Below are positions 1 to 64,000 of a stretch of 64,000 nt of DNA, piece after piece; within the stretch, counting starts at the first letter, position 1, and every line of letters starts with the position of its first letter. The notes beneath the pieces are model-generated. The model did no database searches. It was not told where the DNA came from and saw only the letters and a program-made list of their open reading frames with translations. The position numbers and the translations under genes were made by a program. Source of the stretch: Proales similis (Eukaryota > Rotifera > Eurotatoria > Ploima > Proalidae); assembly GCA_019059635.1 (NCBI GenBank), contig JAGVRJ010000007.1, positions 1,984,001 to 2,048,000 on the forward strand, given 5' to 3'.

Positions 1-617
1 ATTTGGTCGTCACCATTTGCATCTATTCGATTGCGTTCTAATATTTGGGTCCTTGGCGCCATCGCACTTTGCCTCCATCTGAATGGCTTGTCCAGGCCAA
101 TTTTAGCCTCTGCGGCCTATCCACCACTTTGAGTGTCTATTTCTGTGCGCAAGTGTCGGCGCGACGAGCAAAGGAGAGTGAATGAGTGAAGGGCTTGTGT
201 CAGGCGCTCGGTACATTTAAGGCAAAGAAGCGCGGAGAGGTTGTTGTTTCTCGTTGCTCGTACGTCACCTCGTCTATTCAAAGTCAACTCAGCTTGTCAT
301 CAAGTCACTCTGAACGAAAGAAAGTACAAGCAGAACAATGGAGCGAGAAATTGAATGAAACAAAAATTTGAACGAATCAGACACCCAAATGAATGAATGA
401 ATGAACGAGTGCCGAATTCAAGTCACTGAAGGCAGTCGCAAAACAAAACTTGTTCAATTCGAATTCTAATCTTCTCTTTGTTCTCGTCTAGAAGCCGCTT
501 CTTTTTCAACTCTGAAACAAGCCGCTGGAAGAGAAGACCGAAGGTCAATCAAAACCTAAAGAAAAGACGTTCGAGAGCCAAAAAGCCAACAAAACTAGAA
601 GCAAACAAGAAGCGAAA
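1..617 (+). other. Upstream/5' UTR region of the BNIP3-like gene
   Basis: No coding gene is supported here. A pyrimidine-rich tract ending in TAG at about 481-491 looks like a good 3' splice site, so the stretch from there to 617 may be the second 5' UTR exon of the following gene, with an intron upstream. A GAAT-type short tandem repeat lies at about 390-405. Confidence 0.4.
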
Positions 618-1631
618 ATGACAACCACTCCGACGGAGACCACAATTACGCCGCCTTCGACGCCCGTGATCCGTTTGCCTGCGGACATGAACGATCAACT
701 GAACGACTCTTGGTGCGAGCTGCAGTACAAGAGCGGCTGCAGCTCGGCCGGATCGATCGGCCGACTCAATCATTCGGTGAATCCGGAGATGCTGGAGAAG
801 CTGCTGAACGAAGCGCAAAAGGAGGCGGCCAATCAGTCGCCCAAGCACATTTCGCCGGTCAGCTCGACTCCGCTCTTTTCAGACTCAAAGCCGGAGGTGA
901 GCAGCGACAGTCCGAGTCCAGTTGTAAAAAGCGCCAGTCGAGTTGGCTCAAGCGGCGAGCTGAGCGGCAGCAAAGACGATTCGTTTGTCGAATTCGGCCA
1001 GGACGAGATCGAATGTAGTCAGACAGTAGAGTGCGCCAACTGCAAGCGGCAGCGAGAGCAGATTGAAATGCTGCTCAAGAAGCAGATGAGCAATGAAAAG
1101 TTCATGATCAAATTGCGCAATGAATACGAGGACAAGCTGCTGCTCAACAAATCGTTCGACCTCTCTTCCACTCCGTTCAAAGAGCACTCGGGCTCGTCGA
1201 GTCCACTGTCCAAAGCATTCGGAGCAGCAAGCCAAGTGCCCTACGCGACCAACTCTGGTCAAGATTGGATGAAATATTGGTCAAGTCGGCCGCAAATGCA
1301 GCCGCCCAAGTAAGCCTCCTCTGTTCTGCTTGCTCGATTACTGTCTGTCATTGACTGGTTCACTTTCGCGTAGAGAATGGAATCTCGTGCATCCATCCAA
1401 CAGTGTTCGTTCGAGCGTCCAAGAGGAAAAGGTTAGCAGCAGCCAGCTGAGTATCGGAAAGCTCATATTCACCCACATGGCCAGTCTGATTCTGGGCGCC
1501 ACTCTGTAAGTGTCGTCTCTCTCTCGTCGACAGATCTATTCACTTCTAACCGCTCTTCTCTTTGTCAATTCAGAATGTTTCTGATGCTAAAACGCCACTT
1601 GAACAACAAGAACTCGATCTATTTCGTCTGA
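618..1631 (+). CDS. BNIP3: BNIP3/NIX-type mitophagy receptor
   Basis: Predicted outer-mitochondrial-membrane mitophagy receptor of 293 residues. Three exons (618-1309, 1374-1505, 1574-1631) keep frame across GT-AG introns of 64 and 68 bp. Seen in the protein: an N-terminal SWCEL motif (W32 to L35) at the place of the LC3-interacting motif SWVEL of vertebrate BNIP3; a Ser-rich, Glu-rich middle; the family hallmark WSSRP...PPKEW at the exon 1/2 junction (compare DWSSRPENIPPKEF in human BNIP3); and a C-terminal membrane segment with the sequence FTHMASLILG, keeping the His and Gly used for BNIP3 dimer packing, followed by a short basic tail. The middle contains CANCKRQ, a Cys pair not typical of the vertebrate protein. 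It is longer than human BNIP3 (about 194 residues), mostly by low-complexity insertion. Whether it corresponds to BNIP3 or NIX is not resolvable, since invertebrates usually have one gene. Confidence 0.9.
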
Positions 1632-2340
1632 GGAGGCCATCCACAACAGACATGTTTAATCCAATTCTATATATACAGCAAAACACACAAAGAACCAATG
1701 TTTGACCAATTGAATGAGAACAACTCTCAATACGAACGGATCGATTGCGTTCCATATATTCCTTGACACTAATCGTAAATTTAACTTGCTTGTTTGTTTG
1801 TTTACCTATTCGGCCAATGTCTTTATACACACTGTTTGCGCTCTTTTTCCCTGCTATTTGAAAGCAACAAAAATATCATAAAAAACACTCGGCAATTATT
1901 GTCTCTTTTCTATTCTTGAGTCCGCTGTTCTCTCGCTTGCTATTTGGCCTGTGCGGCCACACAGACAACCAATGAATCTTGAATGGCAAACTTTTTCAAA
2001 TTTGAACCAGCTGAATTGCATTCATAAAACAAGACAATTTTGCTTTCTTTTTTCAAAGATTCCATTTTAATTGTAAAGTGGCGATGAACGCTCTTCTTCT
2101 CTTTTTTTTCTTTTTTTGTTCAAGAGTGAGTGAGAACAGACACGAGCGCTCGTGCATAATAGCAAACAACAACAACAACAAGGAAGCAACTATTTTATTC
2201 TCATATTATTTGTAAATACAAGAATAAACATAAAAATGTCTACTTTTTGTTTTCCCATTCGAAGACATTCGTGGGCTCATACGGGGTTGAGCTAAGAAAA
2301 AGAAATATTAGGGAATGAGAGAATCGACTTCAATTGCATG
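1632..2340. other. 3' UTR of BNIP3-like gene and AT-rich spacer
   Basis: A polyadenylation hexamer AATAAA lies at 2223-2228, preceded by other A/T-rich motifs and an (ACA) run near 2165. No further gene is visible. BNIP3-like transcripts probably end near 2245. Confidence 0.45.
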
Positions 2341-2342
2341 GT

Positions 2343-2570
2343 TTTGCATTTTTATTCGGCATTTAAACTGAGAATGTGAGCCAAGCGGCTTTGAATGTTC
2401 GACAAATGAGTTAAGACTGGCTCAATGAAGAAGTGCTCGCTGCCACTAATCGGCGTAAGGAGCGAGTAGCTCGTTCGTGCTGTGAGGATGGACAACCAAA
2501 ATCGAGTTCGCTGCATTATGCCCAAGCCTTGAGATTCTATTCCGTGTTTTTGTTACACAAACAGAAAAGC
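2343..2570 (-). pseudogene. Orphan copy of the EXD3 3' end
   Basis: Positions 2343-2410 match 4730-4797 in the same orientation with no gap and 7 differences in 68 bases. The intact copy is the very end of the EXD3 gene, including its stop codon and overlapping AATAAA. Read on the minus strand, this copy encodes HLSNIQSRLAHILSLNAE followed by a stop, against HWSNIETRFAHILNLNAE in EXD3. The same frame stays open upstream to about 2560 and shows weak resemblance to the EXD3 zinc-ribbon region, but the Cys residues are replaced by Ser and nothing else of the enzyme is present. It is best read as a decayed duplicate of the last EXD3 exon. Confidence 0.7.
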
Positions 2571-3110
2571 TAATGGTATTGCTCAATTGCAAAATAAAAG
2601 CCATTTTTGCCGGCAATCGATCTATCGAATTTCAAGCTTTCTATTTTCGCAATTTGAAATATAATCAAATTTAAGAAGTTTAAGTTGAATGAAATGTATA
2701 ATAGACACCAAGCCTAGAGTATTAATAGACTGTATATAAATAAAGTATCCAACACATCCATTCGCCAACACATCTTTACTAAGGAACTATCCAAACTTCC
2801 TGATCGAGCTTAATTCAGCTTTTGGTTGTCGAGAGTTGAAATGCATTCATGCAATATGCGTATCTAAAAGCACAGCAATGACCTTGAATATAAGGCTATT
2901 ATAAATGCAATGTGATTTCCTCACTATACAATTCAGTATTCAACAACTCAGCAGCTTCTAAGATGAGCTTTTTTCGGCTCAGGCTCATAGCCAAATCGCT
3001 TCAGGTGACTCAGAGAACATTCAACGACCAATTTATTCTTTTACATGAGATGAACAAGTTTTTGGGTGATAAATGGCAAGAGAACTAAATCCTTTCAAAA
3101 ATTTCAATAG
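2411..3110. other. AT-rich spacer upstream of the Crinkler-like gene
   Basis: Markedly AT-rich compared with the surrounding genes. It contains a TATATAAATAAAG string near 2735-2747 and a 41-codon open frame at about 2962-3087 that could be a first exon or a relic. An AG at 3109-3110 immediately precedes the reading frame of the next gene and could be a 3' splice site. No NTPase domain, the normal N-terminal partner of the downstream domain, can be found here. Confidence 0.35.
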
Positions 3111-3209
3111 TTTAATCATTATAATCAAAAAAGGGAGAATTATGAGAAAAGCGCCACAATAAACCATAAGAGATACAACTTTGAAACAAAAGAACAGTTT
3201 GCAAACTTG

Positions 3210-4490
3210 ATGCCCAACTTGATATTGGCAAACAGTTGCATGGTTGAAATCAGAGAACTTGAGAAAGGCCCAAACGAGAGGCCCAAGATAGATTTTCACA
3301 AAGATGTGCGAGCTACTATAACGAATGTGAATGACGCCTGCAAAGTCTACAACAAGTGTCGCTTTGGCAGGCCCCTCTGGGCCACAATGGCTTCGACCAG
3401 AAAAGTTCCAGGCGAATTACTCAACTTTGCGGCCGGCGAGCTGATAGGAGGCGTGTCCGGCAATGATTTTCGTCAGCTGAGAAACTGCGACAAGTTGAGC
3501 ATCATTGCGGCCAGGCTTCCGCTTCGAATCAATGCCTTTTCATCATTCTCGACTGATATGCTGGCCTCAAACATGGCGACTTGTGTCGGCATCCAGCCCG
3601 ACATGAATCATGGAAACTTGTTCTATCCGTCGGAGCCAATGCTGGCTGAAGCAGCGATCCGTCTCATGCACATCCATGACAAACATGTGGAAACAATTCT
3701 CCAAGTATTTCACAACTGCCTGATGCAGTCAATTGTGATTGACCAAGGTGACAAGAGCGAGCTCCTTGCCCAGCTCATTCTATGCATGGCGTTTGACAAG
3801 GCATGCTCCGAGTCGGGCTCTTTGCTCACAGATGGCGCCAATCATGTCTCGGTAGAGCAGTTTCTCAACAAGCTATTTTGCTCCAAGGTGGACTGGAGCT
3901 CGCCCGCCATCTCTGCGCTCAAATCTGCCAGGGTTTACTTCACTCGCTTTGTCGAACACTATCGGCCTCTCGACACTGAATGCCTCAGGGAAGCTTTGAG
4001 GCGCGGCTGTGCAATATTTAACAAATCGAACGAAAAAAAGGTCGACCTCATAATTCCGGTCGTGTTTGGCTGTGACAATCTGCAGATGATGAGTTGTATT
4101 CTCGTTCAAGTAAAGAACCAGTTAAGAAGCGTTCATGTCGACGCCGAGTCGATTTTACCTCAAGGAGCCGGTATTGAGGATATGCCCAAGTCAACTCCAT
4201 TTGCTAGCGTTCTGCTTGACCTTTGCCCGCCCTCCAAGTCTGCAGAGAGATTCTCGGGCTCTGTCTCCTCAACCGGTCCGCAGCTGTTTATCGCTTCGCA
4301 CGGTATTAGCGGCTCGCTATTGCCCGACTACGACCAAAGGCCAAACGTGACCAATATTCTGGAGAAGCTCGTCAAAAACGAGCATCTGGATCCATGGAAC
4401 GAACATTCGCTAGATAAATACCAAAGGGCCATTTTAGCCAGTATGAAGCTGGCTCCTTTCATTGACCACCAGAAGCTCGAGCTCGAGTAA
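3210..4490 (+). CDS. Crinkler (CRN)-like protein, helical region plus PD-(D/E)xK-type nuclease domain; NTPase part absent
   Basis: Intronless frame of 426 codons from the first ATG, open upstream without a stop to 3111. It resembles the C-terminal half of the Crinkler/CR-type proteins abundant in fungi and oomycetes and patchy in animals. Landmarks in order (numbered from 3207): FGRPLWA about residue 53; an L-S-I-I-A-A-R-L block at 97-104; SSFSTDMLASNMATC 112-126; YPSEPMLAEAA 140-150; a GDKSELLAQLIL helix at 181-192; then RRGCAIFNKS near 265 followed by D280-L-I-I-P-V and I-L-V-Q301-V-K303-N. The last pair matches the D...(E/Q)xK core of restriction-endonuclease-fold domains. The usual N-terminal P-loop NTPase is not visible upstream, so this is either a truncated or domain-only gene. 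An AATAAA at 4708-4713 could end its mRNA. Lack of introns and the AT-rich flanks set it apart from its neighbours. Whether it is expressed or active is unknown. Confidence 0.65.
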   Translation: MPNLILANSCMVEIRELEKGPNERPKIDFHKDVRATITNVNDACKVYNKCRFGRPLWATMASTRKVPGELLNFAAGELIGGVSGNDFRQLRNCDKLSIIAARLPLRINAFSSFSTDMLASNMATCVGIQPDMNHGNLFYPSEPMLAEAAIRLMHIHDKHVETILQVFHNCLMQSIVIDQGDKSELLAQLILCMAFDKACSESGSLLTDGANHVSVEQFLNKLFCSKVDWSSPAISALKSARVYFTRFVEHYRPLDTECLREALRRGCAIFNKSNEKKVDLIIPVVFGCDNLQMMSCILVQVKNQLRSVHVDAESILPQGAGIEDMPKSTPFASVLLDLCPPSKSAERFSGSVSSTGPQLFIASHGISGSLLPDYDQRPNVTNILEKLVKNEHLDPWNEHSLDKYQRAILASMKLAPFIDHQKLELE

Positions 4491-4707
4491 GCTTTCTTAC
4501 CTCATCTCACTCGGCTATTTATTTAGGCTTTATTAGAAATCTTTTGTCCTCGGAAAATCCACTTGCCTGTCCTGATGAGTAAATAGTAGACTCGAATAAT
4601 TAAGGAGAAGAGCAAACATAAAAGCTCATGAATATCAGCCAAACACGCAAGTGTCTTTTTTGTGTCTTGGGTTTTTCTTAAATTTACATGGCAAGTTGAA
4701 CAAGAAA

Positions 4708-4743
4708 AATAAAGATTCAGTTCACTGCTTTTGCATTTTTATT
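4708..4743. terminator. Facing polyadenylation signals of two convergent genes
   Basis: AATAAA on the plus strand at 4708-4713 follows the Crinkler-like gene. On the minus strand AATAAA at 4738-4743 overlaps the TAA stop of EXD3 (4739-4741). The two 3' ends therefore lie within about 30 bp or overlap. Confidence 0.5.
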
Positions 4744-7700
4744 CGGCATTTAAATTGAGAATGTGGGCGAAGCGGGTTTCAATGTTCGACCAGTGAGGCC
4801 CTTCCCAGTAGATTCGACCGCACCCAGAGCATGCATAGAACAAACTCACGACGCTGAGTGTGTTAACAAACAGATTGTCGAGCTGAAGCAAGACACGAGG
4901 CTCTTGTCTGAGTCGCAGGTCGGCCAAGTCGATCTTTTCCAGCAAATCGAGATCACTGCTGCCGTCGTAGTTGCCCGACATGTTTCTCTCTCGTCTCTTT
5001 CCGATTCGACTCTGACCAAGATTCCAGAGCCATTCCATTTGATCTCGCTCGAATGTGACATAGTCGCTTGCATTGCAAGACTGTTCGGTTGATTACCTGG
5101 CGCACTCGACCGGGTAGAACGGAGCGCAAAATCTTACCAGACAACGACTGAACAAATCGCTCACGTGCACTTGAACGTTGAACATGCGAAGCACAGCGGT
5201 ACACTGCTCTCGGGCGTTGCCTGCTTTCACGTGAACGCATCGGCCAGTGGGCATCTGCGATCTCAACTACAAGCCCATTGCAGCTCGATTGACATTGAAT
5301 CGAACAGAATGTGACTTACGTTGAAAAAGGCGAGTCCACAGCTTAGCAAGAAGCGATTCTCGGCTCTGGCGATCTATTTTTATTGAACAAAGGCAATCAG
5401 CAGCGCGTGTTTATTTCGGCTCGATGGGCGCTGACTTACTTTGGCCGCTTCTGAATGCTCCTGGTCGTTGTCGAGTATTTTGGCGTCAACTCCACAACGT
5501 CGAAGCTCTTTGCCCAGACCGCCGAGCATGTTGTCGCACATGACCTTCAACGACCTGGGCCGGATCGGCACCGGACTAAGAGTGAAATTCGGGTCGTTGA
5601 ATTTGGCCAGCTCTTGCCAATACTCGTCTTGCTGCTTTAGCTCCCTCTTTTCGGCCCGGTTGGCCTTGTCTCGGCTCTTGCTGGTCGCTTTCTCGCCGGC
5701 CTGTGCTGCGTTCTTCACTTTACGGCCGAGACAAGCCTCAAAGTCAAACGCAACCGCCAGCTCGCTTAGACGCGTGCGAATGAACTCGAACACTTCCAAG
5801 AGGCAGTAAGCGTCCAGAGCGGCGTACAGGATCTGCGTGCGACGCATGGGCCGCTTTTCCCAGTTTGAGACTTGCTCACTTTTGTTGAGTGGCTTGCCCA
5901 GGCACAGTCTGACCAATTCGCTCAGGCCTTTGGCTTTCACTTCTTGGTTGGCTTCTGCGTCTTCGATCGACGCCTCTCCCGAGTAGTCTACATCTTTGCT
6001 AAACAGAGGACAGTTCATTTGCATGAGCTGTTGAAACACAAACGCCAGATCGAGCGAGGTCATGCGCAGCAAGTCTGCGTAAGCCACCTGCTCGCCGCTC
6101 TGCTTGTTGAATGTTTGACAGATGATCTTGATGTCGTGGCTAAAGCCGTAGCCGAGCTTCACTATTCGCTTGTTGTGTAGGAAGCGTTCGGCAAACATTT
6201 TGTCCAGCTGATGAGCGTCCGGCTCCGATTCAAGCTTGACCATGTCGATCAGGAAAATTCGATCGGCGGTGGCGATTTGAATCAGCGAGGCCCGATGACA
6301 CTCGAGATGCTCGGAGCCGAGTATGCAAGACGGCTTCCATTCTGTGTCGACGCCAACAAACGTGTGCTCGTTCCAGTCAATTGTCGAGTTGATTGACGAC
6401 TTTCGGTTTGTTGACGAGTCAGGACAGATGTAGTCGAGAAAGGCCAGCAATTGGAGTTTAGTCTCCACAATCTCGATTCGGCTCTCGTCCAGTCTCAACC
6501 GATGGAAGCGGTCGTCTTGGACTATTTCGGACTCGACCGATTGCCACAGATCTTGGCCAAGGCCACGCTCGAGTCCATCGACAATCTGATCGTGTATCTG
6601 ATTTGAGACCATTCTCAACAGCGAGTGTCACAGTTGAACGAGGCAACCTGTCACTTACAAAATGCGGAAGGCTCGATGGCGCAATCTGGAGGTAGCGAAT
6701 CCATCGGCAGATCTCTTCAATGTCGCTGTACGTGTAGAGCGAGGAGACGAACGCCTCCAAGATTGAATCGTCCTTACTCAGACATTCGACAATCAAATCG
6801 CGCCACGGCTCGAACGCGATCGAATTCTCCACATAGCGCCTGTAGAGCAGGTACTTGAGCGTTTTGAGGTAGCGCTGACTGGTCACATTGGGACACCAGG
6901 CCGGATCTAGTTTGTATTGCTTTATCAAGCGTGAGGCCAACTTGCACAGCTGGCGACGATTCAGCTTGTCCAACTTGACGCTCTTTACTTTGTATTTGCT
7001 TCAACAAAACAGGCCCAACGAGTGCGATTGCGAACAGAAAAAATCGAACGCGGAATCTGTTTACCTCAAATAGGTCGAAATGTGCGCGTCTGGCGAGCAC
7101 ATCTTGTCCAGTTCAGCCACAAACAGCTGCTGGTGTTTAAGACTTGAGTTCAAATAGCGTTCAATTATGTTTATCTTGTCCTCGAGCAGCAGCGGTATGA
7201 GAGTCTGCGTGGTGGTGTTGGTGATTGGTTGTTGGTCGACAGGCGTGGATTTGATTGAAAAGAGAGAAAAAAGAAATTGAATTGACCCGTTTGAGAAATC
7301 CTTGATCGAATTGTGCACAAGCGACGAGAAATTACCTCAACGCAGTCGAAATGATCGTGAAGCAGAAGTGAGCTGATAACGACGGCTCGCTCTTTAAAAT
7401 CGAACGTAGCCAGCCGGTTTTTGACATGCGGCAGGAGAAGCGCACCTGTCTCGGCTAGCGAGTAGGCGTTTATGATTTGATCGAGCAAAATTAGATTGTG
7501 TCTGGTCGCTGTGTAAAACGCAGCTATTTTTATCTCATCAGAAGGGCGGCCCGCACCACCTGACACGCTTGTCTTATTGACGCGCCATTTATCGAACGAT
7601 TTGGCCACAATGCAAGCGATTGAATTGAATTTGTTCGATGGGTAGTCGCGCGCGTTCTCGATCAATACCAAATTCAGCCAGTAGGGGCTGGCGCTGTCTG

Positions 7701-8404
7701 AAAACGAGTCGAACAGAATCGACTCGATTCGCTTATGGGCGGCCGCCTCGAGCTGTTTCTTGGCCGAGCGCGACTTGCCTTCTACTCGACCCGAGTCATT
7801 TAGCTCCTCAGCTGCCTCGCCGCTTGTCGTTCCTTGCTGGCTGCGAATCTCGCTCATTATTCGTCCTAGCTCGTTCATCACGCTCTTCAGCCAGTGCTTA
7901 TCTATCACGTAGTCGACGCTCAGTCGAATCTTGTTGTAGTCTCTGTTTCAAATTAAAACATTGTTTAATTCAAGCTCAAACCAAGCCGGTGCTCTCTCTC
8001 TCTTTCTCCCTCTTCTTAAATCCTCGAACAACAATCGCGGCCTCATTCGGGCACATGTCTGCCCACTCGACGCTCGTTCTCTAGTTCTCAGCCGGCACAG
8101 CGTTTAGCAATCGAATTGAAATTTAAATGCTGCCTGGATGAGAACCAGAGAGCTGGCGCATCGAATCTCAGGCAATCTCACGCTCACTGCAATTACCTGC
8201 CGCACGTCTTGGCTTCTGTGATGGTCTTGCGCATCAAAAACTCGCTGTCGATAGCCTCTTTGGTCAAATTGATTTGAAAGGCAGTTTCGTTCGCTGCTCT
8301 GACGGTCTACCTTCTGACTCGACGGGTTTGACCGTTTTGTCATAGAAATCGAACAGATCGTCGTCGTCCTCGTCGGCCTCGGAGAATTCCAATTCTTTCC
8401 ACAT
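4739..8404 (-). CDS. EXD3: Exonuclease mut-7 homolog (DEDDy 3'-5' exonuclease with Mut7-C domain)
   Basis: RNA 3'-5' exonuclease of the mut-7/Nibbler family, which trims small RNAs. Nine exons keep frame: 8404-8311, 8257-8197, 7942-7336, 7204-7065, 6998-6659, 6597-5440, 5373-5320, 5266-5138 and 5080-4739 (974 residues). The N-terminal half is helical, with the family segment LIPLLLEDKINIIERY near residue 255. The exonuclease core shows VGVDTEWKP (D and E of motif I), YADLLRMTSLDL (motif II) and YAALDAYCLLE (Tyr-x3-Asp of motif III), so all catalytic residues are kept. The Mut7-C domain follows, with MCDNMLGGLGKELRRCG, RFLLSCG, DLFSRCL and a CSGCGRIYWEG zinc-ribbon signature. The stop codon overlaps AATAAA, which predicts an extremely short 3' UTR. 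The first two exons, acidic and unlike human EXD3, are the least certain part of the model. The vasohibin-like gene lies about 210 bp upstream on the same strand. Confidence 0.9.
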
Positions 8405-8616
8405 CTTTTGCAGCGCAGCTTTGCTTCTCTCAGTTTTGTTCAAATCTGCTTGAAATCAATGTGCGTTAAATTTTCGACATAATCGGCTTGACAATGGCTC
8501 AACTCATTGTTTGGTTAAATTCGTTATTTATTTCATCAAAACAAAACTTGGTGGCAGCCACTCTTCCAATTGGAAATTAAATTCGGCGCGATAAAAAAAT
8601 GGCGAAAAAATAAATA

Positions 8617-9847
8617 TCAAACACGAATCGATCTCTTCTTTTGCGTTTTCTTGATCGAACGAGCCTGAGCAATTGGGGGCAGAGGAGCGCTGGCCGACTC
8701 AAGTTTGACTGTCTTGGTGGCCGGTTTAACCGCCGCTTTTGGCTCCTCTTCACTGTCTGTGGAATCGACGTCGAAATGAACCTCGGTCAAGTTCTGCTTG
8801 AGACCGAGCTCGTTCAAATTCATGAACGAGTTGCTTTTACTTTTCATGCCGCCGTTCGCCGTGTCAAGGGCGGTCAAGTTCTTGAGCGAGAGAAACGTGC
8901 GCGACTTGCCCATTTGGTTGCGTCTGATTGAGCGAGAATGACGCTCGACCAACTTGGGCCACTCGTTGGCATGCTGCTTGGCCAAGTTGATCACCACACC
9001 TTGCCACGGTATTGACTCGAACGAGCGATTTGAAGCAACAATCGGGTTGCCGATTCTGACTCGCTTCACTCTGTGCAAGTAGTTGGAGAAGGCCATCACA
9101 TAGTCGAGAATGAGATCGGTCAAAGTGTCGAATCGAAGCGGCTTGTAGCCGAGATCATCACGCCGACTGGTGCCCAGCGCACCGAAACGTCCGCTCGAGT
9201 GACAGTAGACACCCAGCACCACGTGTCGATGAATGTTGCCGCGCGAGACAGTCTTGAAGCCGATCGAGAACTTTTCAAGGCCATTCAGCGACGAGGGAAT
9301 CTCGTTTATGAGATAAATGGCCAAAATGACCGCCTCGAGGCATTTTATGGGCAGCGCGTCCTCGATCATGCGTTTGGACAGCTTCGCTTGGCTTATTAGC
9401 GGTCGGTTCTTTTTGACTTGGAAAAATTGAAAGCTGGACGCAACCTGAATAATTATTCGCAGCTCATTAGCTCGCTCGACGGACACCTACCCGGTGTGGT
9501 TGTACTGCAGCTGGTTTATGTAGGCTTGAATTTGATCGCATTTCTCCCTATTCGACAGACTCCGATTGTGAATGGCGCCATAGGGTACACTGGGCACAGG
9601 CACCTCGGGCAGACAGTCACCGTTGTCTTGAATTTGCTTCAAACTCTTGTGCGCTTGAGCATGAAAACGTTCATCAGGATGAAAGCAGAGCGAGTAAAAT
9701 TAGACAAAAACCTTCTGGCTGCAGTTGCTGGGCAAATGTCCACATTTGAGACCAGGCAGGTGCATCGAGTGGGAATCCGCTCGAGTTCAAGTAGAACAGA
9801 ACGGAGCTGCCCTCTTTGATCGGCACGTAGCTCGGCCGATTGCTCAT
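8617..9847 (-). CDS. VASH: Vasohibin-type tubulinyl-Tyr carboxypeptidase
   Basis: Removes the C-terminal Tyr of alpha-tubulin in the cytoplasm. Vertebrate vasohibins act with the small chaperone SVBP, which is not seen in this window. Three exons (9847-9712, 9653-9491, 9433-8617) give 371 residues. Strong family signatures: SVLFYLNSSGFPLDAPAW at the start of the core; LQYNHTG at the end of exon 2, joined to FQFFQVKKNRPL as in human NHTGTQFFEIKK; catalytic Cys in ALPIKCLEAVILAIYL; catalytic His in RHVVLGV; and the third residue in GALGTSRRDDL. The C-terminal tail is basic and ends in SIRV, similar to the YQIRV/YQIRI ends of human VASH1 and VASH2. A stop codon just upstream of the ATG supports the chosen start and a very short N-terminal extension. 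Whether it corresponds to VASH1 or VASH2 cannot be said; invertebrates normally have a single ancestral gene. Confidence 0.93.
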
Positions 9848-10169
9848 TTCTTATGGGCAAAAAGGCCAGCGTCCTTTGGCTTGATGTCACGTCAGCGCAG
9901 CAGTCGAATGAGCGCGCAGTGTGAAACTATGCGATTATATTGTTTGCCTGGCAACCGCACAATTCGCCCTCCTTGTCTCAATGAGCGCATTATGCTCAAG
10001 TTTTTTGAACAATATATTCAAAAAGAGAATTTGCATCAGCTGGACGCGTCAAACAGTTGAGCATCGACACGTCAATGTGGCATCAGGTGTCTTTAGTCCG
10101 AGCTCAACGATCAGCTTCACTCTTGAAGAAAGAGTGTCTTGTAGCAATGCGGTCAAAATTCTCCCAACA
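9848..10169. other. Spacer between vasohibin start and tRNA
   Basis: Divergent upstream region of vasohibin (minus) and tRNA-Thr (plus). Nothing beyond short AT-rich tracts is recognisable. Confidence 0.3.
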
Positions 10170-10242
10170 GCCCTCATAGCTCAGTGGTTAGAGCACTAGT
10201 CTTGTAAACTAGGGGTCGGCAGTTCGATCCTGCCTGGGGGCT
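10170..10242 (+). tRNA. tRNA-Thr (anticodon TGT)
   Basis: A complete cloverleaf. The acceptor strand GCCCTCA pairs with TGGGGGC at 10235-10241 (one G-T wobble), with discriminator T at 10242. The D arm is AGCTCAGTGGTTAGAGC. The anticodon stem is CTAGT/ACTAG around the loop CTTGTAA, and the T arm carries GTTCGATCC. There is no intron and no encoded CCA. A T-run beginning about 10253 is a suitable RNA polymerase III terminator. Confidence 0.95.
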
Positions 10243-10249
10243 TAAAAAA

Positions 10250-10261
10250 ATCTTTTTTTTC
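10250..10261 (+). terminator. Pol III T-run terminator of tRNA-Thr
   Basis: A run of eight or more T residues starts about 10 bases after the tRNA 3' end, the usual stop for RNA polymerase III. Confidence 0.6.
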
Positions 10262-10465
10262 CAACTCTCCTTTTTGTCTTGAGTCTATTCTTGTCGTTGC
10301 CCGTTTTGCCCGTTATCTTGTCAGGCAAAGAGCAATTATGATAATAACTTGAGTTCAATTGCGAGCACAAAGTCGGATTGACAACGCCGCATCCTTGGTT
10401 ACAATTTATTATCAATCCGATTGCGGATCTGCGCTAGAGTCGGATTCAGTTCGAAGCAAAAGGAA

Positions 10466-12806
10466 ATGGGCATTGAGAGATTTCGCGATCAGCTGAATAA
10501 AATTGAGTGCGATCAGACGCACAAGACAGAGAGACTCAAGAATTTGATCGCCGATTTGTCCGACTGGTTGGCCAAGTCTGCTGAACAAGATAGGGCGAGT
10601 CGAAATGTTCAATCGAGACGAGCGAGCACAAATCGACAGATTGAACGTCGTCGCATCAAATTCACAAGTTTCGCTGAACGATCCAATCATGCGCTGAATC
10701 AATGGAGCCAAGAGGAAGAGCAAGTCTGCAATCGACAAGAACTGCTCAGCTGCAGGCTGGAGAACAAGCGACTGAGTCGACGCAACGAGCAGCTGAGCGA
10801 AGAGCTAAAGAGCCTTGAAAAGCAGCTGGAAGTCATCCAACAGCGTCTGGAGGACACAAGTCGAGCCGAGCAAGAGTCTCAAGAGCTCAAAGTGCGAACA
10901 GAGGACAAACTGGCCAAGCTGCAGACAAAGGTCGAGAAACTGGAACGAGAGAACGAGTTCAGCGCAAATCGTCTCAGGCGGTACCAAGAGCAGATTGAAG
11001 AGTTTGAAATGGAAAAAGAGGCGCTGAGAAACGAGAACGAGCGGCTGAACGGCGAATTGAAACGCTCCGAGCTAAGCCAGACGGAGCTAAAGGACGAGCT
11101 GAGACGAGCCCGGTCTAGAACGGAGATGCTCGAAATCGAGTTGGCCAAATCGAGCTGTTCGTGCGACAAGCTAGAAGCGCACATTGACAAGTTAAAAATC
11201 GAACGCGACAATCAGATGAAGGCCTGGCAAGAGCTGAGGGCAAAACTGGATGAGCGCAGTTCAGATCTGCGTCAGAGTTGTCTAGAACAAAGAGCGCTGG
11301 AGAAAAAGAATCGGCAATTGATGGCCAAAGTGAAGAGCAAAAGCGCATTTGGCCAGTGCATTCGCAGACAAAATCGATTGCTTCTGAGCAGTCATCGAGC
11401 TCTTCAAGATTTGGCTCGAATCGCCAAGGCCACCAACAAAGATCTGGAATGTGACAACCAACGACTAGTCGAGCGCTCAATCAAACTGAAATGGGAAAAA
11501 ACGCAGCTGTCGGCCGCGTTCAATCGACTGCATTCTCAGCTCGAACAGAAAACAGAGCTGGTGGGAAAGACGCACAAGGCGTTGTGCAGCGAGCAGACGA
11601 GGCAAAGGCAGTCGATGAACCAACAGTTGAGATTCAAAGCCAAATGGATTGCCGACTCGAATCGAAACGCACAGCTGAGCGCCGAATTGACCAAGTCGAT
11701 GCTGAGTCAGCGTAAATTGGAGGCAAATGTTGAGCGTGTGAATGAACTGTTGGCAAATGCCAACACTCAGATCAGCTCGCTTCGCCGGCAGATTGAAATA
11801 CTCAGGAGGCGAATTGAGTCGGAAAAGAGGCAGATTACGTCAGACCGGCAAAAGAGAGTGGAAGATGCTCAAGTACACGCGAGCGAGATCAAGGCCCGAG
11901 AGGCTGAACTGGCCCGTCTCGAGCCGCTTGTTCGCCAATTGGGTCGTGTTTATTTCGAGAGGTGCGTCATAGGCTCCGAGCTGATTAGAAGAAATGATCG
12001 ATGTCGGCTGCTGCAGGCCGAGCTAGATATTTGCCAAACAGTAATAAAGCGAGGCCACGCTCAGTACGATCGGCTCTTGATCCATCTGAATGGGTGCAAA
12101 CGAGCGCTGCACGATGAGCGAAGGAAGCGCGCAATGCAAAGAGACGCTCTACTGGCCGAGCGCGCTCTACTCTGGAGGCTAGACCGCGACCGGCGACGAG
12201 ACTGCGAGGCCAGACTCGCTCTGCTGCAGCAGTTTCTAATTCAATGCCGAGTCCATCGGTGGCGGCAACAGCGGCCGCACATGTGCACCGCTAATGAGTT
12301 CGAGCTCGTGCTCAAAGTGAACGCGCTTCAAAAGCGACTGTGCTCGCAAGCGGAGAAGTGCGCCGACAGAGAGCTGCTCACACGTGTGAATGAGCGTTTT
12401 AAATGCGAGCTCGAACAGCTGAGAGCACAGCTCGGTCAACAACAAGCTCGCTCGCTAGCTGGCCGTGCGGCCCGTGCTTCTCTCCAGCGCCGACTTAAGG
12501 TAAGCTCGCAAATAATTGAGCCGCCCAAAGCGTTCGATTCATCTACACACCTTCTTTTCATCCGTCGTCCATGCGTTCATCAATCGACCATTCCTCCCTC
12601 ATCAAAACAAACACTCGCAACTAAACTACTCACTTCTAATGCACATGCACGCACACACACACACACGCGCGGGCGCACACAAACGATGCACTCTAATGAA
12701 CACGAACGAACTAAAGGCGGCGTTGGCAGAGAATGGCATGCTCGTTCAGAAATCTGACCAGCAGCAGGGGCGGACCTGTAAAGTCAGAGAAAGCAAAACG
12801 CAATGA
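10466..12806 (+). CDS. CFAP58: Cilia- and flagella-associated protein 58 (coiled coil)
   Basis: Axonemal/centriolar coiled-coil protein needed for sperm flagella and motile cilia in other animals. A single 2.03-kb exon (10466-12499) is almost entirely coiled coil, ending at a good donor. A second exon at 12717-12806 keeps frame and gives 707 residues, against 872 in human. Family matches lie in the C-terminal third: GSELIRRNDRCRLLQAE followed by a K-x-G-x-x-Q-Y segment, corresponding to the human GTQLVRRNDE...KGESQY region; and VHRWRQQ followed by VLKVNALQKRL, corresponding to human VHRWRKL...IQKIHTLQKRL. The first ATG in frame is 10466; the frame is open further upstream without an ATG, so an earlier exon is possible. 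The last exon is uncertain because the region is low complexity, and the conserved vertebrate tail is not recognised. Confidence 0.82.
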
Positions 12807-14249
12807 ACTTCAGAGGCCGCAAACAGCCGCAGGGAGCATTATAAACAACATATACACTGGCTCAAATGAATCAGAGAGAGAGAGAGAGGCTGAAGTAACG
12901 AGCGGAACTGAAAGAGGCCAAAAAGATCAAAACTCTAAACGGACGTCATTAATCGAGCCGAGCCCTCTATCTGGCGAGCATTTGCACTTTAGCTTCTTCT
13001 TTTTTTTTATGTAATTTAGATTAAAAAGGAGTACTGCTGCTGCTCTACTGCTGCTCTTCTCAAACTGCTGGTGGTGGCGTGCAATGGGAAAAAGATAGCG
13101 CATCATTTAAATGATTGATTAATTCTTTTGCTGCCAGATCAAGCGGTCTTGGTAAATGCACTCGAGCCCTGAGGCTGGCTGGCCGCCCACTCTCGTATAA
13201 ATAGCGTCCGTGCCCTGGCTCAATTCTCATTCCTTGCTCTTGTTTCACTCAACACCGCATTGAGACGATCGTCAAGCTTCTCACCATCCAATTTCTCTTT
13301 CTCAAAGTGATTCATCGGGCAATGTCTGCTGCGGCTGCTACTTTTCATTTTTCGAAAATCAAAGCAAGAATTTCGTAAACAATATAAATTATTATAATCT
13401 ATTTGCCGTCGGATTCTGGCTGCGAGTGTGAATAAATTAGGTTATTTGGCCTGTAATTGTTGATCAGAGGAGGAGGCAAGAGTGTGGAAGCTCGAGAAAA
13501 GAACAAAGAAAAGGCAAGAAAAGAGAGCGAGCCGGAGATTTCAAGTCGACAGCGTCTCGATGATGATGAGCCGGATGGGCGATCAATATTAATCGTTCTA
13601 ATCTTATTTGCATGCGCTCTCATTTATTAATTACAACGACTCTGAAGATGATGATGATGATAGTGGCGATGATCAAGACGATGAAGGCTCGCAACACAAA
13701 TGTCTGGCACGCGCCGACTTGGTTGCGCGCGCGGTCTTGCAAGCGAGTCGTCTACCAGTTTGTTTAGTAAGAAGCCGAGCAGCGAGTAGAGGCACGTCAG
13801 GCCAGAATTCGAACAGAAGCCGACCAAAGGCCGGCTGAGGCCTTTCTATTCGCTGATGGCCTGCCATTTGTTGTTATCTCGGCTCTTGCCTTGATGGCAA
13901 ACGCGGCGCCTAGACCAACTTTTTATGATAATTCAACTGTATTCGTTCATTATGTTCACGGCTTTCAATCAATAAAATCGATGATAAGAGTGAGCGGACG
14001 GTCGACCCAGCTCGCCGCTTTCCTTCTCCCCTTTATTGCTTGCTCGCTCTCTGTGGCTTGGATGTTGCTTATTTCATCCTCCCAAACTTTTTCAAAGTCG
14101 AGCAAGCCGTTCGCTTGTTTGATTTTCGCTTCGTTTTTGACCTCTTCTCTTTGCCTCTCTCTTTTTATTTCTTTTAAAATTAATTTGCCCGACCTCGTCT
14201 TTAGATTCGGTCGCGTCCGCCTTTGCATGTTCGATTCGCTGCTTCATAA
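12807..14249. other. Intergenic region with TATA promoter and low-complexity DNA
   Basis: Contains a (GA)n tract near 12873-12887, a CTG-rich patch near 13035, a GAT repeat near 13645-13660 and one clear TATA box (listed separately). It probably holds the promoter and 5' leader of the INPP5A-like gene. No protein-coding gene is supported. Confidence 0.45.
13195..13202 (+). promoter_or_regulatory. TATA box
   Basis: A perfect TATAAATA stands in a GC-richer setting, with a plausible start site about 30 bp downstream near 13225-13235. The next plus-strand gene is INPP5A (ATG at 14250), which would need a spliced or long leader. An 18-codon frame starting near 13323 is too short to call. Confidence 0.45.
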
Positions 14250-16796
14250 ATGGCTCGGCTCTCAAACGTGTTGCTCATAACAGCCAATGTTGGAACCATA
14301 TTCGAAAAGGTAACTTGCCCAACCCCTTGCGCTAAATGATGATCACGCAACTGAATTGTCCAGCTGGACGTTCTGCACGAGCCATGGATGAGTCAGTTCA
14401 CAGCGGTAAGCACTGAATATTGCTAAACAGCTGCAAACCAAATACCAATCAGTTGATTTGTGTGACGCAGAAAGTGCAAGAGTCAGCGCCGGAGTTCATT
14501 GCTCTGCACATGCAGGAGGTCGGCGGCAAGAACTACAAAGAATCGATGCAGTCAATAACCGTGTTCATCAAGTAAGAGAGCCGCTTGTCCAAATTTCGAG
14601 TTCGTCCTCACTCTAAATTGCTCGACCTTCAGGCGAATGCTGAACGAAAAGTGTCTGCAGGCCTACGACAAATGCTTCTTTGCCATCGACTCGGACTTCA
14701 CTGACGAGTCGACGTTCACGGTAAGCGTCTGTCGCTTTGTCACTTTTTCCCTTTCTTATCGCTTTGCGTCTGTTGGCAGAGTCTGGCGAATCTCTATTTT
14801 GTGCGAAACACGATACCCAGCGCCGACGTGCAAATATTCAACTTCAAGCGTAAGCAGACGATCAGGCCTGTCCCAGCCGCATTAATTTGAATTGCGAACG
14901 TAGAGGCTCGATTCGACCAGTGCGCAGGCCGGTCGGTGTTCAGCGGGAATCTAAAGGACAACGCCTGGATAAACAAACGCCGCTTTCCGAGAGATCTCTT
15001 CAAAAACGTGAGCCAAACGCTGTCCAACTCCGTCGCGAGAGCGAACCTCAAACTCAGTATTTGTCTCTAGTTCTCATGGTCCCGCAAAGGCTTCATCCAA
15101 ACAAGGTGGCGCATCGCTAATGAGTAAGCACCAAAGCAGCTCTGCTCTTTCCTTTATTGTGTGCTCAGGCTCTAACGGCCGTTCAAATAGAGAGTTCGAT
15201 CTGGTCAATATTCACCTGTTCCACGATCCGTCGAATTTGATCGCACTCAACTCGGTCAGTCGATTTGTGCCCTTCTCGCCTCTTTGCTTGCCAATTGTAA
15301 TTCACTTTGACAGACTCCGTCTGCATACAGCGAGAATAGGAAGAGGGCGCTCAAGTTCTGCATGCAGCACTTGGCCGAGTCTGGCCTCGACGCCAACAGT
15401 TATTTTAGTATTTTCGGCGATTTCAACTTTCGTCTTGACTTGGCCTCGTTGATCCGGGTAAGCGGCTCGCTTCGTTGGCCTGTTCTCTGACCGCTCTAAA
15501 ACGGTCGTGTTCTCTTACTTGCAAAGGACTACTCGAACGAGTCGGACTCGATCCAGACCAAAGACACGAACGACAGACTTCTGCGGCTTGTCTGCAAGCT
15601 CACCGACAAGGACGTGTTTACCATCGAAGAGAAGATGTTCAAGTGGCACCACGACTATCCGGTGCAGAGTGTGCACCACGATGTAAGTCCGCTCCGGCTC
15701 GGCTCAACGCGCGTCTCTTAACGAATTAAACAAGCTGCAAAAGTACGACATCGAACTGGCACTTTGCGATGAGCCGCTGCTCCACGAACTGGACATCAGC
15801 TTCCCGCCGAGCTATCCGTTCATGGAAGAGCCAGAGCATCCGAGCGAATACATGGAGTCGCGCTGCCCGTCCTGGTGCGATCGAATTGTCCTCAGCGAGC
15901 CGTTCAAGCGGCTAATCCAAAGCGAGCAGCACGAGTACGGCATGCTCGGCGAGGCGGTCTGCATGGGCGATCACAAGCCCATATTCGTCAGCTTTTCTCG
16001 TCGGCAGCAGCCAGACCCGGCGTCGTCCAGGGTCGATCCGAACAACAATCAGCTAAGCAACAACAGCGAGACCATAAACAGCAGCAGCGCAAACCCGGTG
16101 AGAGCCAGTCAACTCGGCTGCGACTCTACGTTGCTGGTAAACAGCGTGGCCACGGACTTGTCCATTGCGCAGACGGACGTGCACGACTTTGCTTTATTCA
16201 AAAATCTCGAGCCGCTGAAGCATTTAGGCGAACTGGACATTTACCATCGCTATGAGCTGCGCGACCTGGACGAGTCGAGCGGCAGAGAGGCGCACTTGTG
16301 CCTGAACGAATTCTGCGACTCGATAGTCGAGCTCATACTTCAACTGAACACGCTGCGCGAGAGGCCCGAACGTCTGGTCTATCTCGACGACTGTGTGGGC
16401 CTTCGAGAGTGCAAGTGTCTGAGCGAGCTGTTTGCGCCCAGTGTCCGCAGTCGCCTCTATTTTCTGGCCTTTTTCAAAAACCAGCTCAGCGGCAACTTCT
16501 TCAAACTCAAGCACTTGCTCGCCTGGTTCGGTGCCAAGCAAGAATGGCTGCGCAAACAGCTTGGCCTTGACGTCGATGCGCCACTTGAGCAAGTCAACAT
16601 CGAACCCAACGAACTCTTCAAGCCATTCGACGTGTCAATCAAATCGCTCATTCTGCTGCAACAAATCCAACGCTTCCTCAATCTGCGATGTACTCAGAGT
16701 TTGTTCAGCATCCACGCGGCCACTCTCGACTCCAACAACAACAGCAGCAGCAGCGAAGAGCACGACAACAGCAGTGACCAATTGGAACGCCTTTAG
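14250..16796 (+). CDS. INPP5A: Type I inositol polyphosphate 5-phosphatase with long C-terminal extension
   Basis: Hydrolyses the 5-phosphate of Ins(1,4,5)P3 and so ends calcium signals. Eleven exons (14250-14309, 14364-14405, 14471-14571, 14633-14720, 14780-14849, 14904-15007, 15071-15123, 15191-15254, 15314-15457, 15527-15682, 15735-16796) stay in frame and give 647 residues. Signatures of the 5-phosphatase fold: ITANVGTIFE at the N-terminus, ALHMQEVGGKN, the catalytic IFGDFNFRLD, CPSWCDRI and GDHKPIF. The core ends near residue 380. Residues about 381-647 have no counterpart in human INPP5A (412 residues): a Ser/Asn-rich linker, then a predicted helical domain containing FLAFFKNQLSGNFFKLKHLL, then an Asn/Ser-rich tail. 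The vertebrate C-terminal CAAX prenylation motif is missing, so membrane targeting must differ or use another route. Confidence 0.93.
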
Positions 16797-17436
16797 GAAC
16801 AGCAACAAACAGTAGCCACTGTAAAGCGGGCCCTCTAGTCGTGCGGCTCTTTCGACTTTTGTTTTATTCGACACCCAATAGGCGAAATGTGTGGCCACCG
16901 ACAAGGTTGCATGACCTTGACAATATAGTTCGACTGCGGCCAGTCTGCGCAAAGCCTCATAGGAACCGTGTAAATCTCCAATCGAATCTTCCTCTTTTCT
17001 CCTCGCGCGCCTTTTCATCAGCGTCTCCTTGGCCGCCTCATCATTTTTTTTTAAATTGCATTGAGAGTCTGGCGTAATCCTGGCGTAGAATTTTTTCTAT
17101 TTCTCTTCTTTTATTCACTTTTTACATTCAATTGAATAGATTTGAATTGCCTTCCGGAACTCTCTTGCGGTCTTAAATTGCAGTTGTGTTTGAAGTGATC
17201 GACACTTGGATCATTTTTTTTTTTAGTTTTTGAAATATTTCGATCAAATCTAAGCTCGATATTGGGCGAGATGATCAAATCTGCACTGCTCACGAGTTGA
17301 GACCAACACGTATGCGTTGATTAACTTCGTTAGGTTCGTTGACGTCATCTCGATGATAGACGACGTCGTTGTCATTGTCCTGTTGGTAACGAAAAAAGAG
17401 CAGCGAAGAGCTCTGAACCACTTGAATGCGTCCGGC

Positions 17437-17475
<39 letters not shown>

Positions 17476-18122
17476 CGGGCGTTGACAAGCAAAAGCGCGA
17501 ATCAGCTTAGAGAGGGCAGCGAGAAAAGCGGGGAAAAAGGGACGGGCCGGGGAGGAAAAGGAGCCGCCTGGGTGAGGTCGGCTACCTGAGCGGCTCAGTG
17601 AGGGACGGGCAAAGAGCGCAGCAAAGCACAGAGTGTTGCCTTGCACGAATCCGGTATTGACCAAGAGTGCAAATTCCGCCTGCCAACCTAGCGGTGCTTC
17701 ATATTTACATAATAAATGCAATAGCGAATGCAACACGGCCGGCGAGTGAAGCTCGCTCGCTTTTTGATGGCTCGTAACCAAGCTTGAACGCTCATTCGCT
17801 GCGTGCGTAGATTATGCGCATGCGATTGCAAGCGAATTATCATTGCCCGTTTCAAACATCAAAACTTGATTGAATGATCGCTTCAACGCCGCTGTCGGCA
17901 GCCGCCCGGTCTGGCTTGGCTCCACTCTCTCTCTCTCTTTCTCTCACGCTCTCTGGCTCATTCAGCCATTGCGTTCTTCTTCTCTCTGCCTGAATCGTTA
18001 TCACTGCGTGGAGCTGGTCCAACTCAGAGCTGCCTCGCTTTACTCGTCATTGGCATTTTTCTTCTCTAAATTGCGATTCACTTTATCGGTCTATTACTCG
18101 CATTGGCTTAGACGCATGGAGA
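16797..18122. other. Intergenic region with GA microsatellite
   Basis: Holds the 3' UTR of the INPP5A-like gene, an uninterrupted (GA)n run (listed separately) and CT-rich sequence near 17925-17955. No coding gene is supported; the open frames here are low complexity. Confidence 0.4.
17441..17473. repeat. (GA)n microsatellite
   Basis: Sixteen uninterrupted GA units, the longest perfect dinucleotide run noticed in the window. Confidence 0.95.
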
Positions 18123-20180
18123 ATGTCGCTGTCGAGCGAAAAGGCCTACGAGACATTAAAACTACCTTTAGGTTGGCCCCTTTACCCGACCGCACGCTTT
18201 GGCTCGTCGCTGACAGTTCTGACTTTAGGCGCCTCAAAGGATGCCATCGAGAGGAGTTATAGAAAACTGGCAGCCAAATGCCACCCGAGCGTAAAAAGCA
18301 ATCCGGACACATTAAAGGTAAACTAAGCGAGAATTTAAATGGCCGATCAGAGCTCCTAACGGCGACTGGTGAAGAAATTCCGACTAGTGAGTCTCGCCTT
18401 CAGAAAACTGACGTCAAACGATCGCGAAGAGAAGGAGATGAATCTTGTGAGTGACGACTGCTCTGTTCGGCTTTTTCGTTTTGTTCATTCGCTTGCACGC
18501 ATTTCAGAACGACATGTTCGAACAGTACACCCAGGTCTGCAGCAGAAAGAGCGAGTGCGAAACAAAGAGCTGTGACAGCAGGGCCGTGTGTGCGGACCAG
18601 GTCAACAAGGGCAACTCTGCGAGAAGGCAGTTAAAAAAGAGCACTGCAGCAGAACAAGAAGAAGAAGAAGAAGAGGAGTTGGATGAAGACCAAGAACGCG
18701 ACCCGGAGCAGCGTCAAGTAACTTGTCCCTTATCCGAGCTCTCTACACCACAGGCCACTCAGACTCGGGCCAATTCACGATTTCAAAAGGAGAGAATAAA
18801 CATGCTTGTTCGCAAACTTGGCCAGAAAGGCAACCGTTACGCGAGCGAGGGTCGCTACGAGGACGCAGTCAGAGTGTTCAGCGAGGCGCTTCTCAAAGAG
18901 CCGAACGATCCGCGTCTGTACGGAAACCGGTCATTTTGCTTCGACAAACTGGAAGAATTCAGCGAGTAAGAAGCGACGAGCAGCCTTTGTCAAGCGTGCT
19001 TGGTCATCCACGTTTGGTCTAGAGCTCTGAACGACGCTGAAATGGCACTGGAGCTGATGCCCGACTGGCCGAAGGGTCATTTTAGACGAGGCCGCGCTCT
19101 GGCCGGCCTCAAGCTTTACAGAGAAGCCGAACAAGCGTTCGAGCGAGTTCGCCTATTCGACGTCGCTCATCCTGAACTTGAAAGTGAAATATTTCAGGTG
19201 CGAGTGGCGCAGCTTCAAGAAATGGGCTTTAGCAGAGAGCGATCGGAAATTGCCGCGTCGCGCTACGAAAACGTCGAGGCCGCTCTGGAGGCCATGTGCT
19301 CAAACTCAAAGGGCGATCGATGTAAGACGAACAGGATCAAGCTCAGCTGACTGCTGCTTCAACTTCTTTCTTCTTAAAAGCCACAGACAGCTGCTCGGAT
19401 CTCGACGGCCAAGACGGTGAAAGTGAAAATGAATACAATTGGTCAGGTAGGCTCTGGTCTTTGGGCCGATGCGTGCAAACGTGATTTGCAGTTTTCCAAG
19501 TTAACTCAGCCGCCGAGCTGGTTCAAGCCGAACTGAGCGAAATGAGAGTGAGCGTCGAGGAACAGTCAAAAAGCAATAATCAACATTCAACAATAAAAAA
19601 GTCAACCTCACTGTGGGTGGGCAACGTCGACCCGACCGTCGAAGAAGAAGAGCTTTCTAGAATATTTGGCGCACACGGCGAGCTGAGCAATGTGCGATGC
19701 TTGCCCGAGAAGTATTGCGCGTTTGTCAATTTTAAGCGAAAAGAAGACGCCCAGAGTGCCCTCAAGGCCCTCCAGGTAATTCAGCCGACCGGCTCTATTG
19801 CACGCCTCGCGCTGACTTGCTGATCGACAGGGAAGCTTCGTCCACGGTCAAAAGCTGCTCATCAAATACCCGGATAACCCGAACACGGCCATTCTGGGCA
19901 GTCTGGCCCTCAAAAAGAAGTGAGCTCTCTCCAATCGCATTCCATGTTCGTGTCCAGAGCTCAATGCCCGCTCGTAAATGGTGCCAGGTCTGATAAAAAA
20001 GGAGGCGAGAAGCCAGGAAGAAGAGCGGCAGAGAGAGAAGAGACGAGCAAGCCGAGCGGACCAGTGAACGGCAACGAGTGCTATTTCTGGCGCACGACCG
20101 GCTGCCTCTATGCGGACAAATGCCGCTATCTGCATATAAAAAAGAACAGAGGCATCGACCGCAAGCCCTGGCACAAATGA
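18123..20180 (+). CDS. J-like / TPR / UBA / RRM / CCCH-finger multidomain protein
   Basis: Nine exons (18123-18171, 18229-18317, 18375-18446, 18508-18965, 19023-19321, 19381-19446, 19492-19775, 19831-19919, 19988-20180) give 462 residues. Residues 1-70 look like a J domain (YETLKLPLGAS, then RSYRKLAAKCHPS), but the catalytic HPD is HPS. A Glu-rich acidic stretch follows, then TPR helices (GNRYASEGRYEDAVRVFSEAL onward), then a UBA-like segment LQEMGFSRERSEIAASRY. An RRM has RNP2 LWVGNVD and RNP1 KYCAFVNF. A C-terminal CCCH finger spaces its ligands C-x7-C-x5-C-x3-H. The set suggests an RNA-bound co-chaperone or adaptor, which is inference. I do not recognise a named orthologue with this exact order. 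Parts are shared with TTC31-like and other TPR proteins. Confidence 0.8.
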
Positions 20181-22554
20181 CCCGTCGGTATTTGGACCCA
20201 ATCCAGAGCAAAAGTTTCTAAATTCGATAAACTTAAACCAGTAAACCAGCAATCATGTGAAGCCAAAACAGTAAATGATTAAGATTAAGATGATGATGAT
20301 GATCACGATAGAGCGTTTTAATTTAATGATTATGTGGATTCGATCCGAAGAGAATAAATATTTTGCAATCCAATCTCTGGCGCCTTCTTTATTTTTCTGC
20401 CCGACTCTTGTCTCCGTTGTTCGCTAATAGTTCTGGCTGGGCTTGGTTTATGCTGATGACACATTGTCGATTTGTGCTTGAGGTCGTACTCGGCAGCGAT
20501 GTGAGTCAATTCCTCGCAGACGAGAGGCTCGTGTGATTGAAAGCAAAATAGAAACAGAGAGAGAGAGAGAAACGGAGCGAGGCATTGGAAGAGAGAGAGA
20601 GAGAGTGCGACAAGTCGATCGAGAGCTTTGTCAACACCATTTCGAACGCATGCAATCGATTGTTCAGAGACTGCTTGCTTCCAAGACGCAAGCCAATTTT
20701 TGAACTAACCCAACCCAACACTAGTCTAGTCAACACGACTAGTCAATTCGATTTGGTTAGTTTATCGAGTTTCACGCGAACGCTTGCATGTAATCAACTT
20801 TTGTTTGCCGCTCATTTCTGGTATTAGCCTGTAATAGGAGGAGTGGTAGCATTGGCATCAGCAGGAACAGCAGCTGCCGCCAGTGAGGCGCAAAAGCAAC
20901 ATCATCAGCAAGTATTGTAATAAAGCGCTATTGAACCGAACGCACACAAGTAATCGATCACACACGTCCGTCCGTCGGTACGTACGTGCTACGCCTGTCT
21001 CACTCGCAAGAACCAGAGGAGCTGAGCCGCTGTTCGCTTTGACTCAATACTCATCGCAGCGATTGGCCGCCTCCGATTCAGCATTGTTCGTGGTGGTGGT
21101 GAAGTTCTCAAGTTAAATTCTGCTTGAAAGCGCTCGTAAGGCTTCGAGTATTATGGAGAGCGCGCGTGCGGCCCTAATTAACTGCTGTTTGCGCTGCCGT
21201 CGGTAGAGACGGTTATGATGATGATCGAGGTGCAGGAGGAGGAGGAGGAGGAGGTGGTGGTGGTGTATCGGGCGCTTCATTTATTAAGATTAGCAGAGAG
21301 ACTAGCGCGCTAAGCTCTCCCAACTTGGTAATTGAGCCTAAAATAGAGCTAATCGACGAGAGTCTTGCATCGCTTATGAATACACGATGATGATCGCAAT
21401 GAGATCAGTCGGAGCCAAAACGTTCACCCACATTCTCAATATGAGCGCACAAAGGTAGCGGGGCAGATGCCGAATCCGCATCAGGCAACAGTTTCAAGAG
21501 TTGATTGAACTCTACGCGTCTAAGCCGTCATCACTGCCACCGCCCTGAACCCTCTTGCTCGCTCTCTTGATCATCTCGCAGAGCAATCAAAAGTGCTCGG
21601 TCCTAATCGCTCCGGCTTGTACCAATTGCTGTCGGCGATTAGTTACGAGCCAGTCAAGCGCATGAATATATTTATGAGTTTAACTTGCGCGTCGGCCAAC
21701 AAGCTGGTAATGAACGTCAAACAGACATTTAGTTCCATTTGAACAACAGCTCGTCTGTCTGTAAGAGGCGTTCTCTAAACACTTCAGCACCTTGACTGCG
21801 TTCTCTCTTCAGCACCTTCTCGTCTCTCTCTCTCTCTGGGCTTCCCGCAGCCGCAGCTTGCCTTATCTGGTTCTTTCTCTCTCTCTCTCTCTCCCGCTTG
21901 CTCGCTCGCTTTTTTCTCTCTTTTCGCATCAACTAAATATCGGCGGCGCACTTAGCGACTCAAATCGCGACTTGATTTATATTCGAGCGAGATGCCAAGT
22001 GCCGAATATTCATTTTATGTAAATAGCGTCGGCCGTGCCTGACGCAAACAGAACAAGGAGAGAGGCCGTTTATTATAATAGAAGAAGAGATGCAATTCAA
22101 TTTCTGTCGCAATCAATTCGCTTGTGAATTGCTGACTCATCGCCGCTCGGTCATTCGGGTCCATTGCTGCTTTCTATTTGACTGCGAGGTCCTTAAATAA
22201 TTTGGCATTTTTCGAATATTGCATTTCAACTGCACGAAAAGCCACACACTCTCATCGGTGCGATCGACATTGTCATGTTAAATAATTGTCGCCAATATTC
22301 CTGCGACCAAGCGAAATGGCAAAGAGAAATTGAAGCACGCAAAACTGATTCCTTCGAGAGAGCCAGCGGCAGAAGAGGCAGGAAGAGAGAAAGACATCAT
22401 CAACAGAAATAATTTACGCGCCCAATTTAGTCCAATAGATTAGAGCCGTTGTTAAATCGACTGATCGAGCCGTTTTAGTCGCTCTTCTAGTCTCAATTAC
22501 AGAGCGACAGAGAGAAAGACGCACTTTTAGACTTGAAACGGTGCCTTTCAGAAC
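20181..22554. other. Long upstream region of the SLO2 channel gene
   Basis: About 2.3 kb with no supported coding exon. It holds an AATAAA near 20353 for the preceding gene, (GA) tracts at about 20557-20605, GGA/GGT repeats at about 21236-21262, CT tracts at about 21818-21893, and TAAATAGCGTC near 22020, which resembles the TATA region at 13198. The first exon or exons of the channel probably lie here but could not be assigned. Confidence 0.4.
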
Positions 22555-22612
22555 CGTTTTGGGCGAGTATTTGGCATTTGAGTGCGGCCGACCGAATGGA
22601 CAGGAGCGAAAT

Positions 22613-25600
22613 ATGAAGATTCAGACAGGCAACAGGATCAAGTACGCGTCGGACAAGACGCTCAAAGAGAAGCTGCAAATCTGGTTCGTAAAGGACCATC
22701 GCAAAGGTTAGTGGAGTGCAAGTGACTGGCCTCGTCAGCCGCTAATGGCCTCGCAGCAATCAAGTTTCGCATATTCAACCTGGCGCTGAAGATCACCGCG
22801 TGTCTCCTCTACTTGGTCGAGGTGATGATGGACCCGGTGCCGATCAAATACGACACACTCAGTCAACTCTTCCCGAGCAAGTGAGTCCATGTCCATTTTG
22901 ATTAGGCCTTGTTTGAATGCTCTTGTCCGCTCTTCACTCTCTCTCTCTCTCTCTGTTTCGATTCGGTCTTTCTCTATGACGCTTCAAGGGGCATGAGATG
23001 GAAGCTGTTCCAGTACTTGCCGTCGACAATCGGGGCCAACCAACAAAACGTGGCTGAAGTAAACGGCTCGATTGTGAACGAGACCGATTTGATACTCTGG
23101 GACAATATTCTGTTTGTGGAGCGGCATCCGATTGTCCGCCATCTGCAGCTGCTGATTGCCATCTACGGCCTCGTTGAGACCATATTCTACACCTATCTCA
23201 GCTACAATGTGACTCTCTTTTCTTTGTCTCGTTGCTCTCATTTCGAACTAAAACGAGCCAACAGGGAAACCTAATCGGTCGGATTCGCGATCCCTACTTT
23301 GCCATCGAGATTATCTGCACAATACCGTGGATGGCCGAGGTTTGCTTCAGATTTTCACTTTTGCTCGGCGATCGCCTCTACATCTCGAACCAGTACGCTT
23401 GGCCGGCGGCGCACGGCATCTTCATACCGGTCTTTTTGAACTGCTGGCTCATAAAACGCAACCTGAACTACATATTCGTAAGCTTAAGTAAATCAACGCA
23501 ACAAGCAGCTCAACTCGAACGAATAGAGCAGAAAGATCTGAACAACATAAACACGGACCATCAGAGCTCGGTGATCGGGCAGCATCTGATCACTTTGGGC
23601 ACTTTGTTCTCGTGTCTCATATTCACCAGGTAAGTAGCAGGACATATAGGACTCATAGGCAGCCCCACTCAAACCCAGACCGATCGCAAAGTGTGTGCGG
23701 CTTTCAGCACTTGCAACGTGCCAGTCCGAACAAGTCACTGAGTCTGTTCGATTCTCTCTACTACATCATAATCACATTCAGGTGAGCCGAGCCTTTCCAG
23801 TCAACGTGACCGACATCCTAAAACTTGCCGTTCTCTCTCTCTGCCTCCTTCTGCCTCTCAATCTGAACGCTCTTGGCTGTTTCAAGTACGGTGGGATACG
23901 GTAAGACGCGTTCGATCTTGCCTCTATCAAAATGCTCGAGACTGACTGGACTGCTCAAGGTGACATAACGCCCGACACTTGGCCAAGCAAGCTTTACATG
24001 GGCGTGATGATCGTTGTCGCTCTGGTGGTCATACCCACTCAAGTGAGTTGGAGCGCCTCAACTACCAGCTCTGTTGACTTTCAGTGACCTCGTTCGAATA
24101 GATCGAGCAGCTCGCATCGCTCTGGTTCGAAAAGCAAAATCTCGGCGCCTCTTACAGTAGCTCACCTCTCCAGCGTGCCAATTTTCCTCCTTTAATTCTA
24201 ACCATCACCGTCACTAGGCAGCCAGCAAGCGGCCCACGAGCGGCACATTGTCGTTTGCTCCACTTCGCTTCAGTATGACGTCATAATTGACTTTTTGAAC
24301 GAGTTCTACGCGCATCGCAAGAACCAGGTTTGACTGCGTTCTCTTTTCTACAAGCGAGCAAGCAGTGACCCAAATCGTCAAGAATGTGCCCACAATTCTG
24401 CTCTCCTCGTCCGAGCTGGACATTCAGCTGAGAAGCCTTTTGCACACGCCGCTGTGGAAGCAGCGAGTCTATTACATTTACGGTTCGGCATTGCGCGACG
24501 CCGACCTGGCTCGAGCCAAGTAAACTGAGCGGCCACTGAGCAGCGCTGGAAAACAGCTCTTGATCACATTTGCCAAAGGGTTAATCTCGCCAGGGCGGTG
24601 TTCATCATACCCTCGCGGGGCATTGAAAAAGAGCTCGCCGACCAGCACACAATCCTGCGCTCGTGGGCCATCAAGGACTTTGCGCCCAAGACACCGCAGT
24701 TCGTCCAACTCTTTCATCCGGAGAATTCGATTAATTTGAAGTTTGCCGGTAATGCCAATGCATTGAACGATTCTTTGATCGAACTGATCGACCCAAACAA
24801 AGAGCATTTGGTCTGCGAGGACGAGTTCAAGTACGCTTTGCTGGCCAACGACTGCCTGTGTCCGGGCATATCCACTCTCATCACTTTGCTTCTGCACAAA
24901 TCGGCCAAGTGAGCACTCTCCCTGGTTCTGTGTGTCTCTCTCTCTCTTTCTGACTCGTCCGAAATGCTCAATAGACCCATAGGACGCCGCAACTGGCGAA
25001 TGGAAAAGTGGCAAGAGACGTACTCGCACTTGGCCCGAAATGAGATTCACTCGATCGTCGCCGAGCACAGCAAATTTTTCCAAGAGTCGGTGGGCAAGCC
25101 GTTCACTCTGGCCTCTTGCATTGCGCATCGAAGGTCTGACTTGGCTCGTTTGGCTTCAACTTTCAAATTGGCTGACCCACGATTAGATATGGCGTGTGTT
25201 TGATCGGCATCGGCAAGCAAAAGCCCGCCAAGCCAGCAACGAACGAAGAAGAAGAAGAAGACGAGCGAGAGAAGGAGGTGTCGAGTGACAATTCGCAGCA
25301 ACTCTTGTTGAACCAAATTGTGCTCAATCCGGGCGCCAACTATCGCCTCCAGCCGCAGGACATTTGCTTTTACATAAGCATCGTCAAGGAGGAGAACTAT
25401 GACTGGAAGAAGGCCCGACCCAAGTCTTGTAGGTGTCTCATAATCATGCTGGCAATCGCTGCGATGCTGATCGGCTGAATTAAGACGCGATGGAAGAGCT
25501 CTACTTCAACTTGGCCGCAAGCGGGCCCGATCTTGCCCTGCGACAAGCCGCCGCCAAACGGCAAACGGAAGAAGCTCAGGACCAAGACGAGAGCAGCAAG

Positions 25601-27623
25601 TTCGACGTGAGTGCCTTCAATCTCCTTTTATTAAATTGCTCTAACCTGCTCTTGTCAAAGGTTCTCGAGGCTCATGCAACCGACTTCGAAGAGAACAGGC
25701 CAACAGGCTACAAGCGACAAGAGAGCTCGCCAAAAGCCGAGAGCCTCAAGCACCTGCACGATCCCAAAGCAGCCGAGTAAGCCGCCGCTCTTCGATTCTA
25801 CTGAGTCGCAATACTGACATGGCAATATTCCGAAGCATGATTATGAGCCGCCCGCTGAATCCGCTCTACATCGGCTGTGAGCCGCCCGTGTGCAAGCTGC
25901 TCCGCTCGCCCAGTCAACTGTGCTGTCTGGAGCTGAATCGCACATGTGCGCACAAGCATGTGGCCCAGGCGAGCGATTACCATTGGAACAATCGATGCAT
26001 CCTGGTGATCGCCGAGTACGCCACCAACGGCCTCTACAATTTCGTTCTGCCGCTGAGGGCCAAAGTCCGCTCGAACATGTTCATGAGGCCGATCGTCTTC
26101 CTGCTCGAGCATTCGTAGGCCGATTCCACTCATTTCGTTCAGCTGCGCGTTCAATAGACGTGTTTGGTTTCAAGGCCGAGTTTCGATTTTCTCGAAGCAA
26201 TCAGCTGCTTCCCGCTCGTCTACTGGATGCAAGGCTCAATAAACAAGTAACGCAACTGACAAAAACAAACGACTGCTCAGACTGATGGAATCGTTTTTAG
26301 TTTGAGCTCGTTGCTCAGGGCCGGTATAATCGACTCGGACACGGTGATTGTCGTATCGCCTGAAAAGCATGCCAATATAAACGACGACTCACTGACCGAC
26401 TGCAGCAACATTGTGGCCGTGCAGAATCTCTATCGGTAATTGCTTTGCTTTGGCGCTTGGCCGCTCGGACACCTTATGACGGCGGCCGCTGTAGACTCTT
26501 TCCAAAAATCAAAGTGGTCACCGAACTGACCAAAGCGTCCAACATTCGTTTCATGAAGTTCAGAGTCAAAGAGGTGAGTAGCCGCCGCAACAGCGACGAG
26601 ACGAGACTGATTCAAATTCTGCCTTGAAGATGCTCAAAGAAGAGGGCTCGAGCATGTCGTACATGTTTAGGCTGCCGTTCGCCTCCGGCAGTGTGTTTAG
26701 CGCCTCGATGATCGACACGCTTCTCTACCAGACATTTGGCAAGCCCTATCTGATCGAGCTCATTCGCCTGCTGATCGGCATAAACCAATCGCCGGGTAAG
26801 AGACGCTCGCCGATCTCCAACTTGATTTCAGTTTCGTAACTCTTTGCGCTTTGTCAAGGCTCGGGAAACTTGACTTCGGTAAGCTTGCTGGTGGACACTG
26901 GTGGCCGCTGGAGTAACGCTCGCCTCGTCAAACTTAGATCCCGCTGCTGGACGAGGACATGTGGCTGAAGAACTATGGAAACTTGTACAAGAAGCTGATC
27001 GCGAGCACGGGCGAGATTCCGATCGGCCTCTATCGAACCGAGAGCTTCGACAAGAACAGCTCGCCTCATTCGAAAGTAAGTTTCACATCACAGTCAAGTC
27101 GTCGGCAATCGCTGAAAACAACTCAAACCAGCAAAAAAACGACATCGAGCAAATGATTCTGCTCAAAATGAACAAACTGGGCATCAGCACTGACAAGTAC
27201 AAGTTGGCCGAACACAAGCAGAGCGGCGAAAAGTTCTCGTTTGTTCTCATTAATCCGCCGTGCAACTTCCCCCTTAAGCCCGGCGACATAGCCTACTTGT
27301 TGAAGCCAGGCTCGCACTCGGCGCCAAGCTCTCGTTCAGCCAGCGAGCGCACAGACCAGCAATATCTCAATCCGCCCCAGCTGACAGCGGCGCCCTTCTT
27401 CACCAGCCGTCTCTCAATCTACTCACAAGAGCATCTCAGTGTCGAGTCGTCCCGCGACCAGTCGTTTATGAAAAGCTTTAGAGCCAGAGTGAACCGATGG
27501 CTCGGTCTATCGTCCGAACGCAGTCGCTCTTTGTGCGTCGTCAACAACGCCGCGCCCGAAGCGGCCGTCGACTGCCCTAACGAATCGCTCAAACTCAACA
27601 AATGCGATGATCTACAGATTTAG
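22613..27623 (+). CDS. KCNT: SLO2/KCNT sodium-activated potassium channel
   Basis: Plasma-membrane K+ channel alpha subunit with six transmembrane segments and two cytoplasmic RCK domains. Roughly 20 short exons. Matches to human KCNT1 in order: TLKEKLQIWFVKDHRK before S1; IPVFLNCWLIKR; FQHLQRASPNKSLSLFDSLYY; the filter TVGYGDITP; ALVVIPTQIEQL after S6; FLNEFYAHR; ADQHTILRSWAIKDFAP; ANDCLCPGISTLITLLLHKSA; KKYGVCLIG-like YGVCLIGIG; NGLYNFVLPLRA; FMFRLPFASGSVFS; IPIGLYRTES; and a C-terminal FVLINPPCNFPLKPGD. The filter is split so that a 14-nt exon (23887-23900) encodes most of TVGYG. An acceptor at about 22553 precedes the first assigned exon, so at least one 5' exon is missing; the first ATG in the exon (22613) is used here as a placeholder. 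The Asp/Glu-rich insert after IGIGKQK is lineage specific. The C-terminal tail ends at 27623. Confidence 0.93.
23887..23900 (+). other. 14-nt micro-exon coding the K+ selectivity filter
   Basis: Flanked by ...TTTCAAG upstream and GTAAGA downstream. The preceding exon ends TTCAG (23781) and the next begins at 23960 with GTGACATAACG. Joining the three yields IIITFS-TVGYG-DITPDTWP in frame, the invariant pore signature. Skipping the exon would delete the filter and shift the frame. Confidence 0.85.
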
Positions 27624-27787
27624 TCCGCCCGCCCGCCCGCCGCTACTGTCCATATCTTGTTCTCCTTCTTCAAGGCCTCTCATATAAATTCGCTATTTGT
27701 TCTCCCTGTTTTCTTTTATTTATTCTGACCAGGGCGACTGTCGACTCGATTGTGAGTTGCTGTGCAAATGCTGCTGCTGGCCGATGT

Positions 27788-28422
27788 TCACGCGTTCTGC
27801 AGTCTCTTGCTCAGCAAGAAGGCGTCCGACGGCTCAATTCGTTTGTAGTAATGCTCTTTCTTCTCGATTACCTCGAAGCCGAACTTCTTGTAGAACTCGA
27901 TGGCCGATTCGTTGTTCACTTGAACGTGTCTAGTTCGTTGCTTGCGATGAGTCGGTCGCATTTCACTCACGTCCTCGTTTACTTACAGATAGACAGAGTC
28001 GAAGCCGCCGTCCTGGCTGCACTGTTCCAGCACATGGTTCAGAAGGAGTCGGCCTTGAACAAATGTTGAATTCGACCACAGCAACAGCATCGGCTAGAGC
28101 ACTCACCGACACCGTAGCGTCTGTAGGGCGCCAAACAGCCCAGCGTCATGATATACAGGCGTCTGCAATTGTCGCTCGTGTCCACTCGGCAGCAAACGCC
28201 GCCGACCACCACGTCGTTGAAATAGGCTAATTTGAGTCGAATGAGACCATGTACGGCAAAGTGAATGATAGCAATCGTACCGAGCTTGGCCAGGGGCCCC
28301 AGGTCCAGCACGTCCTTGTAAAACTTTTCATTGTACGAGACCGGAAACACGTACTGATTGACTTTTTTCAGCTGCTTTATGTTGTGCACAGTGATGTCGC
28401 CCAGCTCGATTGAGGCACTCAT
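27788..28422 (-). CDS. NAA50: N-alpha-acetyltransferase 50 (NAA50/San)
   Basis: GNAT-family N-terminal acetyltransferase acting on Met-Leu-type N-termini and associated with the NatA complex. Four exons (28422-28281, 28226-28107, 28053-27987, 27929-27788) give 156 residues. Near-identity to human NAA50 in several blocks: IELGDITVHNIKQLKKVNQ; FPVSYNEKFYKDVL; LAYFNDVVVGGVCCRVD; RLYIMTLGCLAPYRRYGVG, which holds the acetyl-CoA binding loop; HVQVNNESAIEFYKKFGFEVIE; and YYKRIEPSDA. The first intron (28227-28280) is 54 nt, a multiple of three, and stop-free in frame, so unspliced RNA would insert 18 mostly hydrophobic residues. A pyrimidine-rich tract ending in TAG abuts the ATG, which suggests an upstream 5' UTR exon. 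The SLO2 gene ends 165 bp away, convergent with it. Confidence 0.96.
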
Positions 28423-28854
28423 CTAAACAGCAGAGCAGAGCGGGGATTTCAAGTTCGCTTCCAGGAGGCACGATTTGAGGCCGAGAGAACTTTTGAAACC
28501 ATGCGACTGCAACGCGCCGCTCGGTCAGCTTCTCTTGCTCGTCTGTGTCGAAACGGTGAAGAAGTAACTTAAACATTTGTCCGACCGGTTGCTTGAGAAT
28601 GCGATATTCGGCTCCAACAAGCATCAGCGGTTGAGTTGCCCAACAAGTGGCTCTGACTCGCCGTCCGACAGCCCGAGAAGACCATTTTAGAGAGAATCAG
28701 CTCAGACTGAGTTGGCGCTGGGAACGGGCAGAGGTGACAGAGGCGGCAAAATTATTCACATTTTCATAATTCGAGTCGAGCACATGACTTTTGAGTTCTG
28801 TGCTTTGAGGTGCGACCATTGAGCGTTCAGACAAGAGCGGACAAAACGAATATA

Positions 28855-29334
28855 ATGTCAAGCAGTGGCGGATACTCGCCGGTGGAAGGCGAAAAGGACG
28901 CGGCCAAGAGCGAGCGAGCTAGCCGAACAGCAGCATCGACGCCAACGGCCAGCGAGAGCAGCTTGGGCGCCGCAGACAACGGCCAGTCGAAGGCCGATCG
29001 CACTCTTGAGCGGCTCAGCAAGGAGATGATCGAAAAAGTCGGCGACTACATCAGCACCGAGATTGACGCTTGTGTGGACGATTACAAAACACTCGAGCAA
29101 ATGAACAGAGCGGTCTGCGAGCGCTACAAACATCTTGGCGCGCAGACGGGCGCCATAAACGAAGAGATGCGCAAACTGGCCGAGTCCTATGCGGTGCTGC
29201 TGCCGCTGCTCGGCCAAGTCGACCAAGTGGAGAAGGGCGTCGCCGAACTCGAGCAGTCTGTACATAAACTGGACGCCTATTCGAAACGACTCGAGGCCAA
29301 GTACAAGCGAATAGCCGAGCAGGGCGGCCACTAA
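28855..29334 (+). CDS. BLOC1S2: BLOC-1 subunit 2 (biogenesis of lysosome-related organelles)
   Basis: Cytoplasmic subunit of BLOC-1 and BORC, which sort cargo to lysosome-related organelles and position lysosomes. Single exon, 159 residues. The Ser/Ala-rich N-terminus is variable. The core is a coiled coil with the family signature EDYKxLExMN (here DDYKTLEQMNRAVCERYKHLG), a LPLLGQVDQVEKGVAELEQ stretch matching human QPYLDQINVIEEQVAALEQ, and KLDAYSKRLEAKYKRI matching human KLDAYSKKLEAKYKKL. The first in-frame ATG is at 28855. THOC7 follows 227 bp downstream on the same strand, with AATAAA near 29375 between the two. Confidence 0.94.
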   Translation: MSSSGGYSPVEGEKDAAKSERASRTAASTPTASESSLGAADNGQSKADRTLERLSKEMIEKVGDYISTEIDACVDDYKTLEQMNRAVCERYKHLGAQTGAINEEMRKLAESYAVLLPLLGQVDQVEKGVAELEQSVHKLDAYSKRLEAKYKRIAEQGGH

Positions 29335-29561
29335 TCACCAAGCAAACGATCAAAAAAATTGAATTGAAAAAAAAAATAAAAGCTTGCCGAATCGTTTTTC
29401 ACTCCAACGGTCAGTCGACTGATTGCGATAGAAGTTGAAGTCTATTCGTCTGAATGACACGAGCTGTTGATTGTCCGAGTAAATACGTGCAAAAGAAAAG
29501 GCAGGAGAGCAGAGAGCACGGCGCGGAGGATTTCGACTGACCGTCTGAGCAGAGTGGAGAG

Positions 29562-30305
29562 ATGAACTTGAGCGAGGATGAGATAATCAAGCGGCGCCTG
29601 CTCACCGAAGGAGACAGTGGCAACGAGGACCGCATGATAAACAAGTTGATTCGCACGTTTGTGAAATGGAGCAAATGCGAGCCTCAGTCGCCTCAGATCG
29701 AAGAGGATCTGTTCGAGCAGCTGAGCGCCTCTCTGTCTCACGTGGAGTTCAATTTGAACAAGAACCATCTGGTGCTTGAGATGAACAAGATGGAACAGGA
29801 GAAGCTCAGCTCGGTGCATGTACAGATAAACAAAGAAATAGAACGAGCGCAGAGTCAAATAGTCGAGAACAAGCAAGAGCTGCAGAGGGCGCGCAAAGTC
29901 CGCAAGAACCGACAAGAGTACGACATGATTGCGAGGCAGATTTCCAACTACAAGAACAGAATCGAAATGCTGCTTAGCATAAAGAACTTGGAGGAGCGTC
30001 TGGAGAGCCTGAAGCGGCTCGAGGGCGAGTACGATCGCAAGCTTGAGTTCAGACGAAAGAAGTTCGCTGTGGTGCTGCAGTCGCTCAACTCGCTCAAATG
30101 CCTGATCGAGTCGGACATGAAGCTTGAAGAGCTCGGCGAGCAGGAGATGGTCACCGTGGAAAAGGCCGAACAAGCAGAGGGCGATGAGGAGACCGCCGAC
30201 GAAATGGACGCCGAAGAGCAAAACTTGAAAAGGAGCAAGCGACGCTCGGCCACCAACGAACAGCAGCCGCAGTCGAATGGCGACGTTCAAATGGAAGAGA
30301 GCTGA
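29562..30305 (+). CDS. THOC7: THO complex subunit 7
   Basis: Nuclear subunit of the THO/TREX complex, which couples transcription to mRNA export. Single exon, 247 residues against 204 in human. Matches: EDEIIKRRLLTEGD with human DDEVIRKRLLIDGD; RMINKLIRTFVKW with RRINLLVKSFIKW; HVEFNLNKNHLVLEMN; KVRKNRQEYDMIARQI with RIRKNRQEYDALAKVI; and KLEFRRKKFAVVLQSL with KLELRRKQFHVLL. The rest is coiled coil. The C-terminal tail is acidic with a basic KRSKRRS motif, probably a nuclear localisation signal, and is longer than in vertebrates. The gene is convergent with the CIMAP gene 150 bp away. Confidence 0.95.
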   Translation: MNLSEDEIIKRRLLTEGDSGNEDRMINKLIRTFVKWSKCEPQSPQIEEDLFEQLSASLSHVEFNLNKNHLVLEMNKMEQEKLSSVHVQINKEIERAQSQIVENKQELQRARKVRKNRQEYDMIARQISNYKNRIEMLLSIKNLEERLESLKRLEGEYDRKLEFRRKKFAVVLQSLNSLKCLIESDMKLEELGEQEMVTVEKAEQAEGDEETADEMDAEEQNLKRSKRRSATNEQQPQSNGDVQMEES

Positions 30306-30455
30306 GCATCTACGAACCAATATGCCTCTGAACTGCCTGTGTCCTTCAGTTCGTGGCCCGCTAATTTCTCACTCTTTCGGTCTCAGTTACAAAACGTAAA
30401 TTCATTTATTCTCAATACACTGACTCTCAACACAACAACAAGTGCCGTGGTCGTC

Positions 30456-31470
30456 CTAGTCGTCCTGAATGCTCCTGTAGCCAGTGGTGCAAAACTCCGA
30501 GTGTCGTATGCCCAGTGTGGGCATTGGCGCACTCCGATAGACCACCTTGACCTTTTCGGTGGCGTACTGATTCGGCGCCGGATTGAGCGTGCGCTGCTCA
30601 GGCGGATAGTTGCGGCCCACAATGCTCCAGGTGGGCGCTTTGGCCTTGACGAAATCCACACGTGTGTCGTAGAACTGGGGACTGGAATTGTCCATGCCGT
30701 ACGTGGTGCTCATGAATTTCGTGCGCGCTTTGTCCGAACCACTTTTCAATCTCGTTTTAGTTTTTCTCAAACTAGAGGGCTTACATGCGATCGAGTATTG
30801 AGGAGCATTTCGCGCGTTGGTCAGCAGACTGCGCTGGCCGATTTGGCCTCTTACTTCGTACTGATTGGGGCCCACGTTGTGAACTGGAATTTCCAGATGC
30901 TTGTGCTTGGTAGCAATTGTGTATGCCGGCGCTCTGGTACGGTAGACGTCCGTGTTGCCGCTTTTTGGATAATCGGCGGGTCCTTTGAGTTGAATGTTCA
31001 AGTCTAAGGCAAAGTGAGCTGATGACAGAGTGCGCTTGCCTGGGCCAATCCACGACTGGCTCTTCTTGCCTCGGCCCAGCAAGTGACTGGACGGAGCCGA
31101 CATCCGACCTCGATAAGTCACATTTGACAGAGGAAGATAGGCCGGTCCAGGCGACTGGGACATTTGCGCTAAGGAAAAGATGATTCAAAACTGAACACTA
31201 AAGGTCAGGCTTCCGCTTTACTTACTCGGATCCTTGAACCGGCCGCTCATGGTGTAGGCTGGCCTCTTTTCCAGCAGCGGATTGGCGTTCAAATAGCCCA
31301 CACTTGACGGTAGCATGTACTTGGGCCCTTCAATCAGACGAGCGGATTAAGTTGGCAGGGTCAAGATTGACGAGCTGGCAACTACCTGGCGAATTCCATC
31401 TGGCAGCAATGTTCAGTTTGCCATCAGGCAGATAACGACCTTCTGGCTGAGGCGCGCTTTTCGATCTCAT
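30456..31470 (-). CDS. CIMAP1: Sperm-tail PG-rich repeat protein (CIMAP/ODF3 type)
   Basis: Predicted microtubule-associated outer dense fibre protein of cilia or sperm tails. Three or more exons on the minus strand start at ATG 31470 (EGRYLPDGKLNIAARWNSPG) and run through a small exon (PKYMLPSSVGYLNANPLLEKRPAYTMSGRF in two pieces) into a large last exon. It contains several STPGR repeats of the form P-G/N-x-Y...: SPGPAYLP, KGPADYPKSG, VGPNQYEVRG, SSPQFYDTR and PAPNQYATEKV, each followed by a P-x-[WY]-[ST]-[ILM] core such as APAYTIATKH and APTWSIVGR. The end GIRHSEFCTTGY resembles the end of ODF3 (GIRHSEY). Which ODF3/ODF3L paralogue it represents is not clear. A 43-nt GT...AG stretch near 30780 would shift the frame if removed, so it is treated as coding. 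Confidence 0.85.
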
Positions 31471-32892
31471 TTTTGATCGGCGATGGCACAGAGAATCAAC
31501 TCAAACTGAAGACAGAAACAAATAAAAGAAAACGAGCAGGGACGGGTAACCAGCGGATACACGCAAATACGAGTTGTCGTGTTCGTTTTCTTTATCGTCA
31601 AACGAGATAAGGCGAGATTTGAATCCGCTGTCAAGAGAGTAAGAACGCAGAGCGCTCTCTCGTTACTGCTCGAACTGGCAAACCTTTCCTATTTTCTCCA
31701 GTTAAAATCTCTTTTTTTTCGGTTTTATTAGCGTCAAAGAAATAAAGCCGCGTGGTAACTAGGGCCTCTCTATCATCTTGCAAACGGGTCTCTCCCCGTC
31801 GGCCAGGCGTCATCTTCGCAGCGGGCTGCCACGACGCCTGCCAATGCGAGTAAATCGCGCCAACCTGCTCGCCTTGACGAATAGGCCGCATTTACGCATT
31901 TATTACGTCGCCGCGGTAGACTCAACTTGATCAGCTTCATTTAAATTTGATTATTAACGTGATCGGCCTTGTTCTAACCTCGCTTGGTTTGGCTCTCTGC
32001 AGAGCAGATATTCTGCCGCTCTTTCTTGTCCTCTCTCTCGCGCGCGCCTAGCGAGCAAAAGAATTTAAATATTTGATTAGGAAATCTCTGAAGTCAGACA
32101 AACAAACGCAGACTGGCTAAATATTGGCCTCCCACTGCCGCCTGATTGCTCTTCAAGCTTCTCCGCTTTGCTCTCGGTTCTCTCTATTCTTGGACGCTGA
32201 CCTCGCACTTGCTCATCGCTCGTTGTCTCTTTTTTTTCTGTCGAGTAGTCACAACTCGAGACTTCTCCACTTGAAGCGTTTATTCAGCAAGGCGCCCATT
32301 TGCTTGGTTCATCTTTTTGTTTTTGTTGTCCCAGTGGTCGTTGGTCGCAATTTCGCCTCTTTAAAGTGACTTGAAAAACTGCATGAGGTCGTCCATTCTT
32401 CGCCTCACTCATTCAACAACACACAAGAGCTTTAAAAGTGAGTGAGAGAGAGAGTGAGGGGGAGACAGAAAGAGAAAGGGGAGTGATTGCAACTGGACAA
32501 GTTTGAGGTTTGTTTGTTTATTTTCGGCAACGAAATTAAATAAAAGAGCCGAATAGAGAAAGAGTGCGAGGAAAAGGGCGACGAGAGGCGCAAGGTCGAA
32601 AAAGTTTTGCTTTGTTTACGTTGCTGCAGGCAGGCAGGTGGCTGATTTACGAACAGAGCGCAACAACGAGCAGGCAGGAAAAACAATCAAAAACGAGAGA
32701 CTGGCAACCAGCGGCTCACAACAGCATTGCCCTAATAGCTCTCTCTCTCTCTCTTTTTCTCTTTCTCTCTTTCTCTGCATTTCTGTAGAGGCGCAACAAC
32801 AATAACAACAACAATATGTTTACAGGCCTGAACGAGAGCAGGAGTACGCGCACACCGTGCAGTTCCTCAATGCAATCATGATGATGATGATC

Positions 32893-32903
32893 TATAAAGC
32901 GGG
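32893..32903 (+). promoter_or_regulatory. TATA box, copy 1 of TATAAAGCGGG
   Basis: An 11-mer identical to that at 34249-34259. It sits on the plus strand upstream of the RalGDS-like gene and is a candidate alternative promoter. No transcription evidence is available. Confidence 0.35.
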
Positions 32904-34248
32904 TGGAACCTCTTTCTGTTGGCTGCTTTAGGAGCTGAGTCAGCCCAACACGGCTAATTGTTGCTGTTGTTGGATTAGTTCAAGGCCAAGCAGAAACAGG
33001 AGCTGAAGCAGAAACCAGAGGGCAAACAAACATGCTGATGATTGCAAACAAGTGCAAGCAGTTTTTGGCGTTGCTTAACTGCTGCTCAAGCATTTCCTAA
33101 ACATAATTTTTCATTTCATCAAATTTACGCTCGTGTACGCCCCAACGCCACATTTCTCAAACCCGGGCCCGAACGCACTGCCAGCTCAGATCCAGAAGCG
33201 GCCATGTCAGCTCAAAATGGTCAGTTTGTTTGGACTAATTGGCTTCTCTGGCCCGACGAGCGAGGTTGCAGGCGATCGCCATTCTCGCGGCCGTCATTGT
33301 CGATTACTTTTCTCGTTAATTACACCTCTGGCGCTGCCTTCTTTTTGTTTATTCACTTTGTCGTTTCGACGTGCAATATCCCAAATTGACTTTTAGTCAC
33401 CAACACTTGGACAACAAACGCTGAGAGCCTTAAAGACCACCGAGCGCACCAGTGAGTTAAAGAGTAAGTGAGCACCAGTGACTGATTGAAACAGACCGAA
33501 CGAGCGAGCCAGAGAGAGAGAGAGAGACTGGGCCGCGCTCCTTGTTTGAGCTATTGGCGCTGCTCGTCTAGCTTTTGTTATCGCGTTCGCCGATTCGAGT
33601 TGGGGTTCTGGTTTCAATTATAGCATCGAATAGCCCCATTGTCGATTGCACTCGACGCATTATTACTCATTTAGAATCATCGTCTTGTTTTTATTTTGTT
33701 CATTCTTTTAACGTTCTTTTGTTGTTGCTGCTGCTTTTGAGTGCTGGTGGTCGACACATGCTTCAGGCGGAATTGAGATCGCCGAGCCAATCAGACATGC
33801 AGCGGCAAGTAGATAATCTGGAATCTTGGCTTGTTCTGACCACTGCGCTCGGAGTCGTGGTTGCCAATTCAATTCGATTTTCCCTCCAAATGCTTTGCAG
33901 CCGCTCTCTCTCTCTTTTGTTTCTATTTTGAATGGCGGCGACGGCTCATTTGGTGCAGCACGCGCGCTCAGTCTATTGTTGTGCGTCTATCGAATGGATT
34001 AGCCCATTTGCCATTTAGGTCATAGTCCAAGTCATCGTCGAAGCCAGCGAAACAACAAAGAAAAAGTAACAGTCGAGCGAGGCACGAGTCGGATTAACAT
34101 CAACAGCACACACACACACACACACACCAAGACACACGCACTCGGACTATTTGAAAGCGAATGAGGTCGATTGGTAAATTAGCCTTCGCAATTCGCACAA
34201 TTGACAGTCAAATGTCAAATGTCTTGTTCACCTGCACATAATTATATG

Positions 34249-34259
34249 TATAAAGCGGG
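34249..34259 (+). promoter_or_regulatory. TATA box, copy 2 of TATAAAGCGGG
   Basis: Same 11-mer as at 32893, preceded by AT-rich sequence and followed about 30 bp later by a pyrimidine-flanked region suitable for initiation. Candidate second promoter of the RalGDS-like gene. Confidence 0.4.
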
Positions 34260-35652
34260 CACTCGACTGCTTGCAATCGCTCACTTGCTTGGTTGCTGGT
34301 CTACATTTGAATTTAAATTTACAGTTTAGAGCACAGAGAGAACATCAGGAGAGAGTGTGAGAGACTGAGATAGTGAGAGGGAGAGCGATGGAGAGAGGAG
34401 CACTGGCCGTCTGAACGAGGAGATTTGAAACGGCAGCTAGATTGTCTCGCAGCTGCCAAATTCATCTTCTTCTCTAATAATAATCCCCTGCCTCTTATCT
34501 CAACGAAGCGAACACCAATTTGGGCGTGAAATTAATTATCGGACATTGTGGTGGCGGTGGTGGTCGCTTTTCTTTCCTTCTCTCGACGCACATCGTTGCT
34601 TGTGTTTTAGAGTGACCCCATTTTAGCTCGCTTGGGCCCGCGCTTTATCGCTTGCCCTCTCCTTGCGTTTGTGTGCTCATTCAGACGATCGCTCGCTCGG
34701 GCCGAGCTCCGATGGCGCGCATTTTAGTCTCTCGCTCAGTCGTCAACTATTTTAATATGCTTCCGTCGAGGCGACAATAGCCGGCCTCTCCTTGAGTCAT
34801 TCATAATAATTGCGAGCTTGCGTGCCAAGGAGATGAATTGGAAAGAAGAGAAGGAGAAAAAGAGGAGGCAAACGACAACGAGGTTGCGTCATACGAGTTA
34901 GCTCGTCGCTTATTTGGCCACTGCCGCAGCGATTTTTTTTTTGAGCCTCGTTAAAATGACGCCATTAACGGCACTGGTGTTCATGTGCGCCGAAGCCACT
35001 CTTTCAACAAAAGTGCGGAGCGATCGGGCCGGAAAAGGGCCACCTGGCTTATCTCCTCGTTTGTCGTCCATTCTTATTTAGACCTCTCTCGCTCTCTTCT
35101 CCTTTGCCTCACTTCTGCCTCTCTGCTCTGCCTCTATCTTTTATTTCAACCCTTCCTACGCCTACCCTACGACTCTCTTACCCAATCTTTCAACTGATTG
35201 CTTTACTGCTCTTGGCGACTCCTATTTTCGCTCGCTCGCTCGTTTTTCTATTGGCCTTGAGATTGCTTATTTTGCGATCGCATTCGTTGATTGTCACTCG
35301 TTCTATTTTAGATTCTTTTTCAAACGCGACATATTACGACTCAGATTCATAATTCATTCAACACAAACAGGCACACCCACACACACAAGATCCGCGCCAA
35401 GTTGGAAGATTCGTCGAATATTGAGAGACCCTCTCCCGGACTGATTCGCAAGGACGAGGCCAATTCTGAATGTTAGACAGCGACCGGCCACGAATGTAAA
35501 CGAATCATATGACGCAAGCCATCCATCCTCCACATACGCACACAGAGAAGCACACTCATACTCATGCGCAGATTTGAACGTTTTCTCTTCTTCATGAGGT
35601 GAAGCATAATTATATTTGAATGCGATTACCTCTGAGAAAAGAGAGCGAAAAT

Positions 35653-35708
35653 AATAAGAAAGAGCGAATAGAGCGAAAAGAATAAGAAAGAGCGAATAGA
35701 GCGAAAAG
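35653..35708. repeat. 28-bp tandem duplication before the RalGDS start
   Basis: Two perfect head-to-tail copies of a purine-rich 28-bp unit beginning AATAAGAAAGAGCG. It ends about 22 bp before the ATG, so it lies in the 5' UTR or immediate upstream region. Confidence 0.85.
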
Positions 35709-35730
35709 AGAATCGGGCGAGCGGCGAGTC

Positions 35731-38700
35731 ATGTCAAGACTTTTAGTGAACTTAACCAAGCGCTCATGTTCAAGCTCGACTCAGGATAGAAGAACGTCAC
35801 GCCTCAGTGATGCGTCGACCAAAACGCCGCCCATCATTCCAAACACATCGACAACAACGATGTCGTCTCGTTTCATCGACTCAGTCGCAAGCAAGAGTTT
35901 GGCCACGAGCAACAGTGCAAAAAGCACCACGATGATGCGAAGGGACCAGGAGGAACTGCTGGCCGACGACGAGATCCACGACGGCTGCATCTACCAAGTG
36001 AAAATAAAAAAGGTCTACAACCGCCAACCGAGCGACTCGGTGCAATCGGCGTCGTCAACGGATGGCCTTGTCTACAAGCGTGTCAAAGTCAAACAGCTCA
36101 AGTTCGCCTCGTTGCCAAAGCTCATCGAGCATTTGATCGTCAAGCAGACGGGCCAGATCGACTCGAGTCTGGTGCAGACCTTCTTGGCCACATACCGCAC
36201 GTTCACCGACGCGACAACGGTGATCACTCTGTTAAAGCAACGCTACAACGAGATAAAACCGGCCTCGCTGGACATGACCGAAGACGTGCGCTCGGCTTGC
36301 TTGGCCAGCATGAGGCTCATATTGAGCTTGTGGCTCGACCACTATCCAGAGGACTTTGAGCAAGCGCCGGGCGGCGCCGAGCTGCTCTCTCAGCTGGAAA
36401 ACTTTGTCGACACGCAAATGATGAGCAACGAGTCAAAGGACGGAGAGGCGATCAAGTCGCGCATAAGCCGCATTCGCTCGGCCTGCGCCCGTCCCAAGGT
36501 TATCAATGGCCACAAGCGTAGTCGTTCGATTGCGGCCAGTGTTGACCACGTTCAGATCGAGTTGAAGGGCGCTTCGAGCAATTTCGCAAGCATCGACGCC
36601 CACTACTTTGCCGAGCAGCTCACCCATATCGACAAGTGTCTGTTCGAGCGTGTGATCGCGCATCAGTGTCTGGCGGCCACGTGGAGCACCAGATACCAGA
36701 AGACCGGCCGTCTGACCAACTTGAGCGCGTCGTCGTCGTCGTCTGTAAAGGACAAGTTCGCCAGCATCAGGGAGTTCATCGATCAGTTCAATCGGGTGTC
36801 GTTTCTTGTTCAAGCCACAATACTGCAAGATGAGGCGGCCGGCGAGGCGATCGGCCCAGCCGAGCGCGCCCGATGCATTGAAAAGTGGATCGATATCGCG
36901 CTCGCCTGTCGCGCAATGAAAAACTTCTCCTCGCTGAACGCCATCGTCCAAGGCCTCAACACGCAATGTGTGAGCAGACTCGAACGAGTCTGGTCTCTTG
37001 TCAAGCGGTATGCCAGCCATCAGAGCTCTTTTTGCACGCATTCGTCAACTTGTTTATAAACAGTGACTCGACGGAGAAGCTCAAAGAGCTGACCGACATG
37101 TTCTCGCAAGACCACAACCAGAAGCAGTTCCGCGACATTCTCGCCCAGGTAAGCGGCTGTCTATTCGCTTCTCCTCTTGTTTGTGTGTGTTTGTTGACTA
37201 ACAAATGGACTAACGTGCGTCTTGCCTTCGCGCCAACAGGAACTGGTCGATCTGGCTCGTCTGCTCGAGAAAGAGAACGAGTCCAGTGTGCCCGGAGACA
37301 TCGACTATTTGAACATAATCAATTCGCAGATGCAACGTCGATCGTCATTTCTCTGCTTGCCAGCAGACGTCGAGTCGGTAATTCGCTAAATCAAGCTCTG
37401 CCTTTGCTCTATCCGCAACCAACTAACCGCTGCCCAGTTTTGCTTGACTCGTCTTGTTCTGTTTCAATCTCAACTGAACTATTTTTTTTTTTTGCTGAAA
37501 AGGAGGGAACCGCCAAGTATGCGGACATAAACAGCGGCATAAACGCCACATTCGGTCGACGAATGAAAGAGAAAATGAGCCGAGAGCAGTTGAAACATCG
37601 AAAAGTAAAACCTTAGACCGCACACACACACACACACACACGAAATTGAATGAATTGAATTTGCCGACTCAAGCTGGCCATGGGCACAGTGCCGTTTTTG
37701 GGCACCTTCCTCAAAGACCTCGAGTACATTCACGCGCAGAACTCGACGTTCAACGAGCAGGGAATGATAAACGTGATGAAGAAACGCAAAGAGTTTGAAA
37801 TAATCGCGCAGATCAAGCTGCTGCAGCAGGCGGCGCATTTGTACAAGCTGAACGCCGACGCGTATTTCGACGCATGGCTGCGAAATCAGAGCGTTTACAC
37901 CGAAGCCGAAAAGTAAGAAGAGCGTCAACGTTCGAGGACATAATCGCCATAATGGTCATTTAAAGCTACGAGCTCTCCTACAAGATAGAGCCGGATCCGC
38001 GAGCGATCAGAAATTCGAGTCGAAATCCGAGCCGATCGACGTCAATCGACTCGCTGAGCAGCTTGAACAAGACCGCCTCGTCCAAGCAGAGTCCGGCTGA
38101 GCACTCACGCAACAGCTCGGTGGGCAGCGGCTCAGACGCGTTCGGACACAACAGTGGTAAATACGGCTCGAGCAGCCAAGCGACCACGGGCGCCGACAAC
38201 AGCAGCGAGAATTCACTCGAGCTGGCTCGATCGCCCGGCCAGCTGAAGGTGCGCGTGCTGGTCGAGCTGAACGACCGCAACAACAACAGCCTGGTGGAGA
38301 GGCGGGCGTCCACCGTCGTCTACAAGCAGATTATGATCGGCGACAAGCACCGCACCAGGGACGTGAAGAGGCTCATACTGGAAAAGTTCTTTCTGGCCGA
38401 CGAGCACAACCTAGACGACTTTGACCTCATTCAGATCCTCAATGACTCGAACTACAGCAACTCGCTCTTCCTCACGCCGACCTACGGGCCGAAGCAGAGC
38501 GCGCGCGAGCTGCTCATCAACGACAACTCGAACGTGTTCTACGCGGTCAAGCGAGAGCCACAGATTCAGTTTGTTCTTCGACGACGATCGTCTCAGCGAG
38601 CAGACAGCAGAAGCGGCGGCTCGGCCGCGCTCGCCGACTCGTTCGACCAGCAGCGGCGACGAAACACCAGCAATTTGCTGTTGCCGCCGCGATCGCCTGC

Positions 38701-38821
38701 ATCTCTGCACCAGGCGCGGCGCATAAACAAAAGCAACAGTAATCTGACAGACGCCAGAGCCCGATCGAACAGTAGCCGCAGCTCGAGCAGCTGGCAACTA
38801 TTTAAAAAAATTCTCTCCTAA
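35731..38821 (+). CDS. RALGDS: Ral guanine nucleotide exchange factor (RalGDS/RGL type)
   Basis: Ras effector that activates Ral GTPases. Six exons (35731-37007, 37064-37148, 37240-37377, 37503-37604, 37674-37912, 37966-38821) keep frame and give 898 residues. The order is a Ser/Thr-rich N-terminus; a REM domain (LIEHLIVKQTGQIDSSLVQTFLATYRTF, about residues 128-215); a CDC25-type catalytic domain (FAEQLTHIDKCLFERV, WIDIALACRAMKNFSSLNAIVQGL, GTVPFLGTFLKDLEYIHA, KRKEFEIIAQIKLLQQAA); a Ser-rich linker; and a Ras-association domain ending in a NVFYAVKREPQIQFVLRRR motif close to human NVFYAMNSTANYDFVLKKR. The fourth intron carries a (CA)n run at about 37620-37640. The tail after the RA domain (about 80 residues, Arg/Ser rich) is longer than in mammals. 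RALGDS versus RGL cannot be separated; the gene is probably the single invertebrate member. Confidence 0.94.
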
Positions 38822-39619
38822 TTCCGAGCCTGTACCTTGATTTGTTTGTAAACTAGCTCGCTCGTTGATTTGCTTGTTTATTATTTGCTCGCTCGCTCGC
38901 TCGCTTGTTAATCATCGCACTCATGTACAGCGGTTCCATTCACGTCGGCATTCGCAACAATTGCCTTGTATTTCTACATTTAATTATTCAAATTCAACAA
39001 AATTACGACGTCAATAATAACAATATTCTGCAACAATTTGCCGCTCGCTTGCTTTAACTTTTCTTCGATTAGGCCTTTTTGTTTCTCGGCAAATAAAATA
39101 TTGCAATTTTCGCCCCATTTTCCTGTTTCGGCAGCGCGTCCAAGTATGGAACAAGCGTTTCTATTTTGCCTTTGACCACCTCTCCTCTAAAGGGACTTGA
39201 AAGAGAGTTGAAAAGCTGGGAAGGGCAGGGAATTAGCACGGCGGCTACCAGTGGCCGTTTGAGTGTCGGATTGGCTCGTAAGCGAGAGAGAGTGGTCTTT
39301 TAGCGACCATTTCGCTCTACTCCGGACGCGCACACACACCTAAATCCAATATTTACTCGTACACTGCAATTTATCGCACTAGATTAGAGTCCTCGATGAC
39401 ATTTTGGAATTTAGCGATTGGATAAGCCAAAGTCGCATGCTTATTAAAATAACAATAATGATGCACAGAGACAGGATAACGTCTCTCTCGGTCTGGACAG
39501 TGGCTATTAGGAGCTCGTTATCAACTGGCCCGCTTCCTACGCTCAACTGGCCTCTGCCTCGTCGTCTCTCTTGACTTGGCTCGCCTCTCTAGTCTCTGGA
39601 CACCGTCATCGCCGTTGCC

Positions 39620-39650
<31 letters not shown>

Positions 39651-39802
39651 TAGTCGTCGTCTTTGTCGACTTTTCGTTGTAATCATAGTAGGCGTCGCTA
39701 AATCTGCTCTCGGCTGCTTATAACTTCTCTTCTCTACCTCAAGTATTGGCTCATTTTCTTTAAGCTCGATTCGAGTTGAAGATTTCCACTCTTGGTCCAC
39801 AC
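38822..39802. other. 3' UTR of RalGDS-like gene and spacer with TCG repeats
   Basis: AATAAA near 39092 could end the RalGDS-like mRNA. A (GTC/TCG)-rich simple repeat spans about 39605-39672, just before the first transporter gene. No coding gene is supported. Confidence 0.4.
39605..39672. repeat. Degenerate GTC/TCG trinucleotide repeat
   Basis: Imperfect runs of GTCGTC with GCTGTC interruptions, read as poly-Arg/Gln on the minus strand. Simple sequence, not a gene. Confidence 0.85.
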
Positions 39803-41953
39803 ATGTCCAAACCGAACCAATTGAGACGAGGCGAGCATCCGGCTCGAATCGACAGCCTCGCTCTGCGCACGCAGTCGATGATTCAAGTCTACGACCAACT
39901 CAAGGAGCTCGATCAGAACATGTTCTTTCGCACCAGCAGCAACGACAAGCTCAGTCCACTAGTTGACAGGTTTGCGCCCCTGTTTGCTTTCTGCCGCCCT
40001 CCTGTCTGACCTCGTGACTTGTGCTCTTGTTTAAGAGGCGGCCTCGTCCTCTTTGCTTTCGTTTTGTACGGACTGTCCAGCTCGCTTACTTGGGTCATAT
40101 TCCAGACGTCGGTCGATGTAATCGCTCTGCGCTGGCCTCGCGCGCATCCTTTTCTTTAATACTCTTCTTCAATTTACAAGTTCTTTGCCGAGTCTAAACT
40201 CAACACGCCAATCAGCGGTGGCAGTTATTATCAAAAAAATTTCGCCTCCATACAGACCTTGATCTGGAGCAGCGCCTTCGTTCTCTCCATTTTGTTCAAT
40301 TTTGTCAACTGCGATCGGCAAGTGTTCTAAAATCGACTTGAAATACGCGCGCACTGATTGGAACCGTTCGAACTTTAGACGCTTCAATCAGAGCGATCGT
40401 CTGCCCTACGCGATTATGACGTCGGTTTTGACCCTGGCCGCGCTCATCTTCCTCAGCCTGGTCGAATCAACCAACTGTAAGTGACAACTTGACAACAGCC
40501 TCTCTTCACCAGTAGCACCAGTAGTTCAAAAAGGGTCCAATTCGCTGTTCATCTGCATTTGCCTCGTGATTGCCATCAATGGCCGTAAGTGTCCCTCTTT
40601 CGCCTCTTTTCGTGCCTGTAGCCCTAAACTTGGCCTCGCCTAATTGCAGTGGTCAGCGGTTTAATTCTCAGCTCGGCGATCTACTCGGCCTCAATCCTGC
40701 CGATGCGCTACACCAACGCGGTCCTGTTCGGCTACGTAATTGCTTAATAAACAGACTTTTACCCGACAAAACAGAATTAAAAGCAGAGAAAACCAAATAT
40801 GACAAGTTCTCGACCGATTTGCTCAAGTGCCTGATTTCTTTGATCAAAAAAGCCGGCTTGGGTAAGTGTATGTCTCTGCTGAACGATTTGAACTGATCGA
40901 AAAGAATATGAGCCAAACGAAACGTCAAGTGCCAGTCAACTCGGGCATGAGCGCCGTCTTCCTCATGATCGTCACATTTGGCCTTGTTCTCGTCACATTC
41001 ATCTCGCACTTTTCGCTGCCTCTGTCGGTAAAAACAAAAGAGACAGCTCCTAGTCTACAAAGACTGACCTCGTTTTCGATGAAGAAATTCTTCCGCTTTC
41101 ACATGAGCATGGCCAGAGACAAGCGGCTAATCTACTTCAAGTTGAACCAATCTCGGCCCCACTCGCGCCTCTCCTACGTGGTCTCGTTCAATCGGGTAAT
41201 TCATGGCCTGCTCTGTCCTCGCGTCACCCACTCAAAGGCTCGCTTTTCCATTTGCAAAAAGCTCTGGCCCTACTTCTTGTTCATATTTCTGCTCTCGCTC
41301 ACGTCAATGAGCGTCTTCTCTGGCTACCATCTCAACATAAAGCCCATCTCTGCGAAATTTCCCATTTCTCGTAAGCGCCATCCGCCAGTCCGCTCTCTTC
41401 CTCTTTATTTTACTTCGGCCGAGTAGAGAAATGGTACGCCAGCCTAGCCAGCGAGCTCAACTTTCATCTCATGACCCTGCTGGGCCTGTTGGTGGCCTTT
41501 TTTAGTCGAAAGGTAAATGTCTCTCTCTGCCAAGCAGTTTATTTGCACATTAAATGACGCCCAAACCAAAGCCGGGACCCAAATGGATTTTGGTAGTCGC
41601 TCTGCTCAAAGTGGTGCTCACCGTGCTCTTCTACTCAGTGGCCAATTTCGAGCCGAGCAAACGCAAGCACATCCATGTTCAAATGAGCGACGACTACTTT
41701 TATGTGGCGGGCACTGCTTGTTTGGCCCTGCTGCACGGCTACTTCACTGGCGGCCTGATGATGTTTGCGCCCAGGTAAAGTTGCTTCGACTTTCAAAAAA
41801 ATGAATTCCTTTCTCACTCGGCCGCTTTCGAAAAGGCAAATCAAAGAAAAGCACAGCTACTCGGCTGCTATGTGGAGCGCACTCAGCCTCGCTCTCGGAG
41901 TGGTCGGTGGCTCATTTTGTTCGCATTTCGTTTCCTTTCTCGTTTTACTTTGA
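39803..41953 (+). CDS. Divergent equilibrative nucleoside transporter (SLC29 family), copy 1
   Basis: Predicted multipass plasma-membrane nucleoside carrier. It is split into about ten short exons, the first being 39803-39969. Family pattern: a first membrane segment, LVLFAFVLYGLSSSLTWVIFQT, where the usual PWN is TWV; a block SLFICICLVIAING; then a MRYTNAVLFGY segment; a long basic loop; a membrane segment LWPYFLFIFLLSLTSMSVFSGY; and a C-terminal block with GPKWILVVALLKVVLTVLFYSVANF, HVQMSDDYFYVAGTACLALLHGYFTGGLMMFAPR, and a last helix that ends at 41953. The last block matches the ENT C-terminal signature (nD..fy..g...a..GY..gl.M..aPr). It is more diverged than the tandem copy downstream; loss of PWN makes substrate range or activity uncertain. 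Internal exon borders near 40735-40790 and 40865-40905 are not firm. Confidence 0.75.
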
Positions 41954-43200
41954 GCCGACACGAGCTCGACGCTGCCTTCAAAATTTGCACCTTTATGCCA
42001 GGCACGCAAACGTAGATTTTTCTCAAACAACTTCCCCTCTCTTCTTATGCTTATTTTGATCGTTTTTCATGTAATTTTCATATTTTTTTTTCTCTTTGCT
42101 TCGTTTTGCTCGATTTTGGCTGAGTATTTTCTCTTCTGAATAAATATAGTCGGAGAAACGTGGATGAGTGAAAATGGGCGAAAAAGGAGTAGGAAGCCGA
42201 AGCGAGACTTATTAACAAGCGCGAGAGCGATTGTTTGGTGCATAACTTGCTTGAGAGTCGAGCTCAAGTTGCTGGCTCACTGGCTGGCTTGCGCATAAAA
42301 TATGGTTACCAGCGTTTAACTAGCAGCCGTTGATTTATTAGGCAACAATATATTCGTATTATAGCTGCAAATTGTATGCATAATTCGCCAATTCGGCCAG
42401 CAACCGATGCGGACATTGAGAGGCGGCAAAAGTTGAATCGCTTATTCCTCGATTGTCCTCCTCCTCAAGCCAAGTTTCTCTCTTTGATCGTCACCTTTGC
42501 TCATTGTTGCATATGTTTGTGTGTGTGTGCCGGTGTGAGTGAGTGAGCGTGCGTACACGCGCTAGTTTGTTTTCTCAACGGCATGTGACCAAGTGCGTCG
42601 TATGGCCTCATCAGCTCATGATCGGCAGGCAAAGATTTTCCTCAATTTCAGCTCGCATTGTTCGAAGTGCTGTGGCGAGCAAACAATGCGGACCCAGCTC
42701 ATGAATACCGGCTCTCTCTGTCGCTATGGGTTGGTTTGTCAGAGACCAGCCTCGGCGCTGGCCAGAGTCTCGACAATTTTCGAGACGGCCAAAGATTAGA
42801 TAACGCTGAATTGAGTCTATTCTAACACAGACGCGCACAAACGAACCTTAAACAGACTCGCGCTATCTAACAAAGCAAAGACAGGCACGCCAACCAATTA
42901 TCCTTGGCAAATGGAAACAATAAACTTTGCCTGTTCCTCTCTTTCTATCTCGCCCCTCCCTCTCTCTCTTCTCACCGTCTCTCTGTTTCGATTCTATTTC
43001 GCATCGTTCGCTTTCTCTCTCTCTCTCTCTCTCAATATTTTCATTTCTGCTTTTAATTTGCGTGCGTCGACGAGGGAGAGAGGGAGGCAATCGAGTTGCA
43101 TGCACGTACGTCAACGTCTGCGTATGATTTGAGAAAAAAGAGGCGCGAACGGACAGGAGTGAACAATTTAGGATCGATTTAGATCAAAGTCGTCGAAGCG
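41954..43200. other. Spacer between the two nucleoside transporter genes
   Basis: Non-coding. Contains AATAAA near 42139, a GT-rich patch at about 42513-42545 and a (CT)n run at about 43012-43032 with flanking CT-rich DNA. Probably the promoter of the second transporter. Confidence 0.4.
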
Positions 43201-45222
43201 ATGAACAACTCAAAGGAGAAGGGCGATCTGAGCGCCGACCATCAGTCATTGCGGCCTCTGCTTGTAGACGCCACGTCGCCGTCCGTCAATAGTCCGTCCG
43301 AGCCGCGCTCGCCCAACTCGCCCAACGAAACGAGTGTGATGATCAAAACGGGCCATCGATCGAGCGACGATCAGCTTGAGTTGAACGCGCCGCGCGACAA
43401 AAACTACTTTGTCTATTTGACGTTCGTTCTGTTCGGCGTGGCGATCCTCATGCCCTGGAACATGTTCCTCAACGCGGACGACGTAAGCTCCTCTCTGCTG
43501 CGCCGTCCCTCTTGCTCCTCATGCGTCTCTTCAAGTACTTTAAAAAATACAAAATGAACACGAACCAAACGTACAATTCGACACTTCGCACCAGCTTCAC
43601 CTATTACGTGGGCAACATTGGCCAGACCACAAACGTGCTGATGAATCTCCTCAACATCGCGCTGACTTTCGGCGGGTAAGGACCAATGCGCGACCAGTTT
43701 GCCACCAAATCAGCCTCTATTGACTTGAATTGATAGAAATCCGCGACGAAGAATTCCATACATGATCATGCTCTCCAGCTTGGTTATCTTCTTGCAAGCG
43801 GTGCTCGCCCTGGTCGACTCGTCTGAATGTAACTGGCAACGTCGTACTGTCGATCGCTCCAATCTGATCTCTTCTTCTTCTTCATTGCAAAGGGCCCGTC
43901 ATCTTCTTTGCCATCTGCTGCTTCTCCGTGTTTTTCATGTACGGTAAGTGCCGAGGTCACCGGGACATGCCCACTCGAACGAGCCGATTCTAATCTCAAA
44001 GCACTTTGATCAGTGGCCACCGGCATTCTTCAGTCGTGCGTCTACTACGTTGCTTCTCTCTTCCCGTCCGATTATCTCAACGCAATTGTGCTCGGCAATG
44101 TAAGTGCCAAGCCGACTCGCCAAGTCTACTACATGCTCATGCTGTTCAATTTTAGAATCTGTGCGGCATATTCACCACACTGGCCAGCATGCTGTCAAAA
44201 GCAAGTAAGTGGCCAAGCTGAAACCGTCTCAGGTCCGGGCGCTTATGATTCGCCTACCAAGCGTCGTCTGAGGAGAAGATCGCGGCAGTCGCCTATTTCT
44301 CGTCGGCGTTCGTCGTCTTGATTATCACCCTGTTCATCTACTACTTGCTGCCTCGATCGGTAAGGGCCGCAAGTCGATTTGAGACGCCCGTAAACTTGAC
44401 AGTCGTCTGTTAGCACTTTTTCCGCTTCTACGAACGACTAAACGAAATGAGGAAAAACGAATCGGCTCGAATTGAACACCACGAGCGCAATTCGATTCCC
44501 TACTGGGAGATTATCTCCAAGGTAATGATGATGAGACCTTGGAAAGCAAAAGCAGCCGACCTGAGCCCGCTCACTCTTCGTCTAGATCTGGATCTATTTG
44601 TTCTGCATTTGGCTCAACTTTTTCTCTACGCTCTCCATTTACCCAGTCTACATGCTGGACGTCAAGCCGATCAGCAAAGACTTTTTCATCAACAAGAACT
44701 GGTACCAGGACGTGATCACCTTCCTCACGTTCAATGTGATGGTCACAGTCGGCAACATATTGCCCAAAATCGTGCAAAAGGTAGCTTCCAGACCGCTTGC
44801 GCTCTCAGTTCGCCAGTCGATCTAATCGCACTTGTCGTCAGCCTGGACCAAGGTGGATCGCCATACCAGTGATTGCGCGAGCCATTTTAGTCTTCTTGTT
44901 CTTCATATTCTCCAACTACAAGCCCCAAGAGCGCACTCTGGTCGTGTTGATAAACAACGACTTATTGTACTGGGCCGGCTGCATTCTCTCGCCTCTGGCC
45001 TTCGGCTACTTTACCAGCTTGCTGATGATGTACACGCCCAGGTAAGAGTCATGGACTGAGAACACGAACGATTAACGATGAGCAAACCAACCCCATTGAA
45101 GCCAAGTGCCGAGTCAGTATTCCGGACAAGCGGGCATGTTGGCGGCGCTCGCTTTAGTCATCGGAGTGATGAGCGGCTTGCAGTTCAGCAAACCTCTCGG
45201 CAGTCTAGTCCTGGCACTCTAG
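43201..45222 (+). CDS. SLC29A: Equilibrative nucleoside transporter (SLC29 family), copy 2
   Basis: Predicted plasma-membrane facilitative nucleoside transporter. About ten exons; the first runs from 43201 to the donor near 43482. The hydrophilic Ser/Pro-rich N-terminus is about 65 residues. The first membrane segment is YLTFVLFGVAILMPWNMFLNADD, which keeps the family PWN motif. It is followed by a Asn-rich loop with N-glycosylation sites (NQT, NST), a helix with VATGILQSCVYYVASLFPSDYLNAIVLGN, a central loop RNSIPYWEIISKIWIY, a WLNFFSTLSIYPVY segment, and the C-terminal signature RWIAIPVIARAILVFLFFIFSNY, then NNDLLYWAGCILSPLAFGYFTSLLMMYTPR. Typical ENT layout with eleven helices. It is the better-conserved member of the tandem pair. 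Confidence 0.92.
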
Positions 45223-45511
45223 GCCGCTTGAATGAAAGAGCTGGCGGGCTTGCTCAGTGGTTTGTTAGTTTCTTTCTTTCTTTTCCCCCCATCCAACTCG
45301 CTTAGGCTTAGGGCAATCGGCCTGAATGCATATTCAAGCTGTTTTGTTTTGCTCTTTTCATTTCAACGAAATAAAACCAGACCGAAAACGGAGAGAGGGG
45401 CTCATTCGATCAAGTTGGCCAAGTGATGCACATCGGACAAATGCACTAGCTCTCCTCGACTCTCAGTCAGCTCGTTTGACTTGTCTCGAACTGAAAAAAT
45501 TTTGAATGAAG

Positions 45512-48500
45512 CTACTCAAGAGAACGGGAAGAGAGAGAGTTCCTCCTACCCGGTCCAAGTTTGAGCTCGTTTTCGAGTATTTGCTGTCGGGTGTTGGTAA
45601 CAAGCTCGTTGAGATTTTGCTCGAGCTGGCCGACAATCTGAGCGAGGCAGTAATAGGCGGCAATGTGCGCGAGCTTGTGCACAGGCACAAGGGCTTCTAG
45701 GCCGTCCCAGGCGCAATGAGCCTCGGCCGCCTTGTAATCTAGACGCAGTTGGCGCTCGTCGCTTATGAAAAATAACTCGTCCATGGCCTGGACGAACTCT
45801 TGCTCGTTCATGTGGTCCAGATACTCGCTTTCTTGTGAGGCGAGGCGCGCCTCCATCTCGTTTATGATGAAGTCTCTTTTGCGAACGATCAGCGAGACCA
45901 TAAAGTCCCACACAAGCTTCTTGTTCACTTTGTTCGATCCCATCGAAACGAAATCGAGCGCCAGTGCCTCAAGGTCCTCGTCCTTCTCACACCGTGTCAC
46001 AAATTGACCGCAAAATCGATCTGATTGCATTCGCTTACGTCCGCAAACGGAAACACGACCGCGGCGAATATTTTCACGTCGTCCGCTTCTTTCCATTCGA
46101 CTTGTTCGATGATGTCGGCCATCAGCAGCGAGTAGCGAATCACGCCCCGGTCCATGTTGCCGATCAGCACGTGGCAAAAGAGCTCAATGAGCTTTTTGTT
46201 TGAAATGAAATGAATAGAATGCGATTGAGAATGCAAGTTTAGCTGACCCGCGAGTCGGCCGCGTAGACGCCCAGCGAAGTGTAAAAGTCGTAGACAGCGG
46301 CGAATTTAATGTTGTCGAGTTGATAGCGGGCGGCGAAAAAGTCGTAGAGTGACTCCTATTTCAACAAATCGACACTGCAATCGGAGAGAAGCAGACGGCA
46401 GCTGACGACTGACCACAACGTCTCGAGGCACATAGTCCGGCTTGGTGTCCTGCCGGATGAGCTGGGCGATGAACTGCTTCACAATGGACAGAGTTCGCTC
46501 CTAGGCCGAAGGTCAGCTCAGGCCGACTCTGAGCACAAGTCTAATTTGGGCTACCTGACTGAAGGGACGAGGCACTTGACGTCGAAAGTTGGTGCGCTGT
46601 TCAAAGTCGAGCCAAAGGCGTTCGAATGTGTTCGGCAGGTCGATGTTCTCATCTCCTTCGCTCAGGAGCCTTATGCTCTCATTGATCTCTTCGTCGTCGT
46701 CGTCGTTCTTCTGGTCGCTCTCGTATTTGCCCGGGTAGTTTGTGAACACGGTGGTCTCGTCCGACGTCGCCTGCTCAGTTTGTCGTCGATGCAGCTCGAT
46801 CGCTTTGTTCACCATTGTCTGGCTGAATCGGAGCTGAGGTCGAACGAACTTGAGAAATTTGATGCCGCTCGGCAGCTCGATCACTTTGTCTTTAGAGGAC
46901 AATTTGTGCGGGCAAATGAGCGTCTTGTCGCCGCAACTCTCGCAGAACTTCACCTGCTTGCTGTCGTTCCAGCAAGAGCCGTCGGAGCTCAGCTTCATCA
47001 CACACGCCCATTTGCTAAACACTCGATCCTGAAAGCTGAACTGGTCCCGATCGGCGCCTTTTCTCGTCGGCTCGTAGTGCTCTTCCAGGCCTTGTAGACT
47101 GCCGGCCGCAGGATTGCTCGCCGCTCTCGCCTTTTGCTTTCGAATGAACTCGGCCGTCTCTCTGAATGAATCCGGCAATTTAAGCATTCTAACTTTGTCG
47201 GGGTCAATCTTTGTCTGTAAAACGCCCCACCTGTCCATCTCGAGCAAGTAGAGCTTCTCTTCAAGGCCGAGACGATGCTGCACGACCATTTCGTACTCGT
47301 GATCGAGCTTCTCTACAGATCGGATGAATGTCTCTCGTCGCTCTGGAACCTGAAATTTGCAAGCCCGTCAAGGTCAGACGCGACTTGGTCACTTTAAATC
47401 AGCACTCACCGATTCGAGGGACTGGTCAGACGCTTCAAGCTGCTGCTCAATAAAACGATCAAAGTCTGCAATTGACACGCAATGAATCAAGCGAACGATA
47501 GAACAAGATCGAACGGCTCTCACCCTCGGTGGCCACGTTCATCAACGTGAGCAGTTGATCTTCGATCTTTTTGGCGTTCAATATGTCAACACAGAGTTGG
47601 CTCTGGAGAAGCCGGACAAGGGAGAGTATGAGCCGTCGGTGCTTCAATTGTGGACCTCGGCCCGAACTTACCCGACGCGTCATTGGCACAGTCTCCTTTT
47701 CGGCTTTGCTTGAGTTGAAATCTGCCAAATGGAACGTTAGCGAGCGACTGCGCTTGAACTGGAATTTCTCGTCCAACCTCCGTAGACTTGGTCGTACGCC
47801 GTTTTGTAGACGGTTAGATCGTTGACGAGCTTGTTGCTTCTGGCCAGCTCGTCCTGCTCTCGACCTGGGTGAGTTAGAATGAACTGCAGAGGCGAGCGGA
47901 CGAGTCAAACCTTCAGGCGCTGGATTTCTTCCGAGCTGTTGCTCAAACGTGCCTCGTACGTTTGCCTCAATTGGCCGGTTCTGGCCTCGAATTTCTCTTT
48001 TTCGGCGTTCAGTTCAGCCACTTGGTTGAGCAGGTTGTTCATTTGCTGCTCGTTAATGTTCATTTCCTCGTTCAATTGGTCGATTTTGCGCTTGGCTTCT
48101 TTCAAATTCTTGTCGGTCTTGGCCAAACTTGAAGCATTTCAATTTGACAATCGGACTCATAGTCTCGGCGTGTTGCGGCTTACCTCTGCTTGGCGCTGTC
48201 CAGCTCCTCTCTCAGCCTTTCCTGCTCGTTGTCGCGCGAGTTCAACAGCCTTTGGTAAATGCTCGAGTAGGAGAAGCGTTCGATGCTCGACTCGTTCAGA
48301 TCGCCGGTGAACTCGTTGCTGAACACCGCCTCTGGAATTGGAAGTTAAAGTCAATTCACGGCTTGGCCTTGTAACGTCGACTCACCGAACAGCTCTTTGC
48401 GCAGCATTTTCATCAGCGGCGCGTAAACGCCCAGTTTGGGAAGGAGATCGTCCAGAATTGTGAACGTTTTCACAATTCGGCTGTTTCTGGTGTCGTTGCC

Positions 48501-48634
48501 ATTGCGAGCCAGTTCTCTGAGCGACACCTCGTACTCGGTGGCTGTTGTAGACAAGTTAAATTCGCTAGTTTGGCAATAGGACGCCCAAGGAGATTACCGG
48601 CCGAGTGAAAATCGCCGAGCGCTCGTCTTTCCAT
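45512..48634 (-). CDS. Coiled-coil protein of unknown function (possible TSNAXIP1-like N-terminus)
   Basis: About nine exons on the minus strand, first ATG at 48634 and stop at 45512. Residues 1-70 include TFTILDDLLPKLGVYAPLMKMLRKELFEAVFSNE, whose pattern (I-L...YxxLLxxIKxEY) resembles the N-terminal domain of TSNAXIP1-type proteins; that link is tentative. A coiled coil follows (AKTDKNLKEAKRKIDQLNEE). The C-terminal half is not recognised: LQTKIDPDKVRMLKLPDSFRETAEFIRKQK, then a putative Cys-rich finger CESCGDKTLICPHK, an acidic Asp run, RPFSQERTLSIVKQFIAQLI, and helical segments through MGSNKVNKKLVWDFMVSLI. The profile fits a ciliary scaffold more than an enzyme, which is inference. Some inner exon borders (47380-47880) are approximate. 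It is divergent from METTL13, with 194 bp between the start codons. Confidence 0.55.
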
Positions 48635-48828
48635 CGCACGCTCGATTCCTGTCGGATGACGAAAAGTTCTGGACGCAACGGCAAAGAGCGTCGGTTGCCA
48701 TGCGACCAGTGCTCGGCCGCTGATTGTCTTGCGAGTAATTTAGTTTAATTTTGCGACGAGTCTCCAGCTGAGAAGGTGAAAGAGTCGTGGCTTGATCATC
48801 ATCAGAGTTTTAAATTCAAACTTGAACG
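48635..48828. promoter_or_regulatory. Short bidirectional promoter region
   Basis: Only 194 bp separate the start codons of the minus-strand coiled-coil gene and METTL13, so both transcription starts must lie within it. No TATA box is evident. Confidence 0.5.
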
Positions 48829-51314
48829 ATGCCGAGCGAACTGAGTCTCATTCCGGGCAGTGGCAAAGAGTTCCGCAAAAAGGAGTACTGGGACAACTTC
48901 TTCAAAGTAAGAGGCAACAAGGCGTTCGAATGGTACGGCGAGTACGAGAACCTGTGCGGAGTGCTGCACAAGTACGTGAAGCCGAGCGATCGCCTGCTCA
49001 TGATCGGCTGCGGCAACTCGCGCCTCAGCGAGAACATGTACGACGTGGGCATCCGCAACATAGTCAACATTGACCTGAGCGACGTGGTCATCAAGCAGAT
49101 GAGCGCCAAGAACAAGCAGCGGACCGAAATGAAATTCCTCAAAATGGACATGCTCCACATGGACTTTGAGCAGGCGCAGTTCGACGTCGTGGTAGACAAA
49201 GGCACCCTGGACGCTCTGATGAGCGACCAGTCCGAGCGAGTCGATCAGGAAAGCGAGCAGCTCTTCAACGAGCTCGAGCGCGTGCTCAAAAAAGGCGGCC
49301 GCTACATCTGCATCACGCTGGCCCAGGAGCACATTCTCGATCGTCTTCTCGCCTCGTTCGTGCACAGGTCAGTTCGGTCAGTCCAATTCCGCTCATTTCC
49401 GAGACCGCTCAAGTCGCTTGTCAGGGGATGGATCATTCGAGTGCATCGAATCGACGAGCAAGACCTCGACTTTCATTTGCCCGTGTTTGTGTTTGTCTTT
49501 ACCAAAATGCAACTTCCCACTCCGGTGAGTGTTTGAATTCAGCCTCTCTCTCTTTCTCTCTTCTGCTCTCTCCTGCTCTCTAAAGCAAACGATTGAATTA
49601 GATAATCGAGCTAAAAGTCGACTTGAACGAAGAACGATTCGTGCGACTCAAGTCCGCCGAAGAGGTCAAGAGCCGCGTCAAAGAGTATCAGAACTTTGGA
49701 CTGACCAAGTTCTACATCGGCAACAAGTAAGTTGTTGCTCTCTCTGTGGGATTCAAGCTCGCCACGACTTACTCGACTTACTGGAATGTGAACGCCCAAG
49801 ACGACGTGTTTGTGCATTTGTACGATCAGCGCAATGATGCGCTGCCCCGCTATACAATCTACGTGGTGGACAGCAGCTTAAAGACCAAGGCCAAGATGAA
49901 CGGCATATTCGCCGTGTTCGTCGTCCCATTGGGCAAGTAAGTCCGATTCGGTCGTAGCGTTCGCTTGAAGTAATCGCAAGTGCACAATCAGAGAACTGGA
50001 CTGGTTGTTTGGCACCAAACTGGGCAGAGAGGAGTTGGCTTCGCAGGCCAAGTATCAACGTCTGGCGGTTGTGCACCTCAATCGAGCGCACCAGTACCAG
50101 AGTTTGGACTCGATCATGGACGAGTTGTCAGCCAAGGTCAGCGAGCTCGGACCTAAAGGCATGCCGCCCTCATACAAAGTAAATTGGTGCCGTGCCATGA
50201 CAACTCTTGTCTGACTGCTCTCTCTTTGTGTTCAGATTCCGCTACTTTCGCTCGGGCCCGATCTGGACGTGCGCGACGTCAAGTTCAAAGGAACGAGCGA
50301 ATTCAGCGGCGAATTTTTGGTCGAAGATGTCAAGCCGAGCGACGACGAGGCAGAGATGGTCCGGCGCCTCGTCTTCCAGGGACCTGTGCCTCTCATTCAG
50401 ACCGAAGTTCGACTCAAATCGGCATCAAAGGCGAAGAAAAAGAAGCAAAGAGAGCTAGAGCCCGACATGAGCTCTTTCATCGACGACTACATCTCGGCTA
50501 TTGTGAGCCAGCTCTGCTTGCTCAAGCAGCAGACCACTCTAAAAGCGCTCATTCTGGGGCTTGGTGGAGGCGCTCTGGCAATGCACACTCGGACTCTGCT
50601 CCCGAATGTAGGCAGCTGTTTTAAAACACCTTTGGCGAATTCTGACTTAATCGCTACTTGACTTGAGCAGGCAGCGATCGATGCGGTCGAAATCGATCCG
50701 GCAGTGGTCAAGGCAGCCGAGCAATGGTTCGGTCTGGTCCAAGATAGCCAACTCAAAGTTCACGTAAAAGACGCGCTCCTGTTCATCGACGAGGCCGTTC
50801 AGAACGGTAACCGGATCTTTTCTCAATCGCTGTTCACTTCCAATGGGCTCAATTCGCTGCTCAAAGGCCTCAAATGGAACGTGTTGATAGTCGACATAAA
50901 CTGCACTGATCCCAACAGCGATTTATGGGGCCCTACGCCTCAATTTATCGAAGAACAGGTTCTGGCCAAATACAAGCAGATGCTGCAGGATCAACAAGGT
51001 TGGAGCACTCGCCTCTTTTCGTTTAGGAGGCTATTTGACACTTTTAAGAAGGAGTGCTCATTATAAACCTGATTTGTCTAAATGCTGAGCTACGCGCTGA
51101 GATAATCGGGCGGCTGGGCACGCACTGGAGTCACATTTACGGAAGAAAACTGGCCAAGAATCGAAACGAGGTTGTAATCTGTGGCAGCTTGCCAAAGGAG
51201 CAGCTCTTCAACGGGTTCAAGTCGGAGCCGGGCCTGCGAACGCTTAAACTGTCTGATCAGACTCTGGACCTGTTTGAAGAGACTTGCAAGAGCATGCAAC
51301 AACTCAACATTTGA
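48829..51314 (+). CDS. METTL13: eEF1A lysine and N-terminal methyltransferase
   Basis: Dual methyltransferase that modifies the N-terminus and Lys55 of elongation factor eEF1A. Nine or so exons from 48829 to 51314. The N-terminal domain starts LIPGSGKEFRKKEYWDNFFKVRG and has the SAM loop LMIGCGNSRLSENMYDVG, the acidic IDLSDVVI and the post-motif DVVVDKGTLDALM, as in human METTL13. The middle has ELKVDLNEERFVRLKSAEEV and GTKLGREELA. The C-terminal spermidine-synthase-like domain has ALILGLGGGALAMHTRTLLP and AAIDAVEIDPAVVKAAEQWFGL, then VLIVDINCTDPNSDLWGP. Both catalytic halves look intact. Introns are short (about 50-70 bp). The gene shares a compact upstream region with the divergent coiled-coil gene and is followed 270 bp later by the first DAPIT-like gene. 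Confidence 0.94.
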
Positions 51315-51584
51315 AATAAAATATAGAGAAGCAAGTCTTCAGCGTTAGGAAATGGTTCAAGCTGAGCGAATGTCAAGTTAGTTTTTGCATGTGGCGAATG
51401 CAAGAGACTTGGAAGCATTTGCATTGCAGCGCGTTCACCGCTGAGGGTACGCGGCGAGCATTGCAAGCAGGGGCAATGCAAATCTCGCTGTGAAGAGCGT
51501 CGATGGCTTTTATGCAGAAAAAGAATCAAATCGGCCTCGATTTCGTTTAGACTCTCGGTATTTGGTAGCGAAAAGAAATTTGAA

Positions 51585-51811
51585 ATGGGTGAGCACGAGC
51601 CAGTTCCTCCGGAGATTGCCCGAACCCTTGTCGGCTGGAAGAAGCACTTCAACTCCTACACGACGCAAGGACGATTCAACGTAAGCGAAGATCTGAAATC
51701 GTCAAATTCACAGCAGTGATCGCATTTTGCTTGTAGGCCGTGATGCTCTCTATCGGTCTGACGGCTGTGGCCACCCTCTACTTCACCTCTGGCAAGAAGA
51801 AGCAGAATTAA
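51585..51811 (+). CDS. ATP5MK: DAPIT-like ATP synthase membrane subunit, copy 1
   Basis: Small inner-mitochondrial-membrane subunit of ATP synthase that supports dimer rows. Two exons (51585-51680, 51737-51811) give 56 residues. It matches human DAPIT (58 residues) through the GWKKHFNSYTTQGRFN segment (human GIKKYFNSYTLTGRMN), a single membrane helix VMLSIGLTAVATLYFTSG and a Lys-rich end KKKQN. The intron falls right after GRFN. The gene is too short to stand out as a long open frame. A related gene in tandem lies 336 bp downstream. AATAAA at about 51898 fits its 3' end. Confidence 0.88.
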
Positions 51812-52147
51812 AGCGCAAGACTCGAGTCCGAGATTCGTTCTTCTTTCATCGATTCTAACTTGGCGCCGTTCTTACACAATTAGATAGAATCCGAAATAAT
51901 AAATAACCACCACAACTCGCCGGACATTTTCTTGTCTCTTATCGTTGCGATCCTGTGTGTGTGTGATGACTGGGCGCCACTCCCGTCGCTCTCTTCTGTG
52001 CATCTATTCTTGGCGAAACTAATCCCATTTCAGCCAATGAGAGCACGCGCTCTCATTGCGCGAATGCTTTAAATTTTTGAGAAAAGCTCAAGCGATCACT
52101 CGAAATCTTTGGCTCTTCTCAACAGCAACAACAAAAAAAAAAGAAAC

Positions 52148-52392
52148 ATGGCCTCAACGAGCGAGCAAATCAAGCGACCGATGACTCACTGGAAAGACTG
52201 GCTTAACGTTCGAACTGCCAGTGGCCGAATTTATGTAAGTTGAGTCGACTTAGACTGCTGTTGCCGTCTTATTCAAATCGCTTTCAGACGTTCCTGGGCG
52301 CGATGCTGGTCGGTACAAGCTTCTACTACTGGTTCGCTTATCCGCGCGGAAAAGACAGCAAAATGAAGGATGCGGCAACGAAGAAGCCATGA
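52148..52392 (+). CDS. DAPIT-like ATP synthase membrane subunit, copy 2 (paralogue)
   Basis: Two exons (52148-52234, 52288-52392) give 63 residues. Same plan as the upstream gene: a short polar N-terminus, HWKDWLNVRTASGRIY aligned to GWKKHFNSYTTQGRFN, an intron at exactly the same point after the GR motif, then a membrane helix (FLGAMLVGTSFYYWFAY) and a Lys-rich tail. FNSYT is replaced by LNVRT, so it is more diverged from the DAPIT signature. It is either a second DAPIT isoform or a lineage-specific mitochondrial small protein derived from it. The A-rich leader directly before the ATG (AAAAAAAAAGAAAC) is a strong initiation context. Confidence 0.72.
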
Positions 52393-52571
52393 GCCGCCAA
52401 TCAAGCGTGCACTGATTAAATTGAACGGAATTTGTTTATTTAAGAATTGGTCTCCTCTTTGGTTTCATTCGAATAACAAACAGCTAAATGGACAGATTTA
52501 CACACAACAGCAATAGCAACAAGAAAAACAATAAACTCTACAAAGAGCGAGCGCTCAACAATTGGATGGGG

Positions 52572-54502
52572 TCAGCAAGATTGATAGCAGCTGCAGATTT
52601 GCTTGAACAGAAGCTCCTTTAGCTGATTGCTGTCAAGCTGAATGGTCAGCGCCGGGCCCATTTCGGTCGCCAGTTCGATCTGGTTGGCTAGAAGCGAAAT
52701 TAAATTAGTTTGATTGGTAATTAACGGGATTGCAGAGAGAGCGAGAGCGAGGGAGGGAGAGAAAAGGGTTGGAAAGAGGGGCGGTCGGAACAGGTGCCTC
52801 ACCTTCTGCTGACATGCGTACGGCGCTGATTTGATCGAGCTCGAGTTCTATCCACTCTCCTCTGTGCTTTAGATCGAATATCAATCGATTCGACTCGAAT
52901 TTCATCGACGCCTTTTTTTGCCGAATCAAACAGGATTCCAATTAACTCACAACTCGAAGCGATTCTATTCGAAATGCCTACCTCGACGTTAGAGTGGGAT
53001 TCAAAGCTGACTCTGATCGCCGCGGCCACGTCCGTTGAGCTAAATCGGTTCTCAATTGAATCAGTGGTTTTGATCATCACTAGTGGCAGAGAAGTTAGAA
53101 AAGACTAGAGCTACGAGGGGCGGGCGACCACTTACGTTCATAGAGTTCGTTGACCAGCGATTCCAGTTCGCTGCTTTCGTGCGACTGGAATTTGAGAAGC
53201 TTACTGAAGCCGTCAACGACCAGTTGGACGAGCTTGTAGGGCACAAACAGCAAGTCGAACAGCTCGAGCTCTTCTGACGAGTCTCGATTCTAGTCAGACG
53301 CGTTGGCGTTTTAGATGGCAAAGCGGACAAGCGTCTGATTCTTACCTGAAGAAACTGAAGGAAACGGTCGTCGGTGGCGATCAGCTTTTCCATGAGCGCC
53401 AGAGCCGATGGAAGTCCTCGCAAATACATTTTGAACGAGTCGAATATCAAGTTGACCTGAGCACACGCATGAGCGAAAAGTGGCTGACTGCAGGCTTGAG
53501 GCTACTTACCGAATCGAGGCAGATTGAAGGCCGCTTAAGAACACTCAAAAGCAGACGCGTGACGGGCACTAGCTTTTCCACGTTTTGAAAGAGAACCAGT
53601 GACCAGTCTGGTCTGAGCACCTTGAATATGAGACAAGGTCGAACGTAGGAGTCGATCAGCGACTGCATGAGCGGTGCTAGCTGCTCGATCGAGTCGTGCA
53701 AATTGTTCTGAATTTGATCTGTGCTGCATTCGTCCACAAATGCGCCTTCGCTGCTCTTGTGTCTGATCAGAGAGTCGCTCGAGTCACTGCGGGCCCGTTG
53801 GCTGTTTGAGCCCGATCCGCTGCACGGAATCGAATAGTAGCCGCAGTCACTGTGGGCATCCTCCTGCATGGGCGCTTTCTTCTTTGTGAAATTGGAGGTG
53901 CTCTTCGGGACAAGCTGCTGGCTCTTGCCCATACATGACCAGAAGGACGCCAGCTGACTGGGCTGAACCATTCGCCTCAGCAGCGTTGGCTTCGATTTCA
54001 TTAAGGCTGAACGAAGAAGCTGCTCGCGTCTGTGCTCATCTGGCACGCCAATCACTAGATTGAGCTGCTGATGCGATCTAAATTGCGGCTAGAATTAGTG
54101 AACGCGAGATTTTTATTCGCTAGACTTGGCTCACTTTAGCAGCTTTTTGACCGTCTTGGCACAGGCTCGGCTCACGTTCTGCTCGTTGATTTGCAGAATC
54201 AAGTAGCCCGGTCTGAGCGCTTGGCCTGCGGTGGCCTGTTTGATTTGAGTGATAAAGACCGGACACTCACCGGCCACGTCGAACGGCATCTCGCATCGAG
54301 CGGACTTGACCACAGTCAGCTTGAACTTGCGCAATCGTCGCATTGAAACATTGACAAAGTTGGGTATGACGGTGGGCGTCTGGGCCGAGTTCATTTGCTG
54401 CTCGATTAGTTTGGATGTGTGTAGTGGCTTGACTTTTTCTACAATGAGCGAACCCAGGGCTGTTTTAATACAAAGTAGGTGACAGCTGATAGGAAGCGGC
54501 AT
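52572..54502 (-). CDS. PDZ and DH-like (Rho GEF) domain protein
   Basis: About seven exons on the minus strand, roughly 560 residues. An N-terminal PDZ domain spans about residues 55-130 (RRLRKFKLTVVKSARCEMPF, then VFITQIKQATAGQALRPGYLILQINEQNV and ACAKTVKKLLKS). After a Ser-rich linker comes an all-helical region: DSIEQLAPLMQSLIDSYVRPCLIF, LVPVTRLLLSVLKRPSICLDS, LIFDSFKMYLRGLPSALALMEKLI, then LLFVPYKLVQLVVDGFSKLLKF. Its spacing resembles a Dbl-homology domain, with Y-x-x-Y-P-R-like positions poorly kept. The C-terminal beta-rich segment (RLIFDLKHRGEWIELELDQISAVRM) could be a short PH-like domain. It may regulate Rho-family GTPases, but the DH assignment is weak and catalytic activity cannot be judged. 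Position 54502 is the first ATG; a pyrimidine-rich stretch ending AG a little downstream leaves room for a different first exon. Confidence 0.5.
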
Positions 54503-56343
54503 CGGTCTAATTTCGAACCTATTGGCCCCCCGCCACCGACCGAGTTAGATAATTAGAGCTGCTCAATTTGATCGCTCGCTGTCTTTTCGGCAGCACGAGA
54601 TTCGACATTGCGCACAAACAACAAGCAACAACAAGCGCGTTGATATGAAAGGCCGGCGGAAGCAAATTGACCATCAATCAGTCAACCGCTCCGATTTGTC
54701 ACACCGAACTCTAATGAACTCTGCGCACTTGGGCATCACACACACACTCAGTCGAACGAGACTTAGCAGAGACTCTAGACGGCACTTATCGTCATGCAAG
54801 CGACGCAGCCTCTTCGCGCATCGGTCAACAAGTTTCTTTTCGTTGTGCTGGAGCTGCTCACCTTTTTATTTGGCGCTCGCTTAATTAAAACGATGTGCGA
54901 ATGGCACTTTGTATGGTGGAGATGCTTATCGCTGCTGCTCACAAGTGCCCACATTCGATCAGATAGATGATGCGATAGAGTGCTGGCACTTAATCGACAC
55001 ACATACAAAACAAGCAAAAGACCAACAGACGCACTGATCGTTGGAGCTGTTCGACGATCTTTGGATCAGCTCGCAGAAACAAAACACTTCTTTAATTAGA
55101 AGTTGCTGCACCGCCGCCGCAACGGCAGCGCGCACATGCTCAGGTTGCTGTTTGAACGTCCATTAGAGAGCATCTTGAATTCGCCGATGCTGCGTCCAAT
55201 AAAAAGCGCAGCCTATTTAACCTGAGTAAATAAAGCGCTTCTGTTGTTTACATTGCGCAACTCGACTCTTGGCATTTACTCTGTGCTCCACTCGTCGCTG
55301 TCCGGCCTCGATAAGTCTCTCTAAAACTCGCAGCCAATCAGCCAAAGCAAACGGTTTGACCGTCGCAGAATTTACGACCAGTCATAAACTTCATGCTTCT
55401 CAGCTGCTTAAGCTTTCAGTGACCTTCAACGAGCAGTCGAACACTGTGGCCGAAGAAAATAAGAAAAGGCCGAAGCAGAAGGAAGCGCCGCAACAAAAAA
55501 AAACAAAGAGTCGCTCGACAAGTGACTGAACAGTCGAGCAGTGGTCTTAAATAAGCCGAGATGGCCGACGGGCTGATTTTAAACAAAATAAGAAGAAGAG
55601 CAAAAATGAGAGGAGGAAGAGAATTGGCTGAAAAAAAAAGGAAAGACTGATGCTTATCGGCAGTCTTGCGTCTGCTCGACTTAGACGGCCGAATTGAATT
55701 GACGCAAGTGTGACGCATCTGCTCAGCTGACCAATGGACACGCTAGATTCGCCACTTGATTTATGGTTATCGAAGCGTCTCTATCACCGAGCTAATTGAG
55801 TTGTCAGTAAATGGCGGATAGCACTCACACTTGAACGATAAAGCGAGATAAGGTAAACATCATCATCATGGTAGTCTGCATCAATCTATTAATGGCACAA
55901 TTAAGTCCTCTCAATATAAATCATTGAGTAATCAATTTAGCGCCTCATTAGGCTCGACCACGCTGCTGCTGCTGCTGCTGCTAATGCCCCAATGGCCTCA
56001 CATGTCCAGTGGCTGCTCAATGAATGAAAGGCTGCTGATGGTGTTTGCTCGCCCTTTCGACCAATTTTGATACGGCCCGTCTCCGACCTGAACCTGTGTA
56101 ACGCCCAGACCTTCTACGCTTGATTTATTTCTTCTTCTTATTTGCTTTATTCGAGCGACCAATCGAAACGTCAGTATTGCTGCTTGGCCAACGGGGATGT
56201 TAAAGCTCAAGACGCTGTTGTAATTCAAGCCAAGTTAAGTCAGACACAAAACAAACTAATGAAATTATCAGAGCAGCAGAACGAGAGGAGTAGGAGATTT
56301 GAGAGAGAGAGAGAGACGATTGGAGAGTGGGACGGGGAGTGGA
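54503..56343. other. Intergenic region
   Basis: No supported gene. It holds a perfect CTG run (listed separately), a GA tract near 56300-56316 and AATAAA near 55228. Open frames here are short and low complexity. Confidence 0.4.
55961..55982. repeat. (CTG)7 trinucleotide repeat
   Basis: Seven perfect CTG units in non-coding DNA. Confidence 0.9.
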
Positions 56344-57587
56344 TCAGTAAATGTTTTCATCACAGACATGCTCGCTGTTCCAACAGTCGACTCTGGGTCC
56401 AATTGTGAAACTTGTTCGAACCGAGGCCGAAGGACTGCGACTGAAGCGCACACTCTTTCTTCTGACTGGCAGCTGGTGCGAGTGTCTTGTTCGGAGAATG
56501 GAGGTGTGACCACGTCGACCAGGTGAGAGGAGACGCTCTCTTGAACAGCTTCGTCTTAGAACTCGCTCGATCGATCGACGTCGACTTGAACCAAAGTCGC
56601 TGTGAAGGTCGAGCGAGGCGGTCAGCTCGTTCAGGCTCCTTCTTTCGTCTCTCAGTCGTTGCAGCTCATCGCTGACCGACCTATTGGTGTCGTACTTGCG
56701 CTTCATCTCGCACTGCAGCCGACTGATCTTGTCCACAATGTCGTCGACCAGAAACGTGGTTCGCTCGAGCTTCTCTGCCGTCCTGAGCCGTTCGCTGAGT
56801 GTTCGCACTTGGTCCAGTGTTCGACTCGCTTCACACCTGTTGCTGGTCTCTAGCTCGTAGAATTTGCCCATGCTGAACGAGGGCAGGTTGTAGGCGGACG
56901 CCAAGTTGGCACACTTTGACCATTCATACGCAGCTGTGCTCGGAGCAGTCCGACCAGCGCTGACCTCAATGCTCGGATTCGGGCAGTTGATCGAGATGCG
57001 AACGTCAGTGCTGGGTCTGGGCTCTGGCAGCTGGATTGGCGGCGCGGCGCGTGCCGTCGAAGGAATCAATGTCGTAGTCGTGTACAACGGATAGAGCGCG
57101 GGCGACTGCAGCTTGATCAGCTGAGGATGCTGTCTGAGCAGATCTTGACGCAGGATGAGCTCGTAAATCGACTTGTTCTTGTTCAGCTCGGCGATCAGCT
57201 GGTTGAGATCAGCCGTGTGCAGCTGCTTCTCTTTGATGCTCGCGTACAGGTTCGGCCAGAGGGTCTCGAACACCTGAATGACGCGTTTCTCACGCTCGCC
57301 GTCAAACCAGGCCTTGGACGGCTCGGTTGAAATTGTGCCGCCGAGCACTTGCTCCTTGAGTTTGTTGTAGTTCTCCTCGTTTAGCGCCATGATCTCCTTC
57401 AGGCGAAATTGAACTTCATCGCCTGAGACCAGAGTCCGAAACGGATCCGCTTCAAAGTCGCTAGATTAGGCAAAGGAAAAACCAAGAGACAATCGTCAAG
57501 GACTGACCTTTGCCCAAAAATGTTAGACCAGTTGCCATTGTTCTCAGTCGATCTCCCTGGCGAGCTGCTTATTTCTTCAATTATTAG
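56344..57587 (-). CDS. Unrecognised protein with central coiled coil (5' end incomplete)
   Basis: Two exons, 57587-57508 and 57460-56344, join in frame (398 codons plus stop). A TG-rich, pyrimidine-containing acceptor at 57588-57600 shows that another exon lies upstream and has not been found. Residues near the start: NWSNIFGQSDFEADPFRTLVSGDEVQF. Then a helical segment (NKNKSIYELILRQDLLRQHPQLIKL), a Pro/Thr-rich linker and a coiled coil (LDQVRTLSERLRTAEKLERTTFLVDDIVDKISRLQCEMKRKY is the core). The tail is Arg/Ser rich with several SRERL and RRSC motifs that could be phosphorylation sites. No family is recognised. An alternative start is the Met at 57390. Confidence 0.5.
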
Positions 57588-57800
57588 CTAAAATTAACGC
57601 ACACACACACACAAACTTGGCGCATACACATAATAAGAACGACGATTAAAATTCGTTGGCGGCAAATAAATATTTTGGTAACTAGGTTACGTGGACAGGT
57701 AAGCGCTAGGCCTTCGAATCCAAGTTATTCTCAAGTTGGTGTTTTCTTTCAACCAACGAGAGTGCAATCCGAGGTCCCCGATCGTCGCCCGATGCCCGCA

Positions 57801-57846
57801 GGGACCGAGCCGAGTGACCAGAAGGGACCGAGCCGAGTGACCAGAA
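57801..57846. repeat. 23-bp tandem duplication
   Basis: Two perfect head-to-tail copies of a 23-bp unit beginning GGGACCGAGCC, followed by a partial, diverged third copy. It lies between the SSR4 stop and the unrecognised minus-strand gene, probably in leader or promoter DNA of the latter. Confidence 0.85.
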
Positions 57847-58113
57847 GAGATCGAGTAAAAGTTGGCGGCGATGCTTCGCGTTTATTAACTGCCAAACTGA
57901 AATGGCCAAACAAGTGAAGAGAAGCAACGAGTTGAACTAATCGGCTCGGCGTCTGTGTTGAATGGTGTGAGGTTGTGTGCGCGAGCTGAAGCAGAGAATG
58001 AATGAAGCGAATCAAAGTTGATGGAGCTGGGGACTTGAAATACGAACGGCAGGAAAAGAAGAAAAACTCGATAAATTGGATAAATCGCAAACAATCGAAC
58101 AAGATTAGGAGAA

Positions 58114-58759
58114 TTAGGCCTGCATTTCGGATCGCTTCTTCTGAGCGACGTAAAACACAAAGCCAAAGAGGACGATGGCGAGCAGCTCGTTTTGCACAAC
58201 CGGTCCTTTGTACGAGCCGGAATGGTAGAGCTCGAGACTGGTCAACTCTTTGACAGTGTTCAGCTCGTCGCCGTTTCGCTGCGCCTTTCTCAAGGCGGCG
58301 AAGCCGTCCTCGTCAAACAGGCGGACTTTGAAGGTGCCAGTGCTTGCGCTGCGGTGATCTGATGGCCAGCTCACTTCGTAGCGTTGACCGCTCTCGTCAG
58401 TGGAAACAGTGAGCAGACGCGAGTCCACTTGGGCGAACAGAGGCAGGTTCTAGTAGATTGAACAGGATTTTGCTTAGCGAGGGGCGAGGGCAGTGCTCTG
58501 ATCTGGACGGCGTGGCTCACCTTGGCCTTGTTGGCGCAGTCAAGTCTGAACTGAGCCACGTAGACGGTCTCGCGAGACAGCTTGGCGTCTTGAGTTGTGA
58601 AGGTCTTGAGCTCGGTCACTTTGGCATTGCTGCACGAGTTCTGCCCTGTTGAAGAGGTGCACATTGAATTAACATCTAGAACAGCAAACGAGTGGAAAAC
58701 TCACCAAAGGCGATCGAGGCCAGAGCGAGCAGCAGAGCGCATTGAATCGTCACGGACAT
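58114..58759 (-). CDS. SSR4: Translocon-associated protein subunit delta
   Basis: Single-pass ER membrane protein of the TRAP complex next to the Sec61 translocon. Three exons on the minus strand, about 170 residues. A cleavable signal peptide (MSVTIQCALLLALASIAFG) is followed by a lumenal beta-sandwich with the conserved Cys pair (SCSNAK and RLDCANKAK). It has YEVSWPSDHRSASTGTFKVRLFDEDGFAALRKAQRN, matching human [36 protein letters not shown], then a tail helix LLAIVLFGFVFYVAQKKRSEMQA. The start codon at 58759 sits about 15 bp from AT-rich upstream DNA. Neighbouring genes are unrelated. Confidence 0.95.
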
Positions 58760-61700
58760 TGTTTCGTTAAAAATAAATTTTATTCACTTGAGCGAAGAGT
58801 TCTAAGTTGGATCTAGTGGAGAAACGACAATTGAGTGAGAGCTGCTCCAATTGCCAACGTGTATTTCCCTCCGATTCGACAATCTATGCGCGTGTACAGA
58901 GAGCAAGAGTAAAGTAGAGCGAGCAAAGCCATTCAGATAGGAGGGGGAGAAGGGAGGGAGGGAGGCAGGCAGCTTGAGAGTGGAGGGCCTGTGCGCCAAT
59001 GCAAGTCAATCGAGTCATAATTCGAATTTTGTCCGATCCCCATCATGTGTTTGAAAAGAGGACAAAATCCAATCTATTTTGGTGCGGAGAGCTTTTAACT
59101 TGGCATCGACTGACAGCAGGCCATCGACCTGCTCCGCTGGTTGGCTGGCCTCCGCATTTAAATTGAACGTGCCAGCACATACTCAATATCTCTTCATCAT
59201 CTTCATGTCATTTGTCGACAACAATCAAGAGAAGCGAACCTTTGGCGTTTCAATTTCACTCTTTTCTGACTTGTCGACCTGTACGGGCGAGCATTTGCCA
59301 CGACACTCGCTTGTAACTTAATCAAGGATCATCTCGTTTTCATTTGGTGAACTATTATTCAACGTGCGCGATTTGAATAAAATAAAAATTCTAGTTTGAA
59401 TGAGAGGCAAAGAGGAGAGCTCTGAACAAGGAGAAGAAGAAGTCAGAGCGCGCGGCAATGGCGCGGGCGGCCGGGCAGGCGGGGGGCTCTATTTTGCTTA
59501 ATTTTTGTTTGTCTCGGAGCAAACTGGTCGGCATTTAAAAATTCAAGGAGAGCGCAACGCTGACCGACGAGTTTTCAAACAAGAGTGAGCCGGAGCTAGT
59601 TGACAAATTAAACGAGCGAACGAACTAACCCAGCTGAACGACGGGCCGAGAGAGAACCGAGAGGCAGCAAACTTGCGAGATCGAGTGTGTACGATGTACG
59701 CGAGTGCGTGCGTGCGTGTGTGTGCGTGTTTGTGTTTTATAAGATTCGAGCGAAAAAAACGCTCGAATTCGAAACATTTTAAAAGCCTTCACATATTTGC
59801 TTTGCACTCGAAAGTCAAACCTATTCACGCTGTTGTCGCGGTTGTTGTTTTCGTTGTTGTTGCTGCCACTTTGCATTCACCTGAGCTACAAAACGCACGA
59901 CATTGAGAATAGTTCAAGCGAGGCCGATCTTATTTGTGCTCCCACCGATACTCTCTCCCTCCCTCTCTGCCTTGCTCTGAGTTTTTTCTTCTTTCTTTTT
60001 TTTGTATTCTTGCTTCTTGATTTTGCATTCGAATTTCGGCTTGTTTTGTTCGTGAACATTGCCTCTCCTCCTCATCCATTTATTCTACCAGCACAACTAC
60101 CACCATGGCCACCATCAGCGGTATTTGCGCGATTGCTTCTCTCTCTCTCTCTCCGCGTCTATGTACGAGTGTGAGAGAGAGAGAGAGTGTGTGTGTGTAA
60201 GCTCGCGTATGTGCAGTTCAGTGATCGACCACTTTTCAACTTTTCAATTTGTAATCTTTATCGAACTTGTTCAACTTCTTCTCTTTTCTGAGTGTGTCTT
60301 TATGCGTGAGAGAAAGTGTGTGTGTGTGTGTGTGTAATTGCACACTGCAAGAGAGAAGTAAGAATGCATGCAGTGATCGAAGAAAGAGAGGCAGAGAGAG
60401 AGGGAGAGCAAGCGAACTCGACGAGCCGCCACTCTCCTTGCCGTCTGAGCCGGCCAAGTCCTCATTTAGCTCCGACGTCGTCGAGACCTTTGCCCAAACA
60501 GTTTTGGGTGTTAAATATCGTTTTTCTCTCTTTATTTTTTTTTCTTTCCTCTAGCTGTGACTCGCTTTATTTGCTCTTTCAAAGTAGCTTCGACCCTAAT
60601 ACACACAGACAGAGACAGACAGAGAGAGATACACACGCACGAGCACAAATACGCACTTGAACGAGGACGACGAAGACGACGACTCGCTGACCTTTACCGA
60701 CTAGATGGAGAAGAAAGCAAAATGACACTGGTGCGTTTGAGCCGAGTTGAGCAAGCCTGACGCACTTGGCCATCAAATATTTGCTGTCCGGCAGTTTATT
60801 GATTCGCATGCAATTATGTGCACGTCTGTTTGGTCTTCTCTTGGGCGTCAAACACTACAACAACAACGACAAAAAGAAAAATAACGACCACAGCGTCGAC
60901 AACAACGACGAGGAGAACGGCGATAATGACCGCGGCGTCCATCTACAACTGTGTCTGAGTTTCGATTTTTTTTCTCTATTTAGCGGCGGCGGCAAGCAGC
61001 AACAGCAGCAGCAGTCCAAATGAGATTGCGACCACCACCAGCGATCACATCATTATGGTCCATATGTGCGCATGTTTTAGCCTCCAAAATACTCATGTGA
61101 TTGCCAATGCCTTTAATAATTCGCGTTTATTCATTGAGCGCGTGCGTGCGCAGACCAAGCCGACGGGTCGATAAAGCGCGAATGGTTTAGATTGAAGCTT
61201 CTGCTTCTGCGGTCGGCGCTCTCGTAGCCGCCGCCGAGGCCGCGCAGTTGACCCGAGGCCTCGAAAATCGATCGACGCGCAAGTGGCGGCCAGTCTCAAT
61301 GACCAGCCGGCCGACATTATGCTGCGGAGGCCGTGCGGCTTGCATGCGGGCCGGCAGACATCATAATTAGTTTGCCCCAACTAATTCATAATGTTCGGGT
61401 AGACTTGAAATATTTAGAGGCTAGACTGGTCATTTCGATTTAATGCGGTCAGTCGGTCAATGCAACATACGAACAACGTTTCTAAGGCTCAATTTCTCGT
61501 CTTTTACTCTCTTTCTTCATCTCGTCGGTCACATTCATTCGTTCGCTCTAGTTCGCTTTACATTCGCCTTTCGACTTGTTTCTTTTAGAAATTTCTTTCT
61601 GCTCGCCTCGTCCGATTCTCTCTCTTTCTCACTCGCTCTCTCTCTTTCTCATACACACTCACACACAAGAGAGGAATCAGAAGAGAGGGAGCCGATCGAC

Positions 61701-62085
61701 CGTCGTGGCCTTGTCTGGCCTGACTTTCCTCTCAAGTTCGATTCCTAATTCTTTGATTTCTTTGAGTTTAGATTTTTTAGTGTGCGCGCACATCGAAGCC
61801 CCGCCATCGAAATAGTTGATTCTGAGTGTGACCATGTCGCAGCACTAACAGTAGAAAAAGCGCAAATCAGAACCTTAAAGAGCAACAGAAAGCAGTGCAC
61901 CTCCAAAGTCAGTAAAACAGCAGCAGCACCCGAATCAGCATTCACAAGCAAAAAACAAACAAGCTCCTCGGACATAAACAGATCAAGCAAAAGGAGCAGA
62001 ACAGTCAAGTGCGGACTATGAAAATAAAGTATTAGGCAAAGAGAGCAGCAAAGAGAACAAAGAAAAGTTTTAATAGATTAGAAAT
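58760..62085. other. Long regulatory region upstream of NR5A receptor gene
   Basis: About 3.3 kb without a firm gene. It contains a GGGA-rich patch near 58940-58970, (GA) and (GT) runs at 60172-60200 and about 60318-60337, CT runs near 60140 and 61620-61650, and CA/GACA repeats near 60600-60625. Two pieces look weakly exon-like: about 60415-60490 (open frame rich in Pro, Ser and acidic residues ending at a GTTTTG) and about 60660-60706 (acidic DDEDDD, then a stop). They may be leader exons or alternative ends of the receptor transcript but cannot be assigned. Confidence 0.35.
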
Positions 62086-64000
62086 ATGATTGAGCTCGGC
62101 AACATGAGCACGGGCGGTCCAATGGACACTCGATGCAGTCAAGACATGTCACACGAGTACGCAAACAGCGAGAAGGCGCACAGCGACCAGGAGGTGAAAA
62201 GCGAGCCGAAGAACTCGCCGCCCACTCCGCCATTGTCGAGCGCGTCGACTTGCAGCTCTTCGTTTTCCTCGCCGTCGCCTCCGTTGCTGAAAAAAGACCC
62301 GAGTCCATCGCGCAACGGCACCGACAAGCGACTGAATGGCATCGGATTCGCCTACCGAAACGATTTCGAGCCGCCGACTAACGCCAGTCTGGCGGAGAGC
62401 GGAGTGCACAAGTCGCTCTACTCGCCGGCCAACTCAACTGGCCAGAACAACTATCACCAGCACTATGAGCTCGGACACCAGACGCCGCAAGGGTTTGGCA
62501 GTGCGCGTTTCCAAGTCAATGCGGCCCCTCCTCATCACCATCACCAACTGCAGCAACAGCATCACACCTTCCATCCGAGTGGCCATCACCAGCATCATCA
62601 GTCTGGAGGCGAATCGACGCGGTCTGATCTGCATTCGATCGGCGTGCTGGACGTTAGCTCGCCAGATGTGCCACTCGACGTCAAATTCGGCTTCAACGAT
62701 CTATGTCCAGTGTGTGGCGACAAGGTCAGCGGCTTTCACTACGGCCTTCTCACCTGCGAGAGCTGCAAGGGCTTTTTTAAACGCACCGTGCAAAACAAAA
62801 AGCTCTACTCGTGCGTGGACAAGAAGAACTGTCAAATAGACAAGCACCAGAGGAAGCGGTGCGCCTACTGCCGCTTTCAAAAATGCCTCCAGGTCGGCAT
62901 GAAGCTGGAGGCGGTTAGAGAGAACCGAGTTAGAGGCGGACGCAACAAGTTCGGTCCGCTCTACAGAAGGAGTCGCGCTCTCAAGCAGCAGATTCTCAAG
63001 CAGCAGACTGAAATGAACGAGAATGTGGCCGTGGCGGCCGCCCTGGTCGCCTCTGCCGCCAAGAACTCGTCGACCAAGCATTCAGTGGCCAAGTCGGCCG
63101 ATCCGGCCACTGGCGGTCTGGCGATGTTCGCCGCCAACAAGGCCAACCAGCAAGAGCCTGGCGAGTACACATGCAACACACCAGGCGGAGGCGGCTCGAT
63201 GGCGAACCAAAACTACGCCGAGTCGTCCAACAAGCCGGCGATTGGTCGCGGCTCTCCTAAAGGCGCCGAATCGCACATGGACAAGTCGTCTGGCTTCGGC
63301 ATGGGCGCATACGGAGCGCGCGGAAACCTGAACGCGATGGCGGCCGCGTTCAATAATCAGCTGCTATTCAGGAACGCGAGCGATCTGCTCAGCTACTCGT
63401 CGAACATGTTTCCCAAATGTCTGGGCTTTAATCCGCTGGGCAACGTGGCGCTGATGAACCAGCACGTCGGCAGCAAATTCAACAATGGCCTCCATCTGCT
63501 CCAGAGCATTGTGGGCAACAACAATGCCCTGAATGCGTCGAATTTCCGCTTGAACTGCGACACGAATGGCGCCGACCACTCGCCCATGTCGGCGTCGTCT
63601 AGCTCGTCCTTGGGCTCGTCGAACGGCCAGAGTCAAAATGAAATCAGCTCGTCTCATCAGGCGCATTACATGCCGGACATGCTGCAGCGTTTGATTACCA
63701 GTGATCTCATGTACAAGTGCAGCGAGTCCAACATCTTCGAGTCGATGCGCTCAATAAAGCTTGATCTCAACTCGGCCGATGTGATCGAACGAGTGTGCGT
63801 GCTGCTCGAGAAATGGTGCTTTCTCATGGTCGATTGGGCGCGTCAGTCGCTCTATTTCAAGGACATAAAAATCGACGATCAGATCAAGCTGCTGAAGAAC
63901 TCGTGGATCGACATACTGCTGCTCGATTTGATGTGGAAGCAGTGCCGCACGGACGCCTCTTACGACTCGATAGTCTGCGTCAACGAGCAAGTCATCAAGA
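62086..64000 (+). CDS. NR5A: NR5A-type (Ftz-F1/SF-1) nuclear receptor, 3' end outside window
   Basis: Nuclear transcription factor that binds extended half-sites as a monomer. The frame is open from ATG 62086 to the window end without an intron (638 codons). The N-terminal domain is Ser/Pro rich with a His-rich stretch (about residues 145-170). The DNA-binding domain starts near residue 207 ([15 protein letters not shown]) with P-box [10 protein letters not shown] and a second finger [31 protein letters not shown]. It is followed directly by the diagnostic Ftz-F1 box [20 protein letters not shown], which fixes the NR5 assignment. A long Gly/Ala/Asn-rich hinge precedes the ligand-binding domain, where [24 protein letters not shown] and [23 protein letters not shown] are typical NR5A helices 3 to 5. 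A TAG in frame just upstream supports the start. NR5A versus NR5B is not completely settled. Confidence 0.95.

Follow-up and report, generated by a model that had tools for sequence, protein, structure and literature searches.

A Crinkler-family nuclease gene without its NTPase core is a truncated duplicate within a resident gene family of the rotifer Proales similis

The gene that ends at position 4490 of the 64,000-nucleotide stretch analysed here (the window) is a real Crinkler-family nuclease half of ordinary origin, a truncated duplicate within a resident rotifer family. Crinkler-type genes join a molecular switch to a predicted DNA-cutting domain and are best known from fungi and oomycetes; P. 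similis is a tiny, free-living marine monogonont rotifer. About 1.2 kb of the gene matches three other places in the P. similis genome at 89% DNA identity, and the gene is therefore not a chance open frame. We consider it probable that it is an internally deleted paralog in a family of CR (Crinkler-RHS-type) NTPase-nuclease genes, likely a young duplicate under relaxed constraint.

The open frame runs on the plus strand from 3111, directly after a stop, to 4490, and its first start codons are TTG at 3207 and ATG at 3210 (Table 1). The first-pass annotation had placed the gene at 2960-4490. The end holds, but bases 2960-3110 lie outside the frame. All six motifs it had named occur, in order, within this one frame, which contains no P-loop, as had been claimed. 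The reported lack of an intron is borne out, and equally so in 13 of 13 full-length paralogs, each a single open frame. The surroundings had been called AT-rich and unlike every neighbour: the flanks are indeed low in GC (33.9% at 2500-3206 and 35.1% at 4491-4738; 0.16% of 700-bp windows reach such a low value), but upstream flanks of 14 other measured copies also have 31.6-44.7% GC. The gene itself, at 49.7%, equals the window mean. A Pfam scan of the window protein matched no domain. The REase-type motif D...(Q/E)xK is present as D280, Q301 and K303, and the QxK position reads QVK or EVK across P. similis copies, with DSK in a contig-10 copy.

Table 1. Features of the window gene and its surroundings (window positions; aa, residues of the window frame).
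Feature	Position	Strand	Remark
Left copy of 72-bp direct repeat (89%)	2339-2410	.	Right end coincides with start of contig-5 homology
Segment homologous to contig 5	2407-4599	+	Includes about 800 bp, mostly non-coding, upstream of the deletion junction
Piece matching 5' end of contig-5 mut-7-like gene	2407-2513	-	Carried along in the copied segment
NTPase-less CR-type (Crinkler-family) gene	3207-4490	+	Uninterrupted 427-codon frame; 83% amino acid identity over 403 aligned residues to contig-5 full-length copy
Retained tail of N-terminal header region	3207-3299	+	20/29 residues as in contig-5 copy; DNA match up to 3299
Helical region	aa 28-162, 3288-3692	+	Possibly NTPase lid plus winged helix; keeps FGRPLW and YPSEP motifs
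Deletion junction	3299-3300	+	Contig-5 copies have an extra 825 bp (a, c) or 837 bp (b)
FGRPLW	aa 53-58, 3363-3380	+	
K78E substitution	3438-3440	+	Lys in 25/28 relatives outside P. similis, Arg in 2, Glu in window copy
YPSEPMLAEAA	aa 140-150	+	
Predicted PD-(D/E)XK (REase-type) nuclease domain	from aa 178, 3738-4490	+	
G184S substitution	3756-3758	+	Gly in 24/28 outside relatives, Ser in window copy
SELLAQLIL	aa 184-192	+	
E185, candidate active-site residue	3759-3761	+	Putative role; E in 23/28 outside relatives
RRGCAI	aa 265-270	+	
DLIIPV	aa 280-285	+	
D280, candidate active-site residue	4044-4046	+	Putative role; D in 22/28 outside relatives
ILVQVKN	aa 298-304, 4098-4118	+	
Q301-V302-K303, QxK motif	4107-4115	+	Putative role; Q in 18/28, K in 23/28 outside relatives
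Right copy of 72-bp direct repeat	4726-4797	.	Is the 3' end of the mut-7-like gene
mut-7/EXD3-like 3'-5' exonuclease gene, several exons	4739-6618	-	Convergent neighbour, 5' boundary provisional; PF01612 E 1e-18; homologs named mut-7

Full-length NTPase-bearing copies elsewhere in the genome, for which the first-pass annotation had proposed a search, do exist. Using a contig-5 paralog as protein query against the P. similis assembly (15 contigs, 32,716,893 bases), we found at least 13 intact full-length NTPase-nuclease genes on five contigs (four on contig 1, four on contig 4, three on contig 5 and one each on contigs 6 and 13), with open frames of 706-782 codons, plus broken copies. The 22 rows of this search, a lower bound on the family, also hold the window gene (two rows), broken contig-10 copies (three), a fragment at 2.137 Mb of contig 7 (two), a contig-8 fragment and a weak contig-4 fragment (one each). 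Full-length members are laid out as a header, a P-loop (AAA+/STAND-like) NTPase, a helical and possibly winged-helix-like region and a predicted PD-(D/E)XK nuclease. In 13 of 13 intact copies the P-loop NTPase lies ahead of the nuclease, with Walker A, Walker B, YP(S/P)EP, QGxKGEL, a D(L/I/M)xxP stretch and (Q/E)VKN all present; a model of the relative P0001 is AAA+-like. The copies have ordinary animal genes as neighbours: on contig 5 DNA polymerase beta-like and cupin genes, on contig 1 an LsmAD gene, on contig 6 cytoplasmic dynein and on contig 10 a zinc-finger gene.

The window copy is closest to the three tandem contig-5 copies (88-89% DNA identity). The extra stretch that these carry at 3299/3300 is in frame, encodes the P-loop NTPase with Walker B and does not have GT-AG ends. 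Identity to contig 5 is 88.4-89.2% over 3299-4599, 72.7-73.8% over 2508-3299 and 83-86% in the outermost 100 bp. The upstream flank was copied too, and the segment lies between the two copies of the 72-bp direct repeat. The duplication therefore took place at the DNA level: a contig-5-type copy was duplicated and an internal deletion occurred, in either order. On the right side clear contig-5 homology stops at 4599, leaving 126 bp unexplained before the repeat. A longer target duplication, spanning 2213-2410 (about 198 bp), was considered and rejected, its real part being the 72 bp only. The mut-7-like gene beside the window copy and that of contig 5 are only 28.5% identical in their aligned part, and the Mut7-C domain of the former scores below cut-off. 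Upstream, at 618-1313 on the plus strand, lies a BNIP3-family frame (PF06553, 36.5 bits, cut-off 26).

To gauge selection, the window copy was compared with contig 5 over 396 codons, giving a dN/dS of 0.34-0.35 (NG86) or 0.40-0.41 (YN00); 15 pairs of young full-length paralogs range from 0.14 to 0.61. Between the same loci the upstream flank is 71-73% identical with 6-9 indels, and the coding part is 89% identical with none. In neutral simulations at 0.12 substitutions per site the frame was stop-free in 0.8-0.9% of runs, and 0 of 5000 survived with indels; at 0.05 substitutions per site, these figures were 12.6-13.8% and 1.9%. A branch model of three sequences was uninformative, with the outgroup branch at its bound, and a ten-row model was used instead. 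With two classes, omega is 0.60 for the window branch and 0.13 for the background; equality of the two is rejected (p 2.4e-5), and a value of 1 is not (p 0.41). With contig 5 as a separate third class, omega is 0.27 for the window, 0.80 for contig 5 and 0.11 for the background, and 1 is rejected for the window (p 0.002). Among sites invariant in the six other P. similis rows, the window copy breaks 4 of 62 and contig-5a 1 of 59, and the other five rows, on longer branches, break 5-11 of 58-69. In a 15-row comparison it breaks 1 of 22 invariant sites, namely K78, common to the 14 other rows. Judged by sequence comparison, the window copy appears to show relaxed constraint, which may mean either decay or an ungated derivative. 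The description of the gene as a truncated relic still under selection is correct as to truncation and an intact frame, but the two branch models disagree on constraint.

It is quite possible, if short of an even chance, that the window copy has become a pseudogene and is at an early stage of decay, drifting neutrally with its frame kept by luck or a recent deletion, and that only the full-length paralogs work. Loss of the NTPase, a header start that differs from those of the longest contig-5 frames, the two-class omega and the broken invariant sites, K78 among them, all point that way. However, the frame is intact where simulation at the higher divergence rarely leaves it so (the lower divergence is more lenient), the three-class model rejects neutrality, and contig-5 copy b likewise lacks the longer header start. 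Somewhat less likely is that the window copy is a working NTPase-less derivative, kept as a regulator or an ungated nuclease. The intact frame, an in-frame deletion, the retained active-site candidates and a dN/dS inside the range of the full-length pairs are consistent with this, but the constraint could predate the deletion, and near-invariant sites have been substituted.

The CR genes could also be the cargo or the enzyme of an active mobile element, with the window copy as one insertion. The copies are both dispersed and in tandem, the 72-bp repeat brackets the window segment, and a link between CR proteins and transposons has been proposed (by the title of Zhang et al. 2016; review PMC5289972). 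However, the arrays are tandem or inverted segmental duplications that include neighbouring genes, and the copied segment contains a piece of another host gene. No inverted terminal repeats were found at the window copy or at four paralog loci inspected, and the suggested transposon origin has no positive evidence. We regard this explanation as unlikely.

Two protein searches, each scoring the 8000 candidates that share most words and so implying no absence from bdelloids or other animals, were used to place the family. A single-sequence search gave three matches among these best 8000 candidates, P0001, Paraglomus and Geosiphon. A profile search gave 26 among its best 8000, including six Brachionus proteins and matches in Geosiphon, Basidiobolus, Allomyces, Psilocybe, Lactifluus and Phanerochaete. 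In a tree of 35 rows, ten of which have long branches, the ten P. similis rows form one clade (support 100/99). This clade groups with Brachionus and unnamed sequences (99/97), and a tree of 20 rows gives the wider group 92/97. For groups picked after the first tree, AU tests reject P. similis with Paraglomus and Geosiphon (p 0.0048) and P. similis with Basidiobolus (p 0.0087). The family's presence in P. similis is most simply read as descent within monogononts, and an old transfer of the family into rotifers is possible. Horizontal acquisition at this locus, raised by the first-pass annotation, is not supported: the window copy duplicates a contig-5 paralog, upstream flank included, and the family is one clade in the genome, grouped with Brachionus and not with the fungi tested. 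The best named single-sequence matches are Glomeromycotina, which might speak for a recent fungal capture here, but that clade and the rejected groupings make such a capture very improbable. Least credible is a retrocopy of a spliced transcript: a single clean internal block is missing, but the junction has no GT-AG ends, and copying of the upstream flank refutes it unless transcription starts far upstream.

The nearest named relatives in the tree are the B. plicatilis and B. calyciflorus proteins P0007, P0009-P0012 and P0017, which share the NTPase and nuclease motifs and are about 26-32% identical to the first sequence of the query; they are unnamed or mis-named, and none is annotated as CR. 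Under the name dynein heavy chain, P0007 (B. plicatilis) is a gene model that joins a DNAH12/7-like end to a CR protein and a TatD-like piece. Synteny with Brachionus through the dynein gene was rejected, as the contig-6 neighbour is cytoplasmic dynein 1 and P0007 carries a DNAH12/7-like piece. No relative is encoded by the 36 stretches of viral contigs that matched a pattern, and no viral structure matched at E <=0.001, the best being an Ectocarpus virus protein at E 0.012. Among the literature matches listed, no title or opening of an abstract mentions Crinklers in rotifers as a finding.

CR proteins of an NTPase + HTH + REase class are described in a review (PMC5289972) reporting Zhang et al. 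2016. The full-length P. similis copies share the class's order of NTPase then nuclease motifs, and the family profile finds Psilocybe proteins carrying the Crinkler ubiquitin-like header PF20147: the P. cubensis relatives P0023 and P0026, which match the family profile at E 5.2e-41 and E 3.2e-34, both exceed the PF20147 cut-off. The P. similis genes differ in belonging to a free-living animal, and the window copy in lacking the NTPase. PF20147 is absent from the window protein and from six full-length P. similis copies scanned; genome-wide nothing passes the cut-off, the best score (22.6 bits) being read as a RAD23-like ubiquitin domain. By eye, the N-termini show no obvious hydrophobic signal. 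The first-pass reading stands for the Crinkler-type C-terminal half, the D...QxK motif, the NTPase loss and the animal setting. The predicted NTPase and nuclease parts also look like those of bacterial Avs3, an antiviral STAND NTPase, and of McrBC-type restriction systems; structural scores are modest, and the likeness concerns a possible working mode, not membership. A PDB sequence search with a full-length copy returned one irrelevant hit.

The likely activity of the family is that of an NTP-gated PD-(D/E)XK DNase. If the family works like CR proteins and bacterial STAND-nuclease systems, the NTPase would, by binding or hydrolysing nucleotide, gate or position an intracellular DNase, whose targets in such a conflict would probably be mobile DNA or viruses. 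On our preferred reading, an internally deleted young paralog, a contig-5-type copy would have been duplicated into the end of the mut-7-like gene, and the NTPase core lost in frame before or after that event. The window copy would then keep the predicted nuclease domain and candidate active-site residues without the gate, and its product, if made, may act as a nuclease that is ungated or mis-regulated, or may partner the full-length proteins. A bolder and doubtful proposal is that monogonont rotifers defend themselves against invading or mobile DNA with an animal version of an NTP-gated, STAND-like nuclease system, Crinkler-derived and grown by tandem duplication, with the window gene as its gate-free, shortened tuner. 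The animal family itself is more interesting than the window copy. Crinkler-type nucleases are known chiefly as fungal and oomycete weapons. That a free-living animal has an expanded family of them, mostly intact and with relatives in Brachionus, speaks for a function within its own cells. P. similis is a culturable animal for testing that function, and the window copy, a natural NTPase deletion, could reveal what the NTPase does.

The three CR genes at 2.14-2.17 Mb of contig 5 (L008-L010) form a tandem duplication of roughly 7.6 kb, in which one DNA polymerase beta-like gene and one mut-7-like gene are partly included. On contig 4, at 307-325 kb (L020/L021), four CR genes form a tandem array with a step of 4279 bp, alongside which a gene of 176-188 aa without a Pfam hit is repeated; by a motif it looks gluconokinase-like. 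On contig 10, at about 690-695 kb, inverted arms of about 1.7 kb (L019, 967-2678 and 4070-5777) are 99.8% identical and hold broken CR copies, a palindromic duplication. Contig 7, which carries the window copy, also holds a decayed CR fragment (L027, 2137404-2137960) at a distance of about 150 kb from it.
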